From assembly GCA_014240385.1 (NCBI GenBank), contig JAAZXA010000027.1:1-39267 (forward strand): 39,267 bases of DNA, read 5' to 3'. Positions 1-39,267 of this stretch are shown piece after piece. The stretch is from Methanobacteriota archaeon (GTDB taxonomy: Archaea > Thermoplasmatota > Poseidoniia > Poseidoniales > Poseidoniaceae). The translations under genes and the position numbers were made by a program. Within the stretch, counting starts at the first letter, position 1, and each line of letters starts with the position of its first letter. Under the pieces are notes generated by a model. The model was not told where the DNA came from and ran no database searches. It saw nothing but the letters and a program-made list of their open reading frames with translations.

Positions 1-1170
1 CAACAACCGAAAGAAAATGGTCATATCTGTCTCAACTTCTTGTAGTAGCGCGTTCAAATCTTGGATTAGAGGCGCATCCGATGCGGTGAATACGTCCAAT
101 CCTAACTTGGCAGCCCACATGTTATTGTGATGTTCGTCTAATGCACCGATGTACGCATCAAGCACTTGATGCAAACTCTCGGGATCATCCATCAATGGAA
201 CCATCGCTTCAAGAAACCGAGCCAAATTCCACCCACCAATTTGCGGTTGTTGGCCGTATCGATAACGGCGATTTGAGGCATCAGTTGTGTTTGGAGTCCA
301 GCCCGGATTGTAATCTTCCAACCAACCGTACGGTCCGTAGTCAATGGTTAAACCGTGTATGGACATGTTGTCGGTATTCATCACTCCGTGAACAAAACCA
401 ACCCGCATCCAATGCATAATCATCAATGCTGTTTTTTCTGCGATGTGAGTAAACCATGCCACACGAGCTACATCATCATGGACTGAGTGGTTGGGGAAAT
501 GGTGCTCAATGGTGTGGTCAACCAAGGCTCGTAACGTAGACACATCACCAGATGCAGCATGTATCTGAAAACTTCCAAAGCGCAGAAAACTAGGAGCAAC
601 ACGGCAAACAACCGCTCCTTGTTCCGGTGCTGGGTTACCATCGTATAGCATATCGCGAAGTACCGATTCACCGGTTGTCACCAACGATAATGCACGGGTA
701 GTGGGTACACCCAAATGGTGCATTGCTTCACTGCAGAGGAATTCTCGAATCGAAGAACGAAGCACTGCTTTTCCATCTGCAAAGCGGGAATAAGGCGTAT
801 TTCCTGCGCCCTTGAGTTGCAATTCCAATACTTCATCCTCCAGTTGAACCTCTCCCAAAGTGATAGCCCGCCCATCACCAAGTTGATGCGCCCAATTTCC
901 GAACTGATGTCCGCCATAACGCTGAGCGTACGGGTCCATACCTCCGATAACGGAACCTCCCCCCAGTATGCTGCCGTCAGGTCGGTCTAGACCAAGTTGC
1001 GCTGCCATCTCGTTCGACCACATCACCAGTTGAGGTGCAGGCGCTGGAGTCGGATTAACGCGCGACCAGCATGCTTTCGGAACTTGCCGCGGGCGCCCCC
1101 CAACTTCTTCATCGCCCGGCGTTTCATCAAGGAAACGACTGAGCCACTGAAGAGAAGCAAAGGTGCCCAT
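1..1170 (-). CDS. selO: SelO/YdiU-family protein adenylyltransferase (pseudokinase), 3' end cut by window
   Basis: This frame is open from an ATG at 1170 to the left edge, giving 390 residues. SelO proteins transfer AMP from ATP to Ser/Thr/Tyr of target proteins and are tied to redox homeostasis. The family signatures are all visible: SRFLDETPGD near residue 11, RPRQVPKACWSRVNPTP at 26-42, GGHQFGNWAHQLGDGRA at 86-102, LKGAG at 119-123 (nucleotide-binding Lys120), REF at 142-144, and the active-site segments NTDN (265-268) and DYGP (277-280). The family is about 480 residues, so roughly 90 residues with the usual C-terminal redox cysteine lie outside the window. The start matches where bacterial homologues begin, and no ATG lies between it and the TATA-like element near 1214. 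SelO is mainly bacterial and mitochondrial, so transfer into an archaeon is plausible but not shown here. The family call is secure. Confidence 0.93.
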   Translation of the reverse strand, partial: MGTFASLQWLSRFLDETPGDEEVGGRPRQVPKACWSRVNPTPAPAPQLVMWSNEMAAQLGLDRPDGSILGGGSVIGGMDPYAQRYGGHQFGNWAHQLGDGRAITLGEVQLEDEVLELQLKGAGNTPYSRFADGKAVLRSSIREFLCSEAMHHLGVPTTRALSLVTTGESVLRDMLYDGNPAPEQGAVVCRVAPSFLRFGSFQIHAASGDVSTLRALVDHTIEHHFPNHSVHDDVARVAWFTHIAEKTALMIMHWMRVGFVHGVMNTDNMSIHGLTIDYGPYGWLEDYNPGWTPNTTDASNRRYRYGQQPQIGGWNLARFLEAMVPLMDDPESLHQVLDAYIGALDEHHNNMWAAKLGLDVFTASDAPLIQDLNALLQEVETDMTIFFRLL

Positions 1171-1209
1171 GCAATGAGCACAAGCGTCTCTAACTTGAAG
1201 ATGTGCTAG

Positions 1210-1218
1210 ATTTAAAAG
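1210..1218 (-). promoter_or_regulatory. Candidate TATA box for selO
   Basis: The minus strand reads CTTTTAAAT here, about 44 bp ahead of the selO ATG at 1170. That would place transcription start near 1187 with a leader of about 17 nt. No Shine-Dalgarno sequence is seen. This rests on motif and distance only. Confidence 0.35.
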
Positions 1219-1232
1219 ATTGAAATTACAAC

Positions 1233-2429
1233 TCAAGCACTGGAATAATGTGAACGGGATTCTCTGAATATTACGGCCACCAACATGGCCATCATAGTCA
1301 GCAGCATTGATGGTGCCGGCATACTCTCATCTCCCTCTTGTGGAATAGGGTCGCCCTGTCTCAGAGTGAATGTATCACCTATCTCTCCACTTTGTCTGAC
1401 ATAATCTACCTGCAATGATTCACCTGCAATATCAACACTCACCCTAACTATTCCATATGACTGCTCGCGGTATGCAGACCAGGACGGCTGCTCATCGGAA
1501 TACTGGTACTCCCCCCTACCAGCAGTGCCGACAATAAGGTGTATTGGAGCGTGTGCACCTGAGAAAACCTTGCCATCATCAGCATCGCCACGCTGCTGGA
1601 CCTCTGCATCGATTACAGGCCATGTACGTTCGTAGAAGTGGTCATGCCCCCAGAAAACCAAATCAACTCCAGACTCGACAAAAAGTGCTTCCAAATCGGC
1701 ACGCAATTCTGCATCTTCATCGTGCGTGGCATCATCGTGTGAAGTGTACATCGGCTTGTGCCCATAGACTATAATCCAAGGTACCTGCTCTCGATTCTGG
1801 ATTGCATCGCCAAGGTCAGACTCCAGCCACTGATACTGTTCACTGCCGGCACTGTAATCATGCTCTGTCGAGAAACCAGTGAAATGAACAGGACCGTAAT
1901 CAAAGGAATGCCAGTAATCGGAACCTGAGGTTGAAGGAAATTCAAAACGCAGATCGTAGGCCTCGAATCCGTATCCAGGCTCGTTCTCATGGTTACCGGG
2001 CACCATCATCCAAGGCATGTTGCTCATCGACCTCTGATTAGAATCCAGATAATCATCCCAAACAGACTGCTCGCCATTGGCATAGGAGATATCGCCAGAA
2101 AGTATGAGGAAGTCCGCATCGCTATCAACCACCATGTTGGTAGTCTCTATACCCTCTGAACTAAGACCGTGATCCCCGAAAGCAAGGAAGGTGAAATCTG
2201 ACAAAACATCTCTAGTCTGGAAAGTGTAGACCTCTGACCAGACACTTCCATCACCAACCCTGTAACTATAGTTGCTTGCAACTTCAAGGCCTACCATAAC
2301 ACCACTGTGGAATACCATGTCGTGGTCATAACAGAACTCTTCCCCCATGGCGCTGTTGTCAAGAGAGCCATCTAATCCCCATTCAACCTCGGAATCTGTC
2401 TGAGATTCAGTAGCCCATATTACCTGCAT
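1233..2429 (-). CDS. Purple-acid-phosphatase-like metallophosphoesterase, secreted; 5' part cut off by an in-frame TAG
   Basis: The 398-residue frame holds a short Fn3-like N-terminal domain and then a calcineurin-like phosphoesterase with every metal motif of purple acid phosphatases in order: FGDHG, SGDISYANG (GDxxY), PGNHENE, YGHKPMY and WGHDHFYER. These enzymes hydrolyse phosphate esters outside the cell. The C-terminus has a hydrophobic stretch (PSMLLTMMAMLVAVIF) and a short basic tail, so it is probably a membrane anchor or sorting signal. The ATG at 2429 lies inside the expected N-terminal domain. The same frame continues upstream to an ATG at 2600 that encodes a signal peptide, but codon 45 of that longer frame is TAG (2466-2468). 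The gene is therefore either a recent nonsense mutant, a sequencing error, or expressed without a signal peptide. Fold and family are clear; functionality is not. Confidence 0.85.
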   Translation of the reverse strand: MQVIWATESQTDSEVEWGLDGSLDNSAMGEEFCYDHDMVFHSGVMVGLEVASNYSYRVGDGSVWSEVYTFQTRDVLSDFTFLAFGDHGLSSEGIETTNMVVDSDADFLILSGDISYANGEQSVWDDYLDSNQRSMSNMPWMMVPGNHENEPGYGFEAYDLRFEFPSTSGSDYWHSFDYGPVHFTGFSTEHDYSAGSEQYQWLESDLGDAIQNREQVPWIIVYGHKPMYTSHDDATHDEDAELRADLEALFVESGVDLVFWGHDHFYERTWPVIDAEVQQRGDADDGKVFSGAHAPIHLIVGTAGRGEYQYSDEQPSWSAYREQSYGIVRVSVDIAGESLQVDYVRQSGEIGDTFTLRQGDPIPQEGDESMPAPSMLLTMMAMLVAVIFRESRSHYSSA

Positions 2430-2600
2430 CTGACTTTCATCCTGGCCTAGTGAAATATGAATCTGCTAAGGAGAATTACTTCCAGTCAGAGTACTAATCG
2501 GACAACTGAGAAGACTTCCTATCTGTGCATCCGCTACGAGAGTGAATGCCGGTATGCAAAGCAGGGCTGTGATTACCAGTAGAGCCAAGCGCCTGAGCAT
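2430..2600 (-). other. Upstream in-frame segment with signal peptide, separated from the phosphatase by TAG
   Basis: From the ATG at 2600, 44 codons give MLRRLALLVITALLCIPAF and then a Ser/Thr-rich stretch ending SNSP. A TAG follows at 2468-2466, and the frame then reads QIHISLGQDESQMQVIW straight into the phosphatase. Purple acid phosphatases usually have a P-E/Q-Q-(V/I)-H-(I/L)-(S/A)-L-G motif at this place, so the TAG most likely replaces a GAG (Glu) by one base change. The distance from 2600 to 2429 is 171 bp, exactly 57 codons, so no frameshift is involved. Confidence 0.8.
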
Positions 2601-2623
2601 AGACCCTCGAGGGCTTGTCACGC

Positions 2624-2634
2624 TAATTATTTAC
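2624..2634 (-). promoter_or_regulatory. Candidate TATA box for the phosphatase gene
   Basis: The minus strand reads GTAAATAATTA here, centred about 29 bp before the ATG at 2600. That spacing suits a leaderless archaeal transcript beginning at or near 2600. It supports the idea that the original start was 2600, with the signal peptide, rather than 2429. Confidence 0.45.
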
Positions 2635-2664
2635 GGTGGATATTATTGAGATATACGAAATAAT

Positions 2665-3957
2665 TCAATCTTCGCCTGCCTCGAACATCGAGATAATCCT
2701 CTCAAGTTCTCTAGAAGTCTCCTCAAGCAAGTTTCGCTCTGTTTTATCCAACTCGATATCCTTGAGACGTTCCTTGATTTCTTCAAGTTCCTTTCGTGCA
2801 GATTCACGCTCTTCTCTGAGTTTCTTGTCTTCCTTAATCATCTGCATTCTCGCTAGACGCACACTAGCATCCTTCTTGCGAACATTGGTCGTGGACTTGT
2901 GTTCCTGCCCGATATTAAATCGAGTTGGGAATGGAATTCCAATTCCTTCTTCTCTGAAACGTTCATCGATGGATTTCAGCACCCAATCCTTGGCAACCCA
3001 CTCATCACTGTAATCCTTGACCCATCCATACATCCTGAAGACCTTGGCGAAATCACCCAATTCGTTCAACAAGACTCTTGGATTTGGTTCGTCAATGACA
3101 TATGGGCACTCACGCATCAACTGCAGCAAGGTGTACTTAACGTGATCAATATCCTCTCCATATTCAACTCCAATATCTAGGACCAAAGAAATTCTGCGAG
3201 CAACTCCATCTCCGCCACCTCGGGCATGATTGATGACGATGGAATTGACCAGAGTGTTGTTCGGAATAACCACTAAAGTCTCCTCATAAGTCAGAATCTT
3301 AGTCGAAAGAATACCAACTGAGGCAACAGACCCAGTCAGATTTTCAACATCAATTCTATCTCCAACCTCAAATGGCTGGTCAAGAGAGAGCATGAATGAA
3401 TTGACAATATTTCCAAGAGTCTGCTGCATAGCAAGACCGATGATTATAGAAAATACAGCCAATGAAGCAAATAGACCAAAGAGTTCGATCCCCATCTCTG
3501 ACAGTGCCAGATAGATTCCACCGAACCATACAATCCCCCTAAACATGAAAATTATCAGATAGTTACTACCTGAAACTGTTACACTTGACTTGTGCTTGAA
3601 TCGTTCTGAAATTGCAGGAACGATATGTCGAATAGAAACGCTAGTAAGTGAAGTGGTCAAGACAATGTAAAATACTGAAAATAAGGGTGCTAAACTGGCC
3701 ACCCACTCTCCATCCTCAGGATATATCCAATGCAAAGAAAAATCTATGCCTCCGATAAAAATGAATGCGTACAAACGAATGGAGATTGGAGCGTGTAATT
3801 CATCATCCCATTCAGCGCTTGTCATCTTCACTACCTTGAGCCAAGGTTTGACAATTGCAAATCTAGATAGCAGGATAGCCATGAGGAGGCCTATCCCTGC
3901 AACAATTAACTTGACGGAAGAATCCAATGAATTAATCTGCTCAATTAAACCGGACAT
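2665..3957 (-). CDS. MscS-family small-conductance mechanosensitive channel
   Basis: The 430-residue protein starts with several hydrophobic segments (about residues 17-35, 45-62, 70-95, 130-180). The pore-lining helix and MscS beta domain follow, recognisable in AMQQTLGNIVNSFMLSLDQP, FEVGDRIDVENLTGSVASVG and VVIPNNTLVNSIVINHAR. Such channels open under membrane tension and release solutes during osmotic downshock. An alpha/beta domain follows, and the last 70 or so residues are a highly charged predicted coiled coil that is not part of the minimal MscS fold and may be cytoplasmic. The start has an AGGTGA Shine-Dalgarno-like sequence about 5 nt upstream. A tiny possible ORF (4068-3976) ends 18 bp ahead on the same strand. 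Confidence 0.93.
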   Translation of the reverse strand: MSGLIEQINSLDSSVKLIVAGIGLLMAILLSRFAIVKPWLKVVKMTSAEWDDELHAPISIRLYAFIFIGGIDFSLHWIYPEDGEWVASLAPLFSVFYIVLTTSLTSVSIRHIVPAISERFKHKSSVTVSGSNYLIIFMFRGIVWFGGIYLALSEMGIELFGLFASLAVFSIIIGLAMQQTLGNIVNSFMLSLDQPFEVGDRIDVENLTGSVASVGILSTKILTYEETLVVIPNNTLVNSIVINHARGGGDGVARRISLVLDIGVEYGEDIDHVKYTLLQLMRECPYVIDEPNPRVLLNELGDFAKVFRMYGWVKDYSDEWVAKDWVLKSIDERFREEGIGIPFPTRFNIGQEHKSTTNVRKKDASVRLARMQMIKEDKKLREERESARKELEEIKERLKDIELDKTERNLLEETSRELERIISMFEAGED

Positions 3958-3975
3958 CGTTTCACCTATGGTGCA

Positions 3976-4068
3976 TCAATTCTCTTTGAGGAATTCCTTA
4001 GCCTGTGCGACCCACTTGTCTCTCTTAACTCTTCCACGGAAAAACTTCAAAATCGCTCCAGAAGGCAC
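3976..4068 (-). CDS. Possible 30-residue basic small protein upstream of mscS
   Basis: A GTG-started frame of 30 codons encodes a basic peptide containing FFRGRVKRDKWVAQAKEFL and ends 18 bp before the mscS start. A TAG directly precedes the GTG, so no longer form is possible. Amphipathic basic composition is the only positive sign. It may be a real leader or small protein, a remnant, or chance. I do not recognise a family. Confidence 0.22.
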   Translation of the reverse strand: MPSGAILKFFRGRVKRDKWVAQAKEFLKEN

Positions 4069-4133
4069 CTAAACCAAATGACTACATTGACCACAACATT
4101 GCAATCTTGATTAACCGGACTCCCCTCGGAAAA

Positions 4134-5210
4134 ATGAAATCCCCTTTAGGAGACCTTATTTTGTCAGAACATCCAATTGCCGCTCTTCGAAAGAAACTTC
4201 AAAGCGGAGGCCTATTGGAAAAAACACCATTCAAATGCTGGTCAAAGGTAGTAATATTATTGTTGGTTGTTGGAGTTTTATTCTTCGCTCACATTACATT
4301 GCCATTGGGGTGGAGTATTGCAATGCTTATTGTGACTGGTTTGTTTACGACTACTTTAGCAATGACTGGTCACGAAGGAATCCATTCCTCCGCTTGTAAT
4401 ACAAGGGCTGGAAACCTCAGTCTTTCGGCGATTGTATTCCCATTATTTTGTGGGATGTCCATGGAGTATTGGCGTGAAAAACATAATGTTAAACATCACT
4501 CTTTTCCTAATGTAATAGACAAAGACCCAGATATTCATGGCTGGCCGATTGCCTTTAGTTCGGTTGATTATGAGCGTTCTGGAGCAATTTTGAGGTTTTT
4601 CCAAAAGAATCTGCAAGGGTATTACTTTTGGCCGATCACACTCTTAGCCGCTCACTCTATGCGTATTGAAGGAATTCGTTTTTTAATTAGCCATCCAATG
4701 AATGCCTCAAAACGGAATCGTTTCAATCGGGTCTGGCTACTTGATTGCTCGATGATTGTACTGCACTTCTTCCTATGGTTAGTTGTCCCAATATTGGCAG
4801 GTATAACCTGGTGGATGGTACTTGGATTTTATGCTGCATTATGGGCCTTTGTTGGATTGTTCTTGTCGATGATTTTCATTGTGGGTCATGCCGCCCAACC
4901 TATCATTTACGAGGCAGATGAAAACTGGAGATTGCAAATTGAAACTGGTCGTCGAATAAAAATGGGCCCAATTGGGAGATTCTTCTTTGTTGGATTAGAT
5001 TATCAGATTGAGCATCACCTATTCCCATCAGCCTCGCATTTCTCCTTACCGAAAATCGCCCCCAGCGTGAAGAGATATGCAGAGGAAAATGGCTGGAATT
5101 ATCAAGAAATTGGATTTTTCAGGGCCTTATGGGTTTCAACAGTTTATCTCAACAAAGCATGGAAAATGGCGCCTTTGGAAAAACTGAATGCTAAACCAGT
5201 TGGCCAATAA
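4134..5210 (+). CDS. Membrane fatty acid desaturase (three-histidine-box family)
   Basis: This integral membrane desaturase has the three di-iron histidine boxes in order. Counted from the ATG at 4134 they are GHEGIH (H80, H84), EKHNVKHHS (H117, H121, H122) and QIEHH (291-295). The Q at the start of the third box is typical of front-end and acyl-lipid desaturases of the DesC/Des6 type. No cytochrome b5 domain is present, so an external electron donor is needed. Four or more hydrophobic segments surround the boxes. A TTG nine codons upstream (4107) is also possible; I prefer the ATG because a TATA-like TTGATTAAC lies about 23 bp before it. The substrate is uncertain: archaeal core lipids are isoprenoid, so it may act on acyl chains made or imported by the cell. 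Confidence 0.9.
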   Translation: MKSPLGDLILSEHPIAALRKKLQSGGLLEKTPFKCWSKVVILLLVVGVLFFAHITLPLGWSIAMLIVTGLFTTTLAMTGHEGIHSSACNTRAGNLSLSAIVFPLFCGMSMEYWREKHNVKHHSFPNVIDKDPDIHGWPIAFSSVDYERSGAILRFFQKNLQGYYFWPITLLAAHSMRIEGIRFLISHPMNASKRNRFNRVWLLDCSMIVLHFFLWLVVPILAGITWWMVLGFYAALWAFVGLFLSMIFIVGHAAQPIIYEADENWRLQIETGRRIKMGPIGRFFFVGLDYQIEHHLFPSASHFSLPKIAPSVKRYAEENGWNYQEIGFFRALWVSTVYLNKAWKMAPLEKLNAKPVGQ

Positions 5211-5227
5211 GTAAGCGCGTCTGATGC

Positions 5228-5234
5228 TTTTTTT
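5228..5234 (+). terminator. T7 tract, candidate intrinsic terminator after the desaturase gene
   Basis: Seven consecutive T lie 18 bp past the desaturase stop, followed by more T-rich sequence. Archaeal RNA polymerase can terminate at oligo-T without a hairpin. The position fits but there is no other proof. Confidence 0.4.
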
Positions 5235-5334
5235 ATTGATATTCCTGATTTTAATTTCTTTCCAAATCAAGGAATGCGTATTTGAAGAATGAATTCCACT
5301 TAGTTGAAAACCTGTCACCATTCAGCCGCATTTA

Positions 5335-6513
5335 ATGGTGAGTTCTCCATTGTGGTCCCATGCCTTTCGTTATTTGCTAAAGGATGCTGAAGTTGAAGAA
5401 TGGTCGGAACTAATCGATGACTTTGAGCAGCACTACGGGCCTGCGGCAATTGTGGCTGCCGAATTAAATGAGATGAAGATTGTTTTTTCTATTAATGATA
5501 ACAAGGAAGTTCGGGTAATAATACGAAACGGTTCAGAAGTGGAAATGGGTGGGAACTTCGAAAAAGGCTTCAACCTCCTTATCGATTGTCAAGATACTGG
5601 ATCAAAGTTGGCAGATTTAGCAGGAAAGGTTGCAAGAGGTTATTGCGACGGCAATCAAATACCCACTGAAGGATTAACAGTCAACTGGTTCCATCCCGAA
5701 TTCCCAAAGCCGCCAACAGGAGTTAGATGCTGTGCTGTATTACTATGTGGAGGGAAAGGTAGCCGCCTAGCAAAGCAAGGTGTTTCCACTCACAAGCCTT
5801 TGATGCCAATAAGTGGCAAACCGTCTCTATTCCATGTGGTTGAACAATTACAAAGTATAGAATTGGATTTTACTTCAATCATTATCGTTGTGCCTCCAGA
5901 ACGCCTCAATGAATACAACCTCGCTTTGGAAGGGCAAGAGTGTGTAGTTGTTGCACAACCTGTTGCTCTTGGCACTGGGGATGCTGTTTGGCATGCTCTG
6001 CAACACTTACCTGAAGAAGTGGAGCATGTATACGTCTCATTCGGAACACAGCCATTAGTTACTGACAATAGCATCTTAGCATCTCTTGCCTTTCACATCA
6101 AAGAAAAATTGGTGTTCACTTTACCAACTACAATCACGCCAAATCCATATGCTCCTTTGCTTCGAGGGGCTGATGGAAAAGTCAGCAATTCGGTTGAAAC
6201 TCACCTTGAAGAAGCAGACAAATCCGAATTCGGTGAAGCAAATGTAGGAGGTTATTGGGCTAGTATGAAGGCTCTAAATGAAATCCTAATTCCTTTGCGG
6301 GAAATGAAATGGAATGCCGATTCCAAGAAATATATGACCCCGTCTGGCGAATTAGGCTATCCAAATGAGATGGTGAGGGCCTGTTTAGAAGGGGATTTAG
6401 GCGTCGATGGAATCCCATGTTCTGAACCACAAGAGATGATCGGTTTGAAGAGGCTTGAAGATATTTCCAAAATTGAACAAGAGTTCACCCGCCGACAACA
6501 CAGTTTAGATTGA
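5335..6513 (+). CDS. Nucleotidyltransferase (sugar-phosphate/MobA-like NTP transferase) with novel N-terminal extension
   Basis: Residues about 131-390 form a nucleotidyltransferase: CCAVLLCGGKGSRLA at 132-146 is the LxGGxGxRL nucleotide-binding loop, and KPLMPISGKP at 154-163 is the conserved Lys/Pro segment after it. Later segments (VAQPVALGTGDAVWHAL, then NVGGYWA) match the sugar-binding half of GlmU- and glucose-1-phosphate-type enzymes. The reaction would be NTP plus a sugar-1-phosphate or similar alcohol phosphate giving an NDP product. The first 130 residues are not part of that fold and I do not recognise them. No hexapeptide acyltransferase domain follows, unlike GlmU. The gene stands alone between the desaturase and the glutaredoxin and ends at a hairpin with a T-tract. 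Confidence 0.8.
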   Translation: MVSSPLWSHAFRYLLKDAEVEEWSELIDDFEQHYGPAAIVAAELNEMKIVFSINDNKEVRVIIRNGSEVEMGGNFEKGFNLLIDCQDTGSKLADLAGKVARGYCDGNQIPTEGLTVNWFHPEFPKPPTGVRCCAVLLCGGKGSRLAKQGVSTHKPLMPISGKPSLFHVVEQLQSIELDFTSIIIVVPPERLNEYNLALEGQECVVVAQPVALGTGDAVWHALQHLPEEVEHVYVSFGTQPLVTDNSILASLAFHIKEKLVFTLPTTITPNPYAPLLRGADGKVSNSVETHLEEADKSEFGEANVGGYWASMKALNEILIPLREMKWNADSKKYMTPSGELGYPNEMVRACLEGDLGVDGIPCSEPQEMIGLKRLEDISKIEQEFTRRQHSLD

Positions 6514-6534
6514 AATACATTTTCTGTATTTTTT
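6513..6534 (+). terminator. Hairpin plus T-tract terminator
   Basis: A perfect 7-bp stem (AAATACA at 6513-6519, TGTATTT at 6525-6531) with a 5-nt loop begins in the stop codon of the nucleotidyltransferase, and its 3' side runs into a six-T tract. It has the form of an intrinsic terminator; the AT-rich stem is weak, and in archaea the T-tract may be what matters. Confidence 0.5.
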
Positions 6535-6618
6535 GTGCAATCATGTAAATGAGCAGTTTCCTGAAGGCAGTAAATGAATAAACATAGAGTTCAATAAACA
6601 GAGCCATTTGAAAGGAGT

Positions 6619-6942
6619 ATGGCGGGACAACTGAGTGAAAAATTGCTACACGAAGATGTAGATTTCGTTCTTTTCACTACCCGAACATGCCCATTCTGTT
6701 CAAAGGCAAAAGCACTTTTACATCGAAATTCCTTTTCATGGAAGGAGTTTAATGTTGCAAAATCACGTTCACTATATACCATGGTAGTTGCAAAAACAGG
6801 CCATAAAACTGTTCCCGCGTTGTATGATACACGCACTGAAGAGGCTGTATTTATAGGTGGAAATGATGACCTTATGGAATTATTGGAATCCGAATCAAAG
6901 CCACCAACTAAGGGGTTCTTTTCCTTCTTCAAGAGAAAGTGA
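6619..6942 (+). CDS. Glutaredoxin-like thiol-disulfide protein
   Basis: The 107-residue protein has a thioredoxin fold with the active site TRTCPFCSKA (Cys24, Cys27), the cis-proline motif KTVPALY near residue 75, and a GG turn (GGNDDL) near residue 87. Glutaredoxins reduce disulfides or glutathionylated targets using a small thiol. The last 12 residues (FFSFFKRK end) form a basic aromatic tail outside the domain. The start is the ATG just after AAAGGAG, where the spacing is only 1 nt, too short for a normal Shine-Dalgarno. A TATA-like AATAAAC lies about 25 bp upstream, so a leaderless message is as likely. The gene converges on tfb with one base between stops. Confidence 0.88.
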   Translation: MAGQLSEKLLHEDVDFVLFTTRTCPFCSKAKALLHRNSFSWKEFNVAKSRSLYTMVVAKTGHKTVPALYDTRTEEAVFIGGNDDLMELLESESKPPTKGFFSFFKRK

Positions 6943-6943
6943 T

Positions 6944-7975
6944 TCAGTTTTCACTTGCTTCGCCAACTGCTTTCAGCATTGCTTCTAGAATTCTCATTAA
7001 ACCTCGTAGTGTTACTTCACTGACTCCTGCAACCTCACAAACATCTGCTTGTGTCCTTGGCTGGCCCCTTAGGCCTGCTGCTTTGTAGAGTAAGGCACCT
7101 GCAACTCCAGATGGCCTCTTGCCTTGCCACTCTTCCATTTCGCCAATGATTTTCCAGAGGTAGCGTGCTTCACCGAGTACTTGTGGGCTTAGTTCGAGAT
7201 CACTGGAAAACTTATCCAAGAATTGCTCAGGTACACTTATTTTGTGGAGCCCTAAGTTTCGTGAAACTAAGCGAATTGTTCTGCGCAATTCTTTGAGTGA
7301 TAGTTCATCTGACATATCAAAATTACCAGCAACATCCTCAATTTTTCTGGGCAAGTTGTTTTCTCGTGCTGTCAAGTAAACACAGGCTGCTGAGACTCCC
7401 CTGATAGACCGGCCCATGACTAAATTTTTGGCTATTGCTTTCCGGTAGTATTCAGCTGCTACCTGTTCAAGAGCAGATGGTAGTTCGCCTCTATCTCGAA
7501 TAAATTTCATTGCTTCGACCAAGTTTCGCTCTCGGCTATTACGGTTTTTTGAGCGCTCATCCAATCTGACTCTTCTCCTCCAATCACGTTGAGCACGGCT
7601 ATTCATTCCATGTCTTCCTGCTCGCCCGCCCCATAGGTCCTTGCGGTCAATTACAGTGTTGAGGCCTTTATCGGCTAAAGCCATGTTTGTTGGTGCTCCA
7701 ACTCGACTTCGGTCGTTTCCGTCACCATGGTTAGTCCATTCTGCTCCAGGGTCAGGAATCCCATCTTCAACAACTAATCCACAGGACCCACAGTGGATTT
7801 CACCACGAGATGAATCTTCTATCCATTCTACAGCAGCACAGTGTTCGCAGGGTTCAGTTTGTCCTATTGTTCTCCTTGCTTGGGAGGGTCTTTGAGATGT
7901 GAAAACACTTTCTCTCTTTTCATTACTTTTTTCCTCCAGTCTTGCTTTCTCGTCTTTATCCATCATATCAACCAC
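6944..7975 (-). CDS. tfb: Transcription initiation factor IIB (TFB)
   Basis: Archaeal TFB bridges the TBP-TATA complex and RNA polymerase. The zinc ribbon uses CEHC (Cys43, Cys46) and CGSC (Cys62, Cys65). It is followed by the B-reader region and two cyclin-like repeats (about residues 150-240 and 245-335), with the repeat signatures GRSIRGVSAACVYLTAR and GKRPSGVAGALLYKAAG. The length of 343 residues is slightly above the usual 300-320 because of a charged 40-residue N-terminal extension. Internal ATGs exist in that extension, but the TATA box spacing supports the start at 7975. This is one of the clearest archaeal markers in the window. The genome may hold further tfb copies, so this need not be the only one. 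Confidence 0.96.
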   Translation of the reverse strand: MVDMMDKDEKARLEEKSNEKRESVFTSQRPSQARRTIGQTEPCEHCAAVEWIEDSSRGEIHCGSCGLVVEDGIPDPGAEWTNHGDGNDRSRVGAPTNMALADKGLNTVIDRKDLWGGRAGRHGMNSRAQRDWRRRVRLDERSKNRNSRERNLVEAMKFIRDRGELPSALEQVAAEYYRKAIAKNLVMGRSIRGVSAACVYLTARENNLPRKIEDVAGNFDMSDELSLKELRRTIRLVSRNLGLHKISVPEQFLDKFSSDLELSPQVLGEARYLWKIIGEMEEWQGKRPSGVAGALLYKAAGLRGQPRTQADVCEVAGVSEVTLRGLMRILEAMLKAVGEASEN

Positions 7976-7999
7976 TAGTTATACAGTAGTCGCCCGCAC

Positions 8000-8008
8000 T
8001 ATTTAAAG
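8000..8008 (-). promoter_or_regulatory. TATA box for tfb
   Basis: The minus strand reads CTTTAAATA here, centred about 29 bp ahead of the tfb ATG at 7975. This is the cleanest archaeal TATA in the window and implies a leaderless or nearly leaderless tfb message. No matching TATA is evident for purA on the other side of this 136-bp divergent gap. Confidence 0.55.
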
Positions 8009-8111
8009 CATGCGATTCGTTGCTTCATGTTTTTCCTTCATGAAATCCGAAAAATGCTAAGGCCAATGTTCATCATCCTCAAGCGATGGCGGAGATATTG
8101 GAATTGATATC

Positions 8112-9416
8112 ATGCCTGCGACCGTGGTGCTCGGAGCCCAATGGGGCGACGAGGGAAAAGGCAAGTTAGTTGATAGGTTAGCAGGGCAAGCAGATTGGGT
8201 TGTTCGCTTCCAAGGCGGCAATAATGCTGGCCATACAGTCGTTCTAGGTGAAAGAACCATCAAATTACATTTACTGCCGAGTGGGATAACTCGAGAAAAT
8301 TGTGAACTGGTTCTTGGAGATGGCATGGTTATCGACCCGTGGGTGCTTATGGAGGAATTGCAGCGGTGGCAATCCGAGACTGGCGAGATGCCACTTGGAA
8401 CTCGACTCCATATAAGCGATAGAGCACATGTGATCTTACCCTTTCACAGAATGGTGGATGGCTTGGATAAGAAAATTGGTACAACAGGAAGAGGGATTGG
8501 TCCAACTTATGCTGATAAAATCAATCGCATTGGCCTGCGCTTCGGTGATATTGCTGAATTACTTGCAGATGATTCTGCATTGAAGGAAATGGCTTCACAC
8601 CAAGCCGATAGACTGCAATACTTAGGTCTCCCATCAGATGGGCATGCCACTTCTTTACGGAGTGATATCCAATGGGTTCACGATAATTATTCACAAGCCA
8701 TCCAAAATACGGGAGTGATGGTTGATACTGCCCTTTCGACCGGCCAACAAGTATTGCTAGAAGGTGCTCAAGGCTGTCTACTTGATATTGATCAAGGAAC
8801 ATTCCCATTCGTGACTTCGTCAATTACAAGTCGAGGAAACTCGACTCATGGAGCCGGTATACATCCTGGTCATGTGGAAGAAACGATTGGAGTAGTGAAG
8901 GCTTACACAACTAGAGTGGGACACGGGCCGATGCCGACCGAATTATTCGATGAAGCAGGAAAACACCTTGGTGAAGTTGGTCATGAATTTGGTACAACAA
9001 CCGGCAGACCTCGCCGTTGCGGCTGGCTTGACCTTGTGGTCCTGCGCCACTCCCAACGTGTCAATGGATTCTCTAGCCTTGCACTAACTAAGTTAGACGT
9101 GCTTGGCGGACTTGAGACCATTTCAATTTGTATTGGCTATGAATTAGATGGTGTTGAAATTAGGGATATGCCAGCAAGTTCCAAAGCCTTAGCCCGTTGT
9201 AAGCCAATTCTAATCGACCTGCCAGGGTTTGATGCACTAAGTTTAGAAGAATGGCTTGAAATCGCCAAACAAGCAGCAATAGACGGCAGCGGTTTTGCAG
9301 CATTGCCTGAAGCCGCACAACATTATATTGCTCATATTGAACAATTACTTGGAGTACCGGTCGCGTCAGTAGGGATTGGCCCAGATAGGGATGCGACTAT
9401 CGATACAACCGAATAA
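8112..9416 (+). CDS. purA: Adenylosuccinate synthetase
   Basis: PurA joins IMP and aspartate using GTP, the first committed step to AMP. The 434-residue protein has the P-loop-like VLGAQWGDEGKGK (catalytic Asp13) and QGGNNAGHTV (catalytic His41), numbered exactly as in the well-studied bacterial enzyme. GTTGRGIGPTYADK, LEGAQGCLLDIDQGT, GVVKAYTTRVGHGPMPTE and TTTGRPRRCGWLDLV follow, all family signatures. Length is normal. It starts at the first ATG, whose product begins with the P-loop strand as expected. A small cysteine-containing protein follows with little or no gap, so the two are probably co-transcribed. Confidence 0.98.
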   Translation: MPATVVLGAQWGDEGKGKLVDRLAGQADWVVRFQGGNNAGHTVVLGERTIKLHLLPSGITRENCELVLGDGMVIDPWVLMEELQRWQSETGEMPLGTRLHISDRAHVILPFHRMVDGLDKKIGTTGRGIGPTYADKINRIGLRFGDIAELLADDSALKEMASHQADRLQYLGLPSDGHATSLRSDIQWVHDNYSQAIQNTGVMVDTALSTGQQVLLEGAQGCLLDIDQGTFPFVTSSITSRGNSTHGAGIHPGHVEETIGVVKAYTTRVGHGPMPTELFDEAGKHLGEVGHEFGTTTGRPRRCGWLDLVVLRHSQRVNGFSSLALTKLDVLGGLETISICIGYELDGVEIRDMPASSKALARCKPILIDLPGFDALSLEEWLEIAKQAAIDGSGFAALPEAAQHYIAHIEQLLGVPVASVGIGPDRDATIDTTE

Positions 9417-9446
9417 TTGATGATGAATACCGAGGTAGGGACGTAT

Positions 9447-9725
9447 ATGGGATTCAAGTCAAAGGCGCGCAAACACCAAGAAATGCGTGGTGAAACTACC
9501 GATAAAAAGAATCGAAGGTCAAAGAAAGAGGGTGAGTTATCCTGTGGAATTAAATCCTGCGATGGCTGGGCAGACAAGTCAATGGGCGGGCGTTCAATAT
9601 CGAGAATAGATGCACAAGACGTGTTTGGAAGTGGAAGTTTTTCCGAAATAAAAAACCGTGTAAAGGTATGCAAGTCCTGCTACCGACTCTATAAGAAAGA
9701 GACCAAGGACGACAAGGAATACTGA
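9447..9725 (+). CDS. Small basic cysteine-motif protein, purA-linked, unknown function
   Basis: The protein has about 92 residues from the ATG at 9447. Two in-frame ATGs at 9420 and 9423, right after the purA stop, would give 100-101 residues. I prefer 9447 because GAGGTAGGG stands before it and the product then starts MGFKSKARKHQEMRG. The N-terminal third is rich in Lys/Arg. Two cysteine pairs, CGIKSC and CKSC about 40 residues apart, could bind one zinc. I do not recognise the family. Charge and possible zinc site suggest nucleic-acid or ribosome binding, which is inference. Its place after purA says only that it is co-expressed. Confidence 0.65.
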   Translation: MGFKSKARKHQEMRGETTDKKNRRSKKEGELSCGIKSCDGWADKSMGGRSISRIDAQDVFGSGSFSEIKNRVKVCKSCYRLYKKETKDDKEY

Positions 9726-9785
9726 TTACTTTCAGTTTACCCTCTAAGGGAAAACATACAGTACCCTTGACAATAAACCATTTTT

Positions 9786-10253
9786 ATGTTGAGTTGTGCA
9801 ACCCCTCATGGAATAATAGAATTTGAACGCGGAATGATGAACTGGAGACCTGAAAGAGGACCTCCCCAAAGAGTAGAACTCGGTGAAACAATAGTAACGG
9901 CTTGCCTAATACCCAGCCCTCAATACTCCATCCAAGGCGTTGTAATGTTCTCGAAACAAGGCTTAATCCTCCATCTTTCCATCCCCTCATTAGTTCCAAT
10001 CAGTTCTGCCAGACTCAATGGATGGTGTCCCGAATCAGCCCAACTTGTCCATTTCCATGGCATCCCATATGTCATCTTAAGTCATGGTAAATCAATAGAA
10101 ACAAGATGCGTAGATAACTTGAATAAAATAATCTCCACAATGGAATTCCAAAATAAAGTTGATTTGCTTTATTTAGATGGAAGTACATTGATCGTAATCC
10201 AAGGAATGCGTACTGCGGAAATTCAAATCCAAGACCTCATTCCTCTTCCCTAA
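9786..10253 (+). CDS. Conserved-looking hypothetical protein, unknown
   Basis: The 155-residue protein shows no motif I can name. It has a beta-rich pattern of alternating hydrophobic residues (GVVMFSKQGLILHLSIPSLV, VDLLYLDGSTLIVIQGM), two isolated cysteines near the middle and N-terminus, and no signal peptide or membrane segment, so a cytoplasmic beta protein is likely. The end overlaps the convergent metallo-beta-lactamase-fold gene by 17 bp. An AT-rich run AAAACATACAG about 29 bp upstream may be the TATA box for the ATG at 9786. A second in-frame ATG pair occurs 16 codons in. Coding is supported by length and by the lack of any better frame. Confidence 0.6.
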   Translation: MLSCATPHGIIEFERGMMNWRPERGPPQRVELGETIVTACLIPSPQYSIQGVVMFSKQGLILHLSIPSLVPISSARLNGWCPESAQLVHFHGIPYVILSHGKSIETRCVDNLNKIISTMEFQNKVDLLYLDGSTLIVIQGMRTAEIQIQDLIPLP

Positions 10254-11004
10254 TATCCTTCCATGATGTTCGTGGAGTGAGGTAGTTTGCAGTTTGGGCT
10301 GGTCTTTGCCAATGGTCTGGAGCCTCTCCCCCTGCTTCGATACATTGTTCAAAAAATGCAAGATGCTGTTTCAGAACTTTGCGAACTTCGGCCTTTCCAC
10401 TAATCGCTTCACCAAATCCTGGAATCAGCATTTCAAGTTCAAGTTCAAGAAGCAACTCAACACTATCAGCCAAATCAGGAAGACAGCCCCCCATCATGTC
10501 CCAACGGGAGGGTTTGTCCAACATCGGAATAACTGAGCCAACTGCTGCAATTCTCCTATCTGGCAACCAGTACCCCATGCCATCTTGGGAATGTCCAGGC
10601 AAAGCAATGGCTTCAACTTGGCAATCACCCAAGTCCCATATTTGTGAATCAACTACTGCTTCGGTTGATGTTTTTGGCATTTCAGAATCAAAACGACGGG
10701 CACCAGTAGATGCAAAGTCCCCCATCGACAAGGCCGATGCTGCAGAAGACTCGATATGAATCGGGATGCCAGAGAACTGTTCTGAAACAAATGCTGCCCC
10801 TCCGCAATGATTGAATCTCCGGCTTGTCAATAGAATTGCACTTGGGGCATTTCCTTCCCCTAATTGACCGCTAACACGTTCATGAATGAGTAATTGGTAC
10901 CAAGATGTTCCGACATCAACCATCAATGTTGAGGATTTGCCAATTATCAAAGTACAGTTGGCATCATGATGGATACCGGGTAAGCGGACGACTCGCATCA
11001 ACAT
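10237..11004 (-). CDS. Metallo-beta-lactamase-fold protein with degenerate metal site
   Basis: The 255-residue protein follows the MBL fold: TLMVDVGTS near residue 26 (usual strand before the metal motif), ILLTSRRFNHCGGAAF at 58-72, ALPGHSQDGMGYWLPDRR at 134-151 and IPGFGEAISG near 214. In active members the first motif is T-H-x-H-x-D-H; here it is T60-S-R-R-F-N-H66, so two His and the Asp are gone. The bridging Asp (usually GD) is Ser in VGSVI, and the last His (PGHG) is Phe. Only His66 and His138 remain of the classical ligands. It is probably not a normal metallohydrolase and may be a binding or structural paralogue. A TATA-like AATAAACAG about 28 bp before 11004 supports that start; the ATG at 10998 is also possible. 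Confidence 0.82.
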   Translation of the reverse strand: MLMRVVRLPGIHHDANCTLIIGKSSTLMVDVGTSWYQLLIHERVSGQLGEGNAPSAILLTSRRFNHCGGAAFVSEQFSGIPIHIESSAASALSMGDFASTGARRFDSEMPKTSTEAVVDSQIWDLGDCQVEAIALPGHSQDGMGYWLPDRRIAAVGSVIPMLDKPSRWDMMGGCLPDLADSVELLLELELEMLIPGFGEAISGKAEVRKVLKQHLAFFEQCIEAGGEAPDHWQRPAQTANYLTPRTSWKDIREEE

Positions 11005-11057
11005 GGGGCTAAGTGAGGGAGTTATTCTGTTTATTGAATGAAAGGGAGGTAGCCGGT

Positions 11058-11068
11058 GTGATTAAAGA
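11058..11068 (+). promoter_or_regulatory. Candidate TATA box for the eL40 gene
   Basis: GTGATTAAAGA lies about 27 bp before the ATG at 11091. It supports a leaderless eL40 mRNA and argues against the longer frame that begins at 11013. Confidence 0.38.
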
Positions 11069-11090
11069 GGGAGAGCAGGTCGGCGGGCTC

Positions 11091-11240
11091 ATGGCACGCT
11101 TTCCAGAAGCAGAGGTCCGCCTCCTTCACAAAAAGATATGCATGCGCTGTAATGCTCGCAATGCTGTAAGAGCTGTTGCTTGCCGACGTTGCAGCTACAA
11201 GGGTCTTCGCCCTAAGAACATTGAGCGAAAAGGAATCTGA
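11091..11240 (+). CDS. rpl40e: Ribosomal protein eL40
   Basis: The 49-residue protein begins MARFPEAE and carries [14 protein letters not shown] and [13 protein letters not shown], the four-cysteine zinc finger (CxxC-x9-CxxC) and basic tail of archaeal large-subunit protein eL40. The frame stays open upstream to an ATG at 11013, but known eL40 proteins start at MARFPEA and a TATA-like element falls inside the extension, so the start is 11091. eL40 is found only in archaea and eukaryotes, where it is fused to ubiquitin, so it is a strong domain marker. Confidence 0.94.
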
Positions 11241-11291
11241 TTCCCCTTCCTCTTGTTTCATTATTCACTTGCTACAGGGTGTTTCATTGGT

Positions 11292-12281
11292 TCATCCCAA
11301 CAGTGCGAAAGCCAAAGCGATTGGATCACCAAACAAAAATAATGGGATTATCGAAGGGAAGAACATAGTGATTAATGGAATTTTAGGGCTGACCCAAGCG
11401 GATACAGCACCCTGTTCAATCAATGCATCTACTTGCTCGGCCAATTCCTCCGCACTTGGTGTTCGGCGTGGCGCTCTTGTTCGGCTCTTGATTCCAACAC
11501 TTCCATCAGGTTTTTCCATAACTTGGTCCATTAGCCACACATGCTTTTCTTGAACAATGTCTAATGGCATTCGGATTGAGTGCCAAGCCATTCGTAAGTC
11601 TTTGAGATTTTTTAAATTGCTATTCTTAATATTGAGAAATAATAAAATTAAGGGGAGGAATAGGAATGCAAGCCCCCCCCAAATAAATAATGAAAATACT
11701 GGGGGTGTACTAATAATAACTCCACTAGGCTGAAAAATAGGAGTTAAAGTAGACCAACTTGGCATTATTAATGCCACCCACATCAGTCCCTTTGCATCTG
11801 CTCCCCCATGTAATAAGCGAAGTCTCCATGCGAATTCAAACACAATAACCATAGCAAATGCGAGCATAACTTCAAACCAAAGTATTCTCAGTTCAGTAGC
11901 CGAACCATTAAGCAAAGAGAGAGCATCTCCTGATGCATACTTCATAGCCCCAAATACAACTCCAGCAGCACCAATGAGATAACAGAAAGCGACTGCAACA
12001 TCCATCTTTTCACCTTTTAGAATTGAAGGTATTGTTGGTCTACCAATCAATGAAACTGAAGCAAAGGAAAGAGCCGCAAGGGCACTGGCCCAAATTGTCC
12101 AATCTGCTCCTTTTATCATTAATTCTAATCCCCAAATAAATATCAACGGCTTAGACCAAGCAATCCAATGCTCATTCGGAATGCGCCTATCTCGGTTGTC
12201 TAGCCAAGCTCCAATGGCGAAGCAAGCGGCCAGTGAAAACCACCTTGCGTAGCCCAGAATTTCCAATGTAGCCTCTGCCAT
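11292..12281 (-). CDS. Archaeal type IV prepilin/preflagellin peptidase (A24 family)
   Basis: This polytopic membrane aspartyl protease removes the positively charged leader of archaeal pilin or archaellin precursors. Catalytic Asp28 lies in LDNRDRRIPN (the D-x5-IPN motif) and Asp162 in HGGADAKGLM (the GGAD motif after a membrane segment). The C-terminal part SAWVSPKIPLITMFFPSI matches the closing helix region of FlaK/PibD-like enzymes. At 329 residues it is longer than FlaK (about 230-250) because of a cytoplasmic insert near residues 235-285. No pilin genes are next to it. The start is backed by a TATA box 26 bp upstream. Whether it processes pili, archaella or both cannot be told. Confidence 0.85.
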   Translation of the reverse strand: MAEATLEILGYARWFSLAACFAIGAWLDNRDRRIPNEHWIAWSKPLIFIWGLELMIKGADWTIWASALAALSFASVSLIGRPTIPSILKGEKMDVAVAFCYLIGAAGVVFGAMKYASGDALSLLNGSATELRILWFEVMLAFAMVIVFEFAWRLRLLHGGADAKGLMWVALIMPSWSTLTPIFQPSGVIISTPPVFSLFIWGGLAFLFLPLILLFLNIKNSNLKNLKDLRMAWHSIRMPLDIVQEKHVWLMDQVMEKPDGSVGIKSRTRAPRRTPSAEELAEQVDALIEQGAVSAWVSPKIPLITMFFPSIIPLFLFGDPIALAFALLG

Positions 12282-12303
12282 CAGCAGTCCGTGGTGGCAA
12301 TTG

Positions 12304-12312
12304 CCTTAAATC
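12304..12312 (-). promoter_or_regulatory. Candidate TATA box for the prepilin peptidase gene
   Basis: The minus strand reads GATTTAAGG, centred about 26 bp ahead of the ATG at 12281, consistent with a leaderless transcript. It shares a 77-bp divergent region with a TCTTATAGG element at 12332-12340, which is about 23 bp before the UPF0147 gene on the plus strand. Confidence 0.42.
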
Positions 12313-12358
12313 ACAAATGGTCGCAGCCGGTCTTATAGGAGATAATAGGTGATGAATT

Positions 12359-12631
12359 ATGTCTGCCGATATAGAAGTCAAACTCCAGCAAGTCGCGACG
12401 GTTATCAACCAATTAGATGACCCCAAAGTACCTCGTAATATTCGCAAAGGTGCAAAGGATGCTGTCGAACAATGGTTGCTAAACAAGGCTAAGCAACTCG
12501 ATGTTCGAATTGCAATTACTCAAAATAAACTTGAGGAATTATACGAAGACCCAAATATTCCACCGGAATTTGGAACATTGATTCTTCAAATCAACACTGC
12601 ACTTGAGCAAATGTTGTCTGACGCACTTTAA
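12359..12631 (+). CDS. UPF0147 family protein
   Basis: The 90-residue all-helical protein matches the archaeal UPF0147 family by VPRNIRKGAKDAVEQWLLNK at residues 24-43 and by LEELYEDPNIPPEFGTLI at 60-77, the usual ED-PN-(M/I)-P turn. The family is nearly universal in archaea and its function is not established. AGGTGAT just before the ATG could serve as a Shine-Dalgarno sequence, and TCTTATAGG lies 23 bp upstream, so either initiation mode is possible. It converges on the AI-2E-family permease gene with 27 bp between. Confidence 0.9.
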   Translation: MSADIEVKLQQVATVINQLDDPKVPRNIRKGAKDAVEQWLLNKAKQLDVRIAITQNKLEELYEDPNIPPEFGTLILQINTALEQMLSDAL

Positions 12632-12658
12632 TTGAATTGACGATTTGCCTAAATTGGC

Positions 12659-14083
12659 TTATTCTTCTTCATCAGGTTCCAATCGAGCCACTAATAATTG
12701 AATCGCTTCCATTGCATGCTCATCGATGACGCCGGCTTTGAGTGAAGTCTTAATCATCTTCAAATGCCTACTTCCAAGTACTAATTCTGCTGCTTTCATA
12801 ACAAGCACCTTTTCATCTTCAGTCACAAAATTAGATTCCATTGCCCGGTTTACCGCAACTAAGCCAGCCATCTTGTCCATTGTTTCCTCAGTGAATCCCA
12901 TTTTATGCTGGATTCTATCCAGATTCTCTAATTCCTTAGAGGTAAGTACGCCATCGGCTAATGCCTCCTTGTAAGCTTCCATCAAATCAGGGGCCCGTTC
13001 AGACATTAGAATGGCTATTGGTCTAGTAGGCTCAATGTTTTCAAGAATAATCTTGAATATTACGACAAATGGAACGGAAAGAACCATTCCAACAATACCC
13101 CAAAGCCAGAAACCAAATGCCGCAACTATTAGCAAGAGAACAGGGCTAATATCCAATTTACTTCCACACCATTTTGTCTCGATAACATTTCCCCAAAGTT
13201 GTTGATTCACGATGAGTAATACACCCATGGCTAAAACTGAACCTGGGTCGAGCATAATAAATCCAAGAATAATAGGAGGAACACTGGCTATTAGTGAACC
13301 AATATATGGCACATAGTTAAGAATAAAAGTTAACAAAGCCCAAAGGAACCACAAATCAATACCAAAAGATGCAAGAATGATTCCAGCGATGACTGCTGTT
13401 CCAACTCCTACTCCTGTTTTTACGATAATATAGACATTGATACTTTCTTCAATGGCTGCTCTAACATTTTTGATTTTCTCGTTTGCCTCACCAGGGTAAG
13501 CGGCTGAAATACGACCTGGGAGAAGGCCCGCTTCAAAAATAATGAACATCAAAAAGAACAGAACCGTAATCGCTGTTGTTCCTAAAGCGCCAACAAAAGA
13601 AAGGGCTTTCCCGAATAAATCGGAGACATCTCCACCCTCTTCTATCACACCAAATGTTACAAGATGATCGTTTACGGTCTTATTAGAATCTTCACTATCC
13701 TCTTCGAACGCCGACCCAAATATTGCCGAATCTTTCATCTCCTGATAACGTAACTCAAGTTTATCATTATACTCTGCCATTTTTTCTTCATCACTTGACA
13801 AATCACTAATTTGGGAATATGAATAATAACCGCTGCTAACCAATAGTAAAAGGAAAAGCATCAACACTGTGAAATATGAAAGATACAAATTGAAGCCTGT
13901 CTTATTCAGTGCATCAGCACCAGGTTTGAGAATGAAATAAACTCCAAGAGCGATGATAAATGGTTTCAAAACGTCCTCTAAGACAATCGCAGCAAATATT
14001 ACCAAGGTTATGAGAATGAGGAAGTTGGTTATTACGCCAAGCCTTCTTGCGAATTGGGTGCCATCAACTGTCGCCTCATCCAT
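12659..14083 (-). CDS. AI-2E/PerM-family permease with C-terminal helical extension
   Basis: Residues 1-360 follow the PerM/AI-2E exporter family: paired N-terminal membrane helices, a long extracytoplasmic loop, then a cluster of hydrophobic segments. FGIDLWFLWALLTFILNYVPYIG and WGNVIETKWCGSKLDISPVL are the family's conserved proline-glycine and L-x-P segments. Members export small molecules or ions; the autoinducer role is not general and is not implied here. The last 110 residues (about 365-474) are an acidic helical domain not seen in typical members, with two similar halves starting KEALADGVLTSKELENL and SLKAGVIDEHAMEAIQLL, somewhat like TerB-type helical domains. It lies downstream of the MFS-asparaginase pair by 67 bp. 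Confidence 0.88.
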   Translation of the reverse strand: MDEATVDGTQFARRLGVITNFLILITLVIFAAIVLEDVLKPFIIALGVYFILKPGADALNKTGFNLYLSYFTVLMLFLLLLVSSGYYSYSQISDLSSDEEKMAEYNDKLELRYQEMKDSAIFGSAFEEDSEDSNKTVNDHLVTFGVIEEGGDVSDLFGKALSFVGALGTTAITVLFFLMFIIFEAGLLPGRISAAYPGEANEKIKNVRAAIEESINVYIIVKTGVGVGTAVIAGIILASFGIDLWFLWALLTFILNYVPYIGSLIASVPPIILGFIMLDPGSVLAMGVLLIVNQQLWGNVIETKWCGSKLDISPVLLLIVAAFGFWLWGIVGMVLSVPFVVIFKIILENIEPTRPIAILMSERAPDLMEAYKEALADGVLTSKELENLDRIQHKMGFTEETMDKMAGLVAVNRAMESNFVTEDEKVLVMKAAELVLGSRHLKMIKTSLKAGVIDEHAMEAIQLLVARLEPDEEE

Positions 14084-14150
14084 AGTATGCCATCACATGA
14101 CCCATACATAACCAATGCCCACATATCAACTTGATTCTTGACAATATCAA

Positions 14151-14924
14151 TCAATCCGGAAAAATGCAGACTGGCATTGGTGTATTGGCAGCAGACGCTT
14201 GAGAGTCCATTGTCATTGCAATTAATCCAATCTCTATATTTTTATCAAAGAGGTCAATCCCCCAACTTAAGGAATGATTAATACTAGTTCCAGAATGGTG
14301 ATGGACTGCAACTTTTGAACAGAGTAATTGCTTGAGAATTTCCTCACCGATTCCAGTTGCGGCAATTGCAATGTTCTGGTCGCACCAAAGCCCCGAACCC
14401 CACATAGGGGTATCTCCAACTCTCCCGAGAGGGCGTCCACTACATCCGCCAGTTGAAGATGCAACGGCTAAATTACCATCTTTATCTCTGGCAACAGCGC
14501 CTACAGTATCAGTTGCACTGGGGCTCTTACTTCCAACTACTGATGCCTTTCTATGTCCTTTAAGGTCTGCAAAATGTCTCGCTCCACGGCCTGCAAGGAT
14601 ATGGAAATCCTCGCTCAGTAAATCCGCTGCAACCCTGATTGGGTTGGGGGTATCTTCGATTGCCATAATCAATCCAAGTTTTCCATCACTCGTTGCAACT
14701 GCAGCATCTAATTGCAGACTGCCATCAGCACGGTATCTACCACCTGTTCCGGCATTCAATACTGGGTCATCTTCCATAATCACTACCGCCTCCACAACTG
14801 CTTCAAGAGCTGAGCCTCCTGCATTGAGAATTTGCCAACCTCGCTGAGTGGCCACATCTACTCCAGGTTGATCAGTGGCAGTGTGTCCAGCACCACCGTG
14901 GCAAACTATTGAGGGATTAGTCAT
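14151..14924 (-). CDS. Isoaspartyl peptidase/L-asparaginase, Ntn-hydrolase (T2) family
   Basis: These enzymes self-cleave to expose a catalytic threonine and then hydrolyse asparagine, isoaspartyl peptides or glycosyl-asparagine. The family features are IVCHGGAGH at the N-terminus, LNAGTGGRYRADGSLQLDAA at 57-76, the autocleavage site SATDTVGAVARD with Thr140 as nucleophile, and ASSTGGCSGRPLGRVGDTP at 155-173 for substrate binding. At 257 residues it is shorter than the usual 300-330, mainly in the linker before the threonine and in the beta-subunit end. Its ATG directly follows the stop codon of the upstream MFS gene with no gap, so the two form an operon and the transporter may carry a related substrate. 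This is one of two unrelated asparaginase-type genes in the window. Confidence 0.92.
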   Translation of the reverse strand: MTNPSIVCHGGAGHTATDQPGVDVATQRGWQILNAGGSALEAVVEAVVIMEDDPVLNAGTGGRYRADGSLQLDAAVATSDGKLGLIMAIEDTPNPIRVAADLLSEDFHILAGRGARHFADLKGHRKASVVGSKSPSATDTVGAVARDKDGNLAVASSTGGCSGRPLGRVGDTPMWGSGLWCDQNIAIAATGIGEEILKQLLCSKVAVHHHSGTSINHSLSWGIDLFDKNIEIGLIAMTMDSQASAANTPMPVCIFPD

Positions 14925-16259
14925 CTATACAACTCCATCCAAGGCGGGATCATCTGCACTCCATGCTCCCCCAAGAACATGAATGAATAAGCCTATGATT
15001 GTGAAGATTCCGCATAACCAAAACACTGTGTGATAAGTGAAAAATCCTTGCCCTGTATTTGTTAAATCCCATATTATCCCTCCAATTAAGACTCCAACCA
15101 AAGTTGAAAGAGAACGAAGGCTTTCGGCAACACCCATCACCAAGCCCCTTTCTGAAACCCCTGAATGGTTGCTGAGCATAGCCATGTTACTTGGAGTGAA
15201 TAACCCATTACCAAGAGCAATCATGAAACTAACTAATAATATCCCAAACCAAGCAAAGGAAATATCCACGTAAGGAGTTAACGTCAGGCCAATTGCTGCT
15301 GAGACTAACCCAAATGCCATCAAACGGTTTGAACCGAAACGAGTTGTAAGCGGACCGATTAATACCCCTTGCACAAGGAGACCTGAAAGACCAATGAAAC
15401 CGAATACCAAACCATTATCCGATTCGGAAAAGCCTAACCCTCCCTGTTGTGGACCCATCATAGTGAATAAAATGAAAGAAACATGCATGATAGTAAAACC
15501 AACCCAAAATGCCATTGCACTCCACATCAGTGGACTCAAAATTGGCCGTGAAAGCAATGCAAAAATATCTTTAAATTTACGTTTTAACTCTCTGAGAGGT
15601 GTTGTGTTTTGAGTTTTACTTCGAGATTCTAATGCTAGGCTCTCGGGTAGCCACCATATCGATAAAATAAAGGCGATACCAGAAAGAAGTGATGAAGCGA
15701 TACAAGGAAGAAGATAAGGATTTGAATCAAATATAGTACCTTGAAAAAATGATGTCCAATTCCAGTCAGCAGGGCGAGATAGCCAGCCTCCAAGTGCTGG
15801 CCCAATAGTGAATCCCACTCCGAAAGCAACCCCTAGCAAGCCCTGCCTCTTTGCCACTTCATGAGGTTTAGAAACATCTGAAATGTAAGCCCGAGCAACA
15901 GGGATATTGGCATTGAAAATTCCACTGAGGACTCTGGCAACAAATGCCATCCAAAGAGTAGTTGACAAACCAAATAGAATGAATGTTCCCGTATTACCAA
16001 GTAGGCCAATCATCAGAATCGGGCGCCTGCCATATTTATCAGACAGAGAACCCCAAAAGGAAGAAAACAAGAAAACTGCTGCTGCATAACCAGACATTAA
16101 GGTTGCAACCCAAAAACCAATCTCTGCATTTGGGCCTGAGAGATGGGCAACCATGAAAGTAAGGAATGGAATAATAATTCCAAAACCAATCATGTCAACT
16201 AATACGACAATAGTTATGATGAGAAGAGAACCTTGCCCTGCTACCTTGGCCTCAGTCAT
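14925..16259 (-). CDS. MFS transporter, TetA/multidrug-like
   Basis: The 444-residue protein has about 12 hydrophobic segments with the major facilitator signature GSLSDKYGRRPILMIGLLGN (loop 2-3, GxLxDrxGRrP) and motif C-like GVGFTIGPALGGW in helix 5. It resembles the TetA/DHA1 group of proton-driven exporters. The central loop ESRSKTQNTTPLRELKRK is cytoplasmic. A two-gene operon with the downstream isoaspartyl peptidase is indicated by the zero-length gap. The substrate cannot be read from sequence; a drug, an amino acid derivative or a peptide are all possible. Confidence 0.9.
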   Translation of the reverse strand: MTEAKVAGQGSLLIITIVVLVDMIGFGIIIPFLTFMVAHLSGPNAEIGFWVATLMSGYAAAVFLFSSFWGSLSDKYGRRPILMIGLLGNTGTFILFGLSTTLWMAFVARVLSGIFNANIPVARAYISDVSKPHEVAKRQGLLGVAFGVGFTIGPALGGWLSRPADWNWTSFFQGTIFDSNPYLLPCIASSLLSGIAFILSIWWLPESLALESRSKTQNTTPLRELKRKFKDIFALLSRPILSPLMWSAMAFWVGFTIMHVSFILFTMMGPQQGGLGFSESDNGLVFGFIGLSGLLVQGVLIGPLTTRFGSNRLMAFGLVSAAIGLTLTPYVDISFAWFGILLVSFMIALGNGLFTPSNMAMLSNHSGVSERGLVMGVAESLRSLSTLVGVLIGGIIWDLTNTGQGFFTYHTVFWLCGIFTIIGLFIHVLGGAWSADDPALDGVV

Positions 16260-16310
16260 CCTTGGCTGCTAGGCATTTTACCTATCAACATCTCCATAAT
16301 AATGACGCAG

Positions 16311-16316
16311 AAAAAA
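16311..16316 (-). terminator. T6 tract after lon
   Basis: The minus strand has six T about 14 nt past the lon stop codon. It could terminate lon transcription before the MFS gene, which starts at 16259. Confidence 0.35.
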
Positions 16317-16329
16317 GTAGTTTGGGAAA

Positions 16330-18354
16330 TCAAGCCGGAGTTCCACTTATGTCAATCTCTGGTGTTAGGATGTCAATGACTTTTGTAAGTCGTTCTACAA
16401 GGCCTGGTTTCTTGTCTGTCATGATAAGAGCCCACTGCATTACTTCATCCAAAGTATCCACAGGGATGACTTCTATTTCATCTATGTATTCATCATCAAG
16501 AAGTACATCTTGAGCATTTGCTTTGGGAATCAAAACTGTCTTTACACCACTCTTTGCAGCAGCCTCAATCTTGGCTGTCACTCCACCAACGGGGAGTACT
16601 TCTCCTCGCACGGATAGAGAACCTGTCATGGCTAAGTCTTGGCGGATTGGGATTTCTTCTAAGGCTGAGATAATTGCTGTAGCGATGGTGATACTTGCTG
16701 AATCCCCGTCTACTCCATGAGTGTCAACGAATTGGATATGAATATCAAAGTCTGAAACATTTTTGCCGGTCAATTTCTTAACGACAGCAGAAACATTTGT
16801 AACGCTTTCTTTGGCGATATCAGATAAGCCGCCGGTTGCGAATACTTTGCCACCAGAGGCTTGAGAAGGTGTAACAAGTGCCTCAACGGGCAGCATTATT
16901 CCACTATAATCGGAGAGGCCTGAATCTGCACCTAAAACCGCAAGACCGTTTACTCTACCAACTCTTTGTCCCTTGTTGACCAAGAGGCTGTATTGTTGAC
17001 GGCGCTCGATCATTCTATCTGCAACCTGTTGTTCCAGTGGCTTAGCAATTCTACGGGCCGCCAAGACATGGCGATCAGATGTTAATTCACTTCCTTCTTC
17101 CACTGCTAAATCTCCTGAAATTCTAACCAGGCCGCCAAGTTCACGAAGTCGTAAAGATAACTTCCCTCTCCTTCCACTTCTTCGCTGGGCTTCTCTTAAT
17201 ATCATTCCAACCGCACTCTTGTTGAAGTGAGGTATCTCCCTGTTACTACCGATATCTCTGCGCACTTCTTGAGCAATGAAGCGAATTAAACGGCGACGGT
17301 TCACTGCCGTATCAGGCATGTCGCTGTTGACGAATACTTCGTAGCCATAGCCACGAATTCTACTGCGTAAAGCAGGGTGCATACCTTGGATAGCATCGAG
17401 GTTGCCGGCGGCGACAAGAATGAAGTCGCACGGAACTGGCTCAGTCTTAGTCAAGGCTCCACTGCTTCTCTCACTACGGCCACTGATCGGGAAAGCGCGC
17501 TCTTGCATTGCTGTTAGCAAAGCTTGCTGCTCTTCAAGCCGTAGCAAGTTGATTTCGTCGATAAATAGAACTCCACCATTTGCTTTGTGGATTGCTCCTG
17601 CTTCAGCTCTTTCGTGGGCTGGAGTTTCCATTCCACCAGACTGGAAAGGGTCGTGGCGAACATCTCCAAGTAGGCTACCAGCAAGGGTGGCGGTTGCATC
17701 AATAAATGGAGGTTCATCATCTCGCTGATGCTTAACCAATAGTTTGGGCAGCCTTGCTTCATCACCTGAGCGCATTCTATTGGAAATGAACATATATGCA
17801 AATGCCAGTAAAAGAAGACCAAAGAATAGAGTCATAAAATCTCCACTCTTGAAAGCAAACACCAAAAATAGGAATGCCACTATTGCAACACCAAACAGCA
17901 ATTGTTTCTGCTGTTTCTCTCTTTGTGAGCGGATTAATTCTCGCTGAGCCTTGATTAGCCGGTCTCCACGGCCAGCAGGAACAGTACGTACTCTTGGTTC
18001 ATTATCATCATCATCATTAGGGTAGCATAGTGTATCAACGAGGTCATCTTGAGGTAGCAATTCCGTCATGGAACGTGCTAACATTGATTTCCCAGTTCCT
18101 GGGTCTCCAATCATCATCATGTGTCTGCGTTGTTCAGCAGCCTTGCGAATAACTACTGAAGCATCCTCTTGTCCGATGACTTGGTCCACAAGCCCGTCAG
18201 GGATTGGTACATCTTCGGTTGATTGGAAATCCACTGAATCTAACCATTCAACTACTGATTCCTCAATAATTGGGTCAGGTGACTCCAACTCCTCCACAAT
18301 TTCCGTTACACTTTTCCCAGAGGTCTCTCCCTCTAACGGTGTAGCATCTCCCAT
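16330..18354 (-). CDS. lonB: Archaeal LonB membrane-anchored ATP-dependent protease
   Basis: LonB is the archaeal membrane form of Lon, degrading unfolded and regulatory proteins at the inner face of the membrane. The 674-residue protein has Walker A GDPGTGKS at 83-90. A large insert follows, with two membrane segments (about 143-163 and 168-190), then Walker B with GGVLFIDEIN. The protease domain has Ser552 in GDSASITIATAI and Lys595 in VTAKIEAA, 43 residues apart as in the Lon Ser-Lys dyad. No N-terminal LON substrate-binding domain is present, as usual for LonB; a stand-alone LON domain occurs at 37042. GGAGGT 6 nt before the ATG is a good Shine-Dalgarno sequence. Confidence 0.97.
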   Translation of the reverse strand: MGDATPLEGETSGKSVTEIVEELESPDPIIEESVVEWLDSVDFQSTEDVPIPDGLVDQVIGQEDASVVIRKAAEQRRHMMMIGDPGTGKSMLARSMTELLPQDDLVDTLCYPNDDDDNEPRVRTVPAGRGDRLIKAQRELIRSQREKQQKQLLFGVAIVAFLFLVFAFKSGDFMTLFFGLLLLAFAYMFISNRMRSGDEARLPKLLVKHQRDDEPPFIDATATLAGSLLGDVRHDPFQSGGMETPAHERAEAGAIHKANGGVLFIDEINLLRLEEQQALLTAMQERAFPISGRSERSSGALTKTEPVPCDFILVAAGNLDAIQGMHPALRSRIRGYGYEVFVNSDMPDTAVNRRRLIRFIAQEVRRDIGSNREIPHFNKSAVGMILREAQRRSGRRGKLSLRLRELGGLVRISGDLAVEEGSELTSDRHVLAARRIAKPLEQQVADRMIERRQQYSLLVNKGQRVGRVNGLAVLGADSGLSDYSGIMLPVEALVTPSQASGGKVFATGGLSDIAKESVTNVSAVVKKLTGKNVSDFDIHIQFVDTHGVDGDSASITIATAIISALEEIPIRQDLAMTGSLSVRGEVLPVGGVTAKIEAAAKSGVKTVLIPKANAQDVLLDDEYIDEIEVIPVDTLDEVMQWALIMTDKKPGLVERLTKVIDILTPEIDISGTPA

Positions 18355-18392
18355 GTTTGTACCTCCATTTGCAACTGCTTTATGGGTTCGCC

Positions 18393-18398
18393 AAAAAA
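18393..18398 (-). terminator. T6 tract after the 1129-aa surface protein gene
   Basis: Six T on the minus strand, about 20 nt past the stop at 18418 and about 39 nt ahead of the lonB start. It may separate the two transcripts. Confidence 0.38.
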
Positions 18399-18417
18399 CA
18401 GTAAATTAGTTCTCCCT

Positions 18418-21400
18418 TCAAAGACCGTTTTCTTGCAAGTATTGTGCACCATAGTGTTGCCACTGTTCCATAGTCCATCCAACTGGAAGTCCTTCTGCTG
18501 GTAGAGGAGGTCCTGCTTGTGGGGGTGGGGCTGAGAATAATTCCTGTGCTCCACCAAAAGCAGAGTTAGCCACGGTGTCTGTCGCTGGTAGAACCATTGT
18601 ATGGTCTACTAGAGAGTTGAATGTATCACCATCACCCTTGCGTCCCCCCATTACTAAAATCGAGAGAAGGACGAGGATTATTACTCCCATTCCAATTCCA
18701 ATATAAGTGAAGTTGAGGCTTCCTGATTCACTAGATTCGGCTTGAGATTTGACCTCATCAGAAATGCACTCAGCACCATCAACTGCACAGGCACTTTGGT
18801 AATCGTCCTCAGCTGAATCAAGTTCAGACTGCTTCTCTACGAATTCATCAGTTCCTTCTTCAAGACTAGCGAGTGCTACTTCAAGAGCCGCAATTCGGTT
18901 CTCCAAAGTCATAATATGCGCATCGAGTTCACTGGAATCCATAGTCATAGGGTCAACAGGGAATTCTGTGATGTTCCAGTAGATTGGGCCGTGGAATTTG
19001 CGCTCATCACCATTTGAGTCTATTGCATCAACATTTGCTAATTTGAGTTGATCATTGTATAGCAGGCCATCAGTGCTTCGATCGAAAGGAAGGGGGAATG
19101 TCCAACTGGTTTGTGCCCCTGTGTGTTCGATTATCTGGAATTCATAGCAAATCCCTTCAAGGATAGAGCAAATTTGCCACTCTGTTGAAAGGTGGTTCAA
19201 ACCGAGGTTTGCATTAACAACTGTCAAGGTTACTTTTGCATGCTTACCAACTAATGCGTTTTCTATTACAACAAAGATGTCAGCGCTTGGGTCGCTTGCG
19301 GAGACATGTAGTGGTAGTGCATCGTAAACAACTACAGTGAAGGTGTAGGTTGTTGAATCATCATGTCTATCGATAACTGTAACCATAACTGTCTTGTCGC
19401 CAGTTGTATCCCAACCAAGTGTTAGTGTGTTGGAAAGCATGTTGTGACGAGCAGAGTGAGCAGGGCTTGCAGCAACTGAAACAAGTATCTCGTTATTTTC
19501 GTCGTCAATATCATCCATGTAATCATCAATCATAATTATCTTCTCTTCACCTTTCTTCAGCATCATGCCGTCGAATTCTGAAAGGTCGATAGTTGGTGCA
19601 TCGTTGATATTATTGACCGATACGATAATGACTGTGTCAGAAAATTGTGTTCCATCACTTGCACGAAGAGTTAATCTTGCTTGACCAAAGACATCCTGAT
19701 CAATTGTTTCAATGTTAAGCGTCTGGCCATTCACTGAAGCAGTAATCAGGTCTCTGTTATCGTTTTCCAAAACTGCTACGACAAGAGTGCTAGAGTCTGC
19801 TGATTCACCCATATCATCGGTATCGGAAAGGTAGTTCGAAAGCATAATACTGTCTGAAGCTCCTTCATCCATGTGGATACTCGGAACAGCTCCCCAACGT
19901 GGCTGGCCATTCTCAAGCACATTGAACAATAAGGTTCCACTAGCGGTATCCTCTCCATCATCAACTGTGACGTAAATGCCACTTGGCATTGGTGTTCCAT
20001 GTACATCTCTTTGTATATGGTCGAATAATACAGTCATCTTTCCAGTGGTTGAATCCCAAGAGATAAAGTTTGGACTGGTACTTGTGACTTCCAATTCTGA
20101 AAGCAGATTTTCTGTGTCGTCAATATGGCCGACCATGCTAACTGAACTTTCTATTTCTACCTTGACGGGAATATATGGTTCAGGGACAATGATTGGTAAT
20201 GCATTGTTCAGAGTGAATGCATCTTCTTTGACTACCCAATCGCTTTCTTGGCCACCTGCATCAACAAATTGAACACGGATGTCATACAAACCGCTTCCCA
20301 TTGTTGAATCTGGCTCAAACTGGAACTCATACCTCTCGTTAGAAGTGCCTTCTCCCATTAGGTTCTGACCTCCCATTACTATAGATGAATTCCATACATC
20401 GGCATTAGCCACGGAAATTTCTAGTTTAGGAATCATCGTACTCATTTCATCGACTCCATCTACAGGGTCTCCCCTTACTTCCACAACTACAGTTTCCCCA
20501 CGATCAACCTCAGGGTCTCCGATAATTGTTGGGTTAGAACAGATTGGCGGCATATCATGAAGAACTTCTTCTGTTGCTTCATTGTTTCCAGAATTGCCAT
20601 CACCTGTGGTGTCTGTTATCTTCACTCTCAAGGAAGCATCCCACGCATTTCCAGGTAAGGAACTGGTATCGAACTGTGCTGTCATAGTCTGGGTAGAACC
20701 ACTGCCACTCGTAGACAAGGTGCTGATTATTCCACTATCTATTTCAGATTCAGATGCACCATTAACATGGAAGAATCGAACCATTCCGCCATCATTGTAT
20801 GAGTCGATCCCATTATTGCTAATCGTTGCAGAGAGGTCCAAAATATCTCCAGTGACCCATGCCTCAGCACCATTGGAATTAGAAACTGTGAAGTCTTTTA
20901 TCCCGATGTCAATAGGTGGCGCCATAGTTCCATCAGCCGCTACGAAAACATCCTCTCCGAAACTGGAAGTGCTCCAGCCAGAGAAAAGTGCAGAGATCAC
21001 ATTGAGATTGGATGCGCCTCCACTGACCAGGCTGTTTGGAACTGTCCAAGATGTGCTTGACCACTGATTGCCGGTAAGGGAGATTGTCTCGAATCCTGTG
21101 CCACCTCCAACGTTGCCACTATTACTAGCATAACCGCCATTGTTGAGAAGCCATGCCTCCCAGCAATTGCCACCCTTAGTGCCATCACTATAGGCATGGG
21201 AATGGCAGACCTCCTCGGTCACTGCAGCATACAACTTGAACGAAGCAGGTGGAGTTCCAGAGCCAGTGTACTTCACATTAACACTGATGGAAGAGGTGCC
21301 ATCACCATTATCGCTCTGACCAATAGTCATTGCATAATCAGCCGCTGTGGAATGCATATTTCCACCACTTGAGACGAATGAATCCCAGCATGTGTTTGAA

Positions 21401-21807
21401 CCGCAACCTGTATTCAGAGTTGCATCACCGAATGAGGTCTTTGGTGCACCGCCTGTTTCCTGAAGATGGGATACACCCATAATCGGGGCAATGTTTCCGG
21501 ATTCTGCATCTGCTGTACTACCATAGTTTGCACTGTGGTATGAGATATACACGTAGTTGTCAGGCAAGCTGTTCTTGACTTGCTTGTGGCCCGGGCTACC
21601 GTATTGGTAGCAAAAGCCGCAGTTGTCCGAAGTGATGTATTGTGCAAACACTGTGTGGCCAGGGTTGGATGGAGCAGCCATAGGCTCCTCAGTCATTACA
21701 AGTTCAGTTCTCGAATCATTCGGTTGAGTCTCAAACCAACCAACGCCTAATGCTGAAAGCAGCATTAAGAATGTTAAAGTCAAAGCAGTCACAGGTATGC
21801 GTCGCAT
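18418..21807 (-). CDS. Giant surface protein: Omp28/thioredoxin-like N-terminus, Ig/cadherin-like repeats, C-terminal membrane anchor
   Basis: The 1129-residue protein begins with a signal peptide (basic MRRIP, hydrophobic 8-23). Residues 52-320 resemble Omp28-type thioredoxin-fold proteins, with CGFC at 63-66 and a following conserved YHS segment. Next come a CARDB-like domain (about 310-430), several beta-sandwich repeats rich in Asp and Asn, including NDAPTIDLSEFDG and SDTDDMG (cadherin-like or tandem Ig modules), and a short coiled coil near 980-1010. One membrane helix, YIGIGMGVIILVLLSILVM, lies near 1040. The cytoplasmic tail ends with GLPVGWTMEQWQHYGAQYL, a GWTxEQW-type motif. It probably faces outward as an adhesin or thiol-active surface protein. 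A strong Shine-Dalgarno sequence GGAGGAG lies just before the ATG. Confidence 0.85.
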   Translation of the reverse strand: MRRIPVTALTLTFLMLLSALGVGWFETQPNDSRTELVMTEEPMAAPSNPGHTVFAQYITSDNCGFCYQYGSPGHKQVKNSLPDNYVYISYHSANYGSTADAESGNIAPIMGVSHLQETGGAPKTSFGDATLNTGCGSNTCWDSFVSSGGNMHSTAADYAMTIGQSDNGDGTSSISVNVKYTGSGTPPASFKLYAAVTEEVCHSHAYSDGTKGGNCWEAWLLNNGGYASNSGNVGGGTGFETISLTGNQWSSTSWTVPNSLVSGGASNLNVISALFSGWSTSSFGEDVFVAADGTMAPPIDIGIKDFTVSNSNGAEAWVTGDILDLSATISNNGIDSYNDGGMVRFFHVNGASESEIDSGIISTLSTSGSGSTQTMTAQFDTSSLPGNAWDASLRVKITDTTGDGNSGNNEATEEVLHDMPPICSNPTIIGDPEVDRGETVVVEVRGDPVDGVDEMSTMIPKLEISVANADVWNSSIVMGGQNLMGEGTSNERYEFQFEPDSTMGSGLYDIRVQFVDAGGQESDWVVKEDAFTLNNALPIIVPEPYIPVKVEIESSVSMVGHIDDTENLLSELEVTSTSPNFISWDSTTGKMTVLFDHIQRDVHGTPMPSGIYVTVDDGEDTASGTLLFNVLENGQPRWGAVPSIHMDEGASDSIMLSNYLSDTDDMGESADSSTLVVAVLENDNRDLITASVNGQTLNIETIDQDVFGQARLTLRASDGTQFSDTVIIVSVNNINDAPTIDLSEFDGMMLKKGEEKIIMIDDYMDDIDDENNEILVSVAASPAHSARHNMLSNTLTLGWDTTGDKTVMVTVIDRHDDSTTYTFTVVVYDALPLHVSASDPSADIFVVIENALVGKHAKVTLTVVNANLGLNHLSTEWQICSILEGICYEFQIIEHTGAQTSWTFPLPFDRSTDGLLYNDQLKLANVDAIDSNGDERKFHGPIYWNITEFPVDPMTMDSSELDAHIMTLENRIAALEVALASLEEGTDEFVEKQSELDSAEDDYQSACAVDGAECISDEVKSQAESSESGSLNFTYIGIGMGVIILVLLSILVMGGRKGDGDTFNSLVDHTMVLPATDTVANSAFGGAQELFSAPPPQAGPPLPAEGLPVGWTMEQWQHYGAQYLQENGL

Positions 21808-21841
21808 GACTCCTCCTCAGCAAGTCTGTTGATAAACATGC

Positions 21842-21850
21842 CCTTTATTT
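21842..21850 (-). promoter_or_regulatory. TATA box for the 1129-aa surface protein gene
   Basis: The minus strand reads AAATAAAGG, centred about 39 bp before the ATG at 21807. Transcription would begin near 21820, leaving a leader of about 13 nt that just holds the GGAGGAG Shine-Dalgarno sequence at 21811-21818. A palindrome sits immediately upstream. Confidence 0.5.
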
Positions 21851-21852
21851 GC

Positions 21853-21869
21853 CTGATACGTAGTATCAG
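21853..21869. promoter_or_regulatory. 17-bp perfect inverted repeat, candidate operator
   Basis: CTGATAC-GTA-GTATCAG has 7-bp arms with complete complementarity around a 3-bp spacer. It lies in the divergent region between the surface protein gene and trmI, three base pairs upstream of the surface gene's TATA box on the side where archaeal activators or repressors bind. The binding protein is unknown. Confidence 0.42.
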
Positions 21870-21925
21870 CGAATCGACGTGTAAAATGGGATGGGTTGAT
21901 GTCATAACGCTTTCTCGGCTAACCC

Positions 21926-22711
21926 ATGGCATCACATCCTGAAGGCAGTCTAATTGGACTAAGAAGTTCTGATGGCAACATTACCTTGATTCGAATTGAA
22001 TCGGGTAGTAGAAAGGTCAAAGGAATCGGCATTCTAGACCCTCTTGAAAAATTTTCAAATACCAATTTTGGCAGTGAAATTCAATTAGGAAGGAGCACTT
22101 ACACAATCGTAAGGCCACGCCTGCCTGATGTCATTTCTGGAATGCAAAGGGGAGCCCAAACAATATCTGCAAAAGACGCTGGGTTTTTCATAGCAAAACT
22201 TGGAATTGGAGAAGGAGATAATGTGCTTGAAGCAGGATTAGGGTCGGGTGGACTCTCAATTCATTTGATACGTTGCCTCGGTAGCAAAGGTAATCTTATT
22301 TCAGTCGAAAATAGGGAGGAACATGCTAGTACTGGGATGGCCAATATTTCATCAGCACTCGAAGCATTTTCCTCCACCGTAAGTCATCAATGCATTATCG
22401 GTGATATCAGTGAAATTGCTCAAGAAAATGAATGGGAACTAGATGCAATTATCCTTGATTTACCTGACCATCCAAGCGCTATCAAAGCGCTATTTCCATC
22501 GCTGAATCATGGTGGTAGAATAGGTTGTTATTGTCCCGTCAGCAGTCAACTTGAAGCCGCTTGGCAAGCCTGTGAAGAAGCAGGCTTGTCAATCGAGTGG
22601 GCTGGCGAATTGATGCAACGTCAATGGGGTCGGGCAAGTAAGGGTGGAATGAGGCCAATAAACGGTCCGTTTGGGCATACTGCTTTCCTTTTGATTGCTT
22701 ACAAACCCTAG
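21926..22711 (+). CDS. trmI: tRNA (adenine-N1)-methyltransferase, TrmI type
   Basis: Archaeal TrmI methylates N1 of A58, and in some species A57, in the tRNA T-loop. The 261-residue protein has a small N-terminal beta domain, the family segment MQRGAQTISAKDAGFFIAK near 72-90, SAM motif I as VLEAGLGSGGLS near 99-110, an acidic SAM-ribose contact in ISVENREEH, and the catalytic-region motif LDLPDHPSAI. No frame problem is seen. It is divergent from the surface protein gene and converges on the next surface protein gene with 28 bp between. It has no obvious functional link to either neighbour. Confidence 0.93.
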   Translation: MASHPEGSLIGLRSSDGNITLIRIESGSRKVKGIGILDPLEKFSNTNFGSEIQLGRSTYTIVRPRLPDVISGMQRGAQTISAKDAGFFIAKLGIGEGDNVLEAGLGSGGLSIHLIRCLGSKGNLISVENREEHASTGMANISSALEAFSSTVSHQCIIGDISEIAQENEWELDAIILDLPDHPSAIKALFPSLNHGGRIGCYCPVSSQLEAAWQACEEAGLSIEWAGELMQRQWGRASKGGMRPINGPFGHTAFLLIAYKP

Positions 22712-22739
22712 GCATGACACAATCTCATAAATGTGAATA

Positions 22740-25700
22740 TTACTTAACTACGCGAATGGATGATTCACAAGTCGGGCAAGTAAACCTGAACGGCGCTTCA
22801 CTTCCTCGCGGCAAGCCTAATTTTGCCTGACATGATGGGCATTCAACTCTCCTATCAGAAGTTATTCGGACTTCACCAACTCCAAGCCCTTCTGCACCAA
22901 TAGGTGTGACAGATACTTGCAAAGCAATCTCTGGTTCATCTAGCATTGGAGGTGGTAAATCAACCAATGGAGGTAGTTCAACGACCATTTCATCTTCACG
23001 ACTCTTTCGAGATTTTGCACGCAATACCATGAAAGATAAAAGAACAAAGGAAAGTATCCATCCTCCAGCCAAGTAGGTCAACCCCTTTTGATTATCAATC
23101 TCCATAGAGAAAGGCAAAGCAAGGCCTGAAGGTGCCTGATGAGGACCAGCAATATTGACATCTACTACCTCACTCCGGTCAACTACTTCCAATCCATCAA
23201 AAGAAGAAGAAACTAATACTGTCAAATGGGCAATAGATTGATCATTTGTCATTGAGTCTAACTGGAGAGTGAATGAGGCGCTGCTACCCGGCCCGAGGCG
23301 CGCTGTCTTACCGGGGCTGTCCGAACTAAGGTCGGTCCAAGAAGCATAAACTAAACCAGAATTATCACCTTCTAGAGCCAAGGAAATATCGATGATATGG
23401 TTGACCTTATTCTTGACTGTTATTGTGATTGTAGTACTGCTATCATAATTCATCGCGGGTTGGGAGTTTGAAACCATTATTTCCACAACATCAACTCCTG
23501 GGATGAAAGAAGATGAAACCTCTAAGATATGCGAGGCTGAAATCGTTGCACTTGGGTCTGAGAGAGAATAAATTGAAACTTCCAAGTTTTTTGCCCCAGC
23601 CAATAATGCGTCAGAAGCATTGCAGGTGAAGGGGATTGCAGCACTTGAAGCACCGGCTTCTAATTCATGTTCAGCGGCGATATTACAACTTAATCCAGAC
23701 ATAGAAAGCAAGAAAGAATCGGCAGCATTACCTGTGTTGCTTAGCACCAATGAGCCACTCAAAGTTTCACTAGGAGATACTTCTGAAGGTGTATTGAGGA
23801 AAACTACTGAAGCGTCTACTGTTTGCTCTAAGACTGTAATATTCCAACTAAAGGTGGATTCATCTGTGGTGCTGCTAGCACTAATGATTATGTCAACACT
23901 CTGGGCAGGACCATCTGAAAGTCTTCTCAAGGTGATGTCGACATTACTAGATTGACCAGGGCTAAGACTAACAGAATTTGTGTTCATAGAAATTTCAAGT
24001 GAAGTACCAGCGGATGAATCATCAACTTCAATCAAGAATGTATCATTTGAATTACCTAGATTTGTTATGTGAATTGCTGTGGTCACAGACTCCCTACTCC
24101 CAACTACAACCCAATCTGATGTAGCAGATATTTTGACATCTGACTCAGTTAAAACTTGAGCCACTATATTCAACTCTTCACTACCACCATCATCACTTGT
24201 AATGATAATTGAAAAATCTTGATCTCCTAACGCTGCTGTAGGGCTAGCGTTCAGAAGAAGAGAGATTGTTAATTGAGAAGATGGCTCTAACATCATGCTT
24301 TGAGATTCGTTTTCCATGCCGAGAGAAAGTTCGGATGGCAGACCACTGCTTCCCAAACTAAGACTTTGGTTAACTGTAGAATCACTATCTATGGTGATGC
24401 TAAACTGTGTGCTTGAATTAGGTAAGACCTGCACTCTATTATCGGCAGGACCAGCGATTGAATAGCCATACCGTGCCGAAATATTGAGCGCCCCTGCTGC
24501 TGCACTGCTAGCCTGTGAATGGCGGCTCTTTGCAGTTATTGTAAAGGTTGATAAATCAACTATTGAGACACCCTCGGCTACGCTGATATCGACATTGAAT
24601 TGTTCAGAATCTCCACGTTGAACGACAACCCAAGTACTTGGAGGATATATCGAGACTCCGGCTGCTGATTGGCTTTCAAAGTAGACTTCGTCTTCTTCGC
24701 TACCGTCGTTAGCAACCACCCATGTAACTTGCTTTGTCTCCCCTGGGGAGATATTCAAAATTGAAGAAGGTGAGTCTAACCTCAGAGCATAAGATACCCC
24801 CACTGTTAGATTAATCGTACTTGTATGAATTGAAGAGTTATCAGCAATATTCGTTGCTTGCAAAGTTACGGAACAGGTGTCGTTTAGATGGGCTGATGAT
24901 GGAATTGTCGCTTGAACAGCGATTGTTTCAGGCTCGCTCGGGGCTAAAAGTCCACCATCGGGCTGCATAACTTGGAATTCGCACTCTCCCGTTTTGGACT
25001 GTACTGAATGAATATGCTCAGCATAATATGTGCCAAGGTTTGTGAATTTAACACTCAAGTTCTCGCTTGTTTCAGGCAACCACTGCACACTTGAATCGGT
25101 TAAATCGGTGTATGTTCCGTTTGTCTCTTCGGTGACGTTGACAACTAAAGTCGTCGTCCATGTTAGATTCCCTTGGGTACTTGCTGCTGAAAGACTGAAG
25201 CCTTGGTAAATTGGTTGGATGCCTCCTGGGACAGTTATTCTTAGAGTCCTAACTCGAGATTCTTGGGGATTCATGTCCAGTAACTGGTCGTCCAGCCAGC
25301 GGGCTTGCCAACCGATTGGTACGGCTCTGCCACCGTTTGACATAGGCATACTAGTGCCGTTTCCAGAACCATTTCCACTTCCATTGCCGCTACCATTTCC
25401 GCTACCATTTCCAGAACCGTTACCACTTCCATTGCTTGGGGGTGCGGCAATACAGTCATCTCCGCTATGCAAGCAAATGACGATTGACATCGAGGATATT
25501 GTAGAGGAATTCCAACTCAAATTAGCATCAATGGTTATGTTTCCTAAATCACTGGCATTCCAAGTTTCATTGACCGTAATCGAATTATTCGATTGATTGA
25601 CAACAGAACTTGCGGACCAAACTTGTGATCCATTTTCCGGATAGGATGCGACAAAGGAGAAATCATATCCGAGGTCAGCGGTCAAATTATTCAAGTCAAC

Positions 25701-26453
25701 ACTGATACTAAGATTGCCATCAGAAATATTGTGGTATGAATCATTTGCTGGTGCGGTAATCAAGACTGATTCATTGCCGCTTGGTTGCGGTAATTGAGCA
25801 GCTGCCCAGTCAGCCCACCATTGAGAAATATCTGGCTCTTCCTCAACTGCGAGCAGGATTGAATCAATGACATTGCCTTGATTTGTGACGGAAATATTGA
25901 GGTCAAGAGTACTTCCTGGCGCCATAGAAACCATTCCCATATCACCCATTGCCTCAGCATCAATACTGGCTCCATGCTGTGGGAGCACGGTCAATTGAAT
26001 AGTAATCATTGATGAAGAACTTCCATCGCTTTCATTGACATAAATAGCCACATTCCCACTATCAGAAATCTGTGCGTCAATACCAAGTCGCACCACAATT
26101 ATGGTATCTGCAGAAAATGTTGGAAGCACATCCTCCACCACTTCTTCGGCTGCCAAAACTGTCCATGAAGAAGCCAAGCCGGAGGAATAAATTGAGATGT
26201 TGAAGTCCTCGATACTAGAACCATTATTGTCTATTGTCAGGGTAATATTGCTAGAATGACCGGGTGATAACTGAACATGCACAACATCTACTGAGAGCAG
26301 AATGCTATCGGCAGCCGAAGCAGGAATTGCCATAATTGGAGAGATTGATGCAAGGACCAGCAAGGCCACCCATAGGGTGGCCCTTCTAGTATCAGATTGT
26401 GCTTGAGACACGCTTCTCCGACAATGTGGGTGCGTATAAGCGGGATGGCTCAT
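22740..26453 (-). CDS. Giant surface protein with CARDB/NEW3-like repeats, sequon-repeat linker and cytoplasmic zinc ribbon
   Basis: This 1237-residue protein has a signal peptide (hydrophobic residues about 26-42 ending ASAAD). A long run of beta-sandwich domains of about 100-120 residues follows, each showing the SPGxSxxxxxTIxNxGxxxDxF pattern of CARDB/NEW3-type modules. Near residues 341-367 there is a linker of six NGSG units plus NGT. One membrane helix, YLAGGWILSFVLLSFMVL, lies near 1142. The inside tail ends in a zinc ribbon, CPSC (1205, 1208) and CPTC (1226, 1229). The bulk faces outside and is very rich in Ser/Thr and N-glycosylation sites. The start overlaps the GtrA-like stop by 4 bp (ATGA), so it is the last gene of a translationally coupled set. 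Confidence 0.87.
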   Translation of the reverse strand: MSHPAYTHPHCRRSVSQAQSDTRRATLWVALLVLASISPIMAIPASAADSILLSVDVVHVQLSPGHSSNITLTIDNNGSSIEDFNISIYSSGLASSWTVLAAEEVVEDVLPTFSADTIIVVRLGIDAQISDSGNVAIYVNESDGSSSSMITIQLTVLPQHGASIDAEAMGDMGMVSMAPGSTLDLNISVTNQGNVIDSILLAVEEEPDISQWWADWAAAQLPQPSGNESVLITAPANDSYHNISDGNLSISVDLNNLTADLGYDFSFVASYPENGSQVWSASSVVNQSNNSITVNETWNASDLGNITIDANLSWNSSTISSMSIVICLHSGDDCIAAPPSNGSGNGSGNGSGNGSGNGSGNGSGNGTSMPMSNGGRAVPIGWQARWLDDQLLDMNPQESRVRTLRITVPGGIQPIYQGFSLSAASTQGNLTWTTTLVVNVTEETNGTYTDLTDSSVQWLPETSENLSVKFTNLGTYYAEHIHSVQSKTGECEFQVMQPDGGLLAPSEPETIAVQATIPSSAHLNDTCSVTLQATNIADNSSIHTSTINLTVGVSYALRLDSPSSILNISPGETKQVTWVVANDGSEEDEVYFESQSAAGVSIYPPSTWVVVQRGDSEQFNVDISVAEGVSIVDLSTFTITAKSRHSQASSAAAGALNISARYGYSIAGPADNRVQVLPNSSTQFSITIDSDSTVNQSLSLGSSGLPSELSLGMENESQSMMLEPSSQLTISLLLNASPTAALGDQDFSIIITSDDGGSEELNIVAQVLTESDVKISATSDWVVVGSRESVTTAIHITNLGNSNDTFLIEVDDSSAGTSLEISMNTNSVSLSPGQSSNVDITLRRLSDGPAQSVDIIISASSTTDESTFSWNITVLEQTVDASVVFLNTPSEVSPSETLSGSLVLSNTGNAADSFLLSMSGLSCNIAAEHELEAGASSAAIPFTCNASDALLAGAKNLEVSIYSLSDPSATISASHILEVSSSFIPGVDVVEIMVSNSQPAMNYDSSTTITITVKNKVNHIIDISLALEGDNSGLVYASWTDLSSDSPGKTARLGPGSSASFTLQLDSMTNDQSIAHLTVLVSSSFDGLEVVDRSEVVDVNIAGPHQAPSGLALPFSMEIDNQKGLTYLAGGWILSFVLLSFMVLRAKSRKSREDEMVVELPPLVDLPPPMLDEPEIALQVSVTPIGAEGLGVGEVRITSDRRVECPSCQAKLGLPRGSEAPFRFTCPTCESSIRVVK
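25354..25433 (-). repeat. 12-bp tandem repeat encoding (NGSG)6-NGT
   Basis: Seven consecutive Asn-Gly-Ser/Thr sequons are encoded by imperfect 12-bp units. Synonymous codons vary between units (GGA/GGT/GGC, AGT/TCT/AGC), so the protein pattern looks maintained rather than freshly duplicated. It may form a glycosylated flexible linker between two beta domains. Confidence 0.85.
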
Positions 26454-26887
26454 TCAGTTTCTTTTGCGTTGAGTCTGGTAGGAAAAGCAAGATGCCTCAA
26501 AGCAATGTAGATTATGGCTCCAAATGAAACAGCATTAACAATCCATGCAAGGCGATGATGCCAAGCAAATACTTCAATTAATATGACTTCGGAAAATGTA
26601 GACATGATGAGAGTGCTCCCGTAGACACCAACCGCCATTGGTAAACTATGCTCAATTGGCACACTTGAATGGAAAGTAATCAGGCGATGAGTGGTGTGAG
26701 CGATGATTGAACTCATAGAATATGCCAAAACCCAACTCAACGCTGCACGATGTTCAAGACCACTTGAAAGAAAATACAAGCCTTCGTAAAAACCATAAAA
26801 AATAGCAGTGTTCAACATTCCAATCATTATGAAACGTTTGAATTCGTCCTTTTCCACTAAGCGTTGGGGATCTCTCAAGTATCTCAC
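26450..26887 (-). CDS. GtrA-like membrane protein
   Basis: The 145-residue protein has four predicted membrane helices (about 20-40, 50-68, 82-103, 112-132) and the GtrA-family layout, with FKRFIMIGMLNTAIFYGFYE in the first helix and THRLITF at the second loop. GtrA-like proteins are thought to help move or flip lipid-linked sugars across the membrane. Because it overlaps the sequon-rich surface protein by 4 bp, a role in glycosylating that protein is attractive but is inference. Its own start overlaps the preceding small helical protein's stop by 4 bp. Confidence 0.82.
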   Translation of the reverse strand: MRYLRDPQRLVEKDEFKRFIMIGMLNTAIFYGFYEGLYFLSSGLEHRAALSWVLAYSMSSIIAHTTHRLITFHSSVPIEHSLPMAVGVYGSTLIMSTFSEVILIEVFAWHHRLAWIVNAVSFGAIIYIALRHLAFPTRLNAKETE

Positions 26888-27234
26888 CCAGTTATTTCTT
26901 CAAGTCTTTCTTTGATGTCCTCGGGCATCGACTCGCCCATCATCAAATGCATGGCAACAACTTGAGATAAATGAAGCACTTCTTCGTCCTCATCTTTCTC
27001 TAAATGTGCAGCATCAGCCAAACCCCAATGTGCAACAATTAAGCCAACATCATCCTTCATTCCTCTAGCCAATTCGAGGCTTTGTTCTAACAGCAACTTG
27101 GCCTCCTCAATTTGATTATTTTTTAATAAAAGATGAGCAAGGTCGGCTAAAGCAGTCATCTCATTACTTTCATTATGAGTAGTTTGAGCCTTCACGAGGG
27201 TCCGGCGTTGTGATTCAATGTCTGATTCATCCAT
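26884..27234 (-). CDS. Small TPR-like helical protein
   Basis: From the ATG at 27234, 10 nt past the SDR stop codon, the protein has 116 residues. An upstream start at 27273 would overlap the SDR gene by 29 bp and is less likely. The middle has two helix pairs with TPR-like spacing (MTALADLAHLLLKNNQIEEA followed by KLLLEQSLELARGMKDDVGL), then an acidic stretch and a final helix. TPR-like proteins act as protein-binding scaffolds. No catalytic motif is present. Its place between the SDR and the GtrA-like gene, with a 4-bp overlap to the latter, shows co-expression. Confidence 0.75.
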   Translation of the reverse strand: MDESDIESQRRTLVKAQTTHNESNEMTALADLAHLLLKNNQIEEAKLLLEQSLELARGMKDDVGLIVAHWGLADAAHLEKDEDEEVLHLSQVVAMHLMMGESMPEDIKERLEEITG

Positions 27235-27244
27235 TTTCCCAGCC

Positions 27245-28006
27245 TCAGATTGAGCGCATTCTTCCACCATCAACTGCTAGGCTAACGCCGCGGATTCCAC
27301 CACTATGTGGAAGGCATAGGAACACGACGGCGTTTGCAGTTTCTTCAGGGTTAATCAAGCGACCAATCGGCACTTGAGATAACCAAGTTGAGTGGATATC
27401 TTCCTTGCTGCGGCCCGTTTTACTTTCAATAGAAGCAGCAAGAGATTCTAACCTTCCTGTATTTGTGAAGCCGGGTAGGATATTGTTAATCGTTATGCAT
27501 TCAGGCAATTCGCGAGAAAGCGACTTGGACCATGAAGCCATGGCACCACGAAGAGTATTAGAAAGTCCAATATTGGGAATTGGTTCTCGAACTGAAGTTG
27601 AAATAATGTTGACGATTCTACCCATGCCAGATTCAACCATGCCTGGTACAAGCAACTTGGTTATCGTATGAGCAGCATGTAGGTGACGCTTGAATGGCGC
27701 TTCAAATTCCTCAATTTCATTTTCAAGCAATCGGCCCCCTGGAGGTCCTGCTGAATTATTGACTAGGACTTGAATTGGCTCATCTTCAATAAGCGCGGAA
27801 ATTGCGACTCTTACTTCCGCAGTGTTTTCCAAATCAAGACTAAGAATTGAATGCCCCGGACCTGGTAATGAAGCGCATAAGCCAATAAGTTCTTCTTCAT
27901 CACGACTACACAAAATAACTCTGCAACCTGCTTCTGCGAAAGCCTTGGCCGTTGCTCGTCCAATTCCTTTTGAAGCTCCACAAACTAAGGCTCTCATTCC
28001 TTCCAT
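27245..28006 (-). CDS. SDR-family oxidoreductase-like protein lacking the usual Tyr-Lys pair
   Basis: The Rossmann fold is clear: ALVCGASKGIGRATAKAFAE (glycine motif near residues 5-24), LCSRDEEE for the cofactor ribose, and LVNNSAGPPGG in the NNAG position. The catalytic Ser is seen in NIISTSVREP. The Y-x-x-x-K motif that should follow reads LSNTLRGAMASWSK, so both Tyr and Lys are replaced. A known SDR subgroup shares this pattern, and its reactions are poorly defined. I take the ATG at 28006 (MEGMRALV), which matches family N-termini; the frame is open to 28051. The C-terminus (GVSLAVDGGRMRSI) is complete. It lies 83 bp after the formyltransferase gene in the same direction. Confidence 0.88.
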   Translation of the reverse strand: MEGMRALVCGASKGIGRATAKAFAEAGCRVILCSRDEEELIGLCASLPGPGHSILSLDLENTAEVRVAISALIEDEPIQVLVNNSAGPPGGRLLENEIEEFEAPFKRHLHAAHTITKLLVPGMVESGMGRIVNIISTSVREPIPNIGLSNTLRGAMASWSKSLSRELPECITINNILPGFTNTGRLESLAASIESKTGRSKEDIHSTWLSQVPIGRLINPEETANAVVFLCLPHSGGIRGVSLAVDGGRMRSI

Positions 28007-28089
28007 CGCGGTGCGTGTAAATGGCGATTTACTATCTAACATATTCATCATTCTCCAATTGTAATTTCAATTCTTCCAATTTAATTTAT

Positions 28090-28812
28090 TCAGTCACAAT
28101 AATGTGCATATGTTTGCTCAGCCAACTTCTGATAAACTACTTCCAAAACTTCATCAGGAGCATTTCGGAAAGTCGGATGTTCAGCCTCTCCTTGTGGTCT
28201 ACGCATCGCATTCCATTCTCCTGCGTCATATGCCATTAGGGCTTCCTTCATCAATACACCTGCTAAAACCAAAGTCTCGTAGCACAGGTCTTCGTAGGTC
28301 ATTCCTCGCTTAACAGGAACTTCACGACGCATCAGTAATTCTCCGGTATCAATTCCATTGTCGCAGAAATGAGTCGATGAGCCGATTGGTATGTCGTGAA
28401 AAACAGACCAAGCAGGGCTGGCACTACCTCGGCAATCAGGCAACAAACCAGGATGGGAGTTGATGACACCATCTTTGGGGTGGTCAAGAATTTCTCCGCG
28501 AATAATTCGAGTCCCACCAAATACGATAAGGTCCAACTCTAGTTCACGCAGGTGAGGCATAACCTGCTCAGAATTATGAATCGAAACTTCCACATGTGGA
28601 ATATCTAGCCCTGACATTTGTTCAACAATAGTATCGGCAATGGGATTGCCTTCAATACGAGCGAGAAACTTTTCTCGCTCTTCATCGGCGATTGCTGAGT
28701 CCTCGGTAATGATGATAGTTGGAATAAATCCCTCGGACATTATTTGCTTCAACATCTCCCTCCCATATGGGTGTTCTTTGAGGAGTAAATAGGCGAATGC
28801 TAGTTTGGCCAT
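28090..28812 (-). CDS. Formyltransferase-family protein
   Basis: The 240-residue protein has the formyl-transferase catalytic core: GVINSHPGLLPDCRGSASP with Asn and His in the N-x-H-P-x-LLP motif, and FCDNGIDTGELL with the catalytic Asp. Members move a formyl group from 10-formyltetrahydrofolate to GAR, Met-tRNA or an amino sugar. The N-terminal half (PTIIITEDSAIADEE, then LDLIVFGGTRII) fits the nucleotide-like domain. It is too short for Met-tRNA formyltransferase, which has a further C-terminal domain, and archaea do not formylate initiator tRNA. A sugar-nucleotide N-formyltransferase is therefore plausible given the GtrA-like and glycan-rich neighbours. This assignment is inference. Confidence 0.82.
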   Translation of the reverse strand: MAKLAFAYLLLKEHPYGREMLKQIMSEGFIPTIIITEDSAIADEEREKFLARIEGNPIADTIVEQMSGLDIPHVEVSIHNSEQVMPHLRELELDLIVFGGTRIIRGEILDHPKDGVINSHPGLLPDCRGSASPAWSVFHDIPIGSSTHFCDNGIDTGELLMRREVPVKRGMTYEDLCYETLVLAGVLMKEALMAYDAGEWNAMRRPQGEAEHPTFRNAPDEVLEVVYQKLAEQTYAHYCD

Positions 28813-28828
28813 GCCTCTGCGAAGCGGA

Positions 28829-28855
28829 CTTAGACCCCGTACCTTTCGGTCTTAG
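28829..28855 (-). other. Imperfect hairpin between aspS and the formyltransferase gene
   Basis: On the minus strand CTAAGACC and GGTCTAAG can pair over 8 positions with one A-A mismatch, around an 11-nt loop. It begins 3 nt after the aspS stop codon. No T-tract follows, so it may be a processing or attenuation element rather than a terminator. Confidence 0.3.
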
Positions 28856-28857
28856 CA

Positions 28858-30264
28858 TCAGGGTGTACATCGTTTTCTATCGCGTGGAAATAATACTGTT
28901 TCACGAACATTACGACTACCGGTCAAAGCCATTGTTAGGCGAGCAACTCCCAGCCCCCAACCTGCATGAGGTGGTGCTCCGAAACGGAACCCATCGATGT
29001 AGAAATCAAAATCAGCAGGATCTAAATTAACATCGATTAGGTTCTGAGTCAATACATCTGCGCGGTGTTCTCTCTGACCTCCACTGGTCATTTCGTCTCG
29101 GCCATAATTTAGGTCAAAACCGCGAGAAAGTTGCCCCCCGCTTGGGGAAGTCTCATCTTTCTCATGGTAGATGTAGAATGGTTTCATCGGCATTGGCCAT
29201 CGAGGTATGAAATGGAAACCAGAGTGATGTTCTGCAATGATATCAGCGTGGTGGGCTTCGATGTCATCTCCCCAAGTTATGTCTTGACCAGCAGCAGCTA
29301 TCATTTCGATGGCATCACTATATTCAACTCGCGGGAAAGGGATACTTGGCACCTCGACTACGATATCATCCATCTCTTGAGTGCGCCTGTAAACATTGAT
29401 GGCTTCGATTTCCTTACCATCATTGGCAGCAACGGATGACCAAATATGGTTGATCATTCGCTCCTGAACTGCCATCACGTCCTCATCATTCGCCCAAGCC
29501 ATCTCGATATCGAAGGAAACGAATTCGTTTAAGTGGCGATAAGTATCGTGATTTTCTGCTCTGAATGCTGGGCCAATTTCGAAAACTCTTTCCAAGCCTC
29601 CAAGAATTGCCAGTTGCTTGTATAATTGAGGACTTTGGGATAAATATGCATCTCGCTCGAAATACTTCATTGGGAAGAGGTTTGTACCACCTTCAGCAGC
29701 AGCTGCGATAATCTTTGGAGAATTGATTTCCTTGAACCCCTCGTTAATCAAATGCTCTCTTCCATATTGTAGAATCTTGGCTCTTAAGTTGAAAATTGCA
29801 TTGACGTGAGTTCGACGTAAGTCGAGAAATCGGTTATCCAAGCGGGTGTCTAATTCAACATGTACTGTATCGGTAACTCCGAGTGGAAGTGGAGTTGCGG
29901 CTAGTGATAGAATGTTGACTCCAGTTGCTACAACTTCGTATTCAGGTGGTGGAACAGGCTCTCCTTCTGCTACCTTTGGAGCACGCTTTTGTGCCACGGT
30001 TCCAGTGAACTGGATGGTTGATTCTCGGCTGGCGTTTTGCACACTACTCAGCACATCATCATCGACCAAACCCTGTTTGAGAAATACTTGGCAAAGTCCC
30101 GTTCCGTCTCGTAAATCAAGAAAGCATATCTTGCCTTTACCGCGTATTGCTTGAGCATAACCACAGATGGTTACTTCCTTGTCCAGTAAGTCAACACCCT
30201 GTGTTTGGATTTGGCCAAGGCTATGAGTACGGTAGGCGGTTGGATATAGGGTGCTGTCTGCCAT
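28858..30264 (-). CDS. aspS: Aspartyl-tRNA synthetase, archaeal type
   Basis: The class IIb synthetase attaches aspartate to tRNA. An N-terminal OB fold (about 28-130, with FLDLRDGTGLCQVF) binds the anticodon. The class II core has motif 1 around FKEINSPKI, the aspartate-binding LSQSPQLYKQL, motif 2 FEIGPAFRAENHDTYRHLNEF and motif 3 GLGVARLTMALTG, ending FPRDRKRCTP as archaeal enzymes do. At 468 residues it is about 30 longer than most, partly from a proline-rich loop near residues 95-110. In the OB fold, the residue where discriminating archaeal enzymes have Trp (GWVH) is Tyr (GYAQ). Whether it also charges tRNA-Asn is open. It appears to head a same-strand run of six genes. Confidence 0.96.
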   Translation of the reverse strand: MADSTLYPTAYRTHSLGQIQTQGVDLLDKEVTICGYAQAIRGKGKICFLDLRDGTGLCQVFLKQGLVDDDVLSSVQNASRESTIQFTGTVAQKRAPKVAEGEPVPPPEYEVVATGVNILSLAATPLPLGVTDTVHVELDTRLDNRFLDLRRTHVNAIFNLRAKILQYGREHLINEGFKEINSPKIIAAAAEGGTNLFPMKYFERDAYLSQSPQLYKQLAILGGLERVFEIGPAFRAENHDTYRHLNEFVSFDIEMAWANDEDVMAVQERMINHIWSSVAANDGKEIEAINVYRRTQEMDDIVVEVPSIPFPRVEYSDAIEMIAAAGQDITWGDDIEAHHADIIAEHHSGFHFIPRWPMPMKPFYIYHEKDETSPSGGQLSRGFDLNYGRDEMTSGGQREHRADVLTQNLIDVNLDPADFDFYIDGFRFGAPPHAGWGLGVARLTMALTGSRNVRETVLFPRDRKRCTP

Positions 30265-30375
30265 TATATTGCGGCCATCATGCTAATCTCTTGAACCCTT
30301 TCACCAAGCATGGGTGAAAATCTCGCCGAATCTTTGATACGATGGTTTTTCATTAAGGTGCTCAGCCCACCATAT

Positions 30376-31692
30376 ATGATTAGGCGTCCTCAAACGATTC
30401 TATTGGCCTGTCTGATGCTCTCATCTGGCCTACTCGGCTGCTTTGGAAACGAAGATTCTGAGATTTCAACTGAATTGTTCGTTGCCTCTTTTGAGTTGTC
30501 CGCCCCAGCTGGTGAATTATTCTACTATACCGTTGAATCCAACATAGATTATCACATTGAAATCGATGGCGCCGGCTTCTTGGTTGATGAAAACGGAGTA
30601 GTTAGGGATGGAGGGAACTGGACTTATCCAGCCGGCTTCGCATCGCCGGGATTGTTTATGCATCCTGTAGTTGGTGAATTCGCTACTTTGAACATAACAG
30701 CCGGCGAGATGACTGAAAGCATCAATGTCAGCGTCGTAGATGCTGCTGGAATAGTCAACGGTCAATCCGCCTACGATACTATCGATTGGCTAACCACTGA
30801 CCATAACAATCGCTGGTGTGGAAAAGGCTCAATCCATGATGGAGGTGAGAATTATGCAGCATCTGCTGAAGCAATGAAACAGCATCTCCTCAACATCGGC
30901 TTTGACCACGTTGAAGTCACAGAATATGAGGAGGACTACCTGAAGGATGTCGTCGCCTACAATTATGGCGAAGTTTATCCTGATGAGTGGATTGTTGTGG
31001 GTGGACATTTCGATGTCGCCTATGCCTTGACACCACCAGGTGGCGGAACATCGGAAGGCGCTAATGATGATACCAGTGGTAGCACCGTTAGCCTTGAGAT
31101 GGCAGAAGCACTTGGCACCATGAATTTCGATCATACTGTTGTTGCAGCATTATGGGCTTGTGAAGAGGAGGGGTTGCTTGGAAGTTTGGCATTTGTTGAC
31201 CATATTCCTGAAAATGTAACTGTCAAGGCCTACATGAATTTCGACATGGTTTCCCTGAATTATCCGATTGTGCCGCCTCCTGGCTATGGGCCATATGATT
31301 TGGGGATCTCAGTTGCTGGTGCATCGGATGAGAACCATACTGTAATGCTGGATTGGATTGAAAGTGCAGTAGTTGATGAGTTACAATATTCTCCTACTTC
31401 TCAAAATGAAATCCACTGGTCAGCCGCTGAATCTTGTGCCAGCGATCATTGTTCATTCTTTAGGGAAGGATATGCGACTTTCAATTTCTTTAGTGCTGGA
31501 GGCGATGCATCCTTCTGGCAGGAATGGCATTCTGGTACCGATAACCTTGACTTTATGGAGGCTAAGGCAGGGGGAGCAGATGGCTTGGCGAGTGGCTTCA
31601 ATACTCTTGTTTGGATTTCTTTGCAGTTATTCATTCACATCGACAATACTGGGGATGAGTTTCAGGGTCGCTGGGTTGAATCAGTAGAATAG
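30376..31692 (+). CDS. M28-family zinc peptidase, lipoprotein
   Basis: The start at 30376 gives a lipoprotein signal peptide: MIRR, a hydrophobic stretch, then LLGC with Cys22 as the lipidation site. A longer frame from 30310 lacks such a layout. After a beta-rich N-terminal domain (30-130) comes the M28 catalytic domain with the zinc ligands in VVGGHFDVAY (His), EGANDDTSGS (bridging Asp), WACEEEGLLGS (catalytic and metal Glu), MNFDMV (Asp) and ASDHCSFF (His). M28 enzymes are aminopeptidases or carboxypeptidases, so this one likely trims peptides at the outer cell surface, in line with a protein-eating heterotroph. CATTAAGG about 25 bp upstream may be the TATA box. Confidence 0.92.
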   Translation: MIRRPQTILLACLMLSSGLLGCFGNEDSEISTELFVASFELSAPAGELFYYTVESNIDYHIEIDGAGFLVDENGVVRDGGNWTYPAGFASPGLFMHPVVGEFATLNITAGEMTESINVSVVDAAGIVNGQSAYDTIDWLTTDHNNRWCGKGSIHDGGENYAASAEAMKQHLLNIGFDHVEVTEYEEDYLKDVVAYNYGEVYPDEWIVVGGHFDVAYALTPPGGGTSEGANDDTSGSTVSLEMAEALGTMNFDHTVVAALWACEEEGLLGSLAFVDHIPENVTVKAYMNFDMVSLNYPIVPPPGYGPYDLGISVAGASDENHTVMLDWIESAVVDELQYSPTSQNEIHWSAAESCASDHCSFFREGYATFNFFSAGGDASFWQEWHSGTDNLDFMEAKAGGADGLASGFNTLVWISLQLFIHIDNTGDEFQGRWVESVE

Positions 31693-31730
31693 GCTGTTGT
31701 TTAACCGAAAAGAACGGGTATCAACAGCCT
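31691..31730. promoter_or_regulatory. 9-bp inverted repeat upstream of the LLM-asparaginase-ALDH operon
   Basis: AGGCTGTTG (31691-31699) and CAACAGCCT (31722-31730) are perfectly complementary across a 22-bp spacer. The left arm begins within the stop codon of the M28 peptidase gene and the right arm ends 26 bp before the LLM start. It could be an operator or the stem of a terminator; no T-tract follows, which favours an operator. Confidence 0.42.
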
Positions 31731-31756
31731 CTTCGCTAAACTGAGGGGGAGCCATC

Positions 31757-32974
31757 ATGGAGTACGATATTTTCTTCTCGATTTCTCAAACTCCCGATGC
31801 TGAAGGCCATATCCCTTCTGAACAACGGATGTTGAAAAATTACTTTGAACAGGTAAAACTAGCCGACGATTTAGGCTTCGGCGTTGCATGGCTTGCGCAA
31901 GCGCACCTATCCACTGAAACTCAAAAATTGAACAAGAAACCTGTCGTACCACATTGGCAAGGAGAAGTTGGCCTCTGCACTGATTTCCCCCAGTTGGCAC
32001 TGGAAACTTTTCATCGCACCAAGCGGATTGATATTGGCTCAGCAGTATTGTCATTATTAGCCAGTGGTGGGCCGATTGCTCAAGCTGAGAGAATTGCCAA
32101 CACTGTACAATTGATGGGGATGTCCTCTTCGCAAAGAAAGTTGCACGTTGGTTTCAGCGCTGGCCGCTTTGAGTTCATGGCTCGCCCATATGGGGTAATT
32201 CCCCGAAATGAAGTTGAAGAAAAGTCATGGCCTGCTTTGCGTGGTCAAATCTTCATGGAGGCATCTGAAATCTTCCTGCGTTTATTGCGGGGCGACCGGA
32301 TTAGTTCTGAGGATATTCGCGCAACAACTCTGACAAGGGCAAATTTCCGTTCTGATGAAGATTGGCAGGCTGTACATGATGCTGCTGGTGGAGGGGATTC
32401 AGTTGAGATTGAGAGCCGATATGTGTTTGAGGATATTAGTATCGTACCACGAGATTGGCCGCGTTCTCAACTGGAGTTAGTCGCTGGAACTCATGACCCT
32501 AATGCTCAGGAATTCGTTAACTCGATTCTCCCTGTCAAGGTGTTCAACTTGTCAATAACTCAACCTGAGGTGATTGAAGCAACCCATGCCAGAATGGCTG
32601 CCTGCTACCACCAAGATGGCGGGGGATGGAGTCGGAGAGATATGCCAAGAACTTCCTTTGTCTTCCTTAATGCCGAAGATGGTTTGACTGCAGATGAACA
32701 AAGTGCCGCTGCTAAACTTGAGGCAGAGGCTTCACTTGGTTCATATTGGGCTGCCTTAGAAGGCACACTGGATCCTGCAAAGGTTGCTAAGGCGGCTGAT
32801 AATGCTTTGATTGGTAATCCAGCAGAAATAGCCACCCAAATGCTCGAGCGTTTCCATCCAGAAGAACGGATAATGACCTGGTTTGATTTCTTCAATCATG
32901 ATTCGGAGCGTGTCTGTCGCAACATGCGTGCTTTTATCGAACAAGTGGTGCCGTTGGTGGAGGCGGCACTTTGA
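31757..32974 (+). CDS. LLM-class flavin-dependent oxidoreductase
   Basis: The 405-residue protein has the luciferase-like TIM barrel: DIFFSISQTP at the N-terminus, KLADDLGFGVAWLAQAHL at helix 1, RTKRIDIGSAVLSLLASGGPIAQAERIA as the strand-helix after it, and HVGFSAGRFEFMA at the flavin/phosphate region. Such enzymes use FMNH2 or F420 to oxidise a substrate with oxygen or to move hydride. A 90-residue insert and a C-terminal helical region are present. GAGGGGGAG 8 nt ahead of the ATG is a fair Shine-Dalgarno sequence. Its TGA overlaps the next gene's TTG start (TTGA), so it is the first gene of a tightly coupled operon. Its role next to a meta-cleavage dehydrogenase may be ring or amine oxidation, which is inference. 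Confidence 0.88.
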   Translation: MEYDIFFSISQTPDAEGHIPSEQRMLKNYFEQVKLADDLGFGVAWLAQAHLSTETQKLNKKPVVPHWQGEVGLCTDFPQLALETFHRTKRIDIGSAVLSLLASGGPIAQAERIANTVQLMGMSSSQRKLHVGFSAGRFEFMARPYGVIPRNEVEEKSWPALRGQIFMEASEIFLRLLRGDRISSEDIRATTLTRANFRSDEDWQAVHDAAGGGDSVEIESRYVFEDISIVPRDWPRSQLELVAGTHDPNAQEFVNSILPVKVFNLSITQPEVIEATHARMAACYHQDGGGWSRRDMPRTSFVFLNAEDGLTADEQSAAAKLEAEASLGSYWAALEGTLDPAKVAKAADNALIGNPAEIATQMLERFHPEERIMTWFDFFNHDSERVCRNMRAFIEQVVPLVEAAL

Positions 32975-34107
32975 CCTTACAACATGATGAGCATTCTGCT
33001 GTATCTCCTGGTCGTCCTGGGTCAGGAGTATTTCCGGATTCACCACTTGGCGAGAATGTAGAGGGAATCCCGACTGGTCGTGATGTAGAATGGGAGCCGC
33101 TGGTTGATTATCGCCGCAATGGAGTTTCTGAAACTACCATTCATGGTGCTGTTGCTTGGGCTCATGGGGATGAGGTCATCCATTCCTTTGGCGGCAATGT
33201 TCTATGCTATGGTCGTTCGATGATGAAGCCATTCATGTTGAAGACTTTTTGCGAAGTCTTGGATGATGAAACTGATTGGTCGCAAAAAGCCATTGCTGTG
33301 GCTAGCCATAATGGTGATACCGAACATGTTGCTGCTGCGCAGAGTTTGTTATCCGAATCCGAATGGGGATTGATGCTAACACCTCTTGATGTACCGCTGA
33401 TTCAGTTTGGCCGCCAAGTTAGAAGGCCTCGACGTTGGTATCATACCTGTAGTGGTGAACATGCTGCAATACTGAAAGGCTGCCGTTTGAAAGGTTGGAA
33501 GCGGGCTGGCTACACCTTGCCAAGCCACGAAGTCTTCCTCTCGTTCATGAAGACTATTCGCGGTTTTCTTGGCCAAGACTGGCAACCAAAACGCATCGCC
33601 AAAGATGGTTGTGGTCTGCCAACAATTTCCAATACCGTCAATGAATTAGCCCGCTTATGTGCTGGACTTGTGCGACAGAAGGATGATGATTGGATTTGGT
33701 CTGCTATGGTAGAACATCCTGATTTGATAGGCGGTTTCAATCGCCTCGACTCAACCATAATCAAAGCCGGCGAAGGAAAAGTCATTGCAAAAGAAGGGGC
33801 AGACGGCCTGCTGGGTTTGTCAATAGAACATCCAGACTACCCAAAGGGATTAGGCATCGTAGTAAAAATTGCTCACGGCTGGAACTCGCAAGCAACTTGG
33901 TATGTAGCAAGGGCAATATTAGGAGTATTAGGTATTGAATTACGCAATCCGTATCCACTACACCGGCAAAAGGCATTCATCGTACCAGGTGTTGTTCCAC
34001 CGCATTTACTCGAAGTTTTGAAGACAATTCCAACTTGGGATGAATGGGACCCTGATCAAGACCGCTGGCATTATGAGATTCCGACTCGAGGTGAAGGCTT
34101 TGATTGA
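32971..34107 (+). CDS. Asparaginase-II-family protein (PF06089 type)
   Basis: The 378-residue protein matches the asparaginase II family, distinct from both classical and Ntn asparaginases. Signatures are LVDYRRNGVSETTIHGAVAW at 45-63, GRSMMKPF at 81-88, ASHNGDTEHV at 111-120, HTCSGEHAAILKGC at 158-171 and DGCGLPT near 217. Family members resemble serine beta-lactamase-like or amidase-type hydrolases and act on asparagine or small amides. Initiation is at TTG 32971, overlapping the LLM stop by 4 bp. An in-frame ATG follows only much later. The gene overlaps the next aldehyde dehydrogenase gene. In this setting it might release ammonia from an amino or amide intermediate, but nothing in the sequence fixes the substrate. 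Confidence 0.85.
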   Translation: MTLQHDEHSAVSPGRPGSGVFPDSPLGENVEGIPTGRDVEWEPLVDYRRNGVSETTIHGAVAWAHGDEVIHSFGGNVLCYGRSMMKPFMLKTFCEVLDDETDWSQKAIAVASHNGDTEHVAAAQSLLSESEWGLMLTPLDVPLIQFGRQVRRPRRWYHTCSGEHAAILKGCRLKGWKRAGYTLPSHEVFLSFMKTIRGFLGQDWQPKRIAKDGCGLPTISNTVNELARLCAGLVRQKDDDWIWSAMVEHPDLIGGFNRLDSTIIKAGEGKVIAKEGADGLLGLSIEHPDYPKGLGIVVKIAHGWNSQATWYVARAILGVLGIELRNPYPLHRQKAFIVPGVVPPHLLEVLKTIPTWDEWDPDQDRWHYEIPTRGEGFD

Positions 34108-35521
34108 AGTCCTGAACCTAATAAATGGACAATTTTGCACTACCGAAGAGTGTTTGGAGAATCTAAATCCTGCCACTTCAAAGCAAACTTCAGTCATTCC
34201 ACGTTCAACTGCAAGTGACGTTGATGCAGCAGTTATCGCAGCAAAGCGTGCCTTTCCTGCTTGGGCTATTCTATCATATGAAGAACGGGCAGATTGGTTA
34301 GATAGAATCGCCGATGCTCTTGAGGCTAAATCAGAGGAAATTGCGGCTCTTGAATCAATGGATACTGGCAAGCCGATTTCACTGGCAAGGGCTGTTGATG
34401 CTACCCGTAGTATCGTAAATTTTCGGTTTTTTGCTGAACAAGTGCGCGAGTTAGAGGTGGAACGATTTGAGATGGAGGATGCCAGCAATCATGTTGTCAT
34501 GCAACCAGTTGGAGTAGCAGGTTTGATTACACCTTGGAATCTACCTCTGTATTTGTTATCTTGGAAAATTGCTCCGGCTATTGCAATGGGTAATACAGTA
34601 GTTGCGAAACCCAGTGAATTGACTCCCTTAACTGCTGACTTGTTGGCGCGGACATTGGTGGAAATAGGTTTACCCGCGGGAGTTGTTAACATCGTTCATG
34701 GCTATGGCCATGAAGCAGGACAAGCCCTAACAGAACATCCTGATACTCGCATTATCTCCTTTACTGGAGGAACTGCAACTGGGAAAATTGTAGCCTCGAC
34801 TGCAGCCCCGATGTTCAAGAAATTGAGCCTTGAATTGGGTGGTAAGAATTCCACAATCGTCTTTGCTGACGCAGATATGAAAAAAACCGTTGCAGGAGTT
34901 GCTCGTGCTGGCCTACTAAATCAAGGCCAAGTCTGCCTTTGCGGTTCTAGAATATTGGTAGAATCTTCAATTTATGATCAGTTTATGGCAGACTTGTGTA
35001 AGCATATCGAAGCCATGAAACTCGGTGACCCAAGTGATGAAAGCACCGAACTTGGCTCTTTGGTCTCGAAGGAACACCGTTCCAAGGTAGAATCCTTCAT
35101 CCAAATCGCCAAGGACGATGGTGGGGTAATCTGCACAGGTGGCAAGCGACCTGATATTGAGGAGGGGGCATTCTTGGAACCTACGGTGATTTCTGGTTTA
35201 GACATCAACTCAACTTGTTCAACTGAGGAAATATTCGGTCCGGTCATAGTGGCACATCCTTTTGATACTGAAGAACAAGCGGTTACTATCGCTAATGGAG
35301 TCGAATATGGCCTTGCCGCATCGGTATGGACAACAGATCTTGAGAAAGGGCGACGAGTTAGTGAAGCCCTCGATACAGGCATGGTCTGGGTCAATACTTG
35401 GCTTCACCGAGATTTGAGAACTCCATTCGGTGGCACCAAAGCATCAGGGGTAGGGCGTGAAGGCGGCAGGTGGTCGCTGTCATTTTATTCAGAGGCTCAA
35501 AACATCTGCATCAAGCAGTAA
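34091..35521 (+). CDS. Aldehyde dehydrogenase of the 2-aminomuconate/2-hydroxymuconate semialdehyde type
   Basis: NAD-dependent aldehyde dehydrogenase of 476 residues from the GTG at 34091. The frame is open to 34040, but the family begins near LNLINGQF, so the GTG or the TTG at 34100 is right; both overlap the asparaginase gene's end. Motifs are PWNLPL (oxyanion Asn150), AKPSE (Lys173), SFTGGTATG, LELGGKN (Glu248) and GQVCLCGSR (Cys282). The C-terminus reads NTWLHRDLRTPFGGTKASG, and the RDLRTPFGG string is the mark of the ALDH8A1/AmnC/XylG group, which oxidises 2-aminomuconate or 2-hydroxymuconate 6-semialdehyde. This links it to the extradiol dioxygenase genes further along the window. Confidence 0.92.
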   Translation: MKALIEVLNLINGQFCTTEECLENLNPATSKQTSVIPRSTASDVDAAVIAAKRAFPAWAILSYEERADWLDRIADALEAKSEEIAALESMDTGKPISLARAVDATRSIVNFRFFAEQVRELEVERFEMEDASNHVVMQPVGVAGLITPWNLPLYLLSWKIAPAIAMGNTVVAKPSELTPLTADLLARTLVEIGLPAGVVNIVHGYGHEAGQALTEHPDTRIISFTGGTATGKIVASTAAPMFKKLSLELGGKNSTIVFADADMKKTVAGVARAGLLNQGQVCLCGSRILVESSIYDQFMADLCKHIEAMKLGDPSDESTELGSLVSKEHRSKVESFIQIAKDDGGVICTGGKRPDIEEGAFLEPTVISGLDINSTCSTEEIFGPVIVAHPFDTEEQAVTIANGVEYGLAASVWTTDLEKGRRVSEALDTGMVWVNTWLHRDLRTPFGGTKASGVGREGGRWSLSFYSEAQNICIKQ

Positions 35522-35566
35522 ATATGCTGGCAAGACTCTTCAAGGAGTAGCCTTGCCCTTTGCTTG

Positions 35567-37015
35567 ATGGACCTCAATCCATATTGGGTAATGATGGGAC
35601 TTGTTGTAGTCCTCACTCCTCTAACTTGTTGGATATTCACCCTCAACCAAAAGCAACGTCGAACCCCTCTCAGAGATATTGCTCAAATCATACACGAAAA
35701 GAGATACTACCTACACGTCATGGGTTATCTCATTATCATCAAGTGGAAGGCCTTGACTGATAATTTGAATGAACCGATGAAACGCCTGACTGGCCATTGG
35801 ACGGACTGGGTGTATGCTATCGAAGGAGATGCAACCCTCTGGGTACAGGAGTTTTTCAGGAATTCATACCTGACAGATTTCCTGAACTTTCACTATCTTT
35901 TCATCTACTTATTCTTGATTTACATAACCACTGTCTACTATGCCTATGTTGGCGAGCGTGATATGACCGATAAAGTAGCACTGAACTATCTCCTCATCTA
36001 TGCGATTGCAGTTCCATATTACTTGTTCTTTAATGTTGAAGTGACAAGTTCTTGGATTCCAGGGATGGATGCCATTCTCTATCACGATGGCTGGTATGCA
36101 GAATTCTATGCCACTCATGACCCCCTCGATAATGCTGTTCCATCTCTGCACATTGCAATCCCTTTTGGAATAATTTTGCTGAATATCCTCCATGTTAGAG
36201 AAAAAGGCATGAAGATGAAAGAATGGGCCCATTACCGCTACCATGTTTTCATCGTAATAAATACAATTTTGTTTGCTTTTACAATCTTATATCTTGGAAT
36301 ACACTGGATTATTGATATCCCATTGGGCATGGTGATTGGTGCCCTTGGTGCCTTCTTCATTCATAACTTGCAGCCGCGTTTGAGAAATGACCACGGCAAG
36401 ACGTTTGAGGGTGTGACAAAAGAGAAAGTAATCCGGCACGCCATAGTTGAGGGATTCATTGGACTAATGCTTCTTCTCAGTATCTTTGCTGCTGTTTCCT
36501 ATCAAGAAGCAAATATGGATGAGCGTGTTTCATTCAGACTTGGCGAAGGCGACACGACTTACGAAATAATTCAACGACTGAAGTATGGTGATACTGTAGA
36601 AGTGGAAGTCACTAATTTGGCAGAGGATGCCGACCTCTATCTTGTTATAATTCAATTACAAGCCGCCCTTCCTTCAATGGCAGAAGGCTCGATAAATTGG
36701 ACTAATTTAAGCGATGAAGGTGGCCAAGAAATTAGAGTATCTCCTGGCCAAACTCTCATTATCACTCTAGGTCAATCTGATGTTTGGCATCTATTATTGA
36801 TGCATAACCCCGTTGATTCGGGTGCCGAAATCATGGATGTCAGAGTCCTCAATGACTATGGAAAGGACTCGATGCTCAATGCCTATCTACTCTCAATTCC
36901 TTCTCTTTGGATAACTGGCTTCGTCATCCATCGCCTAGTGCGGCTGAAGATGGCCAATAAGTCTCTAATCAATTCATTACCGTCTCATAAATGGGAATCT
37001 GATGAACAGGAATAA
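35567..37015 (+). CDS. PAP2-superfamily membrane protein with extracellular beta domain
   Basis: The 482-residue protein has several membrane segments before and around the lipid-phosphatase motifs: NAVPSLHIAIP with PSLH at 192-195 and YLGIHWIIDIPLGM with HWIID at 246-250. These are the C2 and C3 motifs of the PAP2 subgroup that includes inositol-phosphoceramide synthase-like enzymes, so dephosphorylation or head-group exchange on a lipid is likely. After a further helix near 300-317 there is a roughly 130-residue soluble beta-rich region (VSFRLGEGDTTYEI to MDVRVLND), then a last helix near 445-465. The ATG at 35567 is preferred to the TTG codon before it. It starts 45 bp after the ALDH stop, in the same direction. 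Confidence 0.85.
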   Translation: MDLNPYWVMMGLVVVLTPLTCWIFTLNQKQRRTPLRDIAQIIHEKRYYLHVMGYLIIIKWKALTDNLNEPMKRLTGHWTDWVYAIEGDATLWVQEFFRNSYLTDFLNFHYLFIYLFLIYITTVYYAYVGERDMTDKVALNYLLIYAIAVPYYLFFNVEVTSSWIPGMDAILYHDGWYAEFYATHDPLDNAVPSLHIAIPFGIILLNILHVREKGMKMKEWAHYRYHVFIVINTILFAFTILYLGIHWIIDIPLGMVIGALGAFFIHNLQPRLRNDHGKTFEGVTKEKVIRHAIVEGFIGLMLLLSIFAAVSYQEANMDERVSFRLGEGDTTYEIIQRLKYGDTVEVEVTNLAEDADLYLVIIQLQAALPSMAEGSINWTNLSDEGGQEIRVSPGQTLIITLGQSDVWHLLLMHNPVDSGAEIMDVRVLNDYGKDSMLNAYLLSIPSLWITGFVIHRLVRLKMANKSLINSLPSHKWESDEQE

Positions 37016-37041
37016 AGACATCCTGCAAGGTTGACCCCCTA

Positions 37042-37743
37042 ATGGATTCAACCGGCGACTGTTTGCTGCTGCCGATTTTCCCTCTTGAATGCACATTATT
37101 GCCAGGTGAACCACAAGTCTTGCGAATCTTTGAGCCACGCTACAAACAGATGCTAGATGACTGTCTACTCGACGACCTACCCTTTGGCATTTGTTTGGTC
37201 GACCCATTTCATCCGGTCAATGGCTGGACTGGCCCCCATCTAATTGGTACAACAGCAAGGATTTGCGGCCATGAAGAAGCAGGTAGTAATCACATCATTG
37301 AGATTCAAGGACAACGAAGATTTCGAATCATAGAGATTATCGAACCGGTTGCACCCCCTATGGATGCGATACAACACCGAGTTTTTCCCGACCTTGAATC
37401 TTTGATGGAGATGGTCGGAGGCGACGATGATGCACGCCTTTATATCCGTGCTAAGGTAGAATGGATGATGGAACCTGAAGGGTCATTGGATGATAGTTTC
37501 AAAGCAGAATTAGAAGACATTTGGATGTCTTTTCTTTCAAGTCTTGCTAAGCAAAATAGTATGCCTGAAGAAATGATTGAAGAATGGAAAGATGCGCAAT
37601 TAACTACTGTTTGCGATTGGGATTCCTCTTCAATTTGGCGAATCGCTTCGGTTTTAGTTGCAGATCCAAATGAAAAGCAATCATTGCTTGAATCAGCAAA
37701 CCTACTTGAATTGGTTACTGAATTGATGCACATTATCGATTAA
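37042..37743 (+). CDS. Stand-alone LON substrate-binding-domain protein
   Basis: The N-terminal 120 or so residues match the LON N-domain (PF02190): LLPIFPLECTLLPGEPQVLRI, FEPRYKQMLDDCL, GTTARICGHEEAG and IEIQGQRRFRIIEI, with the usual order of beta strands. A helical C-terminal part follows. No ATPase or protease domain is present, and the LonB in this window lacks this domain, so the protein could recognise substrates for another partner, but that is inference. Such stand-alone proteins are common in bacteria and occur in some archaea. It starts at the first ATG, 26 bp past the PAP2 gene. Its TAA stop shares the bases TTAA with the TAA of the convergent membrane protein gene. Confidence 0.9.
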   Translation: MDSTGDCLLLPIFPLECTLLPGEPQVLRIFEPRYKQMLDDCLLDDLPFGICLVDPFHPVNGWTGPHLIGTTARICGHEEAGSNHIIEIQGQRRFRIIEIIEPVAPPMDAIQHRVFPDLESLMEMVGGDDDARLYIRAKVEWMMEPEGSLDDSFKAELEDIWMSFLSSLAKQNSMPEEMIEEWKDAQLTTVCDWDSSSIWRIASVLVADPNEKQSLLESANLLELVTELMHIID

Positions 37744-38213
37744 GAGCGGATGTCAAGGGCCAAGGCACCTGAAAATGCCCCCACAACTAGCCCAAGTCCC
37801 CACCAAACACCAAGCCTGAATGCCGGCAGGTCGTGTTTACCCCAACTACCTGAAGCCATAAACCAAAACAGCATCAAAATGAAAGCGCCACATCCAGCCA
37901 TACTTGACATCAAAAATGCTAAGATAATCGTCGAAAATCCGCCTGCCATGAATTCAATAATCTCGCTTTTACGGCCTTGTTTAGCCATCCAAGCCGCCAT
38001 CACCACAAGTCCTGGAATAATGACGATGAGGAGTGCAACATGCATATTCCAAAGTGAATTGAGGTAGTCTCTCTCATCCCAAGGGCTTGCTAACTTGCCA
38101 GAATCAACAAGCGACTGGGCAACTAAGCCACATATTCCGCCAGTTATTGCAGGGATGATGACATGTACAAATGCTGCCTTTGAATGAACGACATTTTGCT
38201 CATGCGCATCCAT
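37740..38213 (-). CDS. Small four-helix membrane protein, unknown
   Basis: From the ATG at 38213 the protein has 157 residues; the frame stays open to 38321 but that would run into the dioxygenase gene. Four hydrophobic segments (about 15-33, 55-76, 84-112, 133-152) alternate with short loops, and the C-terminus is outside or inside by parity only. I recognise no family motif. Gly-rich helices (AAFVHVIIPAITGGICGLVA and MAGGFSTIILAFLM) suggest a transporter-like or assembly protein. It is divergent from the dioxygenase gene with 76 bp between and convergent on the LON-domain gene. Confidence 0.7.
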   Translation of the reverse strand: MDAHEQNVVHSKAAFVHVIIPAITGGICGLVAQSLVDSGKLASPWDERDYLNSLWNMHVALLIVIIPGLVVMAAWMAKQGRKSEIIEFMAGGFSTIILAFLMSSMAGCGAFILMLFWFMASGSWGKHDLPAFRLGVWWGLGLVVGAFSGALALDIRS

Positions 38214-38257
38214 GTTCGGGGCGAAGTGGGAATCCTCAAGAAGATGTCGTATTGACA

Positions 38258-38270
38258 AGGTCAAAGACCT
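38258..38270. promoter_or_regulatory. 13-bp inverted repeat in the divergent region before the dioxygenase gene
   Basis: AGGTC-AAA-GACCT is a perfect palindrome with 5-bp arms in the 76-bp gap between the small membrane protein gene and the extradiol dioxygenase gene. It could be an operator for either gene. The arms are short, so chance is a real possibility. Confidence 0.3.
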
Positions 38271-38289
38271 GATGTTGTCTCGGCTATCC

Positions 38290-39186
38290 ATGGGCGGAGG
38301 AAAGATTGTCGCAGGCATCATCGCTCCACACCCCCCTCATCTCATTTATGCAGAAAATCCCCCACAGAATGAGCCGAAGTCAGAAGGAGGTTGGGAACAA
38401 CTTCGTTGGGGATATGAAAGAATGCGGGAAAGCCTTGAGGAAGTTGACTACGATGTTATCGTCATCTTGTCTCCACACTGGCAAACTTATGTTGGCACGC
38501 ATTTTCTTGGAGTTGAGAATTTCAAGAGTTTATCGGTGGACCCAGTTTTTCCAAATCTATTCAGATTCAACTATGATATGCAAGTCGATATTGAATTAGC
38601 CAAGACCATTCATGACCAAGCAGAAGCAGACGGTATGGCTGTGAAAATGATGGAGAATCCCGACTTCCGAGTCGATTACGGGACTATTGTTTCCTGCCAT
38701 TTAACTCGTCCTGATTGGGACAAACCAATAGTTTCAATCTCAAGTAATCGTAGCCGCCATTATTACTCGGTTGAAGTAATGCAAGAAATGATGATGCAAC
38801 TGGGAGAAAGTACTCGCAAAGCAATCGAGGCAAGTGGCAAGAGAGTTTTGCTAATAGCAAGTAACTCACTTTCACACCGCCACTTTACCTCAGAATCAGC
38901 TATCCCAGAGGACATGAGTAAGGAGCATATCACCAGCCATGCAATGCACCTTTGGGATATGCGAATCCTTGATTTGATGAGAGAAGGGAAAACTCAACAA
39001 GTCGTTGATGAAATGCCTGAGTTCATTGAACAAGCGATTTCTGAAAGTGATGGTGGCTCTCTGACTTGGATGTTTTCGGCCTTAGGAATGCCAACATATT
39101 CCCCACTGATGCATGGTTATGGCACCATAATTGGCACGGGCAACGTAATCATGGAATGGCAACATGAAAAGAAGGGAGGGGTTTGA
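38290..39186 (+). CDS. Class III extradiol dioxygenase, 2-aminophenol 1,6-dioxygenase beta-subunit-like (AmnB-like)
   Basis: The protein opens with KIVAGIIAPHPPHLIYAENPP and continues NEPKSEGGWEQLRWGYERMR, close to AmnB of bacterial aminophenol degraders from memory. The Fe(II) ligands His14, His63 (SPHWQT) and Glu252 (AISESDGG) fall at the positions of His13, His62 and Glu251 of AmnB with a constant shift of one. FRVDYGT, SSNRSRHYY and LIASNSLSHRHF are further family segments, the last holding an active-site His. AmnB opens 2-aminophenol between C1 and C6 to give 2-aminomuconate 6-semialdehyde. I take the ATG at 38290 (298 residues); ATGs at 38275 and 38212 would add tails not seen in the family. 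Its TGA overlaps the next ATG by one base. Confidence 0.88.
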   Translation: MGGGKIVAGIIAPHPPHLIYAENPPQNEPKSEGGWEQLRWGYERMRESLEEVDYDVIVILSPHWQTYVGTHFLGVENFKSLSVDPVFPNLFRFNYDMQVDIELAKTIHDQAEADGMAVKMMENPDFRVDYGTIVSCHLTRPDWDKPIVSISSNRSRHYYSVEVMQEMMMQLGESTRKAIEASGKRVLLIASNSLSHRHFTSESAIPEDMSKEHITSHAMHLWDMRILDLMREGKTQQVVDEMPEFIEQAISESDGGSLTWMFSALGMPTYSPLMHGYGTIIGTGNVIMEWQHEKKGGV

Positions 39187-39267
39187 TGTCTGGAATTATC
39201 AAATCCTTAGTTGTGCCAGCCCATCCTCACCCATACTTATGCCCAGATGCCAACCAAGGTTGGGCAA
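39186..39267 (+). CDS. Second LigB-type dioxygenase subunit, partial (AmnA-like alpha subunit?)
   Basis: Only 27 residues lie in the window: MSGIIKSLVVPAHPHPYLC and then PDANQGWA. The layout matches the N-terminus of AmnA-type subunits (LVP-x-P-x-P-x-L-x-P...W), and the start codon shares a base with the stop of the beta-subunit-like gene, the arrangement expected for a two-subunit enzyme. Unlike the alpha subunits I remember, which have lost the iron-site histidines, this one keeps His in AHPHP, so it could be catalytic. The identification is tentative because most of the gene is missing. Confidence 0.55.
   Translation, partial: MSGIIKSLVVPAHPHPYLCPDANQGWA

Follow-up and report, generated by a model that had tools for sequence, protein, structure and literature searches.

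A marine archaeal gene set that probably forms part of tryptophan catabolism through 2-aminophenol

A 39,267-nucleotide stretch of DNA from a Marine Group II archaeon (hereafter the window, meaning the whole stretch that was analysed) carries a gene set which, in our view, is rather likely to be part of a tryptophan catabolic pathway through 2-aminophenol that includes Baeyer-Villiger and aspartyl-ester steps. The frame of this pathway, from tryptophan to 2-aminomuconate, is well supported by gene context, whereas the chemistry of the Baeyer-Villiger and ester step is our inference. Marine Group II, still uncultured, ranks with the most abundant groups of plankton in surface seawater and supplies its commonest archaea. 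If the proposal is true, a pathway for an aromatic amino acid that nearly all of them possess would tell us about their diet and provide a testable substrate.

Ring opening and the fate of its product

The end of the window encodes a class III extradiol dioxygenase pair. LigB1 (38290..39186, + strand; PF02900, 4e-25) resembles the AmnB-type catalytic beta subunit of 2-aminophenol 1,6-dioxygenase. A TGATG stop/start overlap at 39186 joins it to LigB2 (39186..39267, + strand), a putative AmnA-type alpha subunit whose reading is interrupted by the contig end after its first 27 codons. When profiles were compared with solved structures, the best relatives of LigB1 were AmnB proteins (8ihg_A, 1.6e-127; 3vsg_B, 1.5e-124), and the iron ligands and catalytic histidine of AmnB are present as H14, H63, E252 and H196, confirming the constant offset of +1 from AmnB numbering that an earlier note on this DNA had reported. 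LigB1 and CnbCb of Comamonas CNB-1 share 51.2% of their residues. LigB2 had to be judged from its relatives, the best profile match of which is AmnA (3vsg_A, 1.9e-49); in 14 of 14 sequences its second metal histidine is replaced, with STxW instead of SPHW. At the level of sequence, the assignment of LigB1 and LigB2 as a 2-aminophenol 1,6-dioxygenase of the AmnBA type is supported.

That the pair might be a catechol-type extradiol dioxygenase, working on homoprotocatechuate or DOPA with no link to aminophenol, appears most improbable. The top NCBIfam model of LigB1 is admittedly HpaD (3.8e-29), though far under its cut-off, but the E-value of AmnB is better by more than 100 orders of magnitude, and the partner is an AmnA-type alpha subunit which, in relatives, is fused to a RidA domain. 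In the AmnB tree all these proteins stand apart from HpaD (support 100/100), the classical AmnB proteins form a branch of their own (98/100), and there is no grouping with DODA or MEMO-like proteins, AmnB being by far the nearest solved relative. A catechol, HpaD or DODA identity of LigB1 was rejected on this match and this tree. We also rejected the idea of a single-lineage oddity, as the set is carried by 90 of 98 relatives and by bacteria: among 98 genomes of the same order, 90 have a relative of LigB1, as do 29 of the 29 of good quality, and a second LigB adjoins it nearly always, which rules out a chance occurrence.

Absence of a RidA-type deaminase, which had led to the suggestion that a neighbouring hydrolase might replace it, turns out to be an artefact of the contig end. 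In a relative 98% identical, LigB2 is fused with a RidA domain in a protein of 478 residues (L032:13940-15376) combining LigB and Ribonuc_L-PSP domains, and in relatives' sequences the best match of the RidA domain, at the top of 55, is 2-aminomuconate deaminase (6izh, 5.7e-32). Because of this fusion, the deaminase missing from the contig exists and the hydrolase is no replacement for it; judged from relatives, an AmnD-type function for the domain is supported.

The third member of this module is an aldehyde dehydrogenase (34040..35521, + strand), the true start of which is probably downstream of 34040. Its best solved relatives are all 2-aminomuconate 6-semialdehyde dehydrogenases (AMSDH: 4u3w, 4.5e-179; 4i1w; 4npi), in line with the motif RDLRTPFGG, which is indeed present and from which membership of the aminomuconate/hydroxymuconate semialdehyde group had first been proposed. 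Among all NCBIfam models TIGR03216 is the best (2.2e-169), with a score of 564.1 bits that lies under the equivalog cut-off of 693.25, and identity with the CNB-1 dehydrogenase is 44.6%. The arginines of the DAxRSxxNFRFF and RDLR segments are invariant in the aligned dehydrogenases; in AMSDH it is Arg120 and Arg464 that make up the dual-arginine pocket (PMC4286809). An AmnC-type identity is supported for the protein. Homology accordingly lends support to three consecutive steps: AmnBA would open 2-aminophenol to 2-aminomuconate semialdehyde, AmnC would oxidise this to 2-aminomuconate, and the RidA domain would release ammonia to leave 2-oxo-3-hexenedioate. With AmnB, AmnA and AMSDH as nearest solved relatives, the earlier suggestion of a meta-cleavage module of the AmnBA/AmnC type in a marine archaeon, here one of Marine Group II, is upheld.

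Operons that point to tryptophan

Upstream of the dehydrogenase gene, and in tandem with it on the + strand, lie the gene of an LLM (luciferase-like) flavin monooxygenase (31757..32974; PF00296, 3.9e-6) and that of a hydrolase of the class 3 asparaginase family (32971..34107; PF06089, 8.3e-46), which overlap by 4 nt, as had been described. A PAP2 gene, a LON-domain gene and a membrane protein gene (35564-38321) separate this group from the dioxygenase genes and stand outside the set. On the - strand are found an atypical SDR-fold protein (27245..28051), whose gene immediately precedes that of the LLM enzyme in most relatives, and a formyltransferase-domain protein (28090..28812; PF00551, 1.5e-12 in a relative's copy), a candidate N-formylkynurenine deformylase or formyl transferase. 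In 13 aligned sequences the classical SDR tyrosine has become serine (glycine in one) and the lysine arginine.

The expectation that the enzymes would differ from those of bacteria was not supported: in several bacterial phyla and in Marine Group III these genes are grouped into a single operon with the gene of tryptophan 2,3-dioxygenase (TDO), joined in bacteria by that of kynurenine formamidase. The bacterial order, on one strand, is TDO-SDR-LLM-AspII-ALDH-AmnB-AmnA/RidA-arylformamidase (for example L124, 8244-16863, with 4-nt overlaps); of 47 bacterial loci, 16 contain TDO and 15 arylformamidase, where chance would give some 0.3. This link to tryptophan through the operons of other organisms was absent from the earlier note. 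The TDO copies of the operons exceed the PF03301 gathering cut-off (6.6e-43 to 1.2e-60), and TDO scores with the equivalog TIGR03036 are 128-177 bits, under its cut-off of 390.7; for arylformamidase TIGR03035, the sole family match, gives 207.7 and 194.5 bits (best 1.9e-61) against a cut-off of 223.05. The source genome has its TDO (PF03301, 2.6e-60) outside the cluster. This gene is present in 26 of 27 Marine Group II genomes, where it is unlinked to the cluster and no kynurenine genes were recognised in its neighbourhood. In the same 27 genomes canonical kynureninase over cut-off, a strong 3-hydroxyanthranilate dioxygenase (3-HAO) and the ACMSD-type family each occur once, all three in one genome (G064), and among 27 operon-bearing genomes none has kynureninase or 3-HAO over cut-off; we count this lack in favour of the route through 2-aminophenol.

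How the formyl group is handled appears to differ between lineages. Marine archaea lack arylformamidase, whose family PF04199 was found in none of the 27 genomes of Marine Group II. In the operons of Marine Group III a formyltransferase gene sits directly 3' of RidA, in the position of the bacterial arylformamidase. The formyltransferase is found in 30 loci and arylformamidase in 16, never both, and we propose that in marine archaea the formyltransferase-like protein substitutes for kynurenine formamidase.

It might be supposed that the set breaks down environmental 2-aminophenol or other aminoaromatics, the LLM enzyme and the hydrolase being peripheral and tryptophan irrelevant. The AmnBA, AmnC and AmnD assignments would fit, as would the fact that classical Amn/Cnb clusters degrade 2-aminophenol (L183 is one example), but TDO and arylformamidase lie within the same operon in bacteria, as TDO does in Marine Group III, and this origin of the substrate is very unlikely. 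Furthermore, nearly every Marine Group II genome carries the genes, a distribution to be expected of a core amino-acid pathway more than of xenobiotic breakdown.

From kynurenine to 2-aminophenol

If tryptophan is the starting point, TDO would convert it to N-formylkynurenine, and the arylformamidase of bacteria, or the formyltransferase-like protein of marine archaea, would remove the formyl group to give kynurenine, two steps that gene context supports. The LLM flavoenzyme would then introduce an oxygen atom between the aromatic ring of kynurenine and its ketone group, in a Baeyer-Villiger or Dakin-type reaction yielding an ester in which the beta-carboxyl of aspartate carries the 2-aminophenyl group, and the hydrolase would split this ester into L-aspartate and 2-aminophenol. 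The earlier note had placed these two enzymes either before ring cleavage, making the aminophenol, or after it, in deamination: the first role is supported, and the second lost its ground with the RidA domain fused to LigB2.

The LLM gene is present in 94 of 96 relatives. Its product, modelled by AlphaFold (pLDDT 89.6), has a luciferase-like fold confirmed by Foldseek, the matches belonging to the luciferase family and being mostly monooxygenases (RslO1, 1.8e-15), among them the type II Baeyer-Villiger monooxygenase 4uwm (9.6e-11). Since the protein is equally close to luciferase and to other FMN monooxygenases, fold alone cannot show Baeyer-Villiger chemistry, and it is from gene context that we infer a kynurenine Baeyer-Villiger monooxygenase. 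There is a precedent for an LLM enzyme acting in this way on a side-chain ketone, in the conversion of progesterone to testosterone acetate (PMC12239570). No flavin reductase partner was identified, and the LLM genes that Streptomyces clavuligerus has on plasmids (47% identical) lie beside neither an asparaginase nor an AmnBA gene.

The known relatives of the hydrolase act on the beta-acyl group of aspartyl substrates, and those nearest to it among solved structures are the Rhizobium etli asparaginases. The Ser-Lys pairs S83/K86 and S112/K274 are invariant in 18 sequences. The zinc site of class 3 asparaginases (Cys135-Lys138-Cys189) is not matched; C160/E163/C214 would form a variant metal site, Cys-Glu-Cys in most sequences and Ser-Gln-Asp, in a covarying manner, in two of the 18. 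In ReAV of R. etli, Ser48 is the nucleophile and zinc holds the alpha-amino and alpha-carboxyl groups of asparagine (PMC12951835). Among the linked proteins that were compared, conservation is highest in the hydrolase (69-82% identity across archaea and bacteria), and its gene is locked in position to the LLM gene, which suggests a dedicated substrate; we propose, from sequence and context, that it is a beta-aspartyl aryl esterase.

Two other readings of this step were weighed. In one, the LLM enzyme would stand in for kynurenine monooxygenase (KMO) and hydroxylate C3 of kynurenine, the hydrolase would release 3-hydroxyanthranilate and alanine, and AmnBA would cleave the former. This also supplies an ortho-aminophenol and is consistent with TDO and formamidase in the operon, as with the lack of canonical kynureninase and 3-HAO described above. 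It is unlikely nonetheless, because the carboxylated semialdehyde would need the decarboxylase ACMSD before AmnC and AmnD, a family that is present in 1 of 27 Marine Group II genomes and of which no gene was recognised in the operons examined, and because general chemistry makes a PLP-free serine hydrolase less likely to act on an unactivated C-C bond than on an ester. In the other, the LLM enzyme would oxidise the ring carbon itself (ipso-hydroxylation), the C-C bond breaking without a free ester and the hydrolase acting on some other aspartyl or asparaginyl compound. Net reaction and gene set would be identical and the known activity of the family is L-asparagine hydrolysis (PMC8602277), yet the conservation of the hydrolase and its attachment to the LLM gene make this distinctly unlikely.

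Returning to the Baeyer-Villiger route, no description of tryptophan catabolism through an aspartyl ester was found in the open-access PMC literature searched. We may suggest, tentatively and a little short of an even chance, that an undescribed pathway from kynurenine to aspartate and 2-aminophenol is common to Marine Groups II and III and several bacterial phyla, the archaeal formyl group possibly passing through the formyltransferase to a folate-type carrier instead of being lost as formate. This would provide a replacement for the kynureninase step, and a physiological role for an uncharacterised luciferase-like branch and for asparaginase-family hydrolases. As for what follows, the DmpG aldolase of the canonical lower meta pathway is not over cut-off in Marine Group II, each genome of which has one FAA-hydrolase, nearest a general FAH family.

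Comparison with known systems

In the 2-aminophenol meta-cleavage pathway (AmnBA/AmnC/AmnD; CnbCaCb of Comamonas testosteroni CNB-1), as here, proteins of the AmnB, AmnA, AMSDH and RidA types are encoded in one neighbourhood. The present set adds the LLM, class 3 asparaginase and SDR genes, and TDO in bacteria and Marine Group III; AmnA and RidA form a single protein in one family of Marine Group II and in many bacteria, and the operons held no recognised gene for a decarboxylase, a hydratase or an aldolase. If our proposal is true, the 2-aminophenol pathway of pollutant degraders would look related to an old amino-acid pathway. With type II Baeyer-Villiger enzymes (3,6-diketocamphane monooxygenase, the progesterone LLM of Caenibius tardaugens) the LLM protein shares the luciferase TIM-barrel fold and, as proposed, conversion of ketone to ester, without close sequence kinship and with an aryl amino-acid ketone as putative substrate. 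Compared with ReAIV and ReAV, the hydrolase family keeps Ser48, Lys51, Ser80 and Lys263 and both cysteine ligands of the metal (but for serine and aspartate in L151 and L140), and has glutamate for Lys138; it is strictly linked to an oxygenase, and we propose that it acts on an aryl ester in place of asparagine. Finally, with the kynurenine/3-hydroxyanthranilate pathway (TDO, formamidase, KMO, kynureninase, NbaC, NbaD, NbaE, NbaF) the set has in common its beginning, TDO and formamidase, and its end, AMSDH and a RidA-type deaminase; it has no canonical kynureninase and no 3-HAO of the cupin type, and the middle is replaced by the LLM enzyme, the asparaginase-like hydrolase and AmnBA.

Probable enzymes for 2-aminophenol-type cleavage

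The window is the entire contig C8 of an archaeal MAG of 1.5 Mb, and its forward strand carries genes for an LLM protein, of the luciferase-like flavin monooxygenases (31757-32974), an asparaginase-II-family protein, AspII (32971-34107, overlapping the LLM gene by 4 nt), an aldehyde dehydrogenase, ALDH (34040-35521), and, beyond three unrelated genes, LigB1 (38290-39186), joined by a TGATG stop/start overlap to the first 27 codons of LigB2, where the contig ends. When profiles built from Marine Group II proteins were searched against solved structures, LigB1 was matched best by AmnB (8ihg_A, 1.6e-127, against 3e-15 for homoprotocatechuate dioxygenase as the next family), LigB2 by AmnA (1.9e-49), RidA by 2-aminomuconate deaminase (5.7e-32) and ALDH by 2-aminomuconate 6-semialdehyde dehydrogenase (4.5e-179). 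The iron ligands and catalytic His of AmnB are all kept in LigB1; the second His is gone from LigB2, as expected for an AmnA-type partner. Cleavage of the 2-aminophenol type, which an earlier note had proposed, is supported by these matches and by the conserved ligands. A tree splits the AmnB proteins of these loci from HpaD (100/100) and gathers classical pollutant-pathway AmnB in one branch (98/100), the deeper branches having no settled order. On Pseudomonas veronii and Ensifer plasmids (L184, L185), AmnB and AmnA are labelled 'tRNA U-34 5-methylaminomethyl-2-thiouridine biosynthesis protein', likely a misannotation.

The same note saw the hydrolase as a possible substitute for a missing deaminase, a view that did not hold: in a same-genus relative (L032), whose LigB1 is 98% identical to that of the window, LigB2 is a protein of 478 aa in which the LigB domain is followed by a RidA domain (PF01042, 1.6e-23). 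RidA is usually a separate ORF in a second Marine Group II family, its start coinciding with the LigB2 stop or lying slightly ahead of it. Relatives of LigB1 are present in 90 of 98 genomes of the order (29 of the 29 good ones); 94 of 96 relatives carry the LLM gene. In many Marine Group II genomes AmnA-RidA is closely followed by an APC-family amino-acid permease with a C-terminal EF-hand pair (L035:12167-13831 and equivalents in relatives), which could be a tryptophan importer; PanB, ketopantoate hydroxymethyltransferase (L035:8559-9404 and equivalents), another frequent neighbour there, is probably unrelated to the cluster.

A probable link to tryptophan

Scanning the genomes of 84,980 species with an LLM alignment brought out 80 loci in many phyla, and with them a tryptophan context that the earlier note had not seen. 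TDO (tryptophan 2,3-dioxygenase), SDR, LLM, AspII, ALDH, AmnB, AmnA(-RidA) and arylformamidase are clustered in bacteria (Acidobacteria, Planctomycetota, Myxococcota/Deltaproteobacteria, Krumholzibacteriota and others), some loci lacking part of the set; one locus (L124) has all eight genes on one strand within 8.6 kb, with 4-nt overlaps at three junctions. Of 47 bacterial loci, 16 have TDO and 15 have arylformamidase, where about 0.3 would be expected if one such gene were placed at random in a 3-Mb genome, the loci being related and p-values indicative only. Family searches back TDO (PF03301, up to 1.2e-60); arylformamidase matches TIGR03035 at 207.7 bits, under the cut-off of 223. TDO lies inside the operon in Marine Group III and is present in 26 of 27 Marine Group II genomes. 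There (L075:9574-10647) it stands apart from the LLM/AmnBA cluster, adjoining two conserved genes which, judged by eye only, are for heme O / heme A synthesis.

An SDR-fold gene, near the cluster in the window (27245-28051, reverse strand), is kept beside the LLM gene across phyla. In its product the classical catalytic residues are replaced, Tyr by Ser (by Gly in one) and Lys by Arg. Actinobacterial LLM relatives (L101, L103, L104, L145; 45-48% identical), with no asparaginase or AmnBA genes nearby, likely have a different role.

Only one of 27 Marine Group II genomes has canonical kynureninase over cut-off, and likewise one has a strong 3-HAO match and one the ACMSD-type family; none of 27 operon-bearing genomes has kynureninase or 3-HAO over cut-off. 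MAG incompleteness, which could hide a gene in a single genome, does not explain absence from nearly all. The sole Marine Group II exception, G064, carries all three (G064:C29:6106-7323 and G064:C44:106547-108111; L095, L099, L192), the ACMSD-family gene beside 3-HAO, on top of the LLM set, through recent gain or contamination. No DmpG of the lower meta pathway exceeded the cut-off in Marine Group II, and no flavin reductase was found.

Cyclase-type formamidase was found in 0 of 27 Marine Group II genomes. In Marine Group III a formyltransferase-like gene follows RidA, the position of formamidase elsewhere, and the two (30 and 16 loci) never share a locus. It is possible that the formyltransferase-domain protein encoded near the window's cluster (28090-28812, reverse strand) salvages the formyl group of N-formylkynurenine.

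A putative linking module

Kynurenine is an ortho-amino aryl ketone, and its Baeyer-Villiger oxidation with aryl migration would yield the 2-aminophenyl ester of the aspartate beta-carboxyl. AspII would hydrolyse this ester, a beta-aspartyl acyl group being the sort of substrate taken by asparaginase-type serine hydrolases. Such a sequence of steps would account for an otherwise odd pairing: LLM and AspII genes are adjacent in most loci, their ends often overlapping. The LLM structure model (pLDDT 89.6) matches luciferase-family FMN monooxygenases, type II Baeyer-Villiger monooxygenases being among them, not singled out, and oxidation of this kind at a side-chain ketone is known for LLM enzymes (PMC12239570). 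In the 18 sequences compared, AspII retains both Ser-Lys tandems known from class 3 asparaginases, and its metal-site residues covary, from Cys-Glu-Cys to Ser-Gln-Asp; in ReAV, Ser48 acts as the nucleophile on the carbonyl of the side chain, and the alpha-amino and alpha-carboxyl groups are anchored by the metal (PMC8602277, PMC12951835). The analysis shows which genes these are, how they are linked and which ones are absent; the oxidation, the ester with its hydrolysis, and the part given to the formyltransferase are inferred. We file the system as a hybrid, in which a new linking module joins the kynurenine pathway to that of 2-aminophenol.
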